From: Terrabacter sp. Root85
GTDB lineage: Bacteria > Actinomycetota > Actinomycetes > Actinomycetales > Dermatophilaceae
Assembly (NCBI RefSeq): GCF_001429185.1
Contig: NZ_LMIW01000011.1
Location: forward strand, 124,001 to 188,000
Direction: 5' to 3'
Length of the DNA: 64,000 bases
Part shown: in pieces, positions 1-64,000 of the stretch
Layout: each line of letters starts with the position of its first letter
Position numbering within the stretch: the first letter of the stretch is position 1
Program-made: the position numbers and the translations under genes
The notes under the pieces: model-generated
Seen by the model: only the letters and a program-made list of their open reading frames with translations
What the model was told of the DNA's origin: nothing
Database searches by the model: none

Positions 1-1
1 G

Positions 2-3000
2 GCCGGCCAGTCGCCTGCGTATGCCGCCGACCCCGACCCCGGGGTCGACCGCGTCGTCGCGCTCCTGGGCGGCAGCGGAGGCACGCGGAACCTCGCCGCC
101 TGGACCTCCGGGCTCGCCGGCATCGGCGCGCTCGGGAAGCCGATTCCCTTCGTGTCGGCGAGCCCCGGTGGCCTCGCCGGCGCCGATGACCTGGTCGACA
201 GGGGCGTGTCCCCGGCGCTCGCCGGCACGACGACGTGGGCCGACCTCGCGACGTCGGGCGAGTCGGTCGCCCTGCCGGGAGGTCGCACCGGGACACTCGA
301 CGTCTCCGTCGACGACCTCGCCGACGGCAAGCGCGTGCACGTCAACCTCGTCGTGACCCGCACGGCGACCCAGCAGGCGCTCACCGTCAGCTCCACGAGC
401 CCCAAGGTCGAGCTGTCCTCACCCAAGGGGGTCACGGCCACCGTCGAGGCCACGCTCTCCCTCTGGGTCGTCTGGACCGGACCGACGACCAACCGCGTCT
501 ACCTCGCCAGCGACGCGGCTCACGCGCCGCGGCTCGACGTCGACGTGACGGCGCAGCTGTCCGGCGCAGCCAAGGCCGCCGTCGGCATCCTCGGCGTCAC
601 GCTGAAGAGCACCGACTTCACCGTCAAGGCGCACGCGTACGCCCGCGTCAACGACCCGAACAACGACGGGGTCCTCGCCTTCGACGCAGCCGGTGTCGGC
701 GACGGTGAGCTCGCCGCGGACGGCTCCCTGGCCGGCCTCGTGTCGGCTGACCTCGACCCCACCGGCTCGGCCTCCGATCCCGGGACCCCGGGGTCGGTCA
801 CGGGCACCCTGTCGATCGCCGCGGACACGAGCGGCATCGCGGGCGTCAGCTTCCCGAGCAACGTCGCCGCCGACGTCACGCTGACGTGGGCGAACATCTC
901 GACCGGCACGCCGACCGTCTCGGCGCCGACCCTCGCCACCCTCGTCGGCAAGTTCCAGAACATGAGCCTGCGCGACCTCGCCGACGGCCTCGCCCAGGTC
1001 GCGGTCGCCCTGACCGGGATCCAGCAGGCGAAGTTCGACCCCGACGGCGCCGGACCGCTCCCGACGACCGGCAACCTCGACCTGCCCTTCCTGCGCGGCA
1101 CCGTGTCCGACGCCGTCAAGGCCAACCAGGTCCTCGTCGACTTCCTCAAGGCCAACGTCGTCCAGCAGCCGGACCCCGACCAGCCGTCGCCCGCGGGCTT
1201 CGACGCGACAACGGTCGGCAACCCGACCTTCGACTCCCTTCAGGACCTCATCGCCAAGCTCAAGGCGGCGGGCATCGGCCTCGACGACCTCGCATGGGAC
1301 CCGACCACGAGCAAGCTCGTCTTCCGCATGCAGATGGTCAAGACCGCGCCGAGCACCGGGGTCGCCATGGACGCCGGCAGCGCCCGCACCTCCCGGCCCT
1401 CGGCGACGTATGCCGCCACGGGCCTCACGCTCGACGACGGCTCCCAGCCGTGGCAGGCGAACCAGTGGACCGGCATGCGCGTCATGGCCGGCACGTCCGC
1501 CGGTGAGATCGCCTCGAACACGAAGAACGCGCTGACGTTCTCGGGACCCTGGATCGGTGGGCAGCCCTCTGCCGGAACGCCGTTCGTCATCGTCGGTCCC
1601 GAGGCCCAGCTCGGCGCCGTGACCTTCGGCGACCGGCTGACCGACCAGCCCGTCGCCGGTGGACCGCGCCGCGGCATCCTGCGGGCGAACTCCGCCCAGA
1701 CCTTCGCCACCGTCAAGCCGTCGTTCGCGGCGGACCTGACGCTCGTGCTCGACCTGCAGGACGCCCGCACCGGTGCGGCGTGCATCGGTTTCGAGGGCAA
1801 CACCGAGGCCTGCCCGTTCCTCCAGACGACGGGGGCGTTCAAGACCAACGTCACCTCGCTCCCGCTGGGCGCCGACCGTGTGCTCATCCGCACCGGCAGC
1901 CCGCTGCTCACGGCCGACTTCCCGATCGACACCGCGGTCGACTTCACCGCCAACGCCGGCTTCTTCCAGGTGCGCCTCAAGGGGCACCTCGCGGTGTGCA
2001 ACAGCGCCGCGCCCGCCGACTGCTCGGCACCCGGCACGGGGCACATGCTCTCGATCGGCCTCAAGCAGGCCGGGGACGCCCAGCACGACATCCGCCTGCG
2101 CCAGCTCTTCGACCAGCTCGTCACGGCGAGCCCGACCGGGCCGAGCAAGGCCGGTGACCTGCTCGACATCGACGTCAACGTCCGTGCCACCGCAGACCTC
2201 AAGGCTTCGATCCCCGACGCGGACGGCTTCCTGCCTGCCGGCACCGACGTCGGCGTCTCCGCCTCGTGGAACGACCTGACCCAGCTCACCGGGACCGACG
2301 GTCCGCAGCTGGACCTCAGCCGGCTGAGCCGGATCTTCGCGCTCGACATCAAGCCGGGCTCGCAGGCCGAGCTCTTCGCGATCGTGCTCAAGACCTTCCA
2401 GACCCTCGCCGCCCAGCTCGCCGACGCCCAGCCCGGCGGCGCGTCGGGCGTCTACAGCCGCGAGATCCCCGGCACCGGCACCTCCCTGCGCGACCTCATG
2501 CAGCGCGACTCGTCGGGTGTCGGCAGCGACGTCAACTACGGCACGAACACTCTCCAGCACGTGGGCCGCACGTTCGACGCGTCCTTCGTCGGACGCACCG
2601 TCGTGGTCGGCACCCAGGTGGCCGTCGTCGCGTCGGTCTCGGGTGACACGGTCACCCTGACCGAGAACTGGACGACCAAGCCGGCCGACGACACGGCATA
2701 CACCTTCCGCTCGCCGCTCGACGACGCCATCGACATCATGTCGGTGCACCCGCCGCAGAACATGCAGGACCTCGTCGCGTTCCTCGACGAGCGACTCGGC
2801 ACCGGCGCGCTGCACTTCCGCTACCTCGACGACGGCGGGACGCCGAGCGTCGTGCTCGACCTCGACTGGAAGCGCGACTACCAGACGAACGCGCCCCTGC
2901 GCCTCGACCTCGGCGGCGACCAGTCGCTCGTCTCGGCGGCCGCCACGGGCCAGGGCTCCGTGCACGTCAAGGGCGGCGTGGACGTCGGCCTCGTCGTGCC

Positions 3001-6000
3001 GCTCGCGCCCGGTACGGGGCCGGGCGACGCCTCCTCGCTCAAGGTCCTCGCCGACTCGAAGGTCAGCGTCGCGGCCGCGGCCAGCTTCGACGGCCGCGTC
3101 GCGGGCACCATCGGACCGCTCACCGTCTCGGCCGGCGACCCCGGCGGCGATGCCGCCAAGCAGGTGTCGCTCAAGGCCGACGTCAGCCTCGACCTGGCCG
3201 ACGCGAGCGCCACGGCCGACACCCCGGTGAGCTTCTCGACGTTCCTCTCGGGCCTCGACGTCAGCTTCAACGCCTCGAACACCCCCGTCGACTGCGGCGA
3301 GAGCCTCGCGACCCCGCTCATGGTCTGCGGCACCGTCCCGCTCTACGCGACCGTGCCGGGCAGCCCGGCAGCCTCCCTCGGCTCCATCGCGCTGCGGCTC
3401 CCGGACTCGACGAACCCCGCCGACCTGGCCACCCTGACGGGCAACCTCCCGGCCCCCGACGCCGCCAAGCAGCGCTTCGAGGTGCCCGACCTGTCCGCGG
3501 CGTTCGCGAGCGCCTTCGCCGACTTCACCCAGATCGGGCCGGGCCTCGACGGCTACCTCGAGAAGATCGAGCAGGCCATGCGCCTGGCCACCTTCGACGG
3601 CAAGCTGCCGTTCGTCGGCAAGGACCTCCAGCAGGGCGCCGACTCCATCGGCCGGCTCCGGACGGAGATCAATTCCAAGCTCGGCAACGTGCCGGCCAGC
3701 CCGGCCGAGGCCCGCACCTACGTCAACGACAAGCTCGCCGACGCGATCACCGCAGCCGGTCTGGAGAAGACGACGCTCGAGGTCAACTACGAGTGCAAGC
3801 TCAAGCTCGAGCCGACCGGCGCACCGACCCTTGCTGCCACGCCGTCCACGACAGGCTCCACCGCGTGGCGCTACGAGATCGTCGCCAGCCAGGGCAGCGG
3901 CTCCGGCACCGGCGGCGACACCGTCCCCTCGGGCGCGAGCGCCGCGGCGACGACGTCGTGGACGACCATCGGCGGCGGCAACTCGATCACGGTGTCGTGG
4001 TCGGCGGCCGCGGGTGCCACGAAGTACAAGGTGCTGCGCAGCAAGGACGGCGGCGCCTACGAGCTCGTCAAGGTCGTCGACGCGGCGTCCGGCAGCGCGC
4101 AGACCTTCACCGACGACGGCACCGCCACGGCCACGGCATACGCCCCCGTGAGCACGAAGCCCGACCGCACCGACTGCCCGACGACGAGCATCAACGGGAT
4201 CAGCCTCGCCTTCACCATCAAGGCGGGCACGGTCACCCCCGAGCAGGGCTGCGTCGCGGGCTCCGGCTGTCTCGGTGACGGCAAGAAGCTGCCCCTCGAC
4301 ATCGGCATCCCGGGCCTCGCCCTCAAGGCGGGCGACACCGACGCCATCAGCTACGGCGTCGGCCTCCAGCTGCACCTCAAGGCCGGTGTCAACACGACCA
4401 AGGGCTTCGTCATCTACACGCACGACGCCTGGCAGGACGGGGCGGCCGCGCCCGAGTTCGGCCTCGGCGCGCGCTTCGACATGCCTGCGTCGATGAAGGC
4501 CCAGCTCGCGTTCCTCGACATCGACGTCACGAAGAACGGCACCGCGCCGCTCTTCGCCGGCGCCTTCCTCGTCGACCTCACGTCGCGCGACACGACCGAG
4601 TCCGACGGCTCGGTCCTGACGGTCGCCGACATCGGGGACGGGGACGCGTCGTCGCTCTTCGGCATCTCGCTCACGGCGAAGGTCAAGGCCGACTGGATCG
4701 TCAAGGCGTCGGTCGACTCGGTGCTTCCCGGTGTCCAGGCGAACTTCGTCATGGGCTGGGAGTTCACGAACCAGGACCTCAAGCACCTCGGCGCACCGTC
4801 CATCGAGTTCAAGGACGTCGCCATCGACGCCGGTGGCTTCCTGTCCAACCTGCTCGGGCCGGTGCTCAAGAAGGTCAAGTCCGTGACGGGCCCGCTCCAG
4901 CCGGTGCTCGACACGCTCTACGCCCCGATCCCCGTCCTGTCCGACCTCAGCCGGATGGCAGGTGGCGGCGACGTCAGCCTCATGACGCTGGCCAAGACCT
5001 TCAACACCCTGGCCGGCGGCCCGAAGCTCGACTTCGTCGACAAGATCGCCGCACTCACCACGCTCATCAACAACCTGCCCGACTGCGGCGGTGGGGGGCC
5101 GTCGTGCCTCATCCCGATCGGCAGCTTCACCGTGAGCGGTGACAAGGCCCTCGACACCGACGTGTCCCCGACGAGCAGCCTCGCGCCGGGCACCGCGGGT
5201 TCGCTCATCAAGACGGCCAGCGCGGCCAGCCCGGACACCGTGAAGTCCGCCCTCAACACCAAGGGCGGCAAGGGCAACGTCTTCGGTGCCGGCGGCGCCG
5301 CCGGCAGCGCCAGCAAGTCGGGCTTCACCTTCCCGATCCTCGACAACCCGTCGTCGGTCTTCAGCCTGCTCATGGGCAGCGACGTCTCGCTCGTCGAGTT
5401 CGACAGCGGCCCGCTGACCCTCGGCTTCACGTGGCGCCAGTCGTTCGGACCGGTCTACGCCCCGCCGCCCGTCATGGTGACGCTGTCGGGGTCCGCCTCG
5501 GTGACCTTGCGCTTCATGGCCGGCCTCGACACCGCCGGCATCAGGTATGCCGTCGAGGCTGCCCAGCAGGGAGCCGCGGTCAACCCCGTCAAGCTCCTCG
5601 ACGGCCTCTACTTCAAGACGACGGACTCCGAGGGGCGGCCGGTGCCGGTCGTCCAGCTCGACGGCGAGATCGCTGCGGGCGCCGCGGTCACGGCCGTCAT
5701 CATCACCGTCGGCATCGAGGGTGGGCTGCACCTGACCATCGGCTTCCACTGGAACGACCCGAACAACGACGGGAAGTTCCGGGTCAGCGAGTTCCTCCAC
5801 GCCGCGGTCAACAACCCGCTCTGCCTCTTCACGACCACGGGCCGGCTCAGCCTCTTCCTGCGCCTCTACGTGACCCTCGGGTTCTCGCCGTTCAGCGTGT
5901 CCTTCTCGATCAACCTCGCGGACATCACGCTGCTCGACTTCACGGCCCAACCCAACTGCACCCCACCCCCACCCAGACTCGGCGGCACCTCGGACGGCAC

Positions 6001-9000
6001 GCTCGCCGTCTTCGCGGGACGTTTCGGCACCGACGCCCAGCGCGGTGAGCCCTGGGGCAACACGAGCGAGACCGAGGCGGACGTCGTCAAGGTGACGGCC
6101 CTGCACTTCGCCCAGACGGCCGCCGACCCGGACGGCACCGACGCGGGCTTCGACGGCTTCGCGATCCAGATGCTCGGTGAGCGCCGTGAGTACCTCGACC
6201 CGACGCTGAAGCGCGTCGTCGTCGACGGCCGCGGCTCGTCGACGCCCCTCGTCGTCAGCTTCGTGGGTGACGGCAAGAAGGACTCCGACCCGTCGTCGGC
6301 GGGCGGCGCGGGAGACCTGAGGTCCTTCGACAAGGACGCCATCGTCTTCGGCACCCCCGGCAACGACCAGATCCAGACCGGCACGGGCAGCTCCTGGGTC
6401 GACGGCGGCGACGGGGACGACCGCATCGTCACCGCCGACGCCGTGGGCCAGGTGGCCCGCGTCGCCGGCGGGGTCGGCGCCGACGCCATCACGACCGGAC
6501 AGGGCGACGACTTCGTCACCGGCGACGGCAGCCTGCCCTCGCCCCCGAAGTCCTTCTCGGCGACGCTCAACGGCGTCGACGACGCCAACTGGCCGGGCAA
6601 GACGCCCATCACTCTCGGCGACCTCGTCGACCCGGCCCAGCTGAGCGTCGACCCGACGACCCGCGCCCAGGCCACGGGCGGCGCCGACACCATCAGCGTG
6701 GGCCTGGGCCGCAACCGTGTCGACGCCGGTCCCGGCGACGACAAGGTGGGCGTCGCGGCCGACCGGCCGGACGGCTCCGGATCCACCATCCGCTCGAAGG
6801 GCAACGTCCTCGTCGGCGGTCTCGGCAGCGACGCGGTCACCGGCGGCACCGGACCCGACACGATCTACGCGTCGTCGGAGCAGACCTTCGGCGTCGACGC
6901 GGCCGGCCCGGCCGACACGCTCACGACGCCGTCCGGCCAACCGACGGTGCCGAACATCGTCGAGACCGGATCCGGTGACGACGTCGTCTACGGCAGCCGC
7001 GAGCAGGACGTCGTCACGAGCCACTCGGCGCCGTCCGAGCACGCGCGCATCCTCGGCGGCGGGGGCGAGGACGCCCTCGTCGGCGGCTACGGCTCCGACG
7101 CGATCTACGGCGGACCGGGCGACGACTACGTCGTCGCCGAGCCCAGCCGCGTCGGTGGACTCGGGGCCACCGAGACGATCGAGGGGGTCACCTTCGGGCA
7201 CACCCGCCTCGTCGAGCACCAGGCCCTGCCGACCGGCACGGCGCCCTCTCCCAAGACGCTCGTCGGTGGCCGCGGCAGCGACCACGTCCTCGGCGGCGAC
7301 GGGCCGTCCACGATCTTCGGCGACACCCTGCGTGACGCCGCGACCGTGGCAGCCGCCGCGGACGAGACCTGTCGCGCAGGCTCGCCCGTCGCGTCCGACC
7401 CGGTGCCGGAAGGCACGTCGGGTGGCAGCGACCCGAGCACCGACGACGGTGCCGACCTCATCACCGGTGGCGCCGGCGTCGACACCATCTCCGCCGGGGG
7501 TGCGGCCGACCGGGTCGACGCCCGCGGTGGCGACGACCTCGTCTGCGGCCAGCAGGGTGACGACGTCCTCTTCGGCGGCGACGGCGCCGACCGCGCCTGG
7601 GGCGGCACCGGCCAGGACCGCGGCTACGGCGGACAGGGCCTCGACCTGCTCTTCGGCAACGCCGGGGCCGACGTCCTCTACGGCCAGGAGGCCGCGGACG
7701 TCATCGAGGGCAACGACGGCGCCGACTGGGCCAGCGGCGGCGACGGCGACGACCTCGTCTACGGCGGCACGCGGGCCGCGGGCCGCACCGACACGGACCC
7801 GACCGACGCCGGCGACGTGCTCTCGGGCGACACCGGTCGCGACATCCTCATCGGTGACAACGGCACCGTGGACGACCCGTCGTCGTCTGCAGACGCGCCC
7901 GCCGTCCCGTTCGACCTCGCCGGGACCTCTCCCGACGCCGGTCGCGGCGACCAGCTCTTCGGCGGCGCCGGCGACGACACGGCATACGGCGGGCTCGGCG
8001 ACGACCGCGTCAACGGCGGCGACGACGCGGACCACCTCGAGGGCAACAACGGCTCCGACCTCGTCCACGGTGACCGGGGCGAGGACGAGGTCGTCGGTGG
8101 CTCGTTCCAGCAGGCGACCGCCGGCGTCGGGCGACCGGACTCCGGTGACGTGCTCTTCGGCGACGCCGGCCCCGACATCGTCGCCGGTGACAACGCCGTC
8201 GTGACCTCCGGGGTCAGCGCGGCCGACTCGACGCCGATCACGCGCATGCGCGGCTTCGCGACCACGCACCGGATCACGCTGCTCGACCTCGGCGTCGGCC
8301 CGGTCCTCGCCAACTCGGGGGCGGACCAGGTCTTCGGCGGTGACGACGCGGACGTCGTGCTCGGTCAGCGTGGCACCGACCGCCTCAAGGGCGACGCGGG
8401 CGACGACTACGTCGAGGGTGGGCCCGAGGTCGACTGGGTCGAGGGCGACCTCGGCGACGACGACCTCGTCGGCGGCAGCTCGACGCCTGCGGGCGGCTCC
8501 GGTGACACGACGTCCGGCCAGCCCGACACCGACGACGCCGTCTTCGGCGGTCCTGGCGACGACGTCGTCCTCGGCGACAACGGTCAGGTGCTGCGCCCGG
8601 TCGCGGGCCAGGCACCCACCTCGGTGACGGTCCGTCTCGGGAGCACGCCGGGCGCGGCGATGACGTCCCGTGTCATCGAGCCGTACGACCGGTCGGTGGG
8701 TTCGGGCTTCCTCACGACGCCGTCCGCGACGCTCTACGGCTTCGACCGCCTTTCCGGCGGCGACGGCGTCGACGTGCTCGAGGGACAGGACGGCAACGAC
8801 GTCATCACCGGTGACGCCGGCGCCGACCACGTGCAGGGCAACGGGGGAGCCGACGCGCTCTTCGGTGACCTGCCGTTCGGCACGGCCTCGGCGCACGGCA
8901 CCGCGGCGACGGCACTGAGCGCCGCCTGGCCCGGGTCGGCCAGCCCGGTGGGGCTGCTCCGGGGCCTGAGCACCGATGCGGGTCAGGACGACATCGTCGG

Positions 9001-10465
9001 CGGCACCCCGACTCCGGGCTTCCGCGACGGCGCCGACGTCATCGAGGGCAACGGCGGCGACGACGTCGTCCTCGGCGACAACGGCTCGCTCCTGCGCACG
9101 CTCGTCGGCGCAGCGGGCACTCGCTCCGAGAAGGCGTATGCCGACCGCTACCCGGACGGTCCGCTCCCGGCCGACGCGACCGTGTCGCGCACGCACGACC
9201 CGGCGCTGCCCGGGCCGAGCACCCGTTTCTGCTCCACGGCGCAGGCGACGTGCGAGGTGGTCGGGGCCTCCGGTGCCGACGTCATCTGGGGTGACGACGG
9301 CAACGACGGCATCTGGGGCCAGGACGGCGACGACACCGTGTCCGGTGGCGCCGGCGACGACGACCTCTACGGTGAGCTCGGCAACGACCGCCTCACGGGA
9401 GACAGCGGTCGCGACGCCATCGTCGGCGACCGCGGCGGCATCGTGAACCAGTACCTCAGCGCCGGCGACAGCCCGGCGGCGTTCACGAGCTCGCTCAACA
9501 GCCCGCCCAAGGAGAGCTTCACCGGCTTCGCGCGGACGGCGTACGACCGGCGCGTCGACCTGCTCCACGACGTCGACGGCGACCAGTGGATCGGCTCGTC
9601 GACCGACGCGTCGATGCCGCACAACGGCATGGACGAGGGCGGGCGCGACCTCATCCGGGGCGGCACCGACGACGACACCATCCACGCCGGCTACGGCGAC
9701 GACGTCGCCAACGGCGACAGCGGCGGTGACGACGTCTTCGGTGACGACGGCGAGGACGTGCTGTGGGGCGGCCAGGGCTGCGACGCAGGGCTCGACGGCA
9801 ACACGCCTGACTGCCGCACGAACGGCGCCTTCGACCCGTCGTCACGCGGCACGGGTGACCGGTTCGTCGACCACCTCTTCGGCGGGGCGGGCGAGTCCGA
9901 CCCGACGAAGCAGGACGTCCTCGGCTCCGACCTGCTCGACCTCTGGCCGCGCGGCAGCTACACGCCGGGCACCGGGTGCACGCTCGGTGACTGGCCGCTG
10001 ACGTCGGGCACGAAGAAGGTCGTCACGACGGTCGACCCGTGCCTGTGGTTCGAGATGACCGGGACCGACGACGCCGACCCCGCGAACAACAACCACCACC
10101 AGGGGACCGACTGGATCTACGGCGGCTGGGACCGCGACGTCATGCAGGCCGACGTGACGGCCAACGGCCCGAACGCCGGTGACCGGCTCATCGACTGGAA
10201 CGGCGCCTACAACCTGTTCTCGCACTGCAACTCGGCCTACGGCGGCTTCAACGACGTGCGTCAGCACTCGCCGGCGATGCAGGACTTCCTGCAGCAGCTG
10301 GCGTGGGCGACGAGCGCCGGACGGTCCGCCACCGACGTCACGACGGCGGGGACGTCGGCCTTCCGCGAGCTCGCGCTCGTCCACCCGGGCGAGACGGAGC
10401 ACGGGGCGGGGGCGGCCTACCCGGGCACGCCTGGCCACTTCGACGAGGCGGCCTGCCAGAACTGA
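2..10465 (+). CDS. Giant secreted RTX-repeat calcium-binding protein, 5' end missing
   Basis: The reading frame is open from base 2 and has no convincing start, so the gene begins upstream; about 3487 residues are visible. Numbering from the first visible codon, residues about 2117-3250 are packed with hemolysin-type nonapeptides (GGxGxDxLx, for example GGDGDD, GNAGADVLYG, GGAGDD), the RTX calcium-binding roll. Two EF-hand-like DPNNDG loops lie near residues 218 and 1919, and a fibronectin-III-like stretch near 1320-1380. The N-terminal two thirds are Ala/Asp/Thr-rich and not recognised. The last 230 residues carry Cys, Trp and His-rich segments (GDRLIDWNGAYN, SHCNSAYGGFNDVRQHSP) and no RTX repeats. 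Such proteins are exported and fold on external calcium; adhesin or surface-layer-like use is inference. No type I secretion genes are adjacent. Confidence 0.88.
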   Translation, partial: AGQSPAYAADPDPGVDRVVALLGGSGGTRNLAAWTSGLAGIGALGKPIPFVSASPGGLAGADDLVDRGVSPALAGTTTWADLATSGESVALPGGRTGTLDVSVDDLADGKRVHVNLVVTRTATQQALTVSSTSPKVELSSPKGVTATVEATLSLWVVWTGPTTNRVYLASDAAHAPRLDVDVTAQLSGAAKAAVGILGVTLKSTDFTVKAHAYARVNDPNNDGVLAFDAAGVGDGELAADGSLAGLVSADLDPTGSASDPGTPGSVTGTLSIAADTSGIAGVSFPSNVAADVTLTWANISTGTPTVSAPTLATLVGKFQNMSLRDLADGLAQVAVALTGIQQAKFDPDGAGPLPTTGNLDLPFLRGTVSDAVKANQVLVDFLKANVVQQPDPDQPSPAGFDATTVGNPTFDSLQDLIAKLKAAGIGLDDLAWDPTTSKLVFRMQMVKTAPSTGVAMDAGSARTSRPSATYAATGLTLDDGSQPWQANQWTGMRVMAGTSAGEIASNTKNALTFSGPWIGGQPSAGTPFVIVGPEAQLGAVTFGDRLTDQPVAGGPRRGILRANSAQTFATVKPSFAADLTLVLDLQDARTGAACIGFEGNTEACPFLQTTGAFKTNVTSLPLGADRVLIRTGSPLLTADFPIDTAVDFTANAGFFQVRLKGHLAVCNSAAPADCSAPGTGHMLSIGLKQAGDAQHDIRLRQLFDQLVTASPTGPSKAGDLLDIDVNVRATADLKASIPDADGFLPAGTDVGVSASWNDLTQLTGTDGPQLDLSRLSRIFALDIKPGSQAELFAIVLKTFQTLAAQLADAQPGGASGVYSREIPGTGTSLRDLMQRDSSGVGSDVNYGTNTLQHVGRTFDASFVGRTVVVGTQVAVVASVSGDTVTLTENWTTKPADDTAYTFRSPLDDAIDIMSVHPPQNMQDLVAFLDERLGTGALHFRYLDDGGTPSVVLDLDWKRDYQTNAPLRLDLGGDQSLVSAAATGQGSVHVKGGVDVGLVVPLAPGTGPGDASSLKVLADSKVSVAAAASFDGRVAGTIGPLTVSAGDPGGDAAKQVSLKADVSLDLADASATADTPVSFSTFLSGLDVSFNASNTPVDCGESLATPLMVCGTVPLYATVPGSPAASLGSIALRLPDSTNPADLATLTGNLPAPDAAKQRFEVPDLSAAFASAFADFTQIGPGLDGYLEKIEQAMRLATFDGKLPFVGKDLQQGADSIGRLRTEINSKLGNVPASPAEARTYVNDKLADAITAAGLEKTTLEVNYECKLKLEPTGAPTLAATPSTTGSTAWRYEIVASQGSGSGTGGDTVPSGASAAATTSWTTIGGGNSITVSWSAAAGATKYKVLRSKDGGAYELVKVVDAASGSAQTFTDDGTATATAYAPVSTKPDRTDCPTTSINGISLAFTIKAGTVTPEQGCVAGSGCLGDGKKLPLDIGIPGLALKAGDTDAISYGVGLQLHLKAGVNTTKGFVIYTHDAWQDGAAAPEFGLGARFDMPASMKAQLAFLDIDVTKNGTAPLFAGAFLVDLTSRDTTESDGSVLTVADIGDGDASSLFGISLTAKVKADWIVKASVDSVLPGVQANFVMGWEFTNQDLKHLGAPSIEFKDVAIDAGGFLSNLLGPVLKKVKSVTGPLQPVLDTLYAPIPVLSDLSRMAGGGDVSLMTLAKTFNTLAGGPKLDFVDKIAALTTLINNLPDCGGGGPSCLIPIGSFTVSGDKALDTDVSPTSSLAPGTAGSLIKTASAASPDTVKSALNTKGGKGNVFGAGGAAGSASKSGFTFPILDNPSSVFSLLMGSDVSLVEFDSGPLTLGFTWRQSFGPVYAPPPVMVTLSGSASVTLRFMAGLDTAGIRYAVEAAQQGAAVNPVKLLDGLYFKTTDSEGRPVPVVQLDGEIAAGAAVTAVIITVGIEGGLHLTIGFHWNDPNNDGKFRVSEFLHAAVNNPLCLFTTTGRLSLFLRLYVTLGFSPFSVSFSINLADITLLDFTAQPNCTPPPPRLGGTSDGTLAVFAGRFGTDAQRGEPWGNTSETEADVVKVTALHFAQTAADPDGTDAGFDGFAIQMLGERREYLDPTLKRVVVDGRGSSTPLVVSFVGDGKKDSDPSSAGGAGDLRSFDKDAIVFGTPGNDQIQTGTGSSWVDGGDGDDRIVTADAVGQVARVAGGVGADAITTGQGDDFVTGDGSLPSPPKSFSATLNGVDDANWPGKTPITLGDLVDPAQLSVDPTTRAQATGGADTISVGLGRNRVDAGPGDDKVGVAADRPDGSGSTIRSKGNVLVGGLGSDAVTGGTGPDTIYASSEQTFGVDAAGPADTLTTPSGQPTVPNIVETGSGDDVVYGSREQDVVTSHSAPSEHARILGGGGEDALVGGYGSDAIYGGPGDDYVVAEPSRVGGLGATETIEGVTFGHTRLVEHQALPTGTAPSPKTLVGGRGSDHVLGGDGPSTIFGDTLRDAATVAAAADETCRAGSPVASDPVPEGTSGGSDPSTDDGADLITGGAGVDTISAGGAADRVDARGGDDLVCGQQGDDVLFGGDGADRAWGGTGQDRGYGGQGLDLLFGNAGADVLYGQEAADVIEGNDGADWASGGDGDDLVYGGTRAAGRTDTDPTDAGDVLSGDTGRDILIGDNGTVDDPSSSADAPAVPFDLAGTSPDAGRGDQLFGGAGDDTAYGGLGDDRVNGGDDADHLEGNNGSDLVHGDRGEDEVVGGSFQQATAGVGRPDSGDVLFGDAGPDIVAGDNAVVTSGVSAADSTPITRMRGFATTHRITLLDLGVGPVLANSGADQVFGGDDADVVLGQRGTDRLKGDAGDDYVEGGPEVDWVEGDLGDDDLVGGSSTPAGGSGDTTSGQPDTDDAVFGGPGDDVVLGDNGQVLRPVAGQAPTSVTVRLGSTPGAAMTSRVIEPYDRSVGSGFLTTPSATLYGFDRLSGGDGVDVLEGQDGNDVITGDAGADHVQGNGGADALFGDLPFGTASAHGTAATALSAAWPGSASPVGLLRGLSTDAGQDDIVGGTPTPGFRDGADVIEGNGGDDVVLGDNGSLLRTLVGAAGTRSEKAYADRYPDGPLPADATVSRTHDPALPGPSTRFCSTAQATCEVVGASGADVIWGDDGNDGIWGQDGDDTVSGGAGDDDLYGELGNDRLTGDSGRDAIVGDRGGIVNQYLSAGDSPAAFTSSLNSPPKESFTGFARTAYDRRVDLLHDVDGDQWIGSSTDASMPHNGMDEGGRDLIRGGTDDDTIHAGYGDDVANGDSGGDDVFGDDGEDVLWGGQGCDAGLDGNTPDCRTNGAFDPSSRGTGDRFVDHLFGGAGESDPTKQDVLGSDLLDLWPRGSYTPGTGCTLGDWPLTSGTKKVVTTVDPCLWFEMTGTDDADPANNNHHQGTDWIYGGWDRDVMQADVTANGPNAGDRLIDWNGAYNLFSHCNSAYGGFNDVRQHSPAMQDFLQQLAWATSAGRSATDVTTAGTSAFRELALVHPGETEHGAGAAYPGTPGHFDEAACQN

Positions 10466-10493
10466 GCCTCGCTCGACGACTCCGAAAAAGGTT

Positions 10494-10528
10494 GCGGCGG
10501 TGCGGGATCCGAGATCCCACAGCGCCGC
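10494..10528. terminator. Bidirectional hairpin terminator between convergent genes
   Basis: Imperfect 16-bp stem: GCGGCG (10494-10499) pairs with 10523-10528 and GGGATC (10504-10509) with 10513-10518, with two mismatches between. It lies between the stop of the RTX gene and the stop of msrA on the other strand. An A-run sits just before it on the plus strand, giving a T-run for the minus-strand transcript. Confidence 0.6.
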
Positions 10529-10549
10529 AGCCGGGTGCGTCGAGAGCCG

Positions 10550-11254
10550 TCAGGCCGGCGGAGCGATGTCCTGCTGGGCCGGGAGCTGGTCCTGGCGCAC
10601 GATCCCGACGGGGCACGTCATGCCGTTGGGGCCGTGGTTGCAGTAGCCGCCGGGGTTCTTGTGGAGGTAGCCCTGGTGGTAGTCCTCGGCGAGGTAGAAC
10701 GGCCCGGCGTCGTCCGCGGAGCGGATCTCCGTCGTGATCTGCCCGTAGCCGTTGTCATCGAGCACCTTCTGGAACGCCTCGCGCGTCGCCTCCGCGGCGA
10801 GCCGCTGGCCCTCGGTCGTCCAGTAGATCGCCGAGCGGTAGGCGGTGCCGATGTCGTTGCCCTGGCGGTTGGACGTCGTCGGGTCGTGGTTCTCCCAGAA
10901 GGCCTTGAGCAGCAGCTCGGGCGAGGTCTTCTCGGGGTCGTAGACGACGCGGACGGTCTCGGCGTGGCCGGTGCGCCCGGTGCACGTCTCCTCGTAGGTC
11001 GGGTTGGGCGTGTAGCCACCCATGTAGCCCGCCGCCGTCGAGACGACGCCGTCCTGCTTCCAGAAGATCCGCTCGACCCCCCAGAAGCAGCCCATCGCGA
11101 CGTAGAGCACCTCGGAGCCGTCGGGCCACGGGCCCTCGAGCGGGGTGCCCAGCACGACATGGGTGGGGTTCACGGCATACGGGCGGTCCGCGCGACCCGG
11201 GAGGGCCTCGTCGCGGCTGGGCATCTGGGACTTCCTACCGAATCCGAACACCAT
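10550..11254 (-). CDS. msrA: Peptide methionine-S-sulfoxide reductase MsrA
   Basis: Reduces methionine-S-sulfoxide in oxidised proteins, in the cytoplasm, using thioredoxin-type reductants. The catalytic motif GCFWG is at residues 55-59 (Cys56 nucleophile). Family hallmarks GYMGG, TGHAE and YHQGYL follow, and the resolving cysteines are Cys205 and Cys214 in the tail (GYCNHGPNGMTCPVG). At 234 residues it is the longer MsrA type with a roughly 45-residue N-terminal extension. It stands alone, divergent from the GNAT genes and convergent with the RTX gene. One GTATGCCG copy lies in its 5' part. Identification is secure. Confidence 0.96.
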   Translation of the reverse strand: MVFGFGRKSQMPSRDEALPGRADRPYAVNPTHVVLGTPLEGPWPDGSEVLYVAMGCFWGVERIFWKQDGVVSTAAGYMGGYTPNPTYEETCTGRTGHAETVRVVYDPEKTSPELLLKAFWENHDPTTSNRQGNDIGTAYRSAIYWTTEGQRLAAEATREAFQKVLDDNGYGQITTEIRSADDAGPFYLAEDYHQGYLHKNPGGYCNHGPNGMTCPVGIVRQDQLPAQQDIAPPA

Positions 11255-11373
11255 GCCAGTGTCACATCCTTCGTGCTGGGAGCGTCTTACGTCCCTGTAA
11301 CGTCGGCGACCCCCTGCGTATGCCGGGTGGCGCGGTCCCGGACAAATCGCTCGCCGCGCGCGGGGCGGCCCGA

Positions 11374-11379
11374 CAGACT
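11374..11379 (+). promoter_or_regulatory. -10-like hexamer for leaderless GNAT transcript
   Basis: CAGACT ends 6 nt before the ATG at 11386, the spacing seen for other leaderless genes in this window. It supports the 11386 start over the upstream in-frame ATG at 11320. Confidence 0.4.
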
Positions 11380-11385
11380 GCCCAC

Positions 11386-12402
11386 ATGAGCGACGACCTC
11401 GAGATCCGGCCGATCGACCTGCTCGACCGTGCCCAGGAGGCCGCGGCCCGAGACTGGATCGGCGTCCACGCAGCCGTCCAGCGCGAGCTGTTCGGCCCCT
11501 CGGGCAGCGCCTGGACCCTGGAGGAGATCCAGGGCTTCCACCGCTCGCCGTCGGGCACGCGGGTCGCCCGCGCGGCGTGGGTGGGGGACCGTCTCGTCGG
11601 TGCCTTCGAGGCCCGGATGCCGACGACCGACAACCTCGACCTGGCCCTGTTCTGGCTGTCGGTCCTGCCGGACCACCGGCGGCGGGGCATCGGTGAGGCC
11701 CTCCTGCGCGAGGGAGAGGCGATCGCCCGCGAGCACGGCCGCGGCACGTTGATGGGCGAGACCGAGTGGGCCGAGGGCGGTGTCGACCTCGCGGAGACGT
11801 TCGCCGCCCGGCACGGCTACGCCGTGGGGCAGACGATGCTCCGCAGCGCCATGCCGCTTCCCGCCGACCGCGACGCGCTCTCGGCGCTGGTGGCCGTCAC
11901 CGACGACTACGCCGTCGAGACCTTCGTCGACACGATGCCCGAGGCGTGGCTCGACGACCGCGCGGTCCTCCAGCAGCGGATGAGCACCGACGCCCCCACG
12001 GACGACCTCGCCCTCGAGGAGGAGGCCTGGGACGCCGACCGCCTGCGGGAGACGCACGCCCGCACGCTGGCCTCCGGGCGGCGGATCGTCGAGTCAGCCG
12101 CGCGCCACACGCCCTCGGGCCGTCTCGTCGCCTTCACGACGATCGGGGTGTCCGCAGGAACCCCCGACCTCGGCTACCAGCAGGACACCCTCGTGCTCAA
12201 GGAGCACCGCGGGCACGGGCTCGGTCTCCGGCTCAAGGCGGCCAACGCGTTGCGGCTCATGGACGAGCTGCCCGACGTGACGGCGGTCCGCACGTGGAAC
12301 GCCGACTCCAACGAGCACATGCTCGCGGTCAACCGGCAGCTCGGCTACGCCGTCGACGGGTACAGCCGGGAGTGGCAGAAGATCACGGGGAGCGGCGAAT
12401 GA
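11386..12402 (+). CDS. Double-domain GNAT N-acetyltransferase
   Basis: 338 residues with two GNAT folds, the arrangement found in mycothiol-synthase-like enzymes. The first acetyl-CoA loop is RRRGIG at residues 98-103 after LFWLSVLPDH; the second is HRGHGLG in the last third, followed by the conserved TWNADSNEHMLAVNRQLGY. Substrate unknown; small-molecule or antibiotic amine acetylation are both possible. The start MSDDLEIRP is chosen because of the -10-like hexamer 6 nt upstream. An in-frame ATG at 11320 would add 22 residues and overlaps a GTATGCCG motif. The stop overlaps the start of the next, paralogous gene (ATGA). Confidence 0.85.
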   Translation: MSDDLEIRPIDLLDRAQEAAARDWIGVHAAVQRELFGPSGSAWTLEEIQGFHRSPSGTRVARAAWVGDRLVGAFEARMPTTDNLDLALFWLSVLPDHRRRGIGEALLREGEAIAREHGRGTLMGETEWAEGGVDLAETFAARHGYAVGQTMLRSAMPLPADRDALSALVAVTDDYAVETFVDTMPEAWLDDRAVLQQRMSTDAPTDDLALEEEAWDADRLRETHARTLASGRRIVESAARHTPSGRLVAFTTIGVSAGTPDLGYQQDTLVLKEHRGHGLGLRLKAANALRLMDELPDVTAVRTWNADSNEHMLAVNRQLGYAVDGYSREWQKITGSGE

Positions 12403-13397
12403 CCTTGCAGATCAAGGAGATCGACCTCGCCGTCGACGACCTCACGAGCGAGGCCTGGCTCGAGGTGCACCACGCAGCCAACCGCCACGTGTGGGGCGGC
12501 GCCGCCGAGCGCACGTCGATCGCCGAGATCGTCGACGTCGCGGAGCGCCGGCACGAGGTGCGGCGGTCCTTCGTCGTCACCGAGGAGGGCGCGGACGGCC
12601 CAGTCGCCGCGGCGCAGACGATCCGTCGGACGCGCGACAACGTCGGCACCGCGGGGCTGTGGCTCTCGGTGCACCCCGACCACCAGCGGCGCGGGATCGG
12701 CTCGTCACTCCTCGTCCACTGCGAGCAGGTGCTCCGCGACGACGGGTGCGACCGCATCCACGAGCACAGCGGCGCGCCCGTCGAGAATGGTGACGCCGCA
12801 ACGGGATTCGCCCACGTGAATGGCTACCGGCAGACGCTCCTCGACCTCCGGCAGGACCTGGCCCTGCCGGTGGACGAGGCCGCGCTGACCGCGCTCGATC
12901 CCCGACCCGACCCGGCGGCATACGTCATCGAGACGTCGGTCGACGGGCTTCCCGAGGCATGGCTCGAGGACCGAGCGCTGCTCGCACGACGGATGAGCAC
13001 CGACGCCCCGTCCGGCGACATCGACCTCGACGAGGAGGACTGGGACGCCGAGCGCGTACGGCTGCTGTGGAACACGCCGAGTCCCATCTGGGGCATCGAG
13101 TCCGTCGCGCGGCACGTGCCGACCGGACGCCTCGTGGCCTTCACCGACATCGTCGTGCGGCCCGGGCAGCCCGACCTCGCCGTCCAGTCGGACACGCTCG
13201 TCCTCCGGGAGCACCGAGGCCGGGCGCTCGGCCTCGCCGTCAAGATCGCGAACCTCCGCGCCCTCCAGCGGGAGCGCCCCGACGTCACGACGGTGCGCAC
13301 GTGGAACGCCGACACGAACACCCACATGGTCGCCATCAACGAGCGGATGGGCTTCGCCGTCACGGGCTGGACGCGGGAGTGGGCCAAGGACCTCTGA
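12399..13397 (+). CDS. Double-domain GNAT N-acetyltransferase, tandem paralogue
   Basis: 332 residues. Start ATG at 12399 overlaps the preceding stop by the ATGA arrangement, preceded by GGGGAGCGG, so the two genes are translationally coupled. The N-terminal GNAT loop is QRRGIG (about residues 97-102) after LWLSVHPDH; the second domain ends with HRGRALG and TWNADTNTHMVAINERMGF. It shares many blocks with the gene before it, for instance PEAWL-DRA-L--RMSTDAP, so the pair arose by local duplication. Substrate not predictable from sequence. Confidence 0.85.
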   Translation: MTLQIKEIDLAVDDLTSEAWLEVHHAANRHVWGGAAERTSIAEIVDVAERRHEVRRSFVVTEEGADGPVAAAQTIRRTRDNVGTAGLWLSVHPDHQRRGIGSSLLVHCEQVLRDDGCDRIHEHSGAPVENGDAATGFAHVNGYRQTLLDLRQDLALPVDEAALTALDPRPDPAAYVIETSVDGLPEAWLEDRALLARRMSTDAPSGDIDLDEEDWDAERVRLLWNTPSPIWGIESVARHVPTGRLVAFTDIVVRPGQPDLAVQSDTLVLREHRGRALGLAVKIANLRALQRERPDVTTVRTWNADTNTHMVAINERMGFAVTGWTREWAKDL

Positions 13398-13561
13398 GCC
13401 CGGGCTCGGTGAACCCACGGCGGCTGCACGGCGTCGTCGTGGGCAGGTACTAGGACCAAAGCCCGATGGTGCCTGCCCGCCCCGAGGACGCACGGTGGAC
13501 CCACAGCACCCGCTGACCCGCCGCGGACCACCCGGGACGGGCCCCCACCAGGAGGTCACGC

Positions 13562-13975
13562 ATGAGGACTCGCCGAACTCTCACCGCCACGTCCGCCATC
13601 GCCCTCGTCGCAGCAGCCCTCGCGTCAGGCGCCGTCACCCTCGCGCCGGCCGCCTCGGCCAAGGGACTCGAGGTGCGCACGTCGGGCACCTGCTCGGCCG
13701 GCGCGAGGTGGACGCTCAAGGCCAAGCAGGACGACCGCCGGATCCAGGTCGAGCTCGAGGTCGACAGCAACCGCGTCGGCCAGCGCTGGAGCGCCGCGCT
13801 CAGCGACAACACCGTCCCGGTCTGGTCCGGGTCCGCCGTCACGACGGCGCCGAGCGGCTCGTTCACGGTGCGCAGCCTCGTCACGAACCGCGCCGGCTCG
13901 GACACGATCCGCGCCTACGCCCGCTACGCGGCGACGGGCCAGGAGTGCCGAGCCACGGTCGTCTACCCGGGCTGA
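13562..13975 (+). CDS. Small secreted protein of unknown function
   Basis: 137 residues. A clear Sec signal peptide (RTRR, hydrophobic core, cleavage after PAASA near residue 33) is followed by an exported domain of about 100 residues with two cysteines (one near residue 43, one near the C-terminus) that could pair. A strong ribosome site AGGAGG precedes the ATG. The mature part looks all-beta, with a WTLKAKQDDRRIQVELEVDSN stretch like small immunoglobulin-type secreted proteins. It resembles no family I can name. It heads a run with the next secreted gene and a two-component system, so envelope stress is a plausible but unproven theme. Confidence 0.75.
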   Translation: MRTRRTLTATSAIALVAAALASGAVTLAPAASAKGLEVRTSGTCSAGARWTLKAKQDDRRIQVELEVDSNRVGQRWSAALSDNTVPVWSGSAVTTAPSGSFTVRSLVTNRAGSDTIRAYARYAATGQECRATVVYPG

Positions 13976-14019
13976 CCGCAGCCCTCCGCCCTCGCACTCA
14001 CCCACGAAAGGTCCACCCC

Positions 14020-14502
14020 ATGAGACGACTCACCCTCGCCGCGGCTGCGGTCGCCGCCCTCGTCCCGGCCACCCTCGGCCTCGTCGGCAACAGCTCCTTC
14101 GCCCAGAGCGTCCCCGCCCGCGTCCCCGCGTCGGCGCAGCTCCTGCCGGAGTCCGGCGACGACGACCCGACCCCGACGGGTATGCCGTCCGCCACCCCGA
14201 GCGCCACCCGGACCACCGAGGTCGGTGACGACCACGGCGGCGACCGTCCCCGCGACTCCCGCGCCGAGGCCGGCGACGACCACCGTGCCGGCGGCGCGTC
14301 GGGCTCGTCTGGCTCGAGCTCCTCGGGCTCCGGCTCCTCGGGCTCCGGCTCGTCCGGGTCCTCCGGTTCCGGGTCGTCGCACTCGGGGGGCGACGACTCG
14401 GGGTCGGGGCGGTCCGGCTCCGATGACTCCGGCTCGCACGCGTCCGTCTCGCACTCGTCCGGAGGCCACGGCTCGGACGACTCGGGTGGTGACGACCACT
14501 GA
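14020..14502 (+). CDS. Secreted low-complexity Ser/Gly/Asp-rich protein
   Basis: 160 residues. A signal peptide (MRRLTLAAAAVAALVPATLG) is followed by a Pro/Thr segment, then a charged DDHGGDRPRD stretch and about 70 residues almost wholly of Ser, Gly, Asp and His. No folded domain is visible. The AAAGG at 14006 may serve as ribosome site. Ser/Gly/Asp/His-rich tails can bind metal or span the cell wall, but that is inference. It lies 44 nt after its neighbour and 44 nt before the sensor kinase gene, so the set may be co-transcribed. The low complexity makes coding certainty moderate. Confidence 0.7.
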   Translation: MRRLTLAAAAVAALVPATLGLVGNSSFAQSVPARVPASAQLLPESGDDDPTPTGMPSATPSATRTTEVGDDHGGDRPRDSRAEAGDDHRAGGASGSSGSSSSGSGSSGSGSSGSSGSGSSHSGGDDSGSGRSGSDDSGSHASVSHSSGGHGSDDSGGDDH

Positions 14503-14546
14503 CCAGTCAGCGCACCGACCGCGCAGGCGCCGGGGACACGATCCCG

Positions 14547-16001
14547 GTGCCTGTGGCGGCGCCGCACCCGGGGGACCCCCAGCCCCCGGACGCGCCGCGA
14601 GCCGTCGGCGGGCGTGACCACCGGGACCTCCCCCCTTGGTGGACGCTCGCCGACGGCGTCGCCCCGGCGCGGGTGCGCCCCCTGCCGAGCCGGCGCCGGA
14701 TGCTCGTGCAGCTCGGGCTCGCGGCCCTCGTCGTCTTCGTCGTCGTCGTGGTCGGGGCCTCGTTCGCGGCGAGCCGGCTCGCCGAGCGCGAAGCCGTCAA
14801 CGACGCGGCGCACACGACGAACCTGCTGGCCCTGGCCGTCGTCCAGCCCGTGCTGCAGGATGCCCTCCTCACCGGCGACCCGGCGGCGTACGCCGCTCTC
14901 GACCAGGTCGTCCGTGCACGTGTGCTGCCCAACGGGATCGTCAGGGTCAAGCTGTGGGCACCGGACGGACGCATCGTCTACGCCGACGAGACGCGGCTCG
15001 TGGGCCAGCGCTTCGCGCTGGGCGAGGAGCAGCGCGAGACGCTCGTCGCGCCGCAGACCCGGGCCGAGGTGTCCGACCTCGACCGGTCCGAGAACGAGTT
15101 CGAGCGCTACGGCGGCAAGCTCCTCGAGGTGTACCGCCCGGTGTGGACCCCGTCCGGCTCCGAGCTGCTCTTCGAGGTCTACGGCGACTACGGTCCCGTC
15201 AGCACGCGCGCCTTCGACCTGTGGCGCGGTCTGGCCGGAGTGCTCGCGAGCAGCCTCCTGCTGCTCCTCGTCCTCATGGCGCCGATCATCTGGCGTCTGC
15301 TCGACCGGCTCGGCACCGCGCAGGAGCAGCGTGAGTCCCTGCTGCGGCGCGCGGTCGACGCCTCGGCCCGGGAACGCCGCCGCATCGCGGCCGACCTCCA
15401 CGACGGTCCGGTCCAGGATCTCGTCGCGAGCTCCTTCGCCGTCAGCGGCGCTGCGGAGTCCGCACGGGCACAGGGCCACTCGGCACTCTCCTCGACGATC
15501 AGCGACGCGGCCTGGACGGTGCGGGCGAGCATCGCCAGCCTGCGTTCCCTGCTCGTCGACATCTACCCCGAGCGGCTCGCGGACGCCGGCCTCGCGGCGG
15601 CCGTCACCGACCTCGCGCGTCCGCTCGCCGGACGCGGCATCGCGGTGTCCGTCGACGTCGACGGGGAGCAGGCTGCGCGGCTCGGCGAACTGGCCCAGCA
15701 GGTGGCGCACCGCGTCACCCGCGAGTGCCTGCGCAACGTCGTGCGCCACGCCGGGGCCACGCACGTCTGGATCCGGCTCTCCGCCGACGGCTCCGACCCG
15801 GCGCGCCCGGTCGTGCTCCGGGTCCGGGACGACGGGATCGGCTTCGATCCCACACTGTTGCCCCGTCTCGAGGGACACTTCGGCGTACGCGTCCTCGCCG
15901 ACCTGGCGACCGACGTCGGGGCGGTCCTGAGGGTCCGGTCCGCGCCGGGACGCGGCACGCAGTGGCTGCTCGCACTCCCGGTGCAGAAGGAGGACGGATG
16001 A
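14547..16001 (+). CDS. Two-component sensor histidine kinase (HisKA_3/NarL type)
   Basis: 484 residues. Two membrane helices (about residues 52-75 and 225-252) enclose an external sensor domain of about 150 residues. The DHp motif RERRRIAADLHDGPVQDL carries the phospho-acceptor His285, typical of HisKA_3 kinases. The ATPase domain has an N-box (ECLRNVVRHAG, about 392) and G-boxes (RDDGIGFD about 427, GRGTQW). GTG at 14547 is the start used here; ATG at 14700 directly before the first helix is an alternative. The stop overlaps the regulator start (ATGA), so kinase and regulator form one unit. The signal sensed is unknown. Confidence 0.93.
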   Translation: MPVAAPHPGDPQPPDAPRAVGGRDHRDLPPWWTLADGVAPARVRPLPSRRRMLVQLGLAALVVFVVVVVGASFAASRLAEREAVNDAAHTTNLLALAVVQPVLQDALLTGDPAAYAALDQVVRARVLPNGIVRVKLWAPDGRIVYADETRLVGQRFALGEEQRETLVAPQTRAEVSDLDRSENEFERYGGKLLEVYRPVWTPSGSELLFEVYGDYGPVSTRAFDLWRGLAGVLASSLLLLLVLMAPIIWRLLDRLGTAQEQRESLLRRAVDASARERRRIAADLHDGPVQDLVASSFAVSGAAESARAQGHSALSSTISDAAWTVRASIASLRSLLVDIYPERLADAGLAAAVTDLARPLAGRGIAVSVDVDGEQAARLGELAQQVAHRVTRECLRNVVRHAGATHVWIRLSADGSDPARPVVLRVRDDGIGFDPTLLPRLEGHFGVRVLADLATDVGAVLRVRSAPGRGTQWLLALPVQKEDG

Positions 16002-16618
16002 CGACCGTCGTCGTCGTGGACGACCACCGGCTGGTCCGTGCCGGCCTGCGCACCATCATCGACGCCAGCGACGACCTCCGCGTCGTCGGGGAGGCCGCCG
16101 ACGGGGCGGAGGCCGTCGTGGTCGTCGGCGACCTCGGTCCCGACGTCGTCCTCATGGACCTCTCGATGCCCGGCGTCGACGGCGTCGAGGCGATCCGCCG
16201 CCTCCGCGCCGCCGGCACCACGTCTCCCGTCGTCGTCCTCACCTCGTTCGCGGAGGCCGACCGGGTTCGCGCCGCGGTCGAGGCCGGGGCCATCGGCTAC
16301 CTGCTCAAGGACAGCGAGCCCGGGGACGTCCTCGACGCGGTCCGCGCCGCGGCCGCCGGGCACGCGCCCCTCGACCCGCGCGTGGCTCGCGCGCTGCTCC
16401 CGTCGCCCGACCGGCGCTCGGCCGGGCCGGCCCTGAGCGAGCGCGAGCGCGAGGTGCTGACACACGTCGCACGAGGCCTCGCCAACAAGCAGATCGCCCG
16501 CACCCTCGGCATCAGCGAACGCACCGTGAAGGTGCACCTCGGCAACGTCTTCCGCCGGCTCGGCGTCGGTGACCGGACGTCGGCGGCGCTCTGGGCCCGC
16601 GACCACGGCGTCGGATGA
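15998..16618 (+). CDS. NarL/LuxR-family response regulator
   Basis: 206 residues. The receiver domain (1-120) has the acidic pair DD at 8-9, phospho-acceptor Asp54 (VVLMDLSMPG), the conserved Thr in VVLTSF and Lys in YLLKD. The C-terminal LuxR-type HTH (about 142-205) has the signature LSEREREVLTHVARGLANKQIARTL. ATG is preceded by AAGGAGG inside the kinase gene and overlaps its stop, so both are made from one message. Targets are unknown; the adjacent secreted proteins and downstream lipoprotein are candidates by position only. Confidence 0.95.
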   Translation: MTTVVVVDDHRLVRAGLRTIIDASDDLRVVGEAADGAEAVVVVGDLGPDVVLMDLSMPGVDGVEAIRRLRAAGTTSPVVVLTSFAEADRVRAAVEAGAIGYLLKDSEPGDVLDAVRAAAAGHAPLDPRVARALLPSPDRRSAGPALSEREREVLTHVARGLANKQIARTLGISERTVKVHLGNVFRRLGVGDRTSAALWARDHGVG

Positions 16619-16733
16619 GGCCCTCGCGAGGAGTGGCTCGACCCTACCGCGGCCGACGGGAACCGGGGGAGTGCGCGCCGCGTCCCTGACCTGCAGCGCA
16701 CCGGTGGTCGGTGCCGCAGACAGGAGACCCCAC

Positions 16734-17222
16734 ATGGTCCGGAACGTCGTCGCCTCGCTCGCCGTCGGGGTCGTCGCCCTCGCCGGGTGCACCTCGTCCC
16801 CGGCCGACGCCCCGTCTCCCGGCGCGTCCGGGTCGGTCGCTGCGGATGACCGCGCGCAGGCGCTCTGGGCCGACCGGACGGCATACGTCGGCGACAACTC
16901 CAAGGTCATCGCGCTCGTCGGGGACGCCGGCTTCGGGCCCGCCGGCAGCTACACGCTCTCGCTGTGGACGACCCGCCCTCCGTATGCCGTGACGATCGCC
17001 GTCACCGACCCGGCGAAGCCGCTCGACGCGACCGACCTCACCGGACCGGCCACGCTGCTGCTCGGCACGGTGACCAACCTCGACGCCGTCCACGTCACCG
17101 GCCCGGGCAGCACCTTCTCCCTGACGGCGCGCGAGGCGACCGCGACCCTCGGGCACGACGTCAAGACGCTGGGCACCGACCGCGCCGCCCTCGCCGACTA
17201 CGTCCGTTCGCTCGACGACTGA
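16734..17222 (+). CDS. Lipoprotein, DUF4825-like
   Basis: 162 residues. An N-terminal lipobox LAGC places the lipidated cysteine at residue 19, so the protein should be anchored outside the membrane. The mature part contains ADRTAYVGDNSKVIALV, which resembles from memory the DUF4825 signature (YVGDNSKV) of Gram-positive surface proteins; I cannot confirm this. The ATG at 16734 follows AGGAGA at a good distance. It lies 115 nt after the response regulator gene on the same strand and before the amino-acid transporter. Function unknown. Confidence 0.75.
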   Translation: MVRNVVASLAVGVVALAGCTSSPADAPSPGASGSVAADDRAQALWADRTAYVGDNSKVIALVGDAGFGPAGSYTLSLWTTRPPYAVTIAVTDPAKPLDATDLTGPATLLLGTVTNLDAVHVTGPGSTFSLTAREATATLGHDVKTLGTDRAALADYVRSLDD

Positions 17223-17314
17223 GCACCCCCGCGGCGGTGGGCGACACGCCGGGCGGGAATGCGAACGGCTCGCGCTCGGTTGGCACGCGGTGGACCATGC
17301 CGACACCCGATTAT

Positions 17315-17332
17315 GCCCATCCCAAGATGGGC
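17315..17332 (+). promoter_or_regulatory. Inverted repeat upstream of the amino-acid ABC transporter
   Basis: GCCCATC (17315-17321) and GATGGGC (17326-17332) form a perfect 7-bp inverted repeat with a 4-nt loop. It is flanked by AT-rich TTA and TTATAG, the latter a possible -10 (17333-17338). It lies 58 nt before the solute-binding protein start. It could be a repressor operator or a leader hairpin. Confidence 0.4.
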
Positions 17333-17389
17333 TTATAGGTTGGCGGCCGTCCCGACCCCATCCAACCGATCCACCAGGAAGTTCCCACC

Positions 17390-18202
17390 ATGCGTTCGAG
17401 GTTCACCCTCACCGCCCTGCTCGCCACGCTCGTCGCCGTCGTCCTCACCGCCTGCAGCACCGGCTACGGTGGCGGCTCCGACCTCGAGTCCGTCAAGCAG
17501 GCGGGCGTCCTGCGCGTCGCCACGGAGGGCACCTACTCCCCGTTCTCGTTCCACGACCCGAAGACGAACGCCCTGACCGGCTACGACGTCGAGGTCGCGA
17601 AGGCCGTCGCCGACAAGCTCGGCGTCAAGGTCGAGTACGTCGAGACGCCGTGGGACGCGATCTTCGCCGGTCTGGCCGCAGACCGCTACGACGTCGTCGT
17701 CAACCAGGTCACGAAGAACCCGGAGCGCGCCGGCCTCTACGGCCTGAGCAGCACCTACACGTGGTCCGAGGGCGTCATCGCCACCCGCGCCGACGACGCG
17801 ACGATCTCCTCGCTCACGAGCCTCGAGGGCAAGAAGTCGGCGCAGAGCCTGACGAGCAACTGGGCCAAGGTCGCCAAGGATGCCGGCGCCCAGGTCGAGT
17901 CGGTCGAGGGGTTCACCCAGGCCATCACGCTGCTCAAGCAGTCGCGTGTCGACGCGACCGTCAACGACAGCCTCGCGGTCCTCGACTACCTGAAGTCGAC
18001 GGGCGACACGACGGTGAAGATCGCGGCGAAGACCGGTGACGTCTCCGAGCAGGTCGTCGCGACGCGCAAGGACTCCGACCTCGTCGCCGCCATCGACAAG
18101 GCGTTCGCCGACCTCGAGGCCGACGGCACCCTGACGAAGATCTCGCAGAAGTACTTCTCGGCCGACGTCTCGAAGCAGCCGGTCGGCGCCTCCGGTTCGT
18201 GA
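17390..18202 (+). CDS. Polar amino-acid ABC transporter, solute-binding lipoprotein
   Basis: 270 residues, family 3 extracellular solute-binding protein. The lipobox LTAC puts the anchored Cys at residue 22. Hallmarks are LRVATEGTYSPFSF, GYDVEVAKAVADKLGV, WDAIFAGL and DATVNDSLAVLDYL, most like cystine/glutamine-type binders (TcyA/FliY); the exact ligand is not certain. It captures substrate outside and hands it to the permease encoded 7 nt downstream. The next two genes complete a three-component importer. Nothing is truncated. Confidence 0.92.
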   Translation: MRSRFTLTALLATLVAVVLTACSTGYGGGSDLESVKQAGVLRVATEGTYSPFSFHDPKTNALTGYDVEVAKAVADKLGVKVEYVETPWDAIFAGLAADRYDVVVNQVTKNPERAGLYGLSSTYTWSEGVIATRADDATISSLTSLEGKKSAQSLTSNWAKVAKDAGAQVESVEGFTQAITLLKQSRVDATVNDSLAVLDYLKSTGDTTVKIAAKTGDVSEQVVATRKDSDLVAAIDKAFADLEADGTLTKISQKYFSADVSKQPVGASGS

Positions 18203-18209
18203 TCGGGTC

Positions 18210-18878
18210 GTGAACGAACAGACGACCCAGCTGATCCTCGACTCGCTGGGCCCGCTCCTGCGGGCCACGGTGACCACGACGATCCCGCTGACCCTCATCA
18301 GCTTCGTCCTCGGGCTGGTCCTCGCCCTCGGCGTCGCCCTCATGCGGCTGTCGTCGGTGCGGGTGGTCTCGTCCCTGGCGCGGATCTACGTCTCGCTGGT
18401 CCGTGGCACGCCGCTGCTGCTCCAGCTCTTCATCATCTACTACGGCCTGCCCGCCCTCGGGGTGCGCTTCGACCCCTTCCCGGCCGCGGTCGTCGCCTTC
18501 ACGCTCAACGTCGGTGGCTATGCGGCCGAGGTGATCCGTTCGGCCATCCTCTCGGTCCCCAGGGGCCAGTGGGAGGCGGCCTCGACGGTCGGGATGGGCT
18601 ACGTCACGACCCTGCGCCGGGTGGTGCTGCCGCAAGCCGTGCGCACGGCCATCCCACCGCTGTCCAACACGCTCATCTCTCTCGTCAAGGACACCTCGCT
18701 CGCCTCGACCATCCAGGTCACCGAGCTGCTCCGCGTGGCGCAGGAGGCGGCGGCACCGACCTACGAGTTCTTCGCGCTCTACGGCGTCGCCGCCGTCTAC
18801 TACTGGGTCGTGTGCCTCGTCCTCTCCTTCGTCCAAGCCCGTCTCGAGGAACGACAGAACAGGTACGTCTCGACATGA
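18210..18878 (+). CDS. Polar amino-acid ABC transporter permease
   Basis: 222 residues with about five membrane helices. The HisM/GlnP-type inner-membrane signature is present, including VSLVRGTPLLLQLFIIYYGLP and the cytoplasmic EAA loop EAASTVGMGYVTTLRRVVLPQA, which contacts the ATPase. GTG start at 18210, 7 nt after the binding-protein stop; its own stop overlaps the ATG of the ATPase gene. Works as a homodimer in the membrane with the neighbouring binding protein and ATPase. Confidence 0.94.
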   Translation: MNEQTTQLILDSLGPLLRATVTTTIPLTLISFVLGLVLALGVALMRLSSVRVVSSLARIYVSLVRGTPLLLQLFIIYYGLPALGVRFDPFPAAVVAFTLNVGGYAAEVIRSAILSVPRGQWEAASTVGMGYVTTLRRVVLPQAVRTAIPPLSNTLISLVKDTSLASTIQVTELLRVAQEAAAPTYEFFALYGVAAVYYWVVCLVLSFVQARLEERQNRYVST

Positions 18879-19684
18879 CCGAGCCCACCACCCCCTTGAT
18901 GTCGGCGGAATCCGCTGTGCCGCAGCCCGCCCCGCTCGTCTCGGTGTCCGGCCTCGCGAAGTCGTTCGGCGACCACGAGGTGCTCCGGTCGATCGACTTC
19001 GAGGTCGCCCCGGGCAGCGTCACCGTCCTCATCGGCCCTTCCGGTTCGGGCAAGACGACGGTGCTGCGCTCGCTCAACGCGCTCGATGTCGCCGACGCGG
19101 GCGTCGTCCGCATCGGTGAGGTCGAGGTCGACTTCGCGCAGCGTCCGGTGACCAGGCAGCAGGTGGCGACCCTCCGCGCCCAGAGCGGCATGGTCTTCCA
19201 GTCGCACCATCTCTTCCCGCACCTGACGGTGCTCGAGAACGTCACGGCGGGCCCGGTCCTCGCGCAGCGTCGCGACCGATCCGAGGTGGCTGAGGAGGCC
19301 CGCGAGCTGCTGCGGCTCGTCGGGCTCGAGGAGAAGTCCGACGCCTACCCCTACCAGCTCTCCGGCGGGCAGCAGCAGCGCGTCGGCATCGCCCGCGCGC
19401 TCGCGATCAAGCCCAAGCTCATGCTCTTCGACGAGCCGACGTCGGCCCTCGACCCCGAGCTCGTCGGCGAGGTGCTCGTGGTCATGAAGAACCTTGCGGC
19501 ACAGGGCTGGACGATGGTCGTGGTCACGCACGAGATCCGCTTCGCCCAGCAGGTCGCGGACCAGGTGCTCTTCATGGACGGTGGTGTCGTCGTCGAGCGC
19601 GGCACGCCGGACGAGGTGCTGACCCGACCGCGCACCGAGCGCGCCCGCCAGTTCCTGCACCGCATCCTCGACCCGCTCGACTGA
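18875..19684 (+). CDS. Polar amino-acid ABC transporter ATPase
   Basis: 269 residues. Walker A GPSGSGKT at 54-61, Q-loop MVFQSHHLFPHLT, signature LSGGQQQR near 162, Walker B LMLFDEPTSALDPE near 183, H-loop VVTHEIRFA. This is the GlnQ/TcyN type that powers amino-acid uptake. A roughly 20-residue leader precedes the ATPase core. The start overlaps the permease stop (ATGA). A hairpin terminator and a lone GTATGCCG copy follow the stop. Confidence 0.95.
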   Translation: MTEPTTPLMSAESAVPQPAPLVSVSGLAKSFGDHEVLRSIDFEVAPGSVTVLIGPSGSGKTTVLRSLNALDVADAGVVRIGEVEVDFAQRPVTRQQVATLRAQSGMVFQSHHLFPHLTVLENVTAGPVLAQRRDRSEVAEEARELLRLVGLEEKSDAYPYQLSGGQQQRVGIARALAIKPKLMLFDEPTSALDPELVGEVLVVMKNLAAQGWTMVVVTHEIRFAQQVADQVLFMDGGVVVERGTPDEVLTRPRTERARQFLHRILDPLD

Positions 19685-19687
19685 GCG

Positions 19688-19704
19688 GCGCTGCGGCGCA
19701 GCGC
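19688..19704 (+). terminator. Hairpin terminator after the ABC transporter operon
   Basis: GCGCTGC (19688-19694) and GCAGCGC (19698-19704) form a perfect 7-bp stem with a 3-nt loop starting 4 nt after the ATPase stop. No T-run, as is usual in high-GC actinobacteria. Confidence 0.5.
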
Positions 19705-19733
19705 AACCCGAGGACGTATGCCGTCCGGCCGGC

Positions 19734-20447
19734 TCAGGCGATGAGGCCCGCCCGGTCGACGGCGCGCTCCACGACGGTCGCCATCTCGGCGTAGCCGCGG
19801 TCGTTGGGGTGGAACTTGTCCGACGCGAGTCGGCCCCGCCACGACCGGGGCCCGTCACGGCGCATGTCGACGAGGACGAGGTGACCGGCGTCGGCGCGGG
19901 CGCGCAGCATGGCGTCGACGGCGCGGGCCTCGCGGTGCGGGTCGGGCAGGTTCGAGACGAGCGCACCCTCGGGCAGCCGGTCGAGCATCGCCGCGAAGCG
20001 CTCGACGAGCCCACGACGGTGGCGGCGCACGACGACGTCGTTCGAACCGATGACGACCGTGACCAGCGTGGGCGTCTGGCCGTCCGTGGCGAGGGACTCG
20101 AGAGCCGGTAGCTGCCGGTCGAGCACGTCCTCGACCCGCGCGCCGTTGACCCCGAGGTTGACGATGCGGTGGTCCCAGCCGCGCACGGCGAGCCGCTCGC
20201 TCAGCTGCCCGACCCACCCGCGGTCCGGGGCGCTCGCGCCGATGCCCTGCGTCATCGAGTCGCCGAGGGCGACCCACAGCGGCCCGCCACCCGCGGCGGC
20301 CACGCGGTTGTGGGACTCCCACCACCCGGCATACGGCAGCACCTGCTCCTGGACCGAGCGGATGCCGGGGAAGGCCGTCGAGAGCGCCGACAGCACCGGA
20401 CCACGCGGCCGGTCGCTGCGGTTGCTGTAGTCGAAGTCGGGCGCCAC
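19734..20447 (-). CDS. SGNH/GDSL-family esterase or lipase
   Basis: 237 residues, cytoplasmic by sequence. Block I ALGDSMTQGIG holds the nucleophile Ser64; block II has NLGVNGARVEDVL; block III has VVIGSND; block V has DKFHPND with the catalytic Asp-x-x-His. It hydrolyses an ester, substrate unknown. GTG start; a GATGCT hexamer 6 nt upstream suggests a leaderless transcript. It is convergent with the transporter operon and divergent from metB. Confidence 0.9.
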   Translation of the reverse strand: MAPDFDYSNRSDRPRGPVLSALSTAFPGIRSVQEQVLPYAGWWESHNRVAAAGGGPLWVALGDSMTQGIGASAPDRGWVGQLSERLAVRGWDHRIVNLGVNGARVEDVLDRQLPALESLATDGQTPTLVTVVIGSNDVVVRRHRRGLVERFAAMLDRLPEGALVSNLPDPHREARAVDAMLRARADAGHLVLVDMRRDGPRSWRGRLASDKFHPNDRGYAEMATVVERAVDRAGLIA

Positions 20448-20548
20448 GAGGGCAGCATCGCAGACGTCGGTGTGACCTCCGCCGCAGCGCCGCCGTCGCG
20501 GGTGCGCGGCGGAGTCCGACGGGCTTCGGGGGGCCGTGGCTCAGGGCA

Positions 20549-20554
20549 TAGGCT
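20549..20554 (+). promoter_or_regulatory. -10 element, leaderless metB transcript
   Basis: TAGGCT (TANNNT) ends 7 nt before the metB ATG, so transcription should begin at or next to the start codon. Confidence 0.55.
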
Positions 20555-20561
20555 CGTCCTC

Positions 20562-21740
20562 ATGTCTGACGAGCACGGCTTCTCCACACGCGCCATCCAC
20601 GCCGGCCAGGAGGCCGACGAGCTCACCGGAGCGGTGGTGCCCCCGATCTACCAGGTCTCGACCTACAAGCAGGACGGCATCGGCGGCTTCCGCAACGGCT
20701 ACGAGTACAGCCGGTCGGCCAACCCGACCCGCACCGCGCTCGAGGAGTGCATCGCCGCGCTCGAGGGCGGCAGCCGCGGCTTCGCCTTCGCGTCCGGCCT
20801 CGCCGGCCAGGACACGGTCGCCCGCGCTCTGCTCGTCCCCGGCGACCACGTCGTCGTCCCGAACGACGCCTACGGCGGCACGTACCGCTACTTCAACAAG
20901 GTCGCGAAGCCCCAGGGCATCGAGCACTCCATCGCCAACATGGGCGACCTCGAGGCGGTCCGTGCCGCGATCCTTCCCGGGCAGACGAAGATGGTCTGGG
21001 TCGAGACCCCGACCAACCCGCTGCTCGGCATCGCCGACATCGAGGCCATCGCCGCGATCGCCCACGAGGCGGGCGCCGTGCTCGTCGTCGACAACACGTT
21101 CGCGACGGCCTACCTCCAGAGCCCGCTCGCGCTCGGCGCCGACGTCGTGACGCACTCGACGACGAAGTACTCCGGCGGCCACAGCGACGTCGTCGGGGGT
21201 GCCGTCGTGACGGCCAGGAGCATCAGGGTGCCCGGCTACGAGGACGCCGAGGAGCGGATCGCCTTCCACCAGAACAGCATCGGCGGCGTCGCCGGGCCGT
21301 TCGACTCGTGGCTGACCCTGCGCGGGCTCAAGACCCTCGCCATCCGCATGGAGCGCCACTGCGACAACGCCGAGAAGGTCGTCGAGTTCCTCGAGGGCCA
21401 CGACGGCGTCTCCCAGGTGCTCTACCCGGGGCTGCCCGGCCACGCCAACCACGACGTCGCCGCGCGCCAGATGAAGCGCTTCGGCGGCATGGTCAGCTTC
21501 CGGATGCGTCGCGGTGAGGACGCCGCCGTCAAGGCGTGCGCGGCCGTGAGCCTCTGGACCCTGGGCGAGTCGCTCGGCGGTGTCGAGTCGCTCATCGAGC
21601 ACCCGGGTCGCATGACGCACGCGAGCGTCGCCGGCACCGAGCTCGAGGTGCCGTCCGACCTCATCCGCCTCTCGGTCGGCATCGAGGACGTCGACGACCT
21701 CATCGCCGACCTGCGCGAGGCGCTCGACATCCACGGCTGA
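20562..21740 (+). CDS. metB: Cystathionine gamma-synthase/lyase (PLP enzyme)
   Basis: 392 residues. Cys/Met-metabolism PLP enzyme: SANPTRTALEECIAALEGG, the VWVETPTNPLLGI region, and the PLP lysine K202 in HSTTKYSGGHSD. It joins O-succinyl- or O-acetylhomoserine with cysteine to cystathionine, or performs the reverse gamma-elimination; sequence alone does not separate these. In M. tuberculosis metB (Rv1079) is likewise next to greA, supporting metB. The ATG sits 7 nt after a TAGGCT hexamer. The following mutL-like gene starts 30 nt downstream and may be co-transcribed. Confidence 0.93.
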   Translation: MSDEHGFSTRAIHAGQEADELTGAVVPPIYQVSTYKQDGIGGFRNGYEYSRSANPTRTALEECIAALEGGSRGFAFASGLAGQDTVARALLVPGDHVVVPNDAYGGTYRYFNKVAKPQGIEHSIANMGDLEAVRAAILPGQTKMVWVETPTNPLLGIADIEAIAAIAHEAGAVLVVDNTFATAYLQSPLALGADVVTHSTTKYSGGHSDVVGGAVVTARSIRVPGYEDAEERIAFHQNSIGGVAGPFDSWLTLRGLKTLAIRMERHCDNAEKVVEFLEGHDGVSQVLYPGLPGHANHDVAARQMKRFGGMVSFRMRRGEDAAVKACAAVSLWTLGESLGGVESLIEHPGRMTHASVAGTELEVPSDLIRLSVGIEDVDDLIADLREALDIHG

Positions 21741-21770
21741 CCGCTCCGGGCCACGAGACCACCACCGCGC

Positions 21771-23120
21771 ATGACGATCCTCGCCGTCGACTTCGGGTCG
21801 ACGTTCACCAAGGGCGCCCTCCTCGCCGACGACGGCGCCGTGCTCGGCACGGCGTCGACCCCGACGACCGGAACACAGGGGAGCGGTGACATCCTCGACG
21901 GCTACCGGACGCTGCGCGACGAGCTGGACGTCCCCGCCGACGCGACGGTGCGGGCCTGCTCGAGCGCGGGAGGTGGGCTGCGGCTCGCCGTCGTCGGCTA
22001 CGAGCGCACCGTCACGGCCCAGGCCGGGCACCGGGTCGGGCTGTCCGCCGGGGCCAAGGTCGTCCACGTCGCGGCCGGGGAGCTGACGACCGCCGACGTC
22101 GCGGGCATCCGCGCGTCCCGGCCCGACATGATCCTGCTCGTCGGCGGCACCGACGGCGGCAACAGCAACGTCCTACTGCACAACGCCGCCCGGCTCGCCA
22201 AGGGCGCCATCGGCGGACACGGGGCGCACGCCGTGCCGGTCGTCGTCGCCGGCAACGTCGACGCGCGCGACGAGGCGGCGGCCGTCCTCGCGACGACGGG
22301 CCGGCCGACGGTCCTCGCCGAGAACGTCCTCCCGCAGATCGGGGTCATCGCGCCGGAGTCGGCACGCGCCGCGATCCGCGCCGCGTTCCTGCGCCACGTC
22401 ATCGGTGGCAAGGGGCTGTCGCGTGACCCGGCCTTCGCCGCGATGGTCGAGGCCGCGACCCCCGACGTCGTCCTGCGCGGCGTCGAGGTGCTGGCCTCGG
22501 TGACCGACGGCGGCGACGTCCTCGTCGTCGACATCGGCGGTGCGACGACCGACGTCTACTCCTGCCTGACCCCCGAGGGCGAGGACGCCGGCCTGCGCAA
22601 GGACGTCGTGGCCCCGCTGTGGCACGCCCGCACCGTCGAGGGCGACCTCGGCATGCGGTGGAACGCCGAGCACGTCGTCGAGGCCGCCGTGGCCGAGCAC
22701 CTGCTCGACACCGTCGCCGACCCCGACGCCCTGACCGCGTATGCCGCCCGCGTCCACGAGCGTCCCGGCTCCCTCCCCGTGGACGACGCCGAGCGCGCCC
22801 TCGACCTCGAGCTCGCGCGGCTGGCGGCGCTCGTCGCGGTGCGCCGGCACGCACGCCCGGCCCAGCCGACGGAGTCGCCGCGACCGCTCGCGAACGTGAC
22901 GGCGCTCGTCGGGTCCGGGGGAGTGCTGCGCCACACCGACGCGGCCGGGCGCGACCACGTGCTCGGCGCGGTCCTCGCCGACCACGCCGGTGGCTGGAAG
23001 GTGCCGCGCGCCGCCCGCGCGACGGTCGACACGGCATACCTCCTCTTCGCGGCCGGCCTGCTCGCCGACGACCCCGACGAGGGCCACCTCGCCCGAGCCG
23101 TAGCCACCCAAACCCTCTAA
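21771..23120 (+). CDS. MutL/GlmL-family ATPase, glutamate-mutase-associated
   Basis: 449 residues with an actin-like ASKHA fold. Phosphate loop 1 is VDFGSTFTKGA at the N-terminus, the adenosine/phosphate 2 loop is VVDIGGATTDVYS (about 248-260), and VGGTDGGNSNVLL and LVGSGGVLRHT are family hallmarks. Known members lie beside glmS/glmE (B12-dependent glutamate mutase) and are thought to reactivate it, but no mutase subunit is present here. Its stop codon is followed at once, with no gap, by the 32-bp repeat array. This is the MutL of glutamate mutase, not the DNA-mismatch-repair MutL. Confidence 0.85.
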   Translation: MTILAVDFGSTFTKGALLADDGAVLGTASTPTTGTQGSGDILDGYRTLRDELDVPADATVRACSSAGGGLRLAVVGYERTVTAQAGHRVGLSAGAKVVHVAAGELTTADVAGIRASRPDMILLVGGTDGGNSNVLLHNAARLAKGAIGGHGAHAVPVVVAGNVDARDEAAAVLATTGRPTVLAENVLPQIGVIAPESARAAIRAAFLRHVIGGKGLSRDPAFAAMVEAATPDVVLRGVEVLASVTDGGDVLVVDIGGATTDVYSCLTPEGEDAGLRKDVVAPLWHARTVEGDLGMRWNAEHVVEAAVAEHLLDTVADPDALTAYAARVHERPGSLPVDDAERALDLELARLAALVAVRRHARPAQPTESPRPLANVTALVGSGGVLRHTDAAGRDHVLGAVLADHAGGWKVPRAARATVDTAYLLFAAGLLADDPDEGHLARAVATQTL

Positions 23121-23210
23121 CCGTCGAAAGGCCAACGTTTGCGGGTGCTGACCCGTCGAGGGGCCAACGTTTGCGGGTGCTGACCCGTCGAAAGGCCAAC
23201 GTTTGCGGGC
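23121..23210. repeat. Left 32-bp-period repeat array (three units)
   Basis: Three units start at 23121, 23153 and 23185, exactly 32 bp apart. All share GTCGA--GGCCAACGTTTGCGGG; unit 2 has GGG where the others have AAG after CGA. The roughly 7-nt linkers (TGCTGAC) are the same, so this is not a CRISPR. The array starts on the base after the MutL stop. An inverted copy of the array lies on the far side of the next gene. Confidence 0.9.
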
Positions 23211-23287
23211 ACCAACGGTTGTCCACACCTCTTTGGCCGCAGCCGCCGTGACGCACAGGTGACCCGACGGGCGTCGCGCGACGTGCC

Positions 23288-24298
23288 ATGGCGCCGGACC
23301 GTCTGGGCATGGAAGCCCAAGCACTGCCACCCGACCTGCTCACTCGTCCCTTCAGGACGTCGGAGGCACTCCGACGGGGAGTGACACCCTCTCGACTGCG
23401 TGCCGACGACCTGTGGACCCCGACACCGGGCGTCCGCACCGTCGAGATTCCGATGACGCTGCTCGAGCGTACGTATGCGTTCGCCGCCGCGGCGCCCCAG
23501 GAGTTCGCCTTCGCGCACGCCACGGCGGCTCGTCTCCTCGGGATCCCGCTGCCGTACGCGCTCGACGAGGATCCGCACATCCACATCGTCACGCGCACCG
23601 ATGCCAATCGGATCCGGCGCGGCGAGGTGATGGGCCACCGCGGTCTGGAGTCGCGAGGGGTCGTCGAGGTTCACGGTCTTCCGGTCGTCGGTCCTGCGGA
23701 CACGTGGGCGGACCTCGGGGAGTACGTCGGTGCCGGACTCCCGGTTGGCCTCGATGACCTCATCGTTGCGGGCGATGCGGCAGCAAACCTCCTCGGGGAG
23801 GTCGCCCCGCTCAAGCGGGCCGTCGAGGCGAGGGTGCGGCCCCGTGGCAAGGTGACCCTGACGTTCGCCCTGCCACGGGTGCGGCTCGGAGCGTGGTCGC
23901 CCATGGAGACCCGTAGCCGTCTGATGGTCACTCGGGCAGGACTTCCGGAGCCTCGTCACAACCGCCCGGTGGTCAGTCACACCGGCGAGTGGCTCGGGTT
24001 CGGCGACCTCGTCTGGGAGGAGCAACGTGTTGTGGGGGAGTACATGGGCGTCGAGTTCCACACTCGCTCACGGGACAAGGTCCATGACGGTCTCCGCCGT
24101 GACCGGGTCGAGCGAGGCGACTGGGCCGTCGTCGAGATCGTCTCTGCCGACGTGTTCGAGCACGAAGCCCGTGCCGCGAAGCTGCGCGAGATCGCCGGCT
24201 GCCTGGGGGTCAACGCTCACGTGCTGGACGTGATTGCCGCCGCGCCGCAGTTCTTCGCGCCTGCTCAGTTCGCTCGGCCTCGCCGTCGACGGTCTTAG
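23288..24298 (+). CDS. AbiEi-like / Vsr-DUF559-like protein inside repeat arrays
   Basis: 336 residues. The N-terminus (RPFRTSEALRRGVTPSRLRADDLWTPTPGV) resembles the winged-helix start of AbiEi-type antitoxins. The C-terminal third (SPMETRSRLMVTRAGLPEP, then GFGDLVWEEQRVVGEYMG and FHTR, about 203-260) resembles the Vsr/DUF559 branch of the PD-(D/E)XK nuclease fold: D-x-x-W ... E-Y-x-G-x-x-x-H. The usual active-site Asp/Lys after the Glu is not obvious, so catalysis is uncertain. Base composition is visibly less GC-rich than the neighbours and the gene splits the metB/mutL-greA block, both signs of transfer. ATG at 23309 is an alternative start. Function unknown. Confidence 0.75.
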   Translation: MAPDRLGMEAQALPPDLLTRPFRTSEALRRGVTPSRLRADDLWTPTPGVRTVEIPMTLLERTYAFAAAAPQEFAFAHATAARLLGIPLPYALDEDPHIHIVTRTDANRIRRGEVMGHRGLESRGVVEVHGLPVVGPADTWADLGEYVGAGLPVGLDDLIVAGDAAANLLGEVAPLKRAVEARVRPRGKVTLTFALPRVRLGAWSPMETRSRLMVTRAGLPEPRHNRPVVSHTGEWLGFGDLVWEEQRVVGEYMGVEFHTRSRDKVHDGLRRDRVERGDWAVVEIVSADVFEHEARAAKLREIAGCLGVNAHVLDVIAAAPQFFAPAQFARPRRRRS

Positions 24299-24304
24299 CG
24301 GTGG

Positions 24305-24396
24305 GCAACCGCGATCATTGGCCTTTCGACGGTCAGGGACCCGCGAACTCTGGCCTTTCGACGCTTGGGGACCCGCGAACTTTGGCCTTTCGACGG
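24305..24396. repeat. Right 32-bp-period repeat array (three units, inverted)
   Basis: Three units in opposite orientation to the left array, with their CGACG ends at 24327, 24359 and 24391, again 32 bp apart. The shared core on the plus strand is GGCCTTTCGACG preceded by CCCGCGAAC; the unit nearest the gene is the most diverged. The first unit begins 6 nt after the stop of the AbiEi-like gene. Confidence 0.9.
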
Positions 24397-24413
24397 GTGA
24401 GGGTGGGGATGTG

Positions 24414-24453
24414 CGAGCGGGCCGGCCCCTCCGTGGAGGGGCCGACCCGCTCG
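24414..24453 (-). terminator. Terminator hairpin of greA
   Basis: CGAGCGGG (24414-24421) pairs with 24446-24453 and GGCCCCTCC (24424-24432) with 24435-24443, one mismatch in about 18 bp. It lies 18 nt beyond the greA stop codon on the minus strand and separates it from the repeat array. Confidence 0.65.
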
Positions 24454-24471
24454 GTCAGGCGTCTGCGGTGC

Positions 24472-24957
24472 TCAGCCGGTGTAGGGCTTCGCGGCGATGA
24501 TCTTGACGCCGATGGTCTTGCCGTTGGGGGCGACGTAGCTCGTGCTGTCGCCGACGCTCTTGCCGTTGATGGCGGCGCCCATGGCGGACTTCTCGGAGAA
24601 GACCTGCAGGTCGGAGCCGTCGGCGATCTCGCGGTTGCCGAGCAGGAACGTCTCCTCGTCGCCGAAGATCTCGACGGTCACGAGCATGCCGGGCTCGACG
24701 ACGCCGTCGTCGGGGGGCGTCTCGCCGATCGTCGCGTTCTGGAGCAGCTCGGTGAGCTGGCGGATGCGGGCCTCCATCTTGCCCTGCTCCTCGCGGGCGG
24801 CGTGGTAGCCGCCGTTCTCCTTGAGGTCGCCCTCCTCGCGGGCCTCCTCGATCTTGTGCGCGATCTCGATGCGACCTTCGCCCGTCAGCTGGTCGAGCTC
24901 CGCCTTGAGGCGGTCGTGGGCCTCCTGGGTCAGGAAGCCAGAGGCAGTCTCGGTCAC
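24472..24957 (-). CDS. greA: Transcription elongation factor GreA
   Basis: 161 residues, the normal GreA length. The N-terminal coiled coil (about 10-80) ends in the acidic loop EEAREEGDLKENGGYHAAREEQG that enters the RNA polymerase secondary channel to stimulate cleavage of backtracked RNA; the C-terminal FKBP-like domain has VEIFGDEETF and SEKSAMGAAINGK. The GTG start at 24957 is preceded by AAGGAG at 8-nt spacing; longer in-frame extensions upstream are unlikely to be translated. The neighbours DUF4307 and mca match the mycobacterial order Rv1080c-Rv1081c-Rv1082. Confidence 0.96.
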   Translation of the reverse strand: MTETASGFLTQEAHDRLKAELDQLTGEGRIEIAHKIEEAREEGDLKENGGYHAAREEQGKMEARIRQLTELLQNATIGETPPDDGVVEPGMLVTVEIFGDEETFLLGNREIADGSDLQVFSEKSAMGAAINGKSVGDSTSYVAPNGKTIGVKIIAAKPYTG

Positions 24958-24979
24958 GGTGTCACTCCTTGGAAGAACA

Positions 24980-25006
24980 GCGCCCACGCGGTGCTCGCGT
25001 GGGCGC
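24980..25006 (-). promoter_or_regulatory. Hairpin in the greA leader
   Basis: GCGCCCACGCG (24980-24990) and its complement (24996-25006) make a perfect 11-bp stem with a 5-nt loop. It sits about 22-48 nt upstream of the greA GTG, just before the ribosome site, with a seven-T run on its 5' side on the minus strand. It could affect translation or transcript stability. Confidence 0.45.
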
Positions 25007-25166
25007 CTGCACAAAAAAATGGGCCCGAACCGTGGTGTCGTCGACTCGTGATGCCGGTCGGCGACGGGTCCGGACCCTGGATGAAGCAACAAGGATAACA
25101 AAATGAGCGGCAAACGCGCAGTTCACGCGGCATTTTCGCGCCGGGCGACCACCGTGGCGTCCCCGC

Positions 25167-25538
25167 TCAGGAGCAGGACTTGACCTGGCCGGTCACCGCG
25201 CGCGACGTCGTGCGGAGCGTCACCGACTCGTTCGTCGTCTCCTCGGCGCTCGCCGGCACCTGCACGGTGCTCGTCCCGACGGGCGCGAAGTCGCGCGACA
25301 GCGCCTCGACCGTGCAGGTCAGGGCCGTGCCGCCCGGGCGGTAGACCTGGAAGTCGACGCGCACCTGCTGGTCGCTGACCACCTTGTAGCCGAAGGTCTG
25401 CCACGTCGGCTGCCCCAGCGTGGATGACAGGCCGAACCAGATCGCGAGGCCGACACCGGCGAGGATGCCGACCGTGCCGACGACCCACCACTTCAGCTGG
25501 CCGGGGGCGGGGCGGGGCAGGGTCGTGCGGGACGGCAT
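25167..25538 (-). CDS. DUF4307 single-pass membrane protein
   Basis: 123 residues. One membrane helix near the N-terminus (WWVVGTVGILAGVGLAIWFGL, about 17-37), then an external domain with a Cys in TALTCTVEAL and a C-terminal Cys (VKSCS). The family is conserved in actinobacteria beside mca and greA (Rv1081c in M. tuberculosis); its role is unknown, and a link to mycothiol chemistry is only suggested by position. The start ATG at 25536-25538 overlaps a GTATGCCG motif; ATG at 25568 would add ten residues. It is divergent from mca. Confidence 0.8.
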   Translation of the reverse strand: MPSRTTLPRPAPGQLKWWVVGTVGILAGVGLAIWFGLSSTLGQPTWQTFGYKVVSDQQVRVDFQVYRPGGTALTCTVEALSRDFAPVGTSTVQVPASAEETTNESVTLRTTSRAVTGQVKSCS

Positions 25539-25718
25539 ACGGAGTCCTGGCGGTTCGAGCCCGCGCATCGTCAGGTGCGAGGGAGTGAGAGGATGGCGGA
25601 CGGGTCCAGTGTCTCCCATGGCACGGCGCGAGCTGCACGGACCCGGACGCCGAGGGGCACCGGACACCACCAGCCACCCGCGTCCCACCCACGAAACTGA
25701 CGACGAACAGGGAGCCAC

Positions 25719-26768
25719 GTGGCCGAGGGCATGCGTTTGATGGCGGTGCACGCGCACCCCGACGACGAGTCGAGCAAGGGCGCCGCGACGACGGCCAGGT
25801 ACGTCGCCGCCGGCACCTCCGTCATGGTCGTGTCGTGCACGGGCGGCGAGCGCGGCGACATCCTCAACGAGAAGCTGAAGGACGACCCGCACATCCTGCG
25901 CGACATCGCCCAGGTGCGCCGCGACGAGATGAAGGCCGCGCAGGAGGTGCTCGGCTGCGAGCACACGTGGCTCGGCTTCGTCGACTCCGGTCTGCCGGAG
26001 GGCGACCCGCTGCCGCCGCTGCCCGACGGCTGCTTCGGTCTCGAGGACATCGACGTGACCACCGAGGCGCTCGTCCGGGTCATCCGCGCGTGGCGACCGC
26101 ACGTCATGACGACGTACGACGAGAAGGGTGGCTACCCCCACCCCGACCACATCATGTGCCACACGGTCTCCATGGCGGCCTTCGAGGCGGCGGGCGACCC
26201 GGCCCGCTACCCGCACGCCGGCGAGCCGTGGCAGCCGCTCAAGATCTACTACAACGGCGGCTGGTCCAAGGACCGCCTCGAGGCGATCCACGACGCGATG
26301 CTCGCCGAGGGACTCGAGAGCCCGTATGCCGAGTGGCTGGCCAACTGGAAGCCGCGTCGTTCCGGACGCCCCACGACGACGATCGCCTGCGGCGAGTTCT
26401 TCGAGACCCGTGACCGTGCGCTCATGGCGCACGCGACGCAGGTCGACCCCGACGGCTTCTGGTTCCAGGTGCCGCTCGAGATCCAGACGCGGGTCTGGGG
26501 CGTCGAGGAGTTCGAGGCCGCCCTGTCCTACGTCGAGATCGCCGACGGGGAGGACGACCTCTTCGCCGGGCTGGGAACCCCCGCAGAGGCCGACGCGCTC
26601 GCGACCCGCACCGACCTCGAGCTCGTCCACGACGGCCGGGTCACCGACGCGCCCGAGCCCGAGGAGGCCGAGCAGGAGTCCGGTCGCGCCCACGGCGACA
26701 GCTCCGACACGCACACCGACGAGGACGACGACGCCGACAGCGACAGCGAGAAGGCGGACGCGCGATGA
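25719..26768 (+). CDS. mca: Mycothiol S-conjugate amidase Mca
   Basis: 349 residues, LmbE/PIG-L deacetylase fold. The zinc ligands are in AHAHPDDE (H13, D16) and YPHPDH (about 142-145). Mca cleaves mycothiol S-conjugates of toxins and antibiotics, so the organism makes mycothiol. The signatures SCTGGERGDILN and LGCEHTWLGFVDSGLPEG are those of Mca rather than MshB. GTG start at 25719 after GGGAG. The last 50 residues are an acidic, disordered tail (EDDDADSDSEKAD). The stop overlaps the next ATG (ATGA). Confidence 0.95.
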   Translation: MAEGMRLMAVHAHPDDESSKGAATTARYVAAGTSVMVVSCTGGERGDILNEKLKDDPHILRDIAQVRRDEMKAAQEVLGCEHTWLGFVDSGLPEGDPLPPLPDGCFGLEDIDVTTEALVRVIRAWRPHVMTTYDEKGGYPHPDHIMCHTVSMAAFEAAGDPARYPHAGEPWQPLKIYYNGGWSKDRLEAIHDAMLAEGLESPYAEWLANWKPRRSGRPTTTIACGEFFETRDRALMAHATQVDPDGFWFQVPLEIQTRVWGVEEFEAALSYVEIADGEDDLFAGLGTPAEADALATRTDLELVHDGRVTDAPEPEEAEQESGRAHGDSSDTHTDEDDDADSDSEKADAR

Positions 26769-27037
26769 GCGGCGGCGGCAACCTCCCGATCGGGCCCGGC
26801 ATCTGGGGCTTCATCGCGTTCTTCGTGCTCGCGATCGCGCTGTGGTTCCTCGTGCGCAACATGAACAGCCGGCTGCGTCGGATGGCCTACCGCGACCGGG
26901 ACCGGGCCGAGCAGTTCGCCGCGGACGCCGACGTCGTCGGCACGAAGGACGAGCCAGCGACGGCCGGCACGCCGGACCCCGACGTGGACGAGCCGGGCGA
27001 CGACCCTCGCCCGGACGGCGAGACGCCCCGCCCCTGA
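26765..27037 (+). CDS. Small membrane protein coupled to mca (Rv1083-like)
   Basis: 90 residues. A single helix (GIWGFIAFFVLAIALWFLV, about 13-31) is followed by a basic patch (RNMNSRLRRM) and an acidic, proline-rich cytoplasmic tail. Its start overlaps the mca stop. M. tuberculosis has a small membrane protein gene (Rv1083) in the same place after mca, so this is a conserved companion. Function unknown; it could tether Mca to the membrane (inference). Confidence 0.8.
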   Translation: MSGGGNLPIGPGIWGFIAFFVLAIALWFLVRNMNSRLRRMAYRDRDRAEQFAADADVVGTKDEPATAGTPDPDVDEPGDDPRPDGETPRP

Positions 27038-27071
27038 GACGCAGCGGACGGCGTACGCCCTCGGACACGAC

Positions 27072-27100
27072 GAACGCCCCGGCACGGTGCCGGGGCGTTC
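27072..27100. terminator. Bidirectional terminator between mca operon and trhA
   Basis: A 14-bp perfect inverted repeat (27072-27085 with 27087-27100, for example GAACGCCCC against GGGGCGTTC). It lies between the stop at 27037 and the trhA stop at 27140 on the other strand. The transcript from either side would form a strong hairpin. Confidence 0.75.
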
Positions 27101-27139
27101 GGACGTTCTGGGCTCAGGTGCTCACGAGGCCGGCCGGCG

Positions 27140-27874
27140 TCACGTCGCCGCCTGGTAGCCGATGACGGCGAGCGTCACCGCCACGAAGTGAGTGAGGAAG
27201 CCGCCGAGGGTGAAGGCGTGGAAGACCTCGTGGAACCCGAACCACCGCGGCCACGGGTTGGGCCGCTTCGTGCCGTAGACGATGCCGCCGGCGGTGTACA
27301 TGAGGCCGCCGAGGCCGATGAGCGAGCCGATGAGCGGGCCACCCTCGCGCCAGAACGGCACGACGTAGAAGATGGCGGCCCAGCCGAGCGCGAGGTAGAG
27401 CGCCGTGTAGAGCCAGCGCGGGGCGCCGACCCAGAAGACCCGGAAGAGGACGCCGGCGATGGCGCCGCCCCAGATGACGAGGAGCAGCAGCCGGGCCTGG
27501 TCGGCCGGCAGGAGCGTCACGGCGAACGGCGTGTAGGTGCCCGCGATGATGAGGTAGATGTTCGAGTGGTCGAACCGCTTGAGCAGGCCCGACATCTTCG
27601 GGCCCCACGTGCCGCGGTGGTAGACGGCCGAGACCCCGAAGAGCAGGGCGGCGCTGATCGTGAAGACGATCGAGGCAGTGCGCACGGACCCGGGCTCGGA
27701 GACGAGCACGAGGACCAGGCCGCCGATGAGGGCGACGGGGAACATGGCGAGGTGCAGCCAGCCGCGCAGGCGGGGCTTGACGATCGCGACGAGGTCGGCG
27801 ACGGGGGTGCCCGACGGGTCCTCGGTGCTGGGGTCAGGGCTGTGGCCAGCGGTGGGCTCGGGGGTGCTGCTCAT
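27140..27874 (-). CDS. trhA: Hemolysin III / TrhA-family membrane protein
   Basis: 244 residues, about seven membrane helices, PAQR-like superfamily. Metal-binding hallmarks: SAVYHRG, KRFDHSNIYLIIAGTYTPF and GFHEVFHAFT. Bacterial TrhA proteins affect membrane lipid and fatty-acid balance; the hemolysin name is historical. An N-terminal 25-residue Pro/Ser-rich leader precedes the first helix. Its promoter region has a 35-bp inverted repeat, suggesting repressor control. The M. tuberculosis orthologue Rv1085c has the same orientation beside uppS (Rv1086). Confidence 0.92.
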   Translation of the reverse strand: MSSTPEPTAGHSPDPSTEDPSGTPVADLVAIVKPRLRGWLHLAMFPVALIGGLVLVLVSEPGSVRTASIVFTISAALLFGVSAVYHRGTWGPKMSGLLKRFDHSNIYLIIAGTYTPFAVTLLPADQARLLLLVIWGGAIAGVLFRVFWVGAPRWLYTALYLALGWAAIFYVVPFWREGGPLIGSLIGLGGLMYTAGGIVYGTKRPNPWPRWFGFHEVFHAFTLGGFLTHFVAVTLAVIGYQAAT

Positions 27875-27885
27875 CGCCCCACTGT

Positions 27886-27920
27886 AACCTACGCAACCGT
27901 AAGTTACGGCAACGTAGGTT
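27886..27920. promoter_or_regulatory. 35-bp inverted repeat operator between trhA and uppS
   Basis: Outer arms AACCTACG (27886-27893) and CGTAGGTT (27913-27920) enclose CCGTAA-G-TTACGG (27897-27909), symmetric about 27903 with 14 of 17 pairs matching. On the minus strand it includes TAGGTT, a fitting -10, starting 11 nt before the trhA ATG. Such spaced dyads are typical of TetR-type repressors; the regulator is not in the window. Confidence 0.55.
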
Positions 27921-28115
27921 CAAGGATTCCTGAGTGCCCCGGGCCCCCGACCACCTCCACGAGACCCTCACGAGGTCGTCACCAAAGCCTCGCGACGACT
28001 CCCGCCCGACCGCCTCGGCACGCCGATGGGCGAGCGGTACGGTGGGACCGCGGCCCGCTCGGGGCTGCCCAGACCGTGACCGGCGATGACACGAGCGAGT
28101 CGACGAGGAGGCCCC

Positions 28116-28877
28116 GTGGGGTGGCGCGATGTGGTCTACGGCGCGTACGAGCGCCGAGTCCTCAAGGACCTCCCCAAGGAGGCGCTCCCGCGGCACGTCG
28201 CCGTCATGCTCGACGGCAACCGGAGGTGGGCCAAGGCCCGCGGCGCCGGCACGGCCAGCGGCCACCAGGCCGGGGCCGACAAGATCGAGGAGCTGCTCGA
28301 GTGGTGCCGCGAGGCCGGCGTCGAGTACGTCACCCTCTGGCTGCTCTCGACGGACAACCTGAGCCGCGCCGAGGAGGAGCTCGCCCCGCTCCTCAAGATC
28401 ATCGAGACTGCCGTCGCCGACCTCGCGGAGTCGGGGCACTGGCACCTCAAGATCGTCGGCGCCCTCGAGCTCCTGCCGCCCGAGACGGCCGCGAGCCTCA
28501 GCGCGTCGGCCGAGCGCACCCAGGACGTCGACGGGATGATCGTCAACGTCGCCGTCGGCTACGGCGGACGCCGCGAGATCGCCGACGCCGTGCGCGACCT
28601 GCTGCTCGCGCGGGCCGCTGACGGTGAGACCATCGAGCAGATCGCCGCGGAGCTCACGGTCGAGGACATCGCCGAGCACCTCTACACCAAGGGCCAGCCC
28701 GATCCCGACCTCGTCATCCGCACGTCGGGCGAGCAGCGGCTCGGTGGCTTCCTGCTGTGGCAGAGCGCGACGTCGGAGTTCTACTTCTGCGAGGCCTACT
28801 GGCCCGACTTTCGCCACGTCGACTTCCTCCGCGCGCTCAGGGCGTATGCCGGCCGGCACCGTCGCTTCGGCGGCTGA
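28116..28877 (+). CDS. uppS: Cis-prenyltransferase (isoprenyl diphosphate synthase)
   Basis: 253 residues. The catalytic segment HVAVMLDGNRRWAK (Asp33 for the diphosphate) and the C-terminal RTSGEQRLGGFLLWQSATSEFYF are UPP-synthase family signatures. It condenses isopentenyl diphosphate with Z geometry to make the lipid carrier for peptidoglycan and glycopolymers, or a shorter Z-prenyl product as in Rv1086. The GTG at 28116 is preferred: GAGGAGG lies 4 nt upstream and the family begins GWRDVVYGAYERR. An ATG at 28086 would add ten residues. Chain length cannot be read here. Confidence 0.92.
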   Translation: MGWRDVVYGAYERRVLKDLPKEALPRHVAVMLDGNRRWAKARGAGTASGHQAGADKIEELLEWCREAGVEYVTLWLLSTDNLSRAEEELAPLLKIIETAVADLAESGHWHLKIVGALELLPPETAASLSASAERTQDVDGMIVNVAVGYGGRREIADAVRDLLLARAADGETIEQIAAELTVEDIAEHLYTKGQPDPDLVIRTSGEQRLGGFLLWQSATSEFYFCEAYWPDFRHVDFLRALRAYAGRHRRFGG

Positions 28878-28951
28878 CCGGCCGCTCGACCGACTATCGG
28901 CCGACCGCTCGGCCGACCACCGGCGGTCCTGCTGCGACACGCCGCAGCCGT

Positions 28952-28995
28952 GGGGAGTCCTCCCCATTGTCCGGGTTGGCGCGGTTGCGTAGGTT
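28952..28995 (+). promoter_or_regulatory. Promoter with adjacent palindrome for the WXG module
   Basis: TTGTCC (28967-28972), a 17-bp spacer and TAGGTT (28990-28995) make a good sigma-70-type promoter. The palindrome GGGGAG-TC-CTCCCC (28952-28965) abuts the -35 and may be an operator. The leader to the ATG at 29091 is about 90 nt. Confidence 0.55.
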
Positions 28996-29090
28996 GCGGG
29001 TGGGCCGAGACGCCGGGGCATGCACAGCGGCTCCGAGCCGGCCGGCACGAGCACGACGAACACGGCGACGACGTCAGGGGAGTACGAGAG

Positions 29091-30020
29091 ATGGCGATCT
29101 ACAAGAAGGGTGCCGACCCGGTGGCCCTGCGGGCGTCGGCCGAGCGCTTCACCGGGCACGCCCGTGAGTGCGACACCCTCAAGGGAGAGGCGAGCCGTGC
29201 GGTCCACGCCCTCAAGGGCCAGTGGGGCGGCGCCGACCTCGACCACCTGATGGACCGCTGGCCGCCGGTCGAGGCGCAGCTGACCCAGTTCGGCACCGAC
29301 CTCGGCAAGCTCGCCGAGGCGCTGCGCCGCAACGCCGGCGCCCAGGACAGCACGAGCGGCCAGGGTGGCTCCGGCTCGGGCGGGGGACCCGGCGCGTCCG
29401 GTGGCAGCGGCGGTGACGGTGGCATCCCGGGCTACGACCTGCTCAAGTCGCTGTGGACCCCGATCAAGGGCCTCGGCACGGCCGTCGGCCTGCTCGGCAC
29501 GGGCATGAAGATCAAGAACTTCCTCTCCAACCTCGGCAGCTGGGACCGCGCGACGGGCCTGTTCGCCAACCTCAAGAACGCGTGGAGCACCGGCCGGCTC
29601 GCCGAGTTCGGCGACGCGCTCAACCCGAAGAACTGGAGCACCCTCTCGCGCTTCATGCCGTCGCTCGCCGAGGGCGGAGCGTTGGCCCGCACGCTCGGCA
29701 CCGTCGGCAAGGCGCTGGGCCCGATCGGTGTGGCCTTCGGTGGCTTCACCGTGGCCAACGACATCTCCGAGGGCAACTACGGCCGTGCCGGCTACGACTC
29801 CGTCATGACGGGCCTCGGTGCCGCGGCGCTCATGACGCCGCCCCCAGTCGACGTCGTCTGCGGCATCGCCGCCGGCGGCATGGCGGTCGGCCAGCTCGTC
29901 TACGACAACTGGGACACGATCACCGACTTCACCGGTGACGCCGTCGACGCCGTCGGCGACTTCGCCTCCGACGCCGGCGACGCGATCGGCGACCTCGCCG
30001 ACAAGGCGTGGCCGTTCTGA
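29091..30020 (+). CDS. WXG100-like protein with hydrophobic C-terminal domain (putative T7SS substrate)
   Basis: 309 residues. Residues 1-95 are helical, with a WGG turn at 45-47 (ALKGQWGGADLDHLMDRW), like the WXG100 helical hairpin of type VII substrates. A Gly/Ser linker (about 98-117) leads to about 190 residues rich in Gly and Ala, including GPIGVAFGGFTVANDISEGNYGRAGYDSVMTGLGAAALMTPPPVDVVCG, a pattern met in pore-forming or carrier regions of polymorphic toxins. The tail is DAVGDFASDAGDAIGDLADKAWPF. This fusion layout suggests an exported effector or surface protein; no EccC ATPase or immunity gene is in view. Start ATG follows GAGAG. Confidence 0.7.
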   Translation: MAIYKKGADPVALRASAERFTGHARECDTLKGEASRAVHALKGQWGGADLDHLMDRWPPVEAQLTQFGTDLGKLAEALRRNAGAQDSTSGQGGSGSGGGPGASGGSGGDGGIPGYDLLKSLWTPIKGLGTAVGLLGTGMKIKNFLSNLGSWDRATGLFANLKNAWSTGRLAEFGDALNPKNWSTLSRFMPSLAEGGALARTLGTVGKALGPIGVAFGGFTVANDISEGNYGRAGYDSVMTGLGAAALMTPPPVDVVCGIAAGGMAVGQLVYDNWDTITDFTGDAVDAVGDFASDAGDAIGDLADKAWPF

Positions 30021-30146
30021 CCGGTCCCGTGGGCCCCGGGAGGCGAAACCCCCGGGCACCCGGCATCGTTGACGTGACGACAGGGCCCCCGCGCCGACCG
30101 CACGACCATCCCGCGAACGACACACGGACCACGACCGAGGAGAACC

Positions 30147-30818
30147 ATGGCTGACCCGATGAAGGGCACCCCGCTCGAGGGTTTCGAGCTCCCCGAGGAC
30201 GTCTTCGGGCTGGGAGCCGCCGAGCTCGCCTACCTGATGGCCCGCCACGAGACCCCGGCCGGTGAGCGCTCACGCCGCCTGCTCATGCTCGACCCCCGTG
30301 CGGCCGACGACGCCGCCCTGCTCGCCGGCGCCTCGAGCCTCGCGTCGCGCGGCTGGCTCACGGTCAGCGACGACGGCACGCCGCAGTCGCGCTCGAACGC
30401 CGCCCTCGTCGAGTACGCCGTGGGCGCGGCCACGCGGTGGACGCGCATCGGGCTCGTGGGTGAGAACGTCAGCCAGGCCGACTTCGCGATCCTCGTCGAG
30501 TCCGACACCGTGATCGCCCTGATGCAGCCGCGCCAGCTCGCATCGTGGTTCATCCGCCTCGGCGAGCGCGACGGCAACACCGGTGCCCTCGTGACCGGGC
30601 TCGTGCGCGAGCGGTTCGCGGCGAACGCCGAGTCCGGCGTCTTCCTCGAGGTGCAGACCCTCGAGGGCAGCACCAACCTCGCGATCCGCCGCTCCGGCAC
30701 CGACTTCGAGGCGCTCACCGACGTCGCCGGGCCGGGCACCGGCACGGGCGGGGTCGTCGACGCCGAGGGGCTCCAGGCTGCCGTGTCCGCCCTCTACACC
30801 GAGAAGGTCGACGCATGA
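30147..30818 (+). CDS. Putative EspG-like chaperone of the WXG module
   Basis: 223 residues, soluble, mixed alpha/beta, no signal peptide or membrane helix. The pattern (FELPEDVFGLGAAELAYLMAR near the start, long central strands such as VGENVSQADFAILVESDTVIALMQ, and SGVFLEVQTLEGSTNLAIRRSG) is reminiscent of EspG-type type VII chaperones, but I assign that only tentatively. It begins 126 nt after the WXG gene, preceded by GAGGAG, and its stop overlaps the next start. Co-conservation with the WXG gene would strengthen the call. Confidence 0.5.
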   Translation: MADPMKGTPLEGFELPEDVFGLGAAELAYLMARHETPAGERSRRLLMLDPRAADDAALLAGASSLASRGWLTVSDDGTPQSRSNAALVEYAVGAATRWTRIGLVGENVSQADFAILVESDTVIALMQPRQLASWFIRLGERDGNTGALVTGLVRERFAANAESGVFLEVQTLEGSTNLAIRRSGTDFEALTDVAGPGTGTGGVVDAEGLQAAVSALYTEKVDA

Positions 30819-31153
30819 GCGCCCCGACGCCCCGCCAGGCCGATCCGACCGGGCAGACCCCGCCGAAGGAGCCGTTCTCCTACGTCAGCCAGCAGCGCGG
30901 GCTGCTCACGCTCAAGATCCGTGAGCCCGCGCTCATGTTCGTCTTCTTCCTCGCCTTCACGGTCGTCGGCGTCATCTTCTTCTCCATGGTCAAGAAGGGC
31001 GCCGACCAGGGCGCCGAGGGCGCCATGGGCGTCGCCTACCTCATCCTCGCGATCTTCGGCGGCCTCGGCGTCATCGGCATGGCCATCGCCGCCGTGCGCT
31101 GGCGCTGGAAGCGTGAGTACGTCCGCGTCATGGGCCGTTCTCCCTGGGCCTGA
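30815..31153 (+). CDS. Two-helix membrane protein of the WXG module
   Basis: 112 residues. Two membrane helices (about 45-62 and 73-92) joined by a short loop ([12 protein letters not shown]), with a Pro-rich cytoplasmic N-terminus and a basic C-terminus ([18 protein letters not shown]). The start overlaps the previous stop (ATGA), so its product is probably made with the chaperone-like protein. It might anchor or escort the WXG protein at the membrane (inference). No family recognised. Confidence 0.7.
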
Positions 31154-31372
31154 CGCCCCGTCGCGCCGACCTTGGCGCGAGCACCCGAGTGCGCCGCCTC
31201 GCCGTCGGTCCCGGTCCACCACCGGGGCCGGCGGCGACCGGTGTGTTACGCCCACGTGAACACTCCGGCGACACGACGACACGACGTCACTCAATCCCCG
31301 TCGCCGTCGCCTCCGGGTCGTACCGTCGTCCCAACGGCCGACACCCGTCGGGCGTTGCCAGGAGGCCCACCC
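31154..31372. other. Non-coding stretch upstream of phoH2
   Basis: Together with the following small ORF and spacer (to 31485) this 332-bp interval lies between the WXG module and phoH2. A TANNNT hexamer TACCGT (31321-31326) could be the -10 for the small ORF/phoH2 message. An in-frame extension of the small ORF back to a TTG at 31172 exists but has no ribosome site I can see. No RNA gene recognised. Confidence 0.4.
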
Positions 31373-31453
31373 ATGGAGCGATCGCTCAGGACGGAGGGTC
31401 GGGCAGTGCGCCACCCTCTGGTGGTCACCGCCCGGCATCTCGGGAGCGATTAG
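31373..31453 (+). CDS. Small ORF (26 aa) upstream of phoH2, possible leader or PhoAT-like
   Basis: An ATG with a perfect AGGAGG (31360-31365) 7 nt upstream opens a 26-codon ORF ([16 protein letters not shown]...ARHLGSD) that ends 32 nt before phoH2. It is basic and has no membrane segment. In mycobacteria phoH2 is expressed with an upstream small gene (phoAT) described as its antitoxin partner; position suggests an analogous role but similarity cannot be shown here. A hairpin GGCGCGC/GCGCGCC (31453-31469) starts at its stop codon, so a regulatory leader peptide is the other option. Confidence 0.4.
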
Positions 31454-31485
31454 GCGCGCGACGCGCGCCGCGTAGGGAGTGGCAC

Positions 31486-32898
31486 ATGGCTCGTACGACC
31501 CGTCAGGTCACGTCGGACCCCGCCAGCACGAACACCAAGCCGGCCGCGGCCTCCACACGCGCCACGACTCGCGCCTCCACGCGCACGACGGCCCGCGAAC
31601 GCGAGCCCGAGCACAAGACGTACGTCCTCGACACGTCGGTGCTCCTGTCCGATCCCCGGGCCATGCTCCGCTTCGCCGAGCACGAGGTCGTGCTGCCGGT
31701 CGTCGTGGTGACCGAGCTCGAGGGCAAGCGACACCACCCCGAGCTCGGCTACTTCGCCCGCCAGGCCCTGCGCCTGCTCGACGACCTGCGCGTCAGCGAG
31801 GGCCGCCTCGACAAGCCGGTCGCCGTCGGCACCGACGGCGGCACCCTGCGCGTCGAGCTCAACCACACCGACCCGTCCTCGCTGCCGGCGGGCTTCCGCC
31901 TCGGCGACAACGACACCCGGATCCTCGCGGTGGCCCGCAACCTCGCCAACGAGGGCGCCGACGTCACCATCGTGTCCAAGGACCTCCCGATGCGCGTCAA
32001 GGCCTCGGCCTGCGGTCTCGAGGCGGAGGAGTACCGCCACGAGCAGGGCATCGACTCGGGCTGGACCGGGCTGCAGGAGCTCGAGGTCAGCAGCGAGGAG
32101 CTCGACCAGCTCTACGACCGTGGCCGCGTCGAGCACGCCGGCGCCGCCGAGCTGCCGTGCCACACCGGTCTCGTCCTGCTCTCGCCGCGGGGAAGCGGCC
32201 TGGGGCGGGTCGGCGCCGACAAGCAGATCCGGCTCGTGCGCGGTGACCGTGACGCGTTCGGCCTGCACGGCCGCAGCGCCGAGCAGCGGATCGCCCTCGA
32301 CCTGCTCCTCGACCCCGACGTGGGCATCGTCAGCCTCGGCGGCCGGGCCGGCACCGGCAAGTCGGCCCTGGCGCTCTGTGCGGGCCTCGAGTCGGTCATG
32401 GAGCGCCGGGCCCAGCGCAAGGTCCTCGTCTTCCGCCCGCTCTTCGCCGTCGGTGGCCAGGAGCTCGGCTACCTGCCCGGCACTGAGCAGGAGAAGATGA
32501 ACCCGTGGGGCCAGGCGGTCTTCGACACCCTGGGGGCGCTCGTCTCGACGGAGGTCGTCGAGGAGATCATGGACCGCGGCCTGCTCGAGGTCCTGCCGCT
32601 GACGCACATCCGCGGACGCTCGCTCCACGACGCGTTCGTCATCGTCGACGAGGCCCAGTCGCTCGAGCGCAACGTGCTCCTCACCGTCCTGTCGCGCATC
32701 GGCCAGAACAGCAAGGTCGTGCTCACCCACGACGTGGCCCAGCGGGACAACCTGCGCGTCGGACGGCACGACGGCGTGGCCGCCGTCATCGAGAAGCTCA
32801 AGGGGCACCCGCTCTTCGCCCACGTCACGCTGACGCGAAGCGAGCGCAGCCCGATCGCGGCGCTCGTCACCGACATGCTCGAAGGTCTCGAGATGTGA
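31486..32898 (+). CDS. phoH2: PIN-domain/PhoH ATPase fusion PhoH2
   Basis: 470 residues. After a Thr/Ala/Arg-rich leader, a PIN nuclease domain begins at [13 protein letters not shown] (Asp49) and runs to about 170, with acidic residues in [11 protein letters not shown] and [11 protein letters not shown]. The PhoH ATPase domain has Walker [14 protein letters not shown] (about 285-297) and Walker [13 protein letters not shown] (about 383). Mycobacterial PhoH2 is an ATP-dependent RNA helicase/ribonuclease. GGGAG precedes the ATG. Its 3' end overlaps a Crp-like site that may serve the next gene. Confidence 0.94.
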
Positions 32899-32909
32899 CC
32901 TGAGTCACA
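32894..32909 (+). promoter_or_regulatory. Crp/GlxR-type operator
   Basis: TGTGA (32894-32898), 6 nt, TCACA (32905-32909): a perfect match to the cAMP-receptor-protein consensus TGTGA-N6-TCACA, overlapping the phoH2 stop codon. It lies about 286 bp upstream of the lysozyme-like gene. Confidence 0.5.
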
Positions 32910-32922
32910 GACCGCACGGCGC

Positions 32923-32945
32923 TCCCCGAGCACGCGGCTCGGGGA
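32923..32945 (+). terminator. Terminator hairpin after phoH2
   Basis: TCCCCGAGC (32923-32931) pairs with GCTCGGGGA (32937-32945), 9 bp with a 5-nt loop, 25 nt after the phoH2 stop. Confidence 0.6.
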
Positions 32946-33194
32946 CGCTGTGCGCTGGGCCACTCGCCACGACCCTTGGAACACCCCTCGACGGTGAACG
33001 CCGACTTGCCCCGCGGGGCGGTCGAATGGCACCGTGTGAGGTTGAAAGATCTCGGAACGGTAACGCTCGCCTCGGGGTGTGAGCGCAACCGGCCGGGTCA
33101 CCACCACACGTCGGGCGCAGCCGTCGACGGGCCAGCGCCCGCAGACGCACGCGCCAGGCACACCCCTCGACACAGGAAGGCGTGACGTCTGTTC

Positions 33195-34232
33195 ATGGCA
33201 CGGTATGAAGGCCGGCACCGCAACGCACCGGCTCCCTCGACCGCTCCGCGCCCGAACCCCGCCACACCCTCGGCTCGGTCCGGCCGCGTCCACCCCGAGA
33301 CGGCTCCGGACGTCCCCCGCAGCCCCCGTTCGGTGAGCCACGGCTCGACCGGTGCGGCAGTCGCGTCAGGTGCTTCAGGCGCCGAGGGTGCGACCCAGGG
33401 GGCCCGGCGGGCCTTCGACCCGACGCGTGCCATCCCCGTCACCCCGGCCGCTGACCGCGCCGCCTCCAAGAGCGCTGCAGGCCCCGACGCCCGCCGCTCG
33501 TCGGCTCAGCCGCACGGAACGCGCAGCAGCCGACACCACAAGCCCTCGGCGCGCCAGCGTCACGTCGGCCGACCGATCCTCGCAGGAGCGCTCGCCCTCG
33601 GTCTCGGCGCCTCCGGGTTCGCCTACGCCAAGGCCACGAACCTCATCGGCGCCGACGCGGCCGCCTTCGTCGTCGGCAGTGGCGTCGTCGCCCAGACCGA
33701 CGAGCTGGCCCGCGCCTCGACGGTCGACACGACCTACCGCGCCGCCGCCTCCGTCTCGCGCAACGAGCGCCGCACCGCCATCGCGGCCACCGGCCTGCGC
33801 ACGGCCAAGGAGCTCGAGGCCAAGAAGAAGAAGGAAGCCGCCAAGCAGGCCGTGCTGGCCCGCGAGGAGGCGGCCAAGGCCGAGCGCGCCAAGGAGCGCC
33901 AGCGCGCCATCGACAACGCCAAGGACGACCCGCAGGCCGCGGCCCGCGTCCTCATGGCCGACCACGGCTGGACGAGCGACGCGCAGTACAACTGCCTCGT
34001 CAACCTCTGGACCGGCGAGAGCGACTGGCGCTGGTTCGCCGAGAACCCCAGCTCCGGCGCGTACGGCATCCCGCAGTCCCTGCCCGCCCGCAAGATGTCG
34101 CAGTTCGGTGCCGACTACCGCACCAACCCGCTGACCCAGATCAAGTGGGGTCTCTGGTACATCGAGATGTCCTACGGCAACCCGTGCAACGCCTGGTCCA
34201 CGTGGCAGGCGCGCTCGCCGCACTGGTACTGA
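33195..34232 (+). CDS. Exported lysozyme-like (transglycosylase/APF-type) cell-wall protein
   Basis: 345 residues. A long Pro/Ser/Arg-rich cytoplasmic leader (1-120), one membrane helix or late signal (HVGRPILAGALALGLGASGFAYAKA, about 123-148), an Ala/Lys/Glu coiled segment (about 200-250) and a C-terminal domain of about 85 residues with WTGESDWRW, NPSSGAYGIPQSLPARKM and NPLTQIKWGLWYIEMSYGNPC..AW. That domain is typical of transglycosylase-like/APF proteins; the Glu in GESDW is the expected catalytic acid. It probably acts on peptidoglycan at the surface. About 300 bp upstream hold a terminator, a Crp-like site and a possible promoter (TTGAAA near 33044). Confidence 0.85.
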   Translation: MARYEGRHRNAPAPSTAPRPNPATPSARSGRVHPETAPDVPRSPRSVSHGSTGAAVASGASGAEGATQGARRAFDPTRAIPVTPAADRAASKSAAGPDARRSSAQPHGTRSSRHHKPSARQRHVGRPILAGALALGLGASGFAYAKATNLIGADAAAFVVGSGVVAQTDELARASTVDTTYRAAASVSRNERRTAIAATGLRTAKELEAKKKKEAAKQAVLAREEAAKAERAKERQRAIDNAKDDPQAAARVLMADHGWTSDAQYNCLVNLWTGESDWRWFAENPSSGAYGIPQSLPARKMSQFGADYRTNPLTQIKWGLWYIEMSYGNPCNAWSTWQARSPHWY

Positions 34233-34243
34233 CCTGACCGAGG

Positions 34244-34292
34244 CGTATGCCGTGTGGCCGGCTCCCAGCGGGAGCCCGCCGCACGGCATACG
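34244..34292. terminator. Large bidirectional hairpin built from paired GTATGCCG copies
   Basis: The arms GTATGCCGTG (34245-34254) and CACGGCATAC (34282-34291) continue into GGC/GCC and GGCTCCC/GGGAGCC (34260-34266, 34270-34276). Only one mismatch and one G-T pair interrupt about 21 bp; the loop is 3 nt. It lies between the stops of two convergent genes, 12 nt after the lysozyme-like gene. Confidence 0.85.
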
Positions 34293-34337
34293 TGCGTCGT
34301 GGGCAGGGTGGCCCGAGGCTGCGGCGCAGGCCGTCGG

Positions 34338-35330
34338 TCAGATCTTGCGGAGCCGCACCCGGCGGACCTCGTGGTTGTCGCCCTTGGACAGCACGAGGCT
34401 CGCCCGTGAGCGCGTCGGGAGGATGTTCTCGACGAGGTTCGGGCCGTTGATCTCGCGCCAGATCCGGTTGGCGGTCGCGACGGCCTCGTCGTCGGACAGC
34501 ACGGCATACCGGTGGAAGTACGAGTCGGGGTCCGAGAACGCCGTCTCGCGCAGGCGCAGGAAGCGTTCGACGTACCACTTGCGCACGTCGTCGACCCACG
34601 CGTCGACGTAGACCGAGAAGTCGAAGAAGTCACTGACCGCGAGACCGGTCCCCCGCACGGGGTGCACCTCCGGTGCCTGGAGCACGTTGAGGCCCTCGAC
34701 GATGAGCACGTCGGGTTGGCGCACGACGATGCGCTCGCCCGGGACGATGTCGTAGGTCAGGTGCGAGTAGACGGGGGCCGTGACCTCGGCCCGGCCGGAC
34801 TTGATCTCGGCGACGAAGCGGAGCAGGGCACGCCGGTCGTAGGACTCGGGGAAGCCCTTGCGCTGCAGGATGCCCCGGCGCTCGAGCTCGGCATTGGGGA
34901 AGAGGAAGCCGTCGGTCGTGACGAGCGCGACGCGCGGCGTGTCGGGCCAGCGGGCCAGCATCTCGCGCAGGATGCGGGCCGTCGTCGACTTGCCGACGGC
35001 GACCGAGCCCGCGACGCCGATGACGAACGGCGTCTTGGCCGGGCGCTCGCCGAGAAAGTCGCTCGTCACCTGGTGGAGCTGGCGGGTGGCCCCCACGTAG
35101 AAGTTGAGCAGGCGCGAGAGCGGGAGGTAGACCTCTTCGACCTCGTTGAGGTCGACGCGGTCACCGAGGCCGCGCAGTCGCGCGAGGTCGGCGTCGTCGA
35201 GGTTGAGCGGGTGGTTCTCGCGCAACCGGGACCACGCGGCCCGGTCGAACTCGACGTACGGCGACGGGATCGCGGTCCCGTTGCCGCCGTTCCCGCCGGT
35301 ACCGTTGGATGGCTCCGACACGAGCGACAT
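34338..35330 (-). CDS. coaA: Pantothenate kinase type I
   Basis: 330 residues, the usual size. P-loop GSVAVGKST at 108-116, then [33 protein letters not shown] and [11 protein letters not shown], all diagnostic of CoaA. It phosphorylates pantothenate, the first and controlling step of coenzyme A synthesis, in the cytoplasm. An N-terminal Gly/Asn-rich leader of about 20 residues precedes the fold. Start ATG at 35330; the gene is divergent from glmS with 63 nt between. Antisense frame extends far beyond the start but has no family content there. Confidence 0.96.
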
Positions 35331-35380
35331 TCTTGCGGACGCCACAGCCGGGGGTGGCGTTGGGCCCCCGGACGGTCCCT

Positions 35381-35386
35381 TAGGCT
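35381..35386 (+). promoter_or_regulatory. -10 element, leaderless glmS transcript
   Basis: TAGGCT ends 7 nt before the glmS ATG, so the message should start at the codon. This leaves no room for a glmS ribozyme. Confidence 0.6.
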
Positions 35387-35393
35387 GGACCCC

Positions 35394-37253
35394 ATGTGCG
35401 GAATCGTGGGATACGTCGGGCGGACCGACGACGGAATGGCGCTCGACGTCGTCATGGAGGGTCTGGCGCGTCTGGAGTACCGCGGCTACGACTCGGCCGG
35501 CGTGGCGCTCATCGACGGAGACCACGTCGAGACGCGCAAGAAGTCGGGCAAGCTGGCCAACCTCACGGCCGAGCTCGAGGCCGACCCGATGCCGTCGTCG
35601 ACGACCGGCATCGGCCACACCCGCTGGGCCACGCACGGCGGCCCCACCGACCAGAACGCCCACCCGCACCGCGGTGGCAAGGACGGCAAGCTCGCCCTCA
35701 TCCACAACGGCATCATCGAGAACTTCCACAGCCTGAAGAAGGGCCTGCTGGCCGACGGCGTCGAGTTCACGAGCGAGACCGACACCGAGGTCGTCGCCCA
35801 CCTCGTCGCCGCCGCCTACGAGCGTGAGCACGACCTGACCGACGCCATGCGCGCCGTCGTCGCGGAGCTCGAGGGCGCGTTCACGCTCCTCGCGATCCAC
35901 GCCGACCAGCCCGGTGTCGTCGTCGGCGCCCGCCGCAACAGCCCGCTCGTCGTCGGCCTCGGTGACGACGCGAACTACCTCGGCTCCGACGTCGCGGCCT
36001 TCATCGGCCACACGCGCCACGCGCTCGAGCTCGCCCAGGACCAGATCGTCACGATCACGCCCGAGGGTGCCAGCGTCATCAACTTCGACGGTACGCCCGC
36101 CGAGGGCAAGGCGTACGAGGTCACGTGGGACGCCGCGGCTGCCGAGAAGGGCGGCTACGCGACGTTCATGGAGAAGGAGATCCACGACCAGCCGCACGCC
36201 GTCGCCGACACGCTCCTCGGGCGCACCGACGCCGAGGGCCGGCTCGTCCTCGACGAGATGAGCATCTCCGAGGAGCAGCTCCGCTCCATCGACCGCATCA
36301 CGATCGTGGCGTGCGGCACCGCCGCGTACGCCGGCATGGTCGCGAAGTACGCCATCGAGCACTGGACGCGCATCCCCGTCGAGGTCGCCCTCGCCCACGA
36401 GTTCCGCTACTGCGACCCCATCGTCAACGAGCGCACCCTCGTCGTGTCGATCAGCCAGTCCGGCGAGACGATGGACACCCTCATGGCCGTCAAGCACGCC
36501 CGCGAGCTCGGTGCCATCACGGTCTCGGTGTGCAACACGCACGGCTCGACGATCCCGCGCGAGTCCGACGCCGTGCTCTACACGCACGCAGGCCCCGAGA
36601 TCGCGGTGGCCTCGACCAAGGCGTTCCTCGCCCAGATCACCGCCTGCTACGTCCTCGGTCTCTACCTCGCGCAGCTGCGCGGCGGCTCGTTCGCCGACGA
36701 CGCGCAGTCGGTCATGAAGGAGCTGAGCGGCGTCCCCGCCAAGATCGAGACCCTGCTCGGCCAGATGGGCCGCGTCAAGGAGATCGCCAAGTTCATGGCC
36801 GACACCCGCTCGGTCCTCTTCCTCGGGCGCCACGTCGGCTACCCGATCGCCATGGAGGGCGCGCTCAAGCTCAAGGAGCTCGCCTACATCCACGCCGAGG
36901 GCTTCGCGGCCGGCGAGCTGAAGCACGGCCCGATCGCGCTCATCGAGCCCGGCCAGCCCGTCTTCGTCGTCGTGCCGTCGCCGACGAGCGAGCACGGCCT
37001 GCACGGCAAGGTCGTCAGCAACATCCAGGAGGTCCGCGCGCGCGGCGCCCGCACCCTCGTCATCGCCGAGGAGGGCGACGACTCCGTCGAGCCCTTCGCC
37101 GACGAGGTCATCCGGGTGCCCGCCACGTCGTCGCTGCTCGCGCCGCTGCTCACCGTCGTGCCGCTCCAGGTCTTCGCGCTGTGGCTCTCGACGGCCAAGG
37201 GCCTCGACGTCGACCAGCCGCGCAACCTCGCCAAGTCGGTCACGGTCGAGTGA
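35394..37253 (+). CDS. glmS: Glutamine-fructose-6-phosphate aminotransferase
   Basis: 619 residues. The N-terminal glutaminase domain starts MCGIVGYVG with the catalytic Cys2 after Met removal and has [11 protein letters not shown] and HNGIIENF; two SIS domains ([59 protein letters not shown]) bind the sugar. It makes glucosamine-6-phosphate, the entry to peptidoglycan and other amino-sugar polymers. It heads a plus-strand run with acpS one nucleotide after its stop. Confidence 0.98.
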
Positions 37254-37254
37254 C

Positions 37255-37605
37255 GTGATCGTCGGGGTCGGGATCGACGTCGTCGACATCGCGCGTTTCG
37301 AGTCCACCCTCGAGCGCACCCCGGCGCTGCGCGAGCGGCTCTTCACGCTCGAGGAGCGCCACCTCGGCGTCGCCTCGCTCGCGGCGCGGTTCGCCGCGAA
37401 GGAGGCGCTCGCCAAGTCGCTCGGTGCGCCCGTGGGTCTGCACTGGACCGACGCCCGGGTCGTGACGAACGACGACGGCCGCCCCACGCTCGAGATCGGC
37501 GGCACCGTGCTCGCGCGGGCCAACGACCTCGGCGTCGACTCCTTCCACGTGTCCCTGTCGCACGACGCCGGTGTGGCGTCGGCCGTCGTCATCGCGGAGG
37601 GCTGA
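37255..37605 (+). CDS. acpS: Holo-[acyl-carrier-protein] synthase
   Basis: 116 residues. The metal-binding [13 protein letters not shown] at the N-terminus, the central [13 protein letters not shown] and [18 protein letters not shown] at the end are AcpS motifs. It moves 4'-phosphopantetheine from CoA to the carrier protein of fatty-acid synthesis. GTG start one base after the glmS stop, and its stop shares a base with the next ATG (TGATG), so it is tightly coupled in the operon. CoaA, which starts the CoA pathway, is encoded just upstream on the other strand. Confidence 0.96.
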
Positions 37606-39119
37606 TGATCCGCGCGCACTCCGTCGACGCGGTCCGCACCGCCGAGGCCGCCGCCCAGGCGCAGCTCCCCGAGGGTGAGCTCATGTCCCGGGCCGCCCTC
37701 GGGCTCGCCGAGGTCGCGGTGGCCCGCCTCGCCGACGTCGAGGGCACGACCGTCGTCGGGCTGATCGGCGCCGGCGACAACGGCGGCGACACGTTGTATG
37801 CCGTCGCCCACCTCGCGGAGTCGGGTTTCGCCTGCGCCGTGGTGCTCGTGCCGGCCTCGGGCCGTGCGGGCGTCCACGCGGGAGGCCTCGGGGCCGCCGA
37901 GGCAGCCGGTGTCATGGTCCACGTCGCCGCCGACGACCCGGCCGCGGCCGCTGACGTCGTCACCGAGGCCGACCTCGTGCTCGACGGCATCGTCGGCATC
38001 GGTGGTCGCCCCGGCCTCCGGCCCGACGCCGCGCACCTCGTGGACGCGGTGGACGACGACGCGTGGGTGCTCGCCGTCGACCTCGCCAGCGGGCTCGACC
38101 CCACGGGGGAGTCCGGCGAGGACGACGCCGTCTGGGCCGACGAGACCGTCACCTTCGGCACCCCGAAGCCCGTGCACCTGCTCCCAGCGGGAGAGGCCGC
38201 GACCGGCCGGCTCACGGTCGTCGACATCGGGATCGACGTCGACGAGGTGCCTGCGGCTGTCGAGCGCCTGACCTGGGACGACGTCGCCGAGCTGTGGCCC
38301 GTGCCCGGACGGGGTGACGACAAGTACTCCCGCGGCGTCCTCGGCGTCGTGGCAGGGAGCGAGGCCTACCCCGGCGCAGCCGTGCTGTGCACGACGTCGG
38401 CTGCCGAGGCCGGCGTCGGGATGCTCCGCTACGTCGGTACGCCGACCCCGGTGGGTCTCGTGCACCAGGCCGTGCCCGAGGCGGTCATGGGCGACGGTCG
38501 GGTCCAGGCCTGGGTCATCGGCCCGGGCCTCGACGTCGAGAGCACCGATCCGGAGGCGCTGGCCCAGGTGGCGGTGGCCCGGGCCGCCCTTGCCTCCGAC
38601 CTGCCCGTCGTCGTCGACGCGGGCGGGCTCGACCTCATCGAGGGCTGGCGCGACGCGCCGACCGTGGTCACACCGCACGCGGGAGAGCTCGGCCGGCTGC
38701 TGGCACGGATGGTCCGGCCCGGCGCCGACCCCGGCGAGCTCGAGATCACCGCCGCCGACGTCCAGGCCGAGCCACTGCGCTCCGCCCGCGACCTCGCCGG
38801 GCTCATCGGCGGCACCGTGCTGCTCAAGGGAGCCACGACGCTCGTCGTCAGCCACGGCAACCTGCCCGTGCGGTCCCAGGCCGATGCGCCGCCGTGGCTC
38901 GCCACGGCCGGGGCCGGTGACGTGCTCTCCGGCGTCATCGGGGCCCTGCTCGCGGCGGGGCTGTCCCCGCTCGACGCGGCCTCGCTCGGCGCGCTCGTCC
39001 ACGGCGTCACCGCCGACCGGGTCTCCGGCGGCGGCCCGTTGCGGGCCCTCGCGGTGGCCCACGGCATACGACCGACGGTGCGCGACCTGCTGGCCCGGGG
39101 ACGGTCCGCGCCCGGCTGA
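37605..39119 (+). CDS. nnr: Bifunctional NAD(P)HX epimerase/dehydratase
   Basis: 504 residues. The N-terminal YjeF_N domain (1 to about 215; [41 protein letters not shown]) epimerises R-NAD(P)HX. The C-terminal ribokinase-like domain (about 225-504; [51 protein letters not shown] near 433-452) is the ADP-dependent dehydratase. Together they repair hydrated NAD(P)H, a metabolite-damage function. It sits between acpS and alr as in M. tuberculosis (Rv3433c region). Start overlaps the acpS stop. Confidence 0.95.
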
Positions 39120-39176
39120 GCCGGCCCACGCGCCCTGCACGCGTGGCCCTGCACCCGGACCTCCCACACGAACTGC

Positions 39177-39182
39177 GAGACT
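39177..39182 (+). promoter_or_regulatory. -10-like hexamer before alr
   Basis: GAGACT ends 6 nt before the alr ATG. The first base departs from TANNNT, but the spacing matches the leaderless genes elsewhere in the window. Confidence 0.35.
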
Positions 39183-39188
39183 GAACCG

Positions 39189-40403
39189 ATGAGCCAGATC
39201 GACGCCTCCGACGCCGAGCGGACCGCGACGCCCACGGCGGCCGCACGCCCCGCCGCGCCGGAGACCCACGGCCTGACGGTGTGGGCCGAGATCGACCTCG
39301 GCGCGCTCGAGGCCAACGTGCGCACGCTGCGCGCCCTCGCTCCCGGCTCCCAGTTCATGGCCGTCGTCAAGGCGGACGCCTACGGGCACGGCCTGCTGCC
39401 CGTCGCGCGTGCAGCGGTGCGCGGCGGCGCCACCTGGCTCGGCGCGGCCCAGCTCGCCGAGGCGTTCGCGCTGCGCGACGCGGGCCTCACGACGCCTCTG
39501 CTGACGTGGCTCACCGTGCCCGGGTCGGACGTCGGCGGCGCCATCCGGCGCGACATCGACCTCTCGGCCTCGGCGCCCTGGGTCCTCGACGAGATCGCGG
39601 CCGCCGCGACCGCGCTCGGGCGCGCCGCCCGTGTGCACCTCAAGGTCGACACCGGCCTCGGGCGCGGGGGAGCCTACGGCGGGGACTGGACCACGCTCGT
39701 CCAGCACGCTCGTCACCTCGAGGAGGAGGGTGCCGTCTCGGTCGTCGGGGTGTGGACCCACTTCGCCCACGCCGACTCGCCCGAGCACCCCACGGTCCTC
39801 GCGCAGCAGGAGCGCTTCTTCGAGGCCGTCACCGAGGCCGAGCAGGCCGGCCTGCGACCCGAGCTGCGCCACCTCGCGAACTCAGCCGCGACGCTCGTGC
39901 ACCCGTCGGCGCACGCCGACCTCGTGCGCCCCGGCATCGCGATGTACGGCCTGACGCCGGTGCCGCAGGTCGACGACGACTTCGGGCTGCGTCCGGTCAT
40001 GACCCTGCGCGCGCGCCTCGCCCTCGTCAAGGCGCTCCCCGCGGGACAGGGGATCAGCTACGGCCACGCGTACGTCCCGGACGTCGACACCGTCGTCGGG
40101 CTCGTGCCCGCCGGCTACGCCGACGGCGTCCCCCGCAACGCGACCAACGTCGGGCCCCTCCTCGTCGACGGCCGGCGCACCACCATCGCCGGGCGCGTCT
40201 GCATGGACCAGTTCGTCGTCGACCTCGGACCGGGGTCCACGGCGCAGGCCGGTGACGTCGTCACGCTCTTCGGTGGCGCGCCGGGCGAGCCGACGGCCCA
40301 GGAGTGGGCCGACGCGACCGACACCATCAGCTACGAGATCGTGACGCGGCTCGGGGCCCGCGTGCCGAGGCTCTACGTCGGCGGCTCGGAGGCCGACGCA
40401 TGA
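39189..40403 (+). CDS. alr: Alanine racemase
   Basis: 404 residues with a 25-residue Ala/Thr-rich leader. The PLP lysine is K61 in [11 protein letters not shown]; the opposing catalytic tyrosine is in [12 protein letters not shown] (about 290); [12 protein letters not shown] is another hallmark. It converts L- to D-alanine for peptidoglycan and, where present, teichoic-acid D-alanylation. Its stop overlaps the start of the hydrolase gene, so alr through tsaE are probably one transcript. Confidence 0.97.
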
Positions 40404-41650
40404 GCCCGCGCCGCAACCCCGTCATCGGCATCGCCGCCGCGACCCTCGGTGTCGCCGCGGGTGTGGCGGCCGGCATCGCCGCCGACCGTGCGGGCAAGCA
40501 CCGCGCGGCGATGGCCGCTCTCGAGACCCCCGAGCTGCTCGAGATCACCCCCGACGAGGAGCACGTCGTGCTCACCGACGACGGCGTCCCGCTCCACGTC
40601 GAGATCGACCTCCCGGCTGCGGCCGCAGCCGACGCGGCCGCCGACGGCACCACCCGCCACGGCCGTCCCGACGAGCTGCCCACCATCGTGCTCACCCACG
40701 GCTACTGCCTCAGCCTGCGTTGCTGGGTCTACCAACGCCGGGCCCTCAAGGAGGCCGGCTACCGCGTCGTCAGCTGGGACCAGCGCGGCCATGGCCGCTC
40801 AGGACGCGGCGAGAAGGACAGCTACACGATCGACCGGCTCGGTCAGGACCTCCACACCGTCATCAGAGAGCTCGTGCCCGAGGGCGACATCGTCCTCGTC
40901 GGCCACTCGATGGGCGGTATGACGATGCTCGCGCTCGGCGAGCATCACCCGCGTCTGGTCGTCGACCGGGTCGTCGGCGCCGCTTTCGTCGCGACGAGCC
41001 CGGGGGGCATCATGCTCGCCAACGGCGGGCGCACCGCGACCCTCGGCCGCCTCATGCTCGAGCGCCTCGGACCGGGCGTGCTCGGCCCGCTGAGTCACCG
41101 GCCCGAGCTCTTCACCCGGATCCGACGCGTCGGCCGAGACATCGAGCACTTCATGGTCGAGCAGAACTCGTTCGCCTCGCCGGTGCCGCGCTCCGTCGTG
41201 CGCTACACGAGCGACATCCTCCTCAGCACGCCCCTCGACGTCGTCAACGACTACCTCCAGACGTTCGACGGCTTCGACAAGCGGCCCGCCCTGCTCGAGT
41301 TCCGGCACGCCGTCGTCCTCGTCTTCAACGGGCGCGACGACATCCTCACGCCGCCCTCGCACAGCGAGCTCATCGTCGAGGGCATCCCGGGCGCCGAGCA
41401 CATCGTCGTCAACGACGCCGGGCACGTCATCATGCTCGAGCACCCCGACCTGCTCAACGCGCACCTCGTCCAGCTCGTCGACCAGTCGGCACGGGCGCGA
41501 GCCGAGCAGATCGAGGTCGCCCAGCAGCCTCGGGTGCGTCGCATCGTCACCGACGTCGCCAAGAACCGCCGCCAGCGCCGCCTCGAGAAGGAGGCCGCCG
41601 AGCTCGTCCGGTCCGGCCGCGTCAAGCAGGCGCGCACCAAGGGGGCGTGA
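40400..41650 (+). CDS. Alpha/beta-hydrolase-fold protein
   Basis: 416 residues. An N-terminal hydrophobic stretch (VIGIAAATLGVAAGVAAGIAA, about 8-28) may anchor it in the membrane. The oxyanion segment LTHGYCLS, the nucleophile elbow GHSMGG (Ser near 170), Asp in FNGRDDILTP and His in NDAGHVIMLE give a full triad. The tail is basic. Substrate unknown. In many actinobacteria a hydrolase lies between alr and tsaE, so the position is conserved. Its start overlaps the alr stop by ATGA. Confidence 0.9.
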   Translation: MSPRRNPVIGIAAATLGVAAGVAAGIAADRAGKHRAAMAALETPELLEITPDEEHVVLTDDGVPLHVEIDLPAAAAADAAADGTTRHGRPDELPTIVLTHGYCLSLRCWVYQRRALKEAGYRVVSWDQRGHGRSGRGEKDSYTIDRLGQDLHTVIRELVPEGDIVLVGHSMGGMTMLALGEHHPRLVVDRVVGAAFVATSPGGIMLANGGRTATLGRLMLERLGPGVLGPLSHRPELFTRIRRVGRDIEHFMVEQNSFASPVPRSVVRYTSDILLSTPLDVVNDYLQTFDGFDKRPALLEFRHAVVLVFNGRDDILTPPSHSELIVEGIPGAEHIVVNDAGHVIMLEHPDLLNAHLVQLVDQSARARAEQIEVAQQPRVRRIVTDVAKNRRQRRLEKEAAELVRSGRVKQARTKGA

Positions 41651-41654
41651 CCAG

Positions 41655-42134
41655 GTGGAGCGCCAGGTGCGCTGGGCCACCACTGACGACACCCAGGACT
41701 TCGGTCGACGGCTCGGCGCCCTGCTGCGCGGTGGCGACGTCCTCGTCCTCACCGGCGACCTCGGTGCCGGCAAGACGACGCTGACCCAGGGCATCGCCGA
41801 GGGGCTCGGGGTGCGCGGGCCGATCACGTCGCCGACCTTCGTCATCGCGCGGGTGCACCCGTCGCTCGTCGGCGGCCCGCTGCTCGTCCACGTCGACGCC
41901 TACCGCCTCGGCAGCGCCCTCGAGCTCGACGACCTCGACCTCGACGCCGACCTCGACGCGAGCGTCACGGTCGTCGAGTGGGGCGCAGGTCTCGCCGAGC
42001 AGCTGAGCGACACGCGGCTCGAGCTGACGGTCACCGGCGACGACGTGCGCACGGCGCGGCTGGTGGGAGTGGGCGACCGGTGGGACGACGTCCTCGAGGC
42101 CGTGGCGCCGGCGACCCGACCTGACCTGACCTGA
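41655..42134 (+). CDS. tsaE: tRNA t6A biosynthesis ATPase TsaE
   Basis: 159 residues. P-loop GDLGAGKTT at 34-42, followed by ITSPTFVIARVH, HVDAYRL and VTVVEWGAG. TsaE binds the TsaB-TsaD complex and is needed for threonylcarbamoyl-adenosine modification of ANN-decoding tRNAs. GTG start 4 nt after the hydrolase stop. The stop codon lies in a CTGAC pentamer repeat; because each unit encodes Leu-Thr-stop, changes in copy number would not change the protein. Confidence 0.95.
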   Translation: MERQVRWATTDDTQDFGRRLGALLRGGDVLVLTGDLGAGKTTLTQGIAEGLGVRGPITSPTFVIARVHPSLVGGPLLVHVDAYRLGSALELDDLDLDADLDASVTVVEWGAGLAEQLSDTRLELTVTGDDVRTARLVGVGDRWDDVLEAVAPATRPDLT

Positions 42135-42150
42135 CCTGACCTGACCTGAC
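42121..42150 (+). repeat. CTGAC pentanucleotide tandem repeat
   Basis: Six perfect CTGAC copies, with partial units at both ends. They span the tsaE stop codon and the start of the tsaE-tsaB spacer. Confidence 0.9.
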
Positions 42151-42216
42151 CTGTCCGCGTGAGCCGGGCGGACGGCATGCGCGCGTACGGGTTCGGGGGC
42201 CCGGCGGGTGCTCGGA

Positions 42217-42222
42217 TAGCCT
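42217..42222 (+). promoter_or_regulatory. -10 element, leaderless tsaB transcript
   Basis: TAGCCT ends 7 nt before the tsaB GTG. It gives tsaB-rimI-tsaD their own start point downstream of the alr-tsaE group. Confidence 0.55.
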
Positions 42223-42229
42223 GACCGAC

Positions 42230-42940
42230 GTGCTCCTGCTCGCGATCGACACCTCCACGACCGCCATCACCGTCGGCCTGCACGACGGCACCTCGGTCGT
42301 CGCGGAGGCCTCGACGCTCGACGCCCGGGCGCACGCCGAGCACCTCGCCCCCAACATCCGCGACGCGCTCGCCTCGGCCGGCGCAGAGCCCGGCGACGTC
42401 ACCGACGTCGTCGTCGGCATCGGCCCGGGCCCGTTCACCGGCCTGCGCGTCGGGATCGTCACCGGTCGCACCTTCGCCTTCGCGCTCGGCCTTCCCGTGC
42501 GCGGCCTGACGAGTCTCGACGCCATCGCGCACGAGGCGTGGCTGGGGGGCCGGCGCGGTGACCTGCTCGTCGCGACCGACGCCCGCCGCAAGGAGGTGTA
42601 TGCCGCCGCGTACGTCCTCGGGGACGACCGCGCCGACCGCGTGACCGAGCCCGCCGTGTCCCGCGCGGCCGACCTGCCGCCCGAGACCCGCGCCCTGCCG
42701 ACGGCGGGTCGTGGTCCCACCCTCTACACCGAGGCGCTCCCGCACGCCGTGGCGCCGCTCGACGTCAGCGGGGGAGCGCTCGCCGACCTCGCGGTGCGCC
42801 GACTGGGCGACACCGCACCGGCCCCCGCCGAGCTGCAGGGGGTCGATCCCGGCCACGGCTTCGACGGGCTCGAGCCGCTCTACCTGCGCCGACCCGACGC
42901 GGCACCCGCGCCGCCCTCGACGAAGTCGACCCTCGGATGA
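42230..42940 (+). CDS. tsaB: tRNA t6A biosynthesis protein TsaB
   Basis: 236 residues, ASKHA fold without catalytic metal site. The N-terminal [16 protein letters not shown], then HAEHLAPNI and [13 protein letters not shown] are TsaB signatures. It dimerises with TsaD for t6A synthesis. GTG start with the leaderless -10 upstream. The stop overlaps rimI. Confidence 0.95.
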
Positions 42941-43434
42941 CCGTGGCGCAGCCGCACACGCACCCCGGCGAGGAGGTCGTGCTGCGCGACCTCGAGTGGA
43001 CCGACCTCGCCCACCTCGCGACGGTCGAGCAGCAGCTCTTCGCCGACGACGCGTGGTCCGAGGCCACGTGGTGGAGCGAGCTCGCCGGCCGCCCCCGTCG
43101 CGACTACGTCGTCGCCACGACGCCCGACGGCACGATCGCCGGGTATGCCGGCCTCGACGTCGCGGGGGACGTCGCCGACGTCATGACCATCGCCACCAGC
43201 CCAGGCCACCAGGGCCGTGGCACGGGGCGGGTCCTGCTCGACGAGCTCGTCCGCCGGGCGACGCTGCGAGGCGTGGACGCGGTGCTGCTCGAGGTGCGCT
43301 CCGACAACGACGCGGCGCGGCGCCTCTACGACCGGGCCGGCTTCGAGGTCATCTCGGTGCGCCGCCGCTACTACCAACCAGGCAACGTGGACGCGCTCGT
43401 CATGCGCCTCCTCGTCACGAAGGGAGACGCATGA
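42937..43434 (+). CDS. rimI: Ribosomal-protein-S18-type N-acetyltransferase RimI
   Basis: 165 residues, single GNAT domain. Acetyl-CoA loop [18 protein letters not shown] in the middle; [31 protein letters not shown] is the RimI C-terminal signature. It acetylates the N-terminus of S18 or other proteins. It overlaps both neighbours (ATGA at each end), so tsaB-rimI-tsaD is a coupled trio, the same order as Rv3421c-Rv3420c-Rv3419c. Confidence 0.94.
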
Positions 43435-44477
43435 GCGACGAGCCCCTCGTCCTCGGCATCGAGACGTCCTGCGACGAGACCGGTGTCGGCATCGTGCGCG
43501 GCCAGACGCTCCTCGTCGACACCGTCGCGAGCAGCGTCGAGGAGCACGCCCGCTTCGGCGGCGTCGTGCCAGAGGTCGCGAGCCGCGCCCACCTCGAGGC
43601 CATGGTGCCGACGATCGAGCGCGCGTGTCGTGAGGCGGGCGTCCAGCTGCGTGACCTCGACGCCATCTCGGTGACCTCGGGTCCCGGTCTCGCGGGTGCG
43701 CTGCTCGTCGGCGTCGCCTCGGCCAAGGCCCTGGCGCTCGCCCTCGGCAAGCCGATCTACGGCGTCAACCACCTCGCCTCGCACGTCGCCGTCGACATCG
43801 TCGAGCACGGGCCGCTGCCCGAGCCGACGATGGCGATGCTCGTCTCCGGCGGGCACTCCTCGCTGCTCCTCGTGCCCGACGTCACCAACGACGTCCGCTC
43901 GCTCGGCTCGACGATGGACGACGCCGCCGGTGAGGCCTTCGACAAGGTCGCGCGCGTGCTCGGACTGCCCTTCCCCGGAGGGCCGCACGTGGATCGCGCT
44001 GCGCGAGAAGGCAACCGGATCGCCATCGACTTCCCGCGCGGGCTCACCACCGGGCGCGACATGGAGCGGCACCGCTTCGACTTCTCCTTCTCGGGCCTCA
44101 AGACCGCCGTCGCGCGGTGGGTCGAGACGCGACAGCGCGCCGGCGAGGCCGTGCCGGTCGCCGACGTCGCCGCCAGCTTCCAGGAGGCCGTCGTCGACGT
44201 CCTCACCCGCAAGGCCCTGCTCGCCTGCAAGGAGCACGACGTCGACCACCTGCTCATCGGCGGCGGCGTCGCGGCGAACTCGCGCCTGCGCGCGCTCGCC
44301 GAGGAGCGGTGCGCCAAGGCCGGTGTCACCCTTCGCGTCCCGCGCCCCGGACTCTGCACCGACAACGGGGCCATGGTCGCGGCGCTCGGGGCGCAGATGG
44401 TGGCGAAGGGGCGCGAGCCCAGCGACCTCGGACTTCCCACCGACTCGTCGATGCCGGTCACTCTCGTCCAGGCGTAG
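43431..44477 (+). CDS. tsaD: tRNA N6-adenosine threonylcarbamoyltransferase TsaD
   Basis: 348 residues. ETSCDETG near the N-terminus, metal ligands His114 and His118 in [47 protein letters not shown] and [11 protein letters not shown]. It transfers the threonylcarbamoyl group onto A37 of tRNA. It ends the tsa cluster; no promoter or gene follows for 370 bp. Confidence 0.97.
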
Positions 44478-44847
44478 GTGACGTCCCGGCCCGCTTGGCT
44501 GGGGGGTCGTCGAGCGCGCCGCGACGCTCGCGGCGTGGGGTCGGCAGGCACCCGCTCGCCCGCGCGGCGTGGAGCGAAGGCGGCGTATGCGGGCACGTGG
44601 CCTTGCAGGGACACGGTGCCGCCTTCGATGCCGCGCGGGCGAACGGCTGCCCACCTCCCGGCCCGTCGTACTGCGCACCCTGCGCGCGCCTCCTGGACCC
44701 GCCCGAGGCCCTCTCGTCCTGGCTGGGTGTGACCGGGCCGCGGCGGGTCTGCACCCACCCTTGGTCGTCGGCTCACGCCTGGGAGGGTGGGGTTCGGTGG
44801 GGCTGGGGACTGGCTCGGGGCCGCGATCTGGGTGTTGCTGTCTGGGC
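44478..44847. other. 370-bp region without a supportable gene
   Basis: Between the convergent stops of tsaD and the nagZ-like gene. The short frames here have no family content, no good ribosome site and biased Arg/Ala/Pro composition typical of random high-GC frames. No clear hairpin or RNA gene was recognised. A decayed gene cannot be excluded. Confidence 0.5.
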
Positions 44848-46146
44848 CTACGGGCAGCGGGCCAGGCCCATCCTGAGCTTGAGGTCGACGACCCTCGTGG
44901 CAGCGGTCTGGACCTGCTTGGCGAAGACGGGGCTCGCGTTCATCTTCTTCGTGATGGCGTCGTGCATGGCGGGCACCGTGGCCGGGCGGGCGGTCAGGGT
45001 GATGTCACCACCGGCCTCGATGAAGCGGGTGGCGCGGGCGCCGACGGGCACGTCGGCAACGGCCTTTGCGGCGCCGACGTCGTCGGTGATGACGACCCCG
45101 TCGTAGGAGAGCCGGTCGCGGAGCAGGTCGGTGACGATCGGCCTCGAGAAGACGGCATTGGTGCCCGGGTCGATGCGGCTGTAGATGGCCGAGCCGACCA
45201 TGACGAGCTCGACGCCGTCCTGGATGCCGGTGCGGAACGGCTCGAGGTAGGGGTCGTCGACGGTCGTCGTGCGGTCGGTGATGCCGCGTGCCGTGACGTC
45301 GGTGTTGCCGGTGATGCGGCCGAGGCCGGGGAAGTGCTTGACGGTCGAGGCGATGCCACCCGCGCGCATGCCGGCGATGAAGGCACCGACCATGCGTGCG
45401 TTGCGCTCGGGGTCGCTCGAGAACTGACGGTCGTACTGGCCGATCGGCCCGTTGTCGCGCCCGATCGACGTCGGCACCGTGTCGGCGACCGGCGCGAGGT
45501 TGACGTTGATGCCCGCGGTGCGCAGCTGGTCGGCCCATCGGGTGGCGTCGGCGGTGAGGGCGCTGGCCGAGCCCTGGTCCTGGACGCGGGCGGACGGCAT
45601 GCGGCTGAAGCCGTCGCCACGCAGCTGCTGCACGGCGCCGCCCTCCTGGTCGGCGGCGACGAGCAGACCGAGGCCCGCGGTGTCCTCCTTCGAGGCGAGC
45701 GCCGCGAGGTGTCGGGTCGTCGCACGGACGCGTTCGGTGCCGCCGTCCCAGCCGCCGAGCAGGATGACCCCGCCGAGGTGGCGCCGGGCCACGAGGGCGT
45801 CGAGGCTCGTGCGGCTCGCCCCGTTGTCGAGGCCGACCATGAGCAGCTGCCCCGCGCGTTCGCCGTCGTCCATGCCGGCGACGATCGCCGGGGCGCACGA
45901 GGAGGGCGTCGACGGTGTGGTGGTCGTGGGGGCGGGAGTGGTCGTCGTCGACGGGGTGGCGCTCGTCGGCGCGACCGTCGTGGGCGCGCTCGATGCCGAG
46001 GTCGAGGGGACGGTCGTGGTCCCCGTCGCGGTGGGCCCGGCGGCCGGCGGGGCGGAGGAGCAGGCGGTCACGACGGACGTCACGGCAGCCGCGAGGACCG
46101 CCCACCGGGCGATGGACGGGCGGCGTCGGCTGTGGCTCGGGCGCAT
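44848..46146 (-). CDS. Glycoside hydrolase family 3 lipoprotein (NagZ-like)
   Basis: 432 residues. Lipobox VTAC gives an anchored Cys29; a 50-residue Thr/Pro/Ser linker follows. The GH3 domain has LLVAADQEGGAVQQL, INVNLAPVADT, STVKHFPGLGRITGNTD (the KH-x-x-G signature) and YDGVVITDDV with the expected nucleophile Asp. It likely removes N-acetylglucosamine from peptidoglycan fragments at the outer face, as in Gram-positive NagZ lipoproteins. ATG start with TAGGCT 6 nt upstream, divergent from the nucleoside hydrolase. Confidence 0.92.
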   Translation of the reverse strand: MRPSHSRRRPSIARWAVLAAAVTSVVTACSSAPPAAGPTATGTTTVPSTSASSAPTTVAPTSATPSTTTTPAPTTTTPSTPSSCAPAIVAGMDDGERAGQLLMVGLDNGASRTSLDALVARRHLGGVILLGGWDGGTERVRATTRHLAALASKEDTAGLGLLVAADQEGGAVQQLRGDGFSRMPSARVQDQGSASALTADATRWADQLRTAGINVNLAPVADTVPTSIGRDNGPIGQYDRQFSSDPERNARMVGAFIAGMRAGGIASTVKHFPGLGRITGNTDVTARGITDRTTTVDDPYLEPFRTGIQDGVELVMVGSAIYSRIDPGTNAVFSRPIVTDLLRDRLSYDGVVITDDVGAAKAVADVPVGARATRFIEAGGDITLTARPATVPAMHDAITKKMNASPVFAKQVQTAATRVVDLKLRMGLARCP

Positions 46147-46152
46147 CGTTCG

Positions 46153-46158
46153 AGCCTA
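46153..46158 (-). promoter_or_regulatory. -10 element, leaderless nagZ-like transcript
   Basis: TAGGCT on the minus strand ends 6 nt before the ATG at 46146. Confidence 0.55.
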
Positions 46159-46207
46159 TCCTCGGACGCCGGTCGTCCCCAGCGGGGCCGCGTCGGCCAC
46201 CGACCGG

Positions 46208-46213
46208 TACGTT
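46208..46213 (+). promoter_or_regulatory. -10 element, leaderless nucleoside hydrolase transcript
   Basis: TACGTT ends 6 nt before the GTG at 46220. Divergent from the nagZ-like promoter about 50 bp away. Confidence 0.5.
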
Positions 46214-46219
46214 GCCGCT

Positions 46220-47209
46220 GTGACGACCGAACCCACCCCCATCGTGCTCGACGTCGACACCGGAGTCGACGACGCCTGCGCCCTGCTCCTCGCCGCCCTG
46301 CACCCGGCCCTCGACCTGCGCGCCGTGACGTGCGTCGGCGGCAACGCCCCCGTCGACGACGTCGTGCGCAACACGCTGCTCGTCCTCGAGACCGCGGGAC
46401 GCACTGACGTCCCGGTGGGCCGGGGTGCCGAGCGCCCCCTGCTGGAGCCGCCCGTCGACGCCCGCCACGTGCACGGGGACGACGGCATGGGTGACCTGGG
46501 CTGGCCGCCCGCCGCCATGAAGGCCGACCCGCGCCACGCCGTCGAGCTGCTGCGCGACGTCTGCCGTGAGGCCGCGGAGCAGGAGCGCCCGGTCACGCTC
46601 GTGCCCCTCGCGCCGCTGACGAACATCGCCCTGCTGCTCCGGACCTACCCGGACGTCGTGTCGGGCATCTCCGAGATCGTCTTCATGGGCGGCGCCGCCA
46701 ACGTCGGCAACGCGACGGCGTCGGCCGAGTTCAACGTCTTCCACGACCCCGAGGCGGCGGCGATCGCACTCGACGCCGCGGCCGACCTCGGCATCCCGGT
46801 GACGATGTACGGCCTCGACGTCTTCTACGAGCCCGTCGTGTCGGCCGAGCTGGCCGACGAGCTCGTCTCTGTGGGTGGCCGGGGCCCCGCCGAGCTCGCG
46901 GGCAGCCTGATCCGCTTCCAGAACGCCCGCTTCGACCGGCCCGCGTCGACCATCGGTGACGCCGGCGCCGTCTGCGTCGTCATCGACCGGGCCGGGATCC
47001 GGACCGAGCCGCTGCCCCTGCGCGTCGAGCTCGCCGGCACGTGGTCACGGGGACGCACCATCGTCGACCGGCGCGACTGGAGCGGCGACATGGCCCACGA
47101 CCCGCACGGCGAGGCGCCGGTGCGCGTCGACGTGGCGCTCGAGGTCGACGGTCCCCGCTACGCACGGCTCTGGGCCGACACCGTGCTCGGCCGGGTGGGC
47201 GAGCGCTGA
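46220..47209 (+). CDS. Inosine-uridine preferring nucleoside hydrolase
   Basis: 329 residues. DVDTGVDDA at 11-19 is the calcium/ribose-binding Asp cluster of nucleoside N-ribohydrolases; VPLAPLTNIALLL and EFNVFHDPEAAAI are further hallmarks. It splits ribonucleosides into base and ribose. The ribokinase gene follows with stop and start sharing bases, so the freed ribose can be phosphorylated at once: a small salvage operon. GTG start, leaderless by its -10 position. Confidence 0.94.
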   Translation: MTTEPTPIVLDVDTGVDDACALLLAALHPALDLRAVTCVGGNAPVDDVVRNTLLVLETAGRTDVPVGRGAERPLLEPPVDARHVHGDDGMGDLGWPPAAMKADPRHAVELLRDVCREAAEQERPVTLVPLAPLTNIALLLRTYPDVVSGISEIVFMGGAANVGNATASAEFNVFHDPEAAAIALDAAADLGIPVTMYGLDVFYEPVVSAELADELVSVGGRGPAELAGSLIRFQNARFDRPASTIGDAGAVCVVIDRAGIRTEPLPLRVELAGTWSRGRTIVDRRDWSGDMAHDPHGEAPVRVDVALEVDGPRYARLWADTVLGRVGER

Positions 47210-48039
47210 TGGGCCGTGTCGTCGTCCTCGGCTCCCTCAACGTCGACGTCGTCATCCTGGTCGAGCGGCACCCGGTGCCCGGCGAGACCCTCCTCGGTGA
47301 GGCCGGGGGCACGTATGCCGGTGGTAAGGGTGGCAACCAGGCCGCGGCTGCCGCTCGGGCCGGGGCGGCCGTCTCGATGCTCGCCCGGGTCGGCGACGAC
47401 GGACCCGGCCGGGCCTACCTCGACCGCCTCACCGGTCTCGGCATCGACACCGCAGCGGTGTCGACGAGCGGAAGCGCCCCGACCGGCACGGCCTTCATCA
47501 CCGTCGACGAGCAGGGCGAGAACTCGATCATCGTCGTGGCCGGCGCCAACGGTGAGCGTGACCGGGCGCTCGTCGAGCAGGCTGGAGGGCTCGGACCCGG
47601 CGACGTGCTGCTCTGCTCGCTCGAGGTCGACCTCGCGACGGTGGCCGACGCCGCCCGCGCGGCCCACGCCGCGGGAGCCCGGGTCGTCCTCAACCTCGCG
47701 CCGTATGCCGCCCTGCCGCCCGACGTCATCGCGCTCGCCGACCCGGTCGTCGTCAACGAGTCGGAGATGCGCGACCTCGCCGACTCCGACCTCGTGCCGG
47801 AGTCGCTGCTCGTGACCTTCGGGGCAGCGGGCGCGCGCTGGGGTATGGACGGCGTGGACGGCATACCTGTGGCGAAGCGCGACCTCGGTGACACGGTCGG
47901 TGCCGGGGACGCGTTCTGCGGGGCGCTCGCAGCGGCGCTCGCCGGGGGAGCAGACCGTCAGGGCGCCCTCGAGGCGGCCAACGCGGCCGGCGCGGCCGCC
48001 GTGCGCTGGGTCGGGGCCCAGCCGGACGCCGCACTCTGA
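47209..48039 (+). CDS. rbsK: Ribokinase (PfkB family)
   Basis: 276 residues. GSLNVDVV at the start, GGKGGNQAAAAARAG (38-52), and the DTVGAGDAFCGALAAAL ATP/anion-hole segment (about 227-243) with the catalytic Asp. It makes ribose-5-phosphate. It overlaps the nucleoside hydrolase stop (TGATG), supporting co-translation and a nucleoside-salvage role. Slightly shorter than typical ribokinases (about 300) but complete. Confidence 0.92.
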   Translation: MGRVVVLGSLNVDVVILVERHPVPGETLLGEAGGTYAGGKGGNQAAAAARAGAAVSMLARVGDDGPGRAYLDRLTGLGIDTAAVSTSGSAPTGTAFITVDEQGENSIIVVAGANGERDRALVEQAGGLGPGDVLLCSLEVDLATVADAARAAHAAGARVVLNLAPYAALPPDVIALADPVVVNESEMRDLADSDLVPESLLVTFGAAGARWGMDGVDGIPVAKRDLGDTVGAGDAFCGALAAALAGGADRQGALEAANAAGAAAVRWVGAQPDAAL

Positions 48040-48053
48040 CCCCCACCCCACCC

Positions 48054-48126
48054 CGCAACACACCGAGCAGGTCACGACCCACCAGGATCCGATCCCGGTG
48101 GGTCGTGACCTACTCGATGTGTTGCG
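48054..48126. repeat. 73-bp near-perfect palindrome (36-bp arms)
   Basis: The left arm (48054-48089) pairs with the right arm (48091-48126) around a single base at 48090; 33 of 36 positions match. The ends are CGCAACACA and TGTGTTGCG and the middle has GTCACGACCCACC. It begins 15 nt after the rbsK stop and ends 37 nt before the arsR -10. It may be a terminator or a mobile palindromic repeat. Confidence 0.85.
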
Positions 48127-48144
48127 AACAGGCGTACCTTGTGC

Positions 48145-48168
48145 GTTACGTAACTCAAGGGTTACCCT
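48145..48168 (+). promoter_or_regulatory. Promoter/operator of the arsR-AHSA1 pair
   Basis: The palindrome GTTACGTAAC (48145-48154) and GGGTTACCC (48159-48167) overlap a TACCCT -10 (48163-48168), which ends 6 nt before the GTG. Likely an autorepression site for the ArsR protein. Confidence 0.5.
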
Positions 48169-48174
48169 TTGGTC

Positions 48175-48510
48175 GTGAGTGGGACCTGGGACGCGTTGAC
48201 CGACCCGACACGGCGGACCATCGTCGAGCACCTCGCCCGTGAGGAGCTGACGGCCGGCGAGGTCGCGGCGCTCTTCGACGCCGCGCGGCCGGGGATCTCG
48301 AGGCACCTGCGCGTGCTGCGGGAGGCCGGTGTCGTCGAGGCCGAGGCCGTCGGGCAACGGCGCGTCTACCGGCTCGCGCCGGGCGCCCTCGACGAGGTCG
48401 AGCAGTGGTGCCGCGAGGTCCGCTCGTTCTGGGGGCGGCGCCTCGACGCCCTCGACACCGAGATCGCCCGCGGCGCGCGGGCCCGACGACAGGGACAGGG
48501 ACACCGATGA
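48175..48510 (+). CDS. ArsR-family HTH transcriptional regulator
   Basis: 111 residues. Winged helix: WDALTDPTRRTIVEHL, LTAGEVAALFDAARPGISRHLRVLREAGVV (recognition helix) and a beta-wing GQRRVYRL. No metal-binding cysteines, so it is the non-metal subgroup (SdpR-like) that usually travels with an AHSA1/SRPBCC gene, as here. The GTG at 48175 is chosen because TACCCT lies 6 nt upstream; a TTG two codons earlier is possible. Its stop overlaps the next ATG. Confidence 0.92.
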   Translation: MSGTWDALTDPTRRTIVEHLAREELTAGEVAALFDAARPGISRHLRVLREAGVVEAEAVGQRRVYRLAPGALDEVEQWCREVRSFWGRRLDALDTEIARGARARRQGQGHR

Positions 48511-48995
48511 GCGAGCTGACGCAGGTGCTGGGCCGGATCGAGCGCGACGGCGAGGAGGTGGCGGTCGTCTTCGACCGGCACTACGCGACGTCGCCCGACG
48601 ACCTCTGGCGGGCGTGCACCGAGCCCGACCGCCTCGCGCGTTGGTTCGCCCCCGTCCAGGGGGAGCTGCGACCCGGTGGCGACTTCACCATCCACTTCGA
48701 CGACGCCGACACCCCGGTGTGCCGCGTGGTGGTGTGCGAGGCGCCGAGCCGGCTCGTCTGGGAGTGGCCGCTCGGCGACGTGCGGTCGGTCGTCACCGCC
48801 GAGGTCATCGCCGACGGGGAGGGCGCCCGCCTGCACCTGCGGCACGAGCGGCTCACCGGCGCCCAGGCAGCGGGGTATGCCGCGGGCTGGGACACCTACG
48901 TGCGTCGCCTGGAGTCGGACGTCGCTGATGCTGCGATGGCGGACTGGGACGCCACGTGGAGCGCCCTGCACGCGCTCTACGCCGCCATCGCCTGA
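48507..48995 (+). CDS. AHSA1/SRPBCC-domain protein
   Basis: 162 residues of the START-like Aha1 type: HYATSPDDLWRACTEPDRLARWFAPVQGELRPGGDF, then strands ending in GWDTYVRRLE. These proteins bind hydrophobic ligands in a deep pocket; physiological ligands are mostly unknown. The overlap with the ArsR gene (ATGA) and the shared promoter suggest the pair responds to one compound. Confidence 0.9.
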   Translation: MSELTQVLGRIERDGEEVAVVFDRHYATSPDDLWRACTEPDRLARWFAPVQGELRPGGDFTIHFDDADTPVCRVVVCEAPSRLVWEWPLGDVRSVVTAEVIADGEGARLHLRHERLTGAQAAGYAAGWDTYVRRLESDVADAAMADWDATWSALHALYAAIA

Positions 48996-49149
48996 AGCCC
49001 GTGGCGGCCGTCGCGCTCGGTCGAGGAGCGCCGAGGCGTCTGTTGCCGGGAGCGGCATCGGCGGCGGGCCGCTGACGCTGGAACGCCACGTCGGAGACGG
49101 ACGCCCGCCGACGCTGCACGCCGCGAGCGGCGGCGGTCGCTTTGGCAGC

Positions 49150-49234
49150 CGGGGGTGCCGGTCAGCCGGGGCTGCCGGTCAGGCGGGGGTGCCGGTCAGG
49201 CGGGGGTGCCGGTCAGGCGGGGGTGCCGGTCAGG
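49150..49234. repeat. 17-bp tandem repeat at a gene 3' end
   Basis: Five contiguous 17-bp units (start positions 49150, 49167, 49184, 49201, 49218), consensus CGGGGGTGCCGGTCAGG. Unit 5 contains the stop codon of the methyltransferase gene and the gene's last codons resemble the unit, so the array grew by duplication of the gene end. Confidence 0.9.
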
Positions 49235-50471
49235 CGGGGGTGACGACGAGGGCGACCTGGCCGCCTCCGACGCGTGTCAGGACGAGCGTCGCCTCCGAAC
49301 CGCCCTTGCCGCGGCCGGTCATCTTCAGCTGCCGGCGCAGCAGGTCGGCGTCGAGAGTCACGCCACGCTTCTTGATGGTCACCCGGTCGTGGCCGTGGTC
49401 GCGCAGCCAGCGGGCGAGCCGCTTCGTCGACAGGGGCATCGCCTCGACGACCCGGAAGCGCCGCGCCCACGGCAGCTCGCGCGCGACGCCGCTCGAGACG
49501 TAACCGACGCCCGTCGCGAGCTCGGCGCCGTCGACGGCCGCGACGAGCGCCCCCGTGAGCCCGGCCCGGATGACGGCCCGGTCCGGCTCGTAGAGCCACT
49601 CGCCGATGTCGGTCACCGACCCGAGGCCGGGTCTCTGGCCGCCGTCGACCGCATCCTGATCCGTGACGACGGACGTCGAGGTCTCGGTGCACACGGCGGC
49701 GGTCCGTCCGGCGGTCGCGACGAGCGGTCCCCACCAGACTGCGCACTCGAGCACCTCGCCGTGCCACGACGTCCACTGCGCCTCCGCCCCCGACGGGACC
49801 GAGCCGTGCGGGAACGCGGGGGAGAGCTTGGCCCCCGTCGCCGGCACCTGCTCCGCGAAGTCGAGCACCTGTGACCACGACGGCGAGATCGCGTCGAGCG
49901 AGAAGACGCGCTTCGTGCGCCCGCTGATGTCGGCCACGCCGGTGACGCGGCGGGCCGGGTCGAGCCACAGCCCGAGGTGCCGTCGCCCCTCGCCCTGCGG
50001 GAGGCGTACGTCCTCGGCGAGCCCGTGCGTCACCCGGGCTGACGGCCAGTGGCGCAGGTTGACCGCGGCGATGCGGGCGGTCGTGTCGTCGGCGTCGACG
50101 GCGTTGACGGTGAGGTCGAGACCGGCGAACGCCATGGCGTCGGCGCCCAGCCCGCACCCGAGGTCGTAGACGTCGCGGACCCCGGCAGCGGCGTACCGGT
50201 GGGCGTGTCGCGCGGCGATGGCGAGGCGCGTCGACTGCTCGAGCCCGTCGGAGGTGAAGAGCATGCCGGCAGCGAAGTCGCCGAACTTCTCGGTGCCGCG
50301 CGAGCGCAGCCGCGACTGGGTCATGGCGGCCGCGACGAGGTCGGCCGCGAAGCCCGCCTCGCGCAGTCGGCCCTGCAGGTGCAGCGAGCCGTCCTCGTCG
50401 TAGGGAGGCAGCGACTGGAGCAGGGCCCAGCCCTCACCTGCGGAGAGGCGATCGACCATGGCGGCATCCAT
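49230..50471 (-). CDS. SAM-dependent methyltransferase with THUMP-like domain
   Basis: 413 residues. A helical N-terminus (LPPYDEDGSLHLQGRLREAGF) is followed by a Rossmann methyltransferase core with motif I VYDLGCGLGADAMAFA (101-115), AVDADDTTARIAAVN and LWLDPARR; the C-terminal THUMP-like part has the basic GVTLDADLLRRQLKMTGRGKGG. Related proteins are predicted RNA methyltransferases, target unknown. The ATG at 50471 follows AGGATGAGG; longer frames upstream run into the groES promoter. Its 3' end is duplicated in a 17-bp tandem repeat. Confidence 0.85.
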   Translation of the reverse strand: MDAAMVDRLSAGEGWALLQSLPPYDEDGSLHLQGRLREAGFAADLVAAAMTQSRLRSRGTEKFGDFAAGMLFTSDGLEQSTRLAIAARHAHRYAAAGVRDVYDLGCGLGADAMAFAGLDLTVNAVDADDTTARIAAVNLRHWPSARVTHGLAEDVRLPQGEGRRHLGLWLDPARRVTGVADISGRTKRVFSLDAISPSWSQVLDFAEQVPATGAKLSPAFPHGSVPSGAEAQWTSWHGEVLECAVWWGPLVATAGRTAAVCTETSTSVVTDQDAVDGGQRPGLGSVTDIGEWLYEPDRAVIRAGLTGALVAAVDGAELATGVGYVSSGVARELPWARRFRVVEAMPLSTKRLARWLRDHGHDRVTIKKRGVTLDADLLRRQLKMTGRGKGGSEATLVLTRVGGGQVALVVTPA

Positions 50472-50530
50472 GACCTCATCCTGCCAGCGCCGGTGGGTGC
50501 GCCCGTCCGGGCCGCGGCGCGCCGACGAAT

Positions 50531-50557
50531 CTGGCACTCGACTTGACCGAGTGCTAA
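50531..50557. promoter_or_regulatory. CIRCE operator 1 (HrcA site) of groES
   Basis: CTGGCACTC (50531-50539), 9 nt, GAGTGCTAA (50549-50557): 7 of 9 left-arm bases and all of the right arm match the CIRCE consensus. The groES -35 falls in its spacer. Confidence 0.9.
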
Positions 50558-50572
50558 TGACAAACCTAGATT
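50543..50572 (+). promoter_or_regulatory. groES promoter
   Basis: TTGACC (50543-50548), 18-bp spacer, TAGATT (50567-50572). It lies between and partly within two CIRCE elements, so HrcA would block it. Confidence 0.75.
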
Positions 50573-50580
50573 TCATCCTG

Positions 50581-50607
50581 TTGGCACTCTCGACCTGAAA
50601 GTGCCAG
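50581..50607. promoter_or_regulatory. CIRCE-like operator 2 of groES
   Basis: TTGGCACTC (50581-50589), 9 nt, AAGTGCCAG (50599-50607). Same spacing as the first operator, with more departures from consensus. It covers the likely transcription start. Confidence 0.7.
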
Positions 50608-50709
50608 CACCCTCATCGAGGGAGGTCGACCCCCGCGACGGCGGCCAGCCTCGAAGAGCCCACAGTCCGTAGTCAGTTTTCCGACTGTCCCGAAGGGAAG
50701 GTCACCACC

Positions 50710-51006
50710 GTGTCGGTTTCCATCAAGCCGCTCGAAGACCGCATCGTCGTCAAGTCCCTCGAGGCCGAGCAGACCACTGCGTCCGGCCTCGTCATCCCGG
50801 ACACGGCCAAGGAGAAGCCCCAGGAGGGCGAGGTCCTCGCTGTCGGCCCCGGCCGCTTCAACGACACCGGCACCGAGCGCGTCCCGCTCGATGTCAAGGT
50901 CGGCGACAAGGTCATCTACAGCAAGTACGGCGGCACCGAGGTCAAGTACGGCGGCGAGGAGTTCCTGATCCTCTCGGCCCGCGACGTCCTCGCCATCGTC
51001 GGCTGA
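50710..51006 (+). CDS. groES: Co-chaperonin GroES
   Basis: 98 residues. [37 protein letters not shown] carries the mobile loop that docks on Gro[21 protein letters not shown] ends the fold. GTG start with GAAGGGAAGG upstream and a leader of over 100 nt. Two CIRCE sites indicate HrcA repression and heat induction. groEL follows 134 nt downstream after two hairpins, so partial termination may set their ratio. Confidence 0.97.
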
Positions 51007-51026
51007 CCCAGCCGTATGCCGTGACC

Positions 51027-52757
<1,731 letters not shown>

Positions 52758-52823
52758 CCGACCGCGCGACACGGCATACGACCGGGGTCCTTGACGGGCC
52801 CTGGTCCCACGCCCCGGCACGAC

Positions 52824-52860
52824 AGCGAGGGCCGCTCCCCGACGGGGAGCGGCCCTCGCT
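52824..52860. terminator. Strong terminator after groEL
   Basis: Perfect 17-bp stem (52824-52840 with 52844-52860) and 3-nt loop; the arms begin AGCGAGGG and end CCCTCGCT. It lies between the convergent stops of groEL and whiB. Confidence 0.9.
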
Positions 52861-52952
52861 GCGTCTCGACCTCCGCGACCCCGTCGTGTCTCGCGGTCCG
52901 GTCGAGCGGCTGTGTCGGTCGTCGGCGGCGTGTGCCGGCGACCGTCAGACGG

Positions 52953-53240
52953 TCAGGAGGCCTCCTGGATGCCGTCGTAGAGGACCTCGCGCTCGGCCTC
53001 GGTCAGCCCGCCCCAGACGCCGTACGGCTCGCGGACCTCGAGGGCGTGCGAGCGGCACTGGGCCACGACGGGACAGGCGGCGCACACGGCCTTGGCCTGG
53101 GCGTCCCGGTTGCGACGGCGTGGGCCGCGCTCGCCCTCGGGGTGGAAGAAGACCTCGGGGCTGACGCCTCGGCAGGCCCCGTCCAGCTGCCAGTCCCAGA
53201 GGTCGGCTACCGGTCCGGGCAGGCGGGTGATCTCGGCCAT
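52953..53240 (-). CDS. whiB: WhiB-family iron-sulfur transcription factor
   Basis: 95 residues. Four cysteines (23, 53, 56, 62) in the C-x29-C-x2-C-x5-C pattern bind a [4Fe-4S] cluster. GVWGGLT forms the beta turn that contacts the principal sigma factor. The groEL1 neighbour and divergent sigma gene match whiB3 (Rv3416) in M. tuberculosis, so a WhiB3-like redox or acid-stress role is likely. The promoter lies in the 330-bp divergent region with a 16-bp palindrome. Confidence 0.93.
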   Translation of the reverse strand: MAEITRLPGPVADLWDWQLDGACRGVSPEVFFHPEGERGPRRRNRDAQAKAVCAACPVVAQCRSHALEVREPYGVWGGLTEAEREVLYDGIQEAS

Positions 53241-53570
53241 GAACTCGTCTCTCGGTCGGGCGGGGGTGCCCGCCGTGTCGTACCGGCCCGCTCGGTGCGT
53301 GTGGTGGGTCGCGGGACCGCGGAATCGACGCTAACCGGGCACGCGATCACGGATAAAGAGCGGAATCTTAAGGACTTGTTCAAGAATTGCCATCTGGATG
53401 GCATGCTCGTCCAAGGAGTCGGATCCGACCATCCGAACTCGTCCCGAGGGGTCCGTTCGCACTACCATGGCCCCGCTCTGGGCGAGCACCGACGGGGGCG
53501 CAGACGAAGACGGCGGCGCAGACGAAGGCGTCGCCTGCACAGACAACAGTTCGGGGGGACGAGGACTCAC
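53241..53570. promoter_or_regulatory. Divergent whiB/sigma regulatory region with 16-bp palindrome
   Basis: 330 bp without a gene. It contains a locally AT-rich patch (about 53350-53400) and the perfect palindrome TGCCATC-TG-GATGGCA (53388-53403), a good operator candidate able to control both directions. I see no unambiguous -35/-10 pair. Confidence 0.55.
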
Positions 53571-54200
53571 ATGGGTCTTGGTTGGTCCACGCACACCGGC
53601 GTAACACCCGGCGGCGTTGGTGCGATGGAGCGGATGGACGCTCCATCGCTTCGTGAGCTCGCGGCCCTCGCCGCGCGTGACGACAACGCGCGCGACGTGC
53701 TGCTGGCGCGCGTCAGGGACATGGCCCTGCGGTACTCCCGCGTCCGCCTCGGCCGCTTCGGCGCCGAGGACACAGCCCAGGACGTCGCTCAGGAGGTGTG
53801 CATGGCCGTCGTGACCGCCCTGCCGACCTACCAGGAGCGCGGGCTGCCGTTCGAGGCGTTCGTCTACACCATCACCTCCCGCAAGCTCGCCGACGCCCAG
53901 CGTGCCGCGATGCGCGGACCCTCACCCGTGGCCGACGTCCCCGACGGACCTGACGACGGTCCGTCGCCCGAGTACGTCGCCGTCATGCGCGACGACGCCG
54001 CGACGGCGATGGCCCTCATGCAGCAGCTGCCCGGCCAGCAGCGCGAGATCCTCACGCTGCGCGTCGCCGTCGGCATGAGCACCGACGAGACCGCGGCCGC
54101 GCTCGGCATGTCTGCCGGCGCGATCCGTGTCGCCCAGCACCGGGCTCTGACGAGGCTCCGCGCGATGATCGCCGAGGCCGGAGCGGGTGACGTCGCGTGA
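53571..54200 (+). CDS. sigD: ECF-like sigma factor, SigD type
   Basis: 209 residues. Region 2 (RDVLLARVRDMALRYSRVRLGRFGAEDTAQDVAQEVCMAVVTALPTY) and region 4 (MQQLPGQQREILTLRVAVGMSTDETAAALGMSAGAIRVAQHRALTRLR) are joined by a short acidic linker. ATG at 53571 follows GAGGA; ATG at 53634 is possible. The order whiB3-sigD-rsdA-guaB2 matches M. tuberculosis Rv3416-Rv3411c. The next gene overlaps by 4 nt and encodes its likely anti-sigma factor. Confidence 0.9.
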   Translation: MGLGWSTHTGVTPGGVGAMERMDAPSLRELAALAARDDNARDVLLARVRDMALRYSRVRLGRFGAEDTAQDVAQEVCMAVVTALPTYQERGLPFEAFVYTITSRKLADAQRAAMRGPSPVADVPDGPDDGPSPEYVAVMRDDAATAMALMQQLPGQQREILTLRVAVGMSTDETAAALGMSAGAIRVAQHRALTRLRAMIAEAGAGDVA

Positions 54201-55273
54201 ACGACCTGTCTCCCATGAGCGACCTCATCGCCGACGACCTGCTGCTCGACCGCCTCGCCGGCCGCGTAGACGCCGGGTCCGAGCCGGTCGTCGCGTTGCT
54301 CGGTGCCCTCGCGGCCCACGCCGACACCCCGCTGCCCTCGCGCACCGGGCGCCGACGGATCGCCAACAAGCACCGCTACCTCGGGGCCTTCGCGGCCCTC
54401 GCGGTCGCAGCGTCCGGTGCCGGGGTCGCGGCCGCCGTCACGCTCCCGACCAACGGTCCGAGCCAGGCCGACCGCGCCCGCATCGTCAAGAAGATGGACG
54501 AGAGCGCCCGGAGCGACAGCCCCAGCGCGCTGCTGGCGCGCCTCGGCCTCCCGCAGACCTCGGGCACCACCGAGGCCAGGGGACTCGTCCTCGCGCGCGC
54601 CGAGGACGGCACGATCGTGCTGCTGCCCGCCGCGGTGGTCGCCGCCCAGGGCCGCGCGGCTGCTGCGGGGACCAACGGCATGCCCGGCGCCGTCGCCGGT
54701 GCGGAGGGCGGGCGTCCGGTCGCGAACGGTCTGAACGGCGGGCAGAAGGGCCAGACCGGCAACGGCCAGACCGGAGGCGGTCAGGTCGGAAGCGGTCAGG
54801 TCGGCAACCCGCAGGGCGGCACCGCGGCCGGCGGTGGCCAGACCGGCACGCCGCAGGCGACGAACAACGGCAAGAAGCCAGCCGTCGGCACCAAGGGCGG
54901 GAAGAAGGCCACCATGACGCCGACGGCCACGCCGACTCCCACCCCGACGGGCACGTCCGAGGTCGTCCCGCAGGCCACGCTCGCCACGAGCACCCCCACC
55001 GCCCCGGCGTCCAAGACGCGCGCGACCGGCCCCGTCCGTCCGCGCCCGACCGGAACCACCGGCGGCTCGAGCGGATCGGGATCGTCCGGCACGTCCGGCA
55101 GCACGAGCGACGGCACCAGCGGCACCAGCGGCACCAGCGGCACCAGCGGCACCAGCGGCACCGACGGCACCGACGGTCTCACCGACACCCTGTCGGGCAC
55201 GCTCGACGGCGCCGCCTCGACGACAGCGGGCGTCGTCGGCGCCCTCACGCTGCCCGTCGTGCCCACCCTCTGA
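54197..55273 (+). CDS. rsdA: RsdA-like membrane anti-sigma-D factor
   Basis: 358 residues. The N-terminus (LIADDLLLDRLAGRVDAGSEPVVALLGALAAHAD, 10-43) matches the sigma-D-binding helix region of RsdA. One membrane helix (about 61-81) is followed by an external Gly/Thr/Ser/Pro-rich region of about 270 residues. GTG start overlaps the sigma gene stop. In M. tuberculosis RsdA (Rv3413c) is degraded to free SigD. The exterior holds GTS repeats coded by five perfect 9-bp units (GGCACCAGC, about 55108-55152), so length variation between strains is likely. Confidence 0.85.
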   Translation: MNDLSPMSDLIADDLLLDRLAGRVDAGSEPVVALLGALAAHADTPLPSRTGRRRIANKHRYLGAFAALAVAASGAGVAAAVTLPTNGPSQADRARIVKKMDESARSDSPSALLARLGLPQTSGTTEARGLVLARAEDGTIVLLPAAVVAAQGRAAAAGTNGMPGAVAGAEGGRPVANGLNGGQKGQTGNGQTGGGQVGSGQVGNPQGGTAAGGGQTGTPQATNNGKKPAVGTKGGKKATMTPTATPTPTPTGTSEVVPQATLATSTPTAPASKTRATGPVRPRPTGTTGGSSGSGSSGTSGSTSDGTSGTSGTSGTSGTSGTDGTDGLTDTLSGTLDGAASTTAGVVGALTLPVVPTL

Positions 55274-55303
55274 GGCACGTTCGGTCGCGCCCTCGGCAGC
55301 CCG

Positions 55304-56833
<1,530 letters not shown>

Positions 56834-56868
56834 CACCGCGCTCCGGGCCCCCCGGCGCACCACCCGAT

Positions 56869-56909
56869 GACGTATGCCGTCCCGCGGAGCCCGCCGGACG
56901 GCATACGTC
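56869..56909. terminator. Hairpin with paired GTATGCCG arms between guaB and guaB3
   Basis: GACGTATGCCGTCC (56869-56882) and its exact complement (56896-56909) form a 14-bp stem with a 13-nt loop, 35 nt after the guaB stop. It separates guaB from the leaderless guaB3 promoter. Confidence 0.85.
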
Positions 56910-56927
56910 CGCTCGTGGCCGGGTCGG

Positions 56928-56933
56928 TAGGAT
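56928..56933 (+). promoter_or_regulatory. -10 element, leaderless guaB3 transcript
   Basis: TAGGAT ends 6 nt before the guaB3 GTG. Confidence 0.55.
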
Positions 56934-56939
56934 CGGCCG

Positions 56940-58061
56940 GTGACCGAGATCGAGATTGGCCGAGGCAAGCGCGGACGGCGCGCCTACTCCTTCGACGACA
57001 TCGCCGTCGTGCCCTCGCGGCGCACGCGCGACCCCGAGGAGGTCTCGGTGTCGTGGCAGATCGACGCCTACCACTTCGACATCCCGGTCATGGCGGCGCC
57101 GATGGACTCCGTCGTCTCGCCCGAGAGCGCGACGGTGCTCGGCAAGCTCGGGGCCCTGCCGGTGCTCGACCTCGAGGGCCTGTGGACCCGCTACGAGGAC
57201 CCGACCGCGCAGCTGCGTGAGATCGCCGAGATCGAGCCGGAGGCCGCCACGGCGCGCATGCAGCAGATCTACGCCGAGCCGATCAAGCCCGAGCTCATCA
57301 CCGAGCGGCTGCGCCAGCTGCGCGAGGCGGGGGTCACGGTCGCGGGCGCCCTGTCGCCGCAGCGCACGCAGCAGCACTGGAAGACCGTCGTCGATGCCGG
57401 CGTCGACCTCTTCGTCATCCGTGGCACGACGGTGTCGGCCGAGCACGTCTCGGGTCGCGCGGAGCCGCTCAACCTCAAGCGCTTCATCTACGAGCTCGAC
57501 GTGCCCGTCATCGTCGGCGGCGCCGCGTCCTACACGGCGGCCCTGCACCTGATGCGCACGGGCGCGGCCGGTGTCCTCGTCGGCTTCGGCGGTGGCGCGG
57601 CGCACACGACTCGCACGGCCCTCGGCATCCACGCCCCGATGGCCTCGGCCGTCGCCGACGTCGCAGCCGCGCGCCGCGACTACCTCGACGAGTCGGGTGG
57701 CCGCTACGTCCACGTCATCGCCGACGGCGGCGTCGGCACGTCCGGCGACATCGTCAAGGCCGTCGCCTGCGGCGCCGACGCGGTCATGCTCGGGGCGGCC
57801 CTCGCCCGAGCCACCGACGCCCCCGGCGGCGGCTACCACTGGGGCCCGGAGGCCCACCACCAGCAGCTGCCGCGCGGCGAGCGCATCGCGCTCGGCACCC
57901 AGGCCTCCCTCGAGGAGATCCTCTTCGGCCCGGGCCGACAGGCCGACGGCGCCACCAACGTCATCGGAGCCCTGAAGCGGGCCATGGCCACGACCGGCTA
58001 CTCCGACGTCAAGGAGTTCCAGCGCGTCGAGGTCGTCGTCTCGCCCTATCTCGGCAACTGA
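56940..58061 (+). CDS. guaB3: GuaB3-family IMP dehydrogenase-related protein
   Basis: 373 residues, no CBS domains, matching the GuaB3 family (Rv3410c). IEIGRGKRGRRAYSFDDIAVVPSRRTRDPEEV and the C-terminal GYHWGPEAHHQQLPRGERI are family hallmarks. Where GuaB has GPGSICTTR this protein has GGGAAHTTR: the catalytic Cys position is His, and its only cysteine lies elsewhere (AVACGADAV). It probably does not perform classic IMPDH chemistry; a regulatory or different reductase role is open. GTG start. Confidence 0.92.
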   Translation: MTEIEIGRGKRGRRAYSFDDIAVVPSRRTRDPEEVSVSWQIDAYHFDIPVMAAPMDSVVSPESATVLGKLGALPVLDLEGLWTRYEDPTAQLREIAEIEPEAATARMQQIYAEPIKPELITERLRQLREAGVTVAGALSPQRTQQHWKTVVDAGVDLFVIRGTTVSAEHVSGRAEPLNLKRFIYELDVPVIVGGAASYTAALHLMRTGAAGVLVGFGGGAAHTTRTALGIHAPMASAVADVAAARRDYLDESGGRYVHVIADGGVGTSGDIVKAVACGADAVMLGAALARATDAPGGGYHWGPEAHHQQLPRGERIALGTQASLEEILFGPGRQADGATNVIGALKRAMATTGYSDVKEFQRVEVVVSPYLGN

Positions 58062-58094
58062 GCGCCCAGCCGTCCCCTCGGGGGCGGCCACGGC

Positions 58095-58119
58095 GTCCCG
58101 AACGGCCCGCGTTCGGGAC
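58095..58119 (+). terminator. Terminator after guaB3
   Basis: GTCCCGAAC (58095-58103) pairs perfectly with 58111-58119, 7-nt loop, 34 nt after the guaB3 stop. Confidence 0.7.
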
Positions 58120-58122
58120 AGA

Positions 58123-58128
58123 TAGTAT
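58123..58128 (+). promoter_or_regulatory. -10 element of the glycopolymer transferase gene
   Basis: TAGTAT sits just after the guaB3 terminator in a small AT-rich patch, about 125 nt before the ATG at 58253. A CCCC-GAGC-GGGG hairpin lies in the leader. Confidence 0.45.
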
Positions 58129-58252
58129 TTGTGCGGCAATCGCCCCGAGCGGGGTGGCGCGGCCGGGATGCGTCAGGGGACTCCCACCGCGAGACCAGAT
58201 CCACCGGAGCACGGGAGCCACGCGGCTGCCCCGTGCGGGAAAGGCACCAGAC

Positions 58253-60874
58253 ATGACCGAGGCGACTCCCGAGCACGTGACCCTGCCGAGTCCGGGCAGG
58301 CCACTCTTCTCGGTGGTCTCGGCCGTCTACAACGTCTCGCGCTACCTCGAGGAGTACATCGCCTCGATCGAGGCGCAGACCTTCGACCTCGCGCGACTCC
58401 AACTCGTCCTCGTCGACGACGGCTCGACCGACGACTCGCGGGCCGTCCTCGAGGAGTGGGCCACCCGCGCCCGCTGCGAGGTCGTCGTGCTGCACCAGGA
58501 GAACGCCGGGCAGGCCGCAGCCCGCAATGCCGGCCTCGAGCGGGCCACCGGTGAGTGGATCACCTTCATCGACCCCGACGACACCGTCAACGCGGTGTTC
58601 TTCGCCTCGATGGCCGCCTTCGCCGCCGCGAACCCCGAGGTCCAGTTCCTCTCGGCCAACGTCGTGCTGCGCAACGAGGGCACGGGCGAGCTCGGCAAGC
58701 ACCCGCGCTGGAAGATGTACGCCGAGGACCGCCTCGTCGACCTCGACGTCGCGACCTCCTACATCCCGGGTAGCTCGACCACCTCGCTGATGCGCCGCGA
58801 GGTCATCGGCGACCTGCGCTTCAACGCCGGGCTGCGCCCGAACTTCGAGGACGGCGACTTCGCCGTGCGCTACCTGCTCGCGGCGCCCAGCCGCGAGACC
58901 GGCTTCGTCGGGTCGGCGTGCTACTACTACCGCAAGCGTGCCGACCAGAGCTCGACGTTGCAGACCGGCATCTCCGCGACGGGCCGCTACTCGACCGTCC
59001 CCCGCGACGGCTACCTCGAGCTGCTCCGCGAGGCGCGTCGCCGCCACGGCGCCGTCCCGATGTGGGTCCAGCACGTCATCCTCTACGAGCTGTCCTGGTA
59101 CTTCTCGTCCGAGGACGCCATGGCCAACTCGGCGTCCGCCATCAGTGGTGACCTCGCGGCGACGTTCCGCGAGACCCTCGGCGAGATCGCCGAGCTGCTC
59201 GCGCCGGACGTCGTCGACTCCTTCACGATCCGCAAGTTCCAGCCGCACTGGCGCGACATCCTGCTGCACGGCCTCCGCGGCCGGGACTGGCACACCTCGT
59301 ATGCCGTGACGGACAAGTACGACCGCACCAAGCGCATGGTGCGCGTGCTCTACCGCTACATCGGCGAACCGCCCGAGGAGGCGGTCTACTCGCGCGGTGA
59401 GCTCAAGACCCCGCGCTACGCCAAGACGCGCGCCATCGAGTTCTTCGGTGACACGCTCATGTGGGAGCGCGTCCTCTGGGTCGACGCCCGAGGCACCCTC
59501 GAGCTGCGTCTCGACGGCTCGCGGGTCGAGCTGCTCGGGGCCTGGAAGGGCGTCCGCACCCGTGCCCTGGGCGCCCGGGCGATCGCCAACCGCTTCCGTC
59601 GTCCGGGTCGGCGGCGCCGCGAGGCTCTCGACCGGCTCAAGGTCGACCCGGTGCGCGTGCTCGCCTCCCGGGCCCAGGTGCGCAAGCAGTTCGAGGGCGC
59701 CTGGGTGCTCATGGACCGCATCCACGACGCCAACGACTCGGGTGAGATCCTCTTCCGTTGGCTGCGCGACAACCGTGAGGACGTCAACGCGTGGTTCGTC
59801 CTCGAGAAGGACACCCCGGACTGGAAGCGGCTCAAGGCCGAGGGCTACGGCTCGCGCCTCGTCGCCCACGGCACGCTGCGGTGGAAGCTGCTCATGATCA
59901 ACGCCGGGCACCTCATCTCCTCGCACATCGACGCGCCCGTGCAGAAGCCGCCGGCCATCCTCAAGCACATCGACCCGCGCTGGAAGTTCACCTTCCTCCA
60001 GCACGGCGTCATCAAGGACGACCTGTCCCGCTGGCTCAACCCGAAGCAGATGGACATCTTCGTCACGTCGACGCCGGGGGAGTACGAGTCGATCGCGGGT
60101 GACGGCTCGCCCTACGTCTTCACGGCCAAGGAGGTGGCCCTCACCGGGTTGCCGCGCTTCGACCGCCTGCACGCCAAGGCGCAGCGGATCCAGGGCGACG
60201 CGTGCGACCTCATCCTCGTCGCACCGACCTGGCGCAACTGGCTCGTTCCGCCCCTCAAGCCGGGCAGCCAGCGTCGCGTCATCGACTCGCACTTCTTCGA
60301 GACCGAGTACGCCAAGGCGTGGACGGCCTTCCTGCGCAGCCCCGAGCTGACCGAGCTCGCCGCCCGCACCGGGCGCACCGTGGCGTTCCTGCCGCACCCG
60401 AACATCCAGCCGGTCCTGGCCAAGATGGACCTGCCCGACTCGGTGCTGCGCCTGTCCTTCGACGGCGCTGACGTGCAGGAGTACTTCGCGCGATCCGCCG
60501 TGCTCGTCACCGACTACTCGTCGATGGCATTCAACGCCGCCTACATGGACCGCCCCGTCGTCTACTTCCAGTTCGACGCGCAGCGGGTCATGGCCGGCGG
60601 GCACGTCGGCCGGGCCGGCTACTTCCAGTACCCTCGTGACGGTTTCGGGCCGGTCGTCGAGGACGTCGAGGCGGCTGTCGCGGCCGTCGTCGACATCGCC
60701 GACAACGGGTATGCCGCCCGCCCGGACTTCCAGAGCCGCATCGACGCGACGTTCCCGATGCGTGACGGCCAGTGCTGCGCCCGCGTCACCGCGGCCATCG
60801 AGGAGCTCGACAAGGCCCGCCAGGGTGAGCCCGGCCGGTCGAAGAAGGACCAGCCCGCGGCCGTGAGCCGCTGA
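58253..60874 (+). CDS. GT2 glycosyltransferase fused to CDP-glycerol glycerophosphotransferase (TagF-like)
   Basis: 873 residues, two enzymes in one chain. The N-terminal GT-A domain (about 18-250) has FSVVSAVYNVSRYLEEYIASIEAQ, VLVDDGSTDDS and FIDPDDTV. The C-terminal half (about 480-850) is TagB/TagF-type: LISSHIDAP, FLQHGVIKDDLSRW, VTSTPGEYES, VALTGLPRFDRL and LVTDYSSMAFNAAYMDRPVVYFQFD. It should add sugar and polyol-phosphate units to a wall teichoic-acid-like polymer at the inner membrane face; polymer type unknown. GGGAAAGG precedes the ATG. The next gene is a convergent GT2. Confidence 0.9.
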   Translation: MTEATPEHVTLPSPGRPLFSVVSAVYNVSRYLEEYIASIEAQTFDLARLQLVLVDDGSTDDSRAVLEEWATRARCEVVVLHQENAGQAAARNAGLERATGEWITFIDPDDTVNAVFFASMAAFAAANPEVQFLSANVVLRNEGTGELGKHPRWKMYAEDRLVDLDVATSYIPGSSTTSLMRREVIGDLRFNAGLRPNFEDGDFAVRYLLAAPSRETGFVGSACYYYRKRADQSSTLQTGISATGRYSTVPRDGYLELLREARRRHGAVPMWVQHVILYELSWYFSSEDAMANSASAISGDLAATFRETLGEIAELLAPDVVDSFTIRKFQPHWRDILLHGLRGRDWHTSYAVTDKYDRTKRMVRVLYRYIGEPPEEAVYSRGELKTPRYAKTRAIEFFGDTLMWERVLWVDARGTLELRLDGSRVELLGAWKGVRTRALGARAIANRFRRPGRRRREALDRLKVDPVRVLASRAQVRKQFEGAWVLMDRIHDANDSGEILFRWLRDNREDVNAWFVLEKDTPDWKRLKAEGYGSRLVAHGTLRWKLLMINAGHLISSHIDAPVQKPPAILKHIDPRWKFTFLQHGVIKDDLSRWLNPKQMDIFVTSTPGEYESIAGDGSPYVFTAKEVALTGLPRFDRLHAKAQRIQGDACDLILVAPTWRNWLVPPLKPGSQRRVIDSHFFETEYAKAWTAFLRSPELTELAARTGRTVAFLPHPNIQPVLAKMDLPDSVLRLSFDGADVQEYFARSAVLVTDYSSMAFNAAYMDRPVVYFQFDAQRVMAGGHVGRAGYFQYPRDGFGPVVEDVEAAVAAVVDIADNGYAARPDFQSRIDATFPMRDGQCCARVTAAIEELDKARQGEPGRSKKDQPAAVSR

Positions 60875-60886
60875 CGGCGGCGGGGC

Positions 60887-62446
60887 TCAGCCGGCGCCGC
60901 CGGCCGGGCCCGCACCGTCGCCGGACGGCCGGAGCGACAGGTTGCCGTTGCGCGTGCGGTAGGCCTCGATGCCGTCGAGCGACGGGAGCGCGACGGTCGT
61001 GGGCAGCTCGACGGGGTGTGGCTTGCGGGTCCGCACCGGGAGCCGGCTGCGCAGCGCACCCACGACGTCGACCCTGACGTCCCACGCCTTGCCAGGTGTC
61101 GCGGCCGCGCCGCGTGGCGGCAACTCGAGGGCCGCGTCGAAAGCGCCGTCAGGGCGCAGCCGTGCGACGGCCGAGGACAGGCGTGCGCCGGTGTCACGAT
61201 CGACGAGCGAGACGGCGAGACGCGCGCGCGCACCGATGCCGTCGTCGCCGTCGACGACCGTGCCGGAGAGCTGCAGGGCGCCCTGCACCACGTGCACCTC
61301 GCGACAGGTGGCCGTCCAGATGCGGCGTCGCCGGGCATGCTCCGTCGCGACGACCGACGTCAGGTCGTGGTCGGCAGACGCCTCGCCCGCGGGTCGGTAC
61401 GGCCACCACCACCGGTCGGCGCGCAGCGCGAGCGGGCGGTCGACGTGGAGGCGGCGGTAGGCGAAGAGGCAGGCGGCCACGGCGCTCTCGGTGCTGCCGT
61501 CGACGAGCTCGCGGATCGCGAGGCGGTAGGGCTGGTCGAGACCCTCACGCAGCTCGGCGGGCAGCTCGGTGAGGTAGTCCCGCACCGCTGCGAGGAAGGC
61601 TGTCCGGTAGTCGGGGTCCCGGGCGTCGAGGTCCTTGCCGTAGAGCGACAGGTCGTGACGGACGAACTTGTCGAGCTTGGCCGACGCGAGGTCCGGCCGG
61701 CCAGTCAACTGGACGTCGATGGCCCGGTTGGCGGCGAGGCGGTCGTGGACGTTGGCGATCTCGTGGCGTCGCGCGGTGATCGACTCCTCACCCGCGACGT
61801 TGTTGACGTACCAGTGGTAGACGACCTCGTCGAGGGTCGCGACCCGTCGCGCCGTCGACCAGAGCGCCACGGTGAAGGGCTGGTCCTCGTAGAGGATGCC
61901 CTCCGGGAAGCGGATCGCCTCCTCGTCGAGCAGCGCCCGCCGCATGACCTTCGCGACGGCGATGGTGTCCTGCCACAGGGGTGAGCCGGGCGACAGCGGG
62001 TCGACCGGCCCCGTGGTGTAGCCGGTCGCCGGAAGCGGCGTGACGCGGTCGGTCCGCTCGTTGTAGCGGGCCACGGCGCCGGCCGCGACGTCGGCGTCCT
62101 GGGCGACCGCGGCCTCGAGGAGCCGGCGCAGCGAGCCCGCGACGTACGTGTCGTCGCTGTCGACGAAGGCCACCCAGTCCCCGCGGGCCTCGTCGAGGCC
62201 GAGGTTGCGCGGCGCCCCCGGGGCGCCGTCGTTGACGCCACGGTGCACGACGCGTACGCGATCGTCCTCGGCGGCCAGCCGGTCGGCGACGGCGCCGGTG
62301 TCGTCCGTCGAGCCGTCGTCGACGACGAGGACCTCGACGTCGGGTCCCTCGCACGCGGCGAGGGCCGACCCGACGGCCCGCGGGAGCCGTGCGGCGTCGT
62401 TGTGGACGTTGCAGATGACGGTCAGCAGGGGAGCGGCGGAGGGCAC
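60887..62446 (-). CDS. Family 2 glycosyltransferase
   Basis: 519 residues. GT-A domain (1 to about 230): LLTVICNVHNDAARLPRAVGSALA, VLVVDDGSTDDTG, NLGLDEARGDWVAFVDSDDTY (DxD) and YEDQPFTVALW. A C-terminal portion of about 250 residues is mostly beta and unrecognised. No membrane segment, so it acts on the cytoplasmic side. With the convergent TagF-like gene and the divergent acyltransferase it fits a surface glycopolymer cluster. Start ATG at 62446. Confidence 0.88.
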   Translation of the reverse strand: MPSAAPLLTVICNVHNDAARLPRAVGSALAACEGPDVEVLVVDDGSTDDTGAVADRLAAEDDRVRVVHRGVNDGAPGAPRNLGLDEARGDWVAFVDSDDTYVAGSLRRLLEAAVAQDADVAAGAVARYNERTDRVTPLPATGYTTGPVDPLSPGSPLWQDTIAVAKVMRRALLDEEAIRFPEGILYEDQPFTVALWSTARRVATLDEVVYHWYVNNVAGEESITARRHEIANVHDRLAANRAIDVQLTGRPDLASAKLDKFVRHDLSLYGKDLDARDPDYRTAFLAAVRDYLTELPAELREGLDQPYRLAIRELVDGSTESAVAACLFAYRRLHVDRPLALRADRWWWPYRPAGEASADHDLTSVVATEHARRRRIWTATCREVHVVQGALQLSGTVVDGDDGIGARARLAVSLVDRDTGARLSSAVARLRPDGAFDAALELPPRGAAATPGKAWDVRVDVVGALRSRLPVRTRKPHPVELPTTVALPSLDGIEAYRTRNGNLSLRPSGDGAGPAGGAG

Positions 62447-62473
62447 GCAGGTTCTCTTCCGGTCGAGGAGGGT

Positions 62474-62492
62474 CGGCCCATCCTATGGGCCG
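62474..62492. promoter_or_regulatory. Palindrome overlapping the GT2 -10 element
   Basis: CGGCCCAT-CCT-ATGGGCCG (62474-62492), 8-bp arms. On the minus strand it contains TAGGAT (62480-62485), a -10 about 34 nt before the GT2 ATG. For the plus-strand gene, TAGTTT (62565-62570) is the best -10. Confidence 0.4.
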
Positions 62493-62639
62493 TTGTCTGA
62501 GCGGAGCCTGGGCTCGCGAACGCCCCACGAGCCCGGCGAATCGGTCTCCGGCAGGTTCGTGCGTTAGTTTGTCTGGGTCATTTCGCGGTGGGCAGGGGCA
62601 CAGCCCGCACAGGAGTACCAGCAATCCGGAGTAGATCCA

Positions 62640-64000
62640 TTGGCACTGCCCGACAGACCGAGTGCGGCGATCGTCGGCGACGACAAGGACGTCGTCACCA
62701 GCCCCCGAGAGATCCCCGCTCAGGTCGCCCAACCGCGCAGGGACATCCAGGCGCTGCGCGCCGTCGCAGTCGCGCTCGTCGTGGTCTACCACTCCTGGCC
62801 GCAGCGGCTCACCGGAGGCTACGTCGGGGTCGACGTCTTCCTCGTGATCTCCGGCTTCCTCATCACGCTCCACCTCCTCGAACGTCCGATCCGTAGCGCC
62901 AAAGATCTCTTCTCCTTCTGGTCTCGTCGCATCCGACGGCTCATCCCAGCGGCCACCCTCGTGCTCGTGACGACGCTCGCGGCGAGCATCGTCTGGCTTC
63001 CCCAGACGGTCCATGAGCGGGTGGCGAAGGAGGTCCTCGCCTCGGCGTTCTACGTCGAGAACTGGTTGCTCGCACTGACCTCGACCGACTATCTCGCGAC
63101 CGACCAGCTGCAGTCGCCGACCCAGCACTACTGGTCGCTGTCGGTGGAGGAGCAGTTCTACATCGTCTGGCCAGTGCTCATCGCCCTGGCCCTGCTCGTG
63201 TGCCGTCGCCGCGGGCTCTCGCTCCGCTTCCCACCGCTGCTGGTGATCGGCGTCGTCAGCCTGGCGTCCCTTGCCTTCTCCGCCTGGTTCACCCGAGAGG
63301 ACGCGGGTCAGGCCTACTTCGTCACCACGACCCGGGTGTGGGAGCTCGGGGTCGGGGCGGCGGTCGCTGCGGCGGTGCACGCCGGCCTTCGCGCCCGGGG
63401 CGCCGTCGTCCGCTCCCTGCTCGTCTGGGGAGGCCTCGCCGCCATTCTGTGGTCCGCCATGGCGTTCACCGACGAGACCTCCTTTCCGGGCGTCGCGGCA
63501 CTGGTGCCCACGTTGGGGACTGCGGCGGTCATCGCGGCAAGGTCCGACGACCTCCGAACTGGTCCACGGCGGCTCTGGTCCGGGCGTCACGTCCAGTGGC
63601 TCGGCGACGTCTCGTACTCGGTCTACCTGTGGCACTGGCCCGCCATCGTGATCGCGCCTTTCGTGCTCGACGAGGACGACATGCGGGCGTGGCAAAAGTG
63701 CGTCCTGATCGCCGGTGTGCTGTGCCTGTCGGGCCTGTCGAAACGCTGGGTCGAGGAGCCGTTCCGCTTCGCGCCGAAGCTGACTCAGAGCGTCAGGCGC
63801 TCCTTCGTGCTGCTCGGGGCCTGCCTCGCGCTCTCGGCCGGCCTCGCGGGCCTCGCCCTGTGGCACGGCCAGCGGGTCACTGAGTCTGCCGCGACCGTCG
63901 TCGTCGACCCTTCGGCGAGGTGCGTGGGTGCAGACTTCTTCCGCACCGCTGCCTGCGCCACCCGTGACATGCCATTGCTGACCACGCCGGTCGCAGCTGC
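62640..64000 (+). CDS. OafA/YrhL-type acyltransferase, 3' end outside the window
   Basis: At least 453 residues visible, frame open to the last base. Acyltransferase-3 family: VVYHSWPQRLTGGYVGVDVFLVISGFLIT, FWSRRIRRLIPA, HYWSLSVEEQFYIVWP and WLGDVSYSVYLWHWPAIV, with about ten membrane helices. Such proteins O-acetylate surface sugars; the sequence after the last helix (VVVDPSARCVGADFFRTAACA) is where an external SGNH domain normally begins. The start is a TTG with GGAG 8 nt upstream; I found no ATG or GTG in frame nearby. Likely acts on the polymer made by its neighbours. Confidence 0.88.
   Translation, partial: MALPDRPSAAIVGDDKDVVTSPREIPAQVAQPRRDIQALRAVAVALVVVYHSWPQRLTGGYVGVDVFLVISGFLITLHLLERPIRSAKDLFSFWSRRIRRLIPAATLVLVTTLAASIVWLPQTVHERVAKEVLASAFYVENWLLALTSTDYLATDQLQSPTQHYWSLSVEEQFYIVWPVLIALALLVCRRRGLSLRFPPLLVIGVVSLASLAFSAWFTREDAGQAYFVTTTRVWELGVGAAVAAAVHAGLRARGAVVRSLLVWGGLAAILWSAMAFTDETSFPGVAALVPTLGTAAVIAARSDDLRTGPRRLWSGRHVQWLGDVSYSVYLWHWPAIVIAPFVLDEDDMRAWQKCVLIAGVLCLSGLSKRWVEEPFRFAPKLTQSVRRSFVLLGACLALSAGLAGLALWHGQRVTESAATVVVDPSARCVGADFFRTAACATRDMPLLTTPVAA

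Follow-up and report, generated by a model that had tools for sequence, protein, structure and literature searches.

An AbiEi-like, Vsr-like gene of Terrabacter lies between inverted arrays of a dispersed 32-bp repeat, and many of its relatives have a repeat of their own

The closest described parallels to the locus reported here are the REP/RAYT systems, or REPtrons, in which inverted extragenic repeats enclose the single gene to which they belong, many dispersed and mainly extragenic copies lie between convergent or codirectional genes, and enzyme and repeat co-vary. In the passages cited, RAYTs are described as HUH/Y1 enzymes (PMC3116915, PMC8266576, PMC3733652). The CGTC-tagged REPs are presented in the cited part of one of these papers as palindromic extragenic repeats, apparently without a dedicated transposase, the superfamily having an unpaired CGTC tag, an 8- to 9-bp stem beginning with AT, and a CCA tail (PMC3733652). 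Some large bacterial families of REP-like repeats have no known enzyme. Among the matches listed in open-licence PMC papers, none described dispersed repeats in association with AbiEi-, DUF559-, or Vsr-type genes.

In the window, i.e., the whole 64,000-nucleotide stretch of Terrabacter sp. Root85 DNA that we analyzed, one gene lies between two arrays of 32-bp units (Table 1). The initial annotation had described three units per side in opposite orientation, and this was confirmed by unit alignment and by Tandem Repeats Finder (scores of 164 for the left array and 128 for the right array). The left-array units (23121-23152, 23153-23184, and 23185-23216) have 88 to 94% identity to the first unit, those of the right array are 74 to 87% identical with the same 32-bp step, and the two arrays form inverted repeats over 88 nt with 77% complementarity. 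The stop codon of the upstream gene ends at 23120 and, as had been noted, the left array follows without a gap from 23121; the stop codon of the bracketed gene ends at 24298. Translation likely begins at the ATG at 23309, which aligns with the relatives, an alternative being the ATG at 23288. The gene had also been called less GC-rich than its surroundings, which holds for GC3 (0.788 versus 0.951 to 0.976 in six neighboring genes) and so for an unusual codon usage, but not for overall GC content (0.689, close to the 0.681 of greA). Likewise, the neighbor labeled mutL encodes a MutL protein by name (PF13941) but not the MutL of mismatch repair.

Table 1. Positions of the bracketed gene, its two arrays, and its neighbors in the window
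Feature	Position	Strand	Remark
Upstream neighbor, MutL protein (PF13941)	21771..23120	+	Stop codon ends on the base before the left array
Left array, three direct 32-bp units (CCGTCGAAAGGCCAACGTTTGCGGGTGCTGAC type)	23121..23216	+	Oriented towards the gene
Gene for a 329-aa protein with an AbiEi-like front part and an EDxHD/Vsr-like nuclease domain (predicted)	23309..24298	+	
Nuclease domain (predicted), residues 194 to 301	23888..24211	+	
Right array, three 32-bp units in inverted orientation	24302..24396	-	Oriented towards the gene
Downstream neighbor, greA	24472..24957	-	Convergent

We then analyzed the sequence and the predicted structure of the protein, to which searches of Pfam, NCBIfam, and PHROGs assigned no family. 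PADLOC returned a weak AbiEi profile match for the front part (E value of 2.6e-4), and the predicted structure showed similarity to MenT1 and to Rv2827c, which we take to be an AbiEi antitoxin, indicating an AbiEi/Rv2827c-like part. The remainder was predicted to have the catalytic-domain fold of the EDxHD/Vsr nuclease superfamily, with a fold match to the homing endonuclease I-Bth0305I; Foldseek gave no match below an E value of 0.03. These profile and structural matches support the earlier proposal of an AbiEi-like front part joined to a Vsr-like domain, and we regard the protein as a putative combination of an AbiEi-like part with an EDxHD/Vsr-type nuclease domain. The residues conserved in this domain are E200, D233, E244, H251 (an H within positions 248 to 252), D260, and R263. 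In an alignment of 29 members, E200, D233, and the H within 248 to 252 were present in all 29, and D260 was present in 28; judging from their order and the predicted fold, the conserved E, D, H, and D probably correspond to the residues of the EDxHD motif. At an E value of ≤1, the DUF559 model (PF04480) matched 17 of the 29 aligned members (best, 1.8e-9) and MTES_1575 matched 14 (best, 7.1e-7), but the window protein itself reached neither model. No transposase family was found among the nine Pfam families matched by any of the 29 members.

The gene differs from the known carriers of these domains in its setting. In contrast to I-Bth0305I and Vsr, it lies in no intron, intein, or mismatch-repair context, and its predicted nuclease is fused to an AbiEi-like part and tied to dispersed repeats. 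Compared with homing endonucleases in general, it is free-standing, intergenic, and fixed at one locus. The likeness to AbiEi antitoxins consists of the weak profile match and the structural similarity of the front part, whereas the nuclease domain is an addition and no AbiEii nucleotidyltransferase toxin gene adjoins the gene. Since no partner gene was found among the immediate neighbors (the MutL gene and greA), an AbiE operon was rejected.

The 32-bp unit recurs in many other places of the same genome. A core pattern of 20 fixed letters, with ≤3 mismatches allowed, gave 26 matches in the 4.87-Mb genome and the reversed pattern gave none, which excludes chance; a looser core pattern gave 43 matches and its control gave 9. 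Many matches formed arrays with a 32-bp step, and several were mirrored pairs around a hairpin. When genes were called with a simple codon-based gene finder, 8 of 15 non-home sites lay between convergent genes, 6 between codirectional genes, and 1 between divergent genes, and a stop codon was found within about 40 nt at 14 of the 15. The unit is a dispersed family, mostly 3'-intergenic, in its own genome. The idea that the repeats are confined to the gene was not borne out, and a bracket private to the locus was rejected as a description of them.

In several respects the locus parallels the REP/RAYT systems: a single gene stands between inverted extragenic repeats of its own, the copies are many, dispersed, and mainly extragenic (gene positions being taken from the 15 own-genome sites), they lie between convergent or codirectional genes, and enzyme and repeat co-vary, as described below. 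The differences are the enzyme (an HUH/Y1 tyrosine transposase there, an EDxHD/Vsr/DUF559-like domain here), the GTAG tag beside the stem, which is absent from the window units (these begin with CCGTCGA), and the 32-bp direct arrays that the window units form. By analogy, layout and population behavior resemble those of REP/REPIN elements with their RAYT, apparently with an unrelated enzyme, and the locus does not belong to that group, given its enzyme and its lack of the tag. The window units share CGTC at their beginning with the CGTC-tagged REPs, but at the mirrored dispersed site L043 this CGTC is paired inside the stem, and the stem and tail consensus differ.

We next compared the window's genome (G000) with other genomes. 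An orthologue with 68 to 87% identity was found between the mutL and greA genes in Intrasporangiaceae URHB0013 (G004), Terrabacter tumescens JCM 1365 (G006), Terrabacter sp. Root181 (G007), Ter38 (G008), and Humibacillus xanthopallidus (G047); with G000, these are six genomes from two genera, in which the neighboring MutL and GreA proteins are 85 to 97% and 91 to 99% identical, respectively. The site is empty in three congeners, G001, G003, and G005, where about 150 to 170 bp separate the coding ends and no unit core is present at ≤2 mismatches. Arrays were counted as pairs of unit cores 32 bp apart with ≤2 mismatches, the inner sequence being ignored. Such pairs numbered 35 in G000, 180 in G004, 70 in G006, 73 in G007, 88 in G008, and 192 in G047, versus 3 in G001, 3 in G003, and 19 in G005, where the mismatch fraction was counted and 15 of the 19 pairs contained mismatches; 86 other genomes had 0 to 4 pairs. 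This count is not a pure one, because related paralogue families, e.g., GTCGAGTGCCCA, also match the pattern. A pattern that included the window's inner letters separated the genomes less well (37, 180, 56, 15, 29, and 18 in the gene-bearing genomes, in the same order, versus 7, 7, and 9).

Arrays without a detected gene were found in G002 (44 pairs; genome 74% complete, with greA likewise not found) and in G037 (23 pairs; 58% complete), and G036 (15 pairs; 81% complete) has just a 48% relative. In a three-gene tree, G003 nested with G000 and G008 (support of 94 to 98), and G001 and G005 were placed elsewhere with weak support. Because G003 groups with two gene-bearing genomes, the absences of the gene probably do not go back to one event. 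Array abundance tracks gene presence among the compared genomes, with these exceptions, and the close tie between gene and repeats that the initial annotation had put forward is supported. One outcome that it had named as refuting its reading, repeats widespread without the gene, was seen within the genome; across genomes, array abundance follows the gene, with the exceptions given here.

We compared three array sites (A, B, and C) across species where synteny permitted. Exact or near-exact arrays were present in 11 of 12 gene-bearing cases over the three sites, and species lacking the gene had a lone hairpin, half a unit, or a decayed array. All five gene-bearing species had mirrored arrays (from 1+/3- to 7+/5-) at site C, which lies between a helicase gene and a thioesterase gene; of the three gene-less species, G003 and G005 had one hairpin each there and G001 had a half unit. 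Exact tandem pairs were found at sites A and B in 6 of 7 gene-bearing cases versus none of 5 gene-less cases; the exception was site B of gene-bearing G004, where the unit is missing and the left neighbor differs. As for the gene-less species, G005 retains a decayed pair at site A, G003 has a hairpin at site A and a trace at site B, and G001 has decayed units at site B. None of the compared sites showed an array cleanly inserted into an otherwise empty intergenic region, A and C bearing a hairpin, half a unit, or a remnant in gene-less species too; array growth and homogenization therefore track the gene better than dispersal does.

The inner 20 nt of the units had a mean identity of 0.62 between different sites within a species versus 0.48 at the same site between species, a difference reached by 1 of 5,000 label shuffles. 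The units of one genome evolve in concert, which fits copying between sites within the genome or selection by each species' own protein. At site A of G001 (L231, 3570-3860), we also observed a hairpin of another family, of GTCGAGTGGTCACT type, where relatives bear the window's family, and it resembles the repeats beside G001's own paralogue L064.

We then looked into the flanks of relatives of the gene, some mutL-greA orthologues included, at no fewer than 55 loci (at least) from named genomes, 51 of which had usable flanks. At a score of ≥20, a matching repeat was found on both sides of 32 of the 51 relatives versus 0 of 238 control genes from the same loci; at a score of 15, the numbers were 39 of 51 and 10 of 238. 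Accordingly, 19 relatives fell under a score of 20 and 12 under a score of 15. The repeat varies among relatives. Both sides of the G048 gene carry one and the same 68-nt hairpin, whereas G030, G044, G051, and G091 have different hairpins and G023 has arrays of short units. For three of these private repeats, we counted the matches in 19 genomes. The half-hairpin of G048 had 40 matches in G048 (4 at the gene), 1 in G051, and 0 in the 17 others; the hairpin of G091 had 17 matches in G091 (6 at the gene), 1 in G038, and 0 in the 17 others; and the unit of G023 had 203 matches in G023, 325 in G047, and ≤2 in each of the 17 others. In G047, the 325-copy unit of G023 type brackets a paralogue that aligns only from residue 103, and the paralogues of this genome carry differing repeats, of GTCGAGTGGCCA, ATCGAAAGAGCAGT, and GTCGAGTGCCCAC types. 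The paralogues in the window's own genome are few and distant: the one with 48% identity adjoins a TCGAGTGAGCGC repeat, and those with 33% and 31% have no clear flanking repeats. At L287, the second paralogue of G023, two units of the ATCGAAAGAGCAGT type, which is the other paralogue's repeat, lie on one side, so paralogues are not fully separated by their repeats.

Repeat sharing was scored as repeated 11-letter words in 691 between-genome pairs from 38 loci. By falling protein similarity, words were shared by 22 of 36, 14 of 129, and 15 of 526 pairs. Because several of the 22 sharing pairs have only greA-side words in common, we recounted with words required on both flanks, which left 9 of 36, 2 of 129, and 8 of 526 pairs, and then omitted the mutL-greA pairs as well (5 of 21, 2 of 129, and 8 of 526). 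For each count, none of 2,000 permutations reached the observed correlation between protein and repeat. Against this trend, the window's core also occurs at a distant relative (L074; 41%). A repeat of its own accompanies many a relative of the protein. As a separate observation, a transposase-like gene, presumably IS30-like, lies in G048 inside the loop of a dispersed hairpin (L100, 1501-2742; C1:919800-921041), and a second half-hairpin pair with equal spacing (C1:3670600/3671840) suggests that this insertion sequence targets the repeats.

In our proposal, the gene together with both arrays represents the "home" copy within a system made up of a repeat and its enzyme, a reading to which we give a probability of roughly 0.6. 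The AbiEi-like front part would bind the 32-bp unit and, because 32 bp corresponds to about three helical turns, neighboring proteins would lie on one face of the DNA. The EDxHD/Vsr-type domain would then nick or cut in or beside the unit, and repair or copying from another unit would add units (array growth), overwrite units (homogenization), and occasionally seed a new site. Once the enzyme was gone, arrays would shrink to a single hairpin or decay. Propagation of the repeat by a nuclease is suggested by sequence comparison, and binding, cutting, and repair copying together would explain the growth and homogenization of the arrays, the protein-specific repeats, and the decay after gene loss.

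The main rival is a DNA-binding regulator or chromosome organizer. The arrays would be its own operator and a genome-wide regulon of selected binding sites, host recombination would do the copying, and the nuclease domain would act otherwise. The AbiEi/Rv2827c-like part, the three-turn spacing of the units, and the position of one array (23121-23216) upstream of the gene start at 23309 all suit such a protein, and protein-repeat co-variation and concerted evolution suit binding as well as propagation. We nevertheless consider this unlikely, since most of the sites lie 3' of genes and in convergent intergenic regions, which seldom contain promoters, the active-site positions are retained in 28 to 29 of the 29 aligned members, and the rapid turnover of unit sequences between species would be odd for a conserved regulon.

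That the repeats are terminators or mRNA 3' ends under host selection, two of which merely insulate the gene, seems improbable to us. It would agree with the many sites between convergent genes, with the single hairpin that gene-less G003 and G005 retain at site C, and with the folding of the one mirrored dispersed site (L043), which gave a strong hairpin (z of -5.8). Each gene-side array folded alone, however, formed no hairpin (z of -0.10 and -0.45), and plain hairpins beside the gene were rejected on these values. Scanning of 23050-24480 for sigma-70 and terminator signals gave no hit, with no T-run terminator signature beside the gene, and terminators would leave unexplained both the private, protein-matched repeats and the scarcity of arrays without the gene. 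Because the mirrored site folds and the gene-side arrays do not, the gene occupies the position of the hairpin loop of the other sites.

Two further readings, both raised by the initial annotation, are weak. An AbiE-like defense or toxin-antitoxin unit, with the nuclease as toxin or antiphage enzyme and chromosomal arrays that titrate it or mark self, would draw on the weak AbiEi profile match, the similarity to MenT1 and Rv2827c, and the nuclease domain; it is very improbable given that the immediate neighbors include no toxin partner, that the family databases named above place the protein in no family, and that a search of 50,697 phage records gave no match at an E value of 1e-5. Three Arthrobacter plasmid records matched the protein at 30 to 32%, and recent import by phage or plasmid was rejected as an origin of the gene. 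We give least credence of all to a mobile or homing cassette, in which gene and arrays would move as one and the dispersed arrays would be deletion remnants: the inward arrays around the gene share their layout with arrays around hairpin loops elsewhere, and the fold matches I-Bth0305I, but the gene keeps one locus in six genomes of two genera between neighbors 85 to 99% identical and is absent from three empty-site congeners that hold no unit core, its paralogues are few and distant, and the repeats are scattered over the genome.

We also examined single-domain DUF559 genes beyond the Actinobacteria. In a plasmid collection, 27 records matched single-domain DUF559 proteins, and 21 loci were compared with 33 control genes that were annotated at six of these loci; in unannotated records, gene ends were estimated. 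The same repeat was found on both flanks at 12 of the 21 DUF559 loci versus 1 of the 33 control genes. The 12 bracketed loci are from Azospirillum (2), Sinorhizobium, Neisseria, Deinococcus (5), Pseudanabaena, and Picosynechococcus (2) and are not independent, because several share a genus. The Sinorhizobium meliloti element has 19 matches in its own record and 265 in 105 records, with about 40% of its length covered in most records among the matches listed; the cyanobacterial element occurs at 5 and 8 places, and the Deinococcus repeat occurs at just 6 places in 4 plasmid records. This bracketing in other phyla is a lead, the sample being small and uneven. It adds to the likeness between the DUF559 (PF04480)/MTES_1575 families and the aligned members noted above, several single-domain DUF559 genes being palindrome bracketed too.

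More tentatively, Vsr/EDxHD/DUF559-type nucleases could form a second, RAYT-independent class of enzymes that propagate and homogenize private extragenic repeats by cutting and repair copying, not by HUH transposition, with an AbiEi-like specificity module in Actinomycetota and as bare DUF559 proteins in Proteobacteria, Deinococcota, and Cyanobacteriota. Such a class, which we consider possible and put below even odds, would account for many enzyme-less REP-like families. Where the members of a widespread nuclease family stand between dispersed repeats of their own, and the arrays are scarce if the gene is absent, the persistence of such repeats becomes testable in harmless soil bacteria. The association would further point to a function of DUF559 proteins and supply naturally diversified protein-DNA pairs for studying the evolution of binding specificity.

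Individual DUF559 genes bracketed by palindromes of the CCCTC...GAGGG type or by other palindromes were seen at L209, L210, L217, L218, L220, L303 to L306, and L308 to L310. Repeats of dRS3/CGTC type were rejected as the partner of the DUF559 genes in the plasmid collection: in a scan of 12 of the loci, a single dRS3-like string was found (at L219), >800 bp from the match, and the bracketing palindromes were of the types just named. Elsewhere in the window, several 27-bp and 9-bp tandem repeats at 7561-9797 could encode glycine- and aspartate-rich repeats, perhaps of RTX type. Near-perfect short tandem repeats lie at 49146-49242 (17-bp unit, 5.7 copies) and 55111-55171 (9-bp unit, 6.8 copies), and the pentanucleotide GACCT, repeated 8.2 times with 97% matches at 42113-42153, is a possible slippage site.
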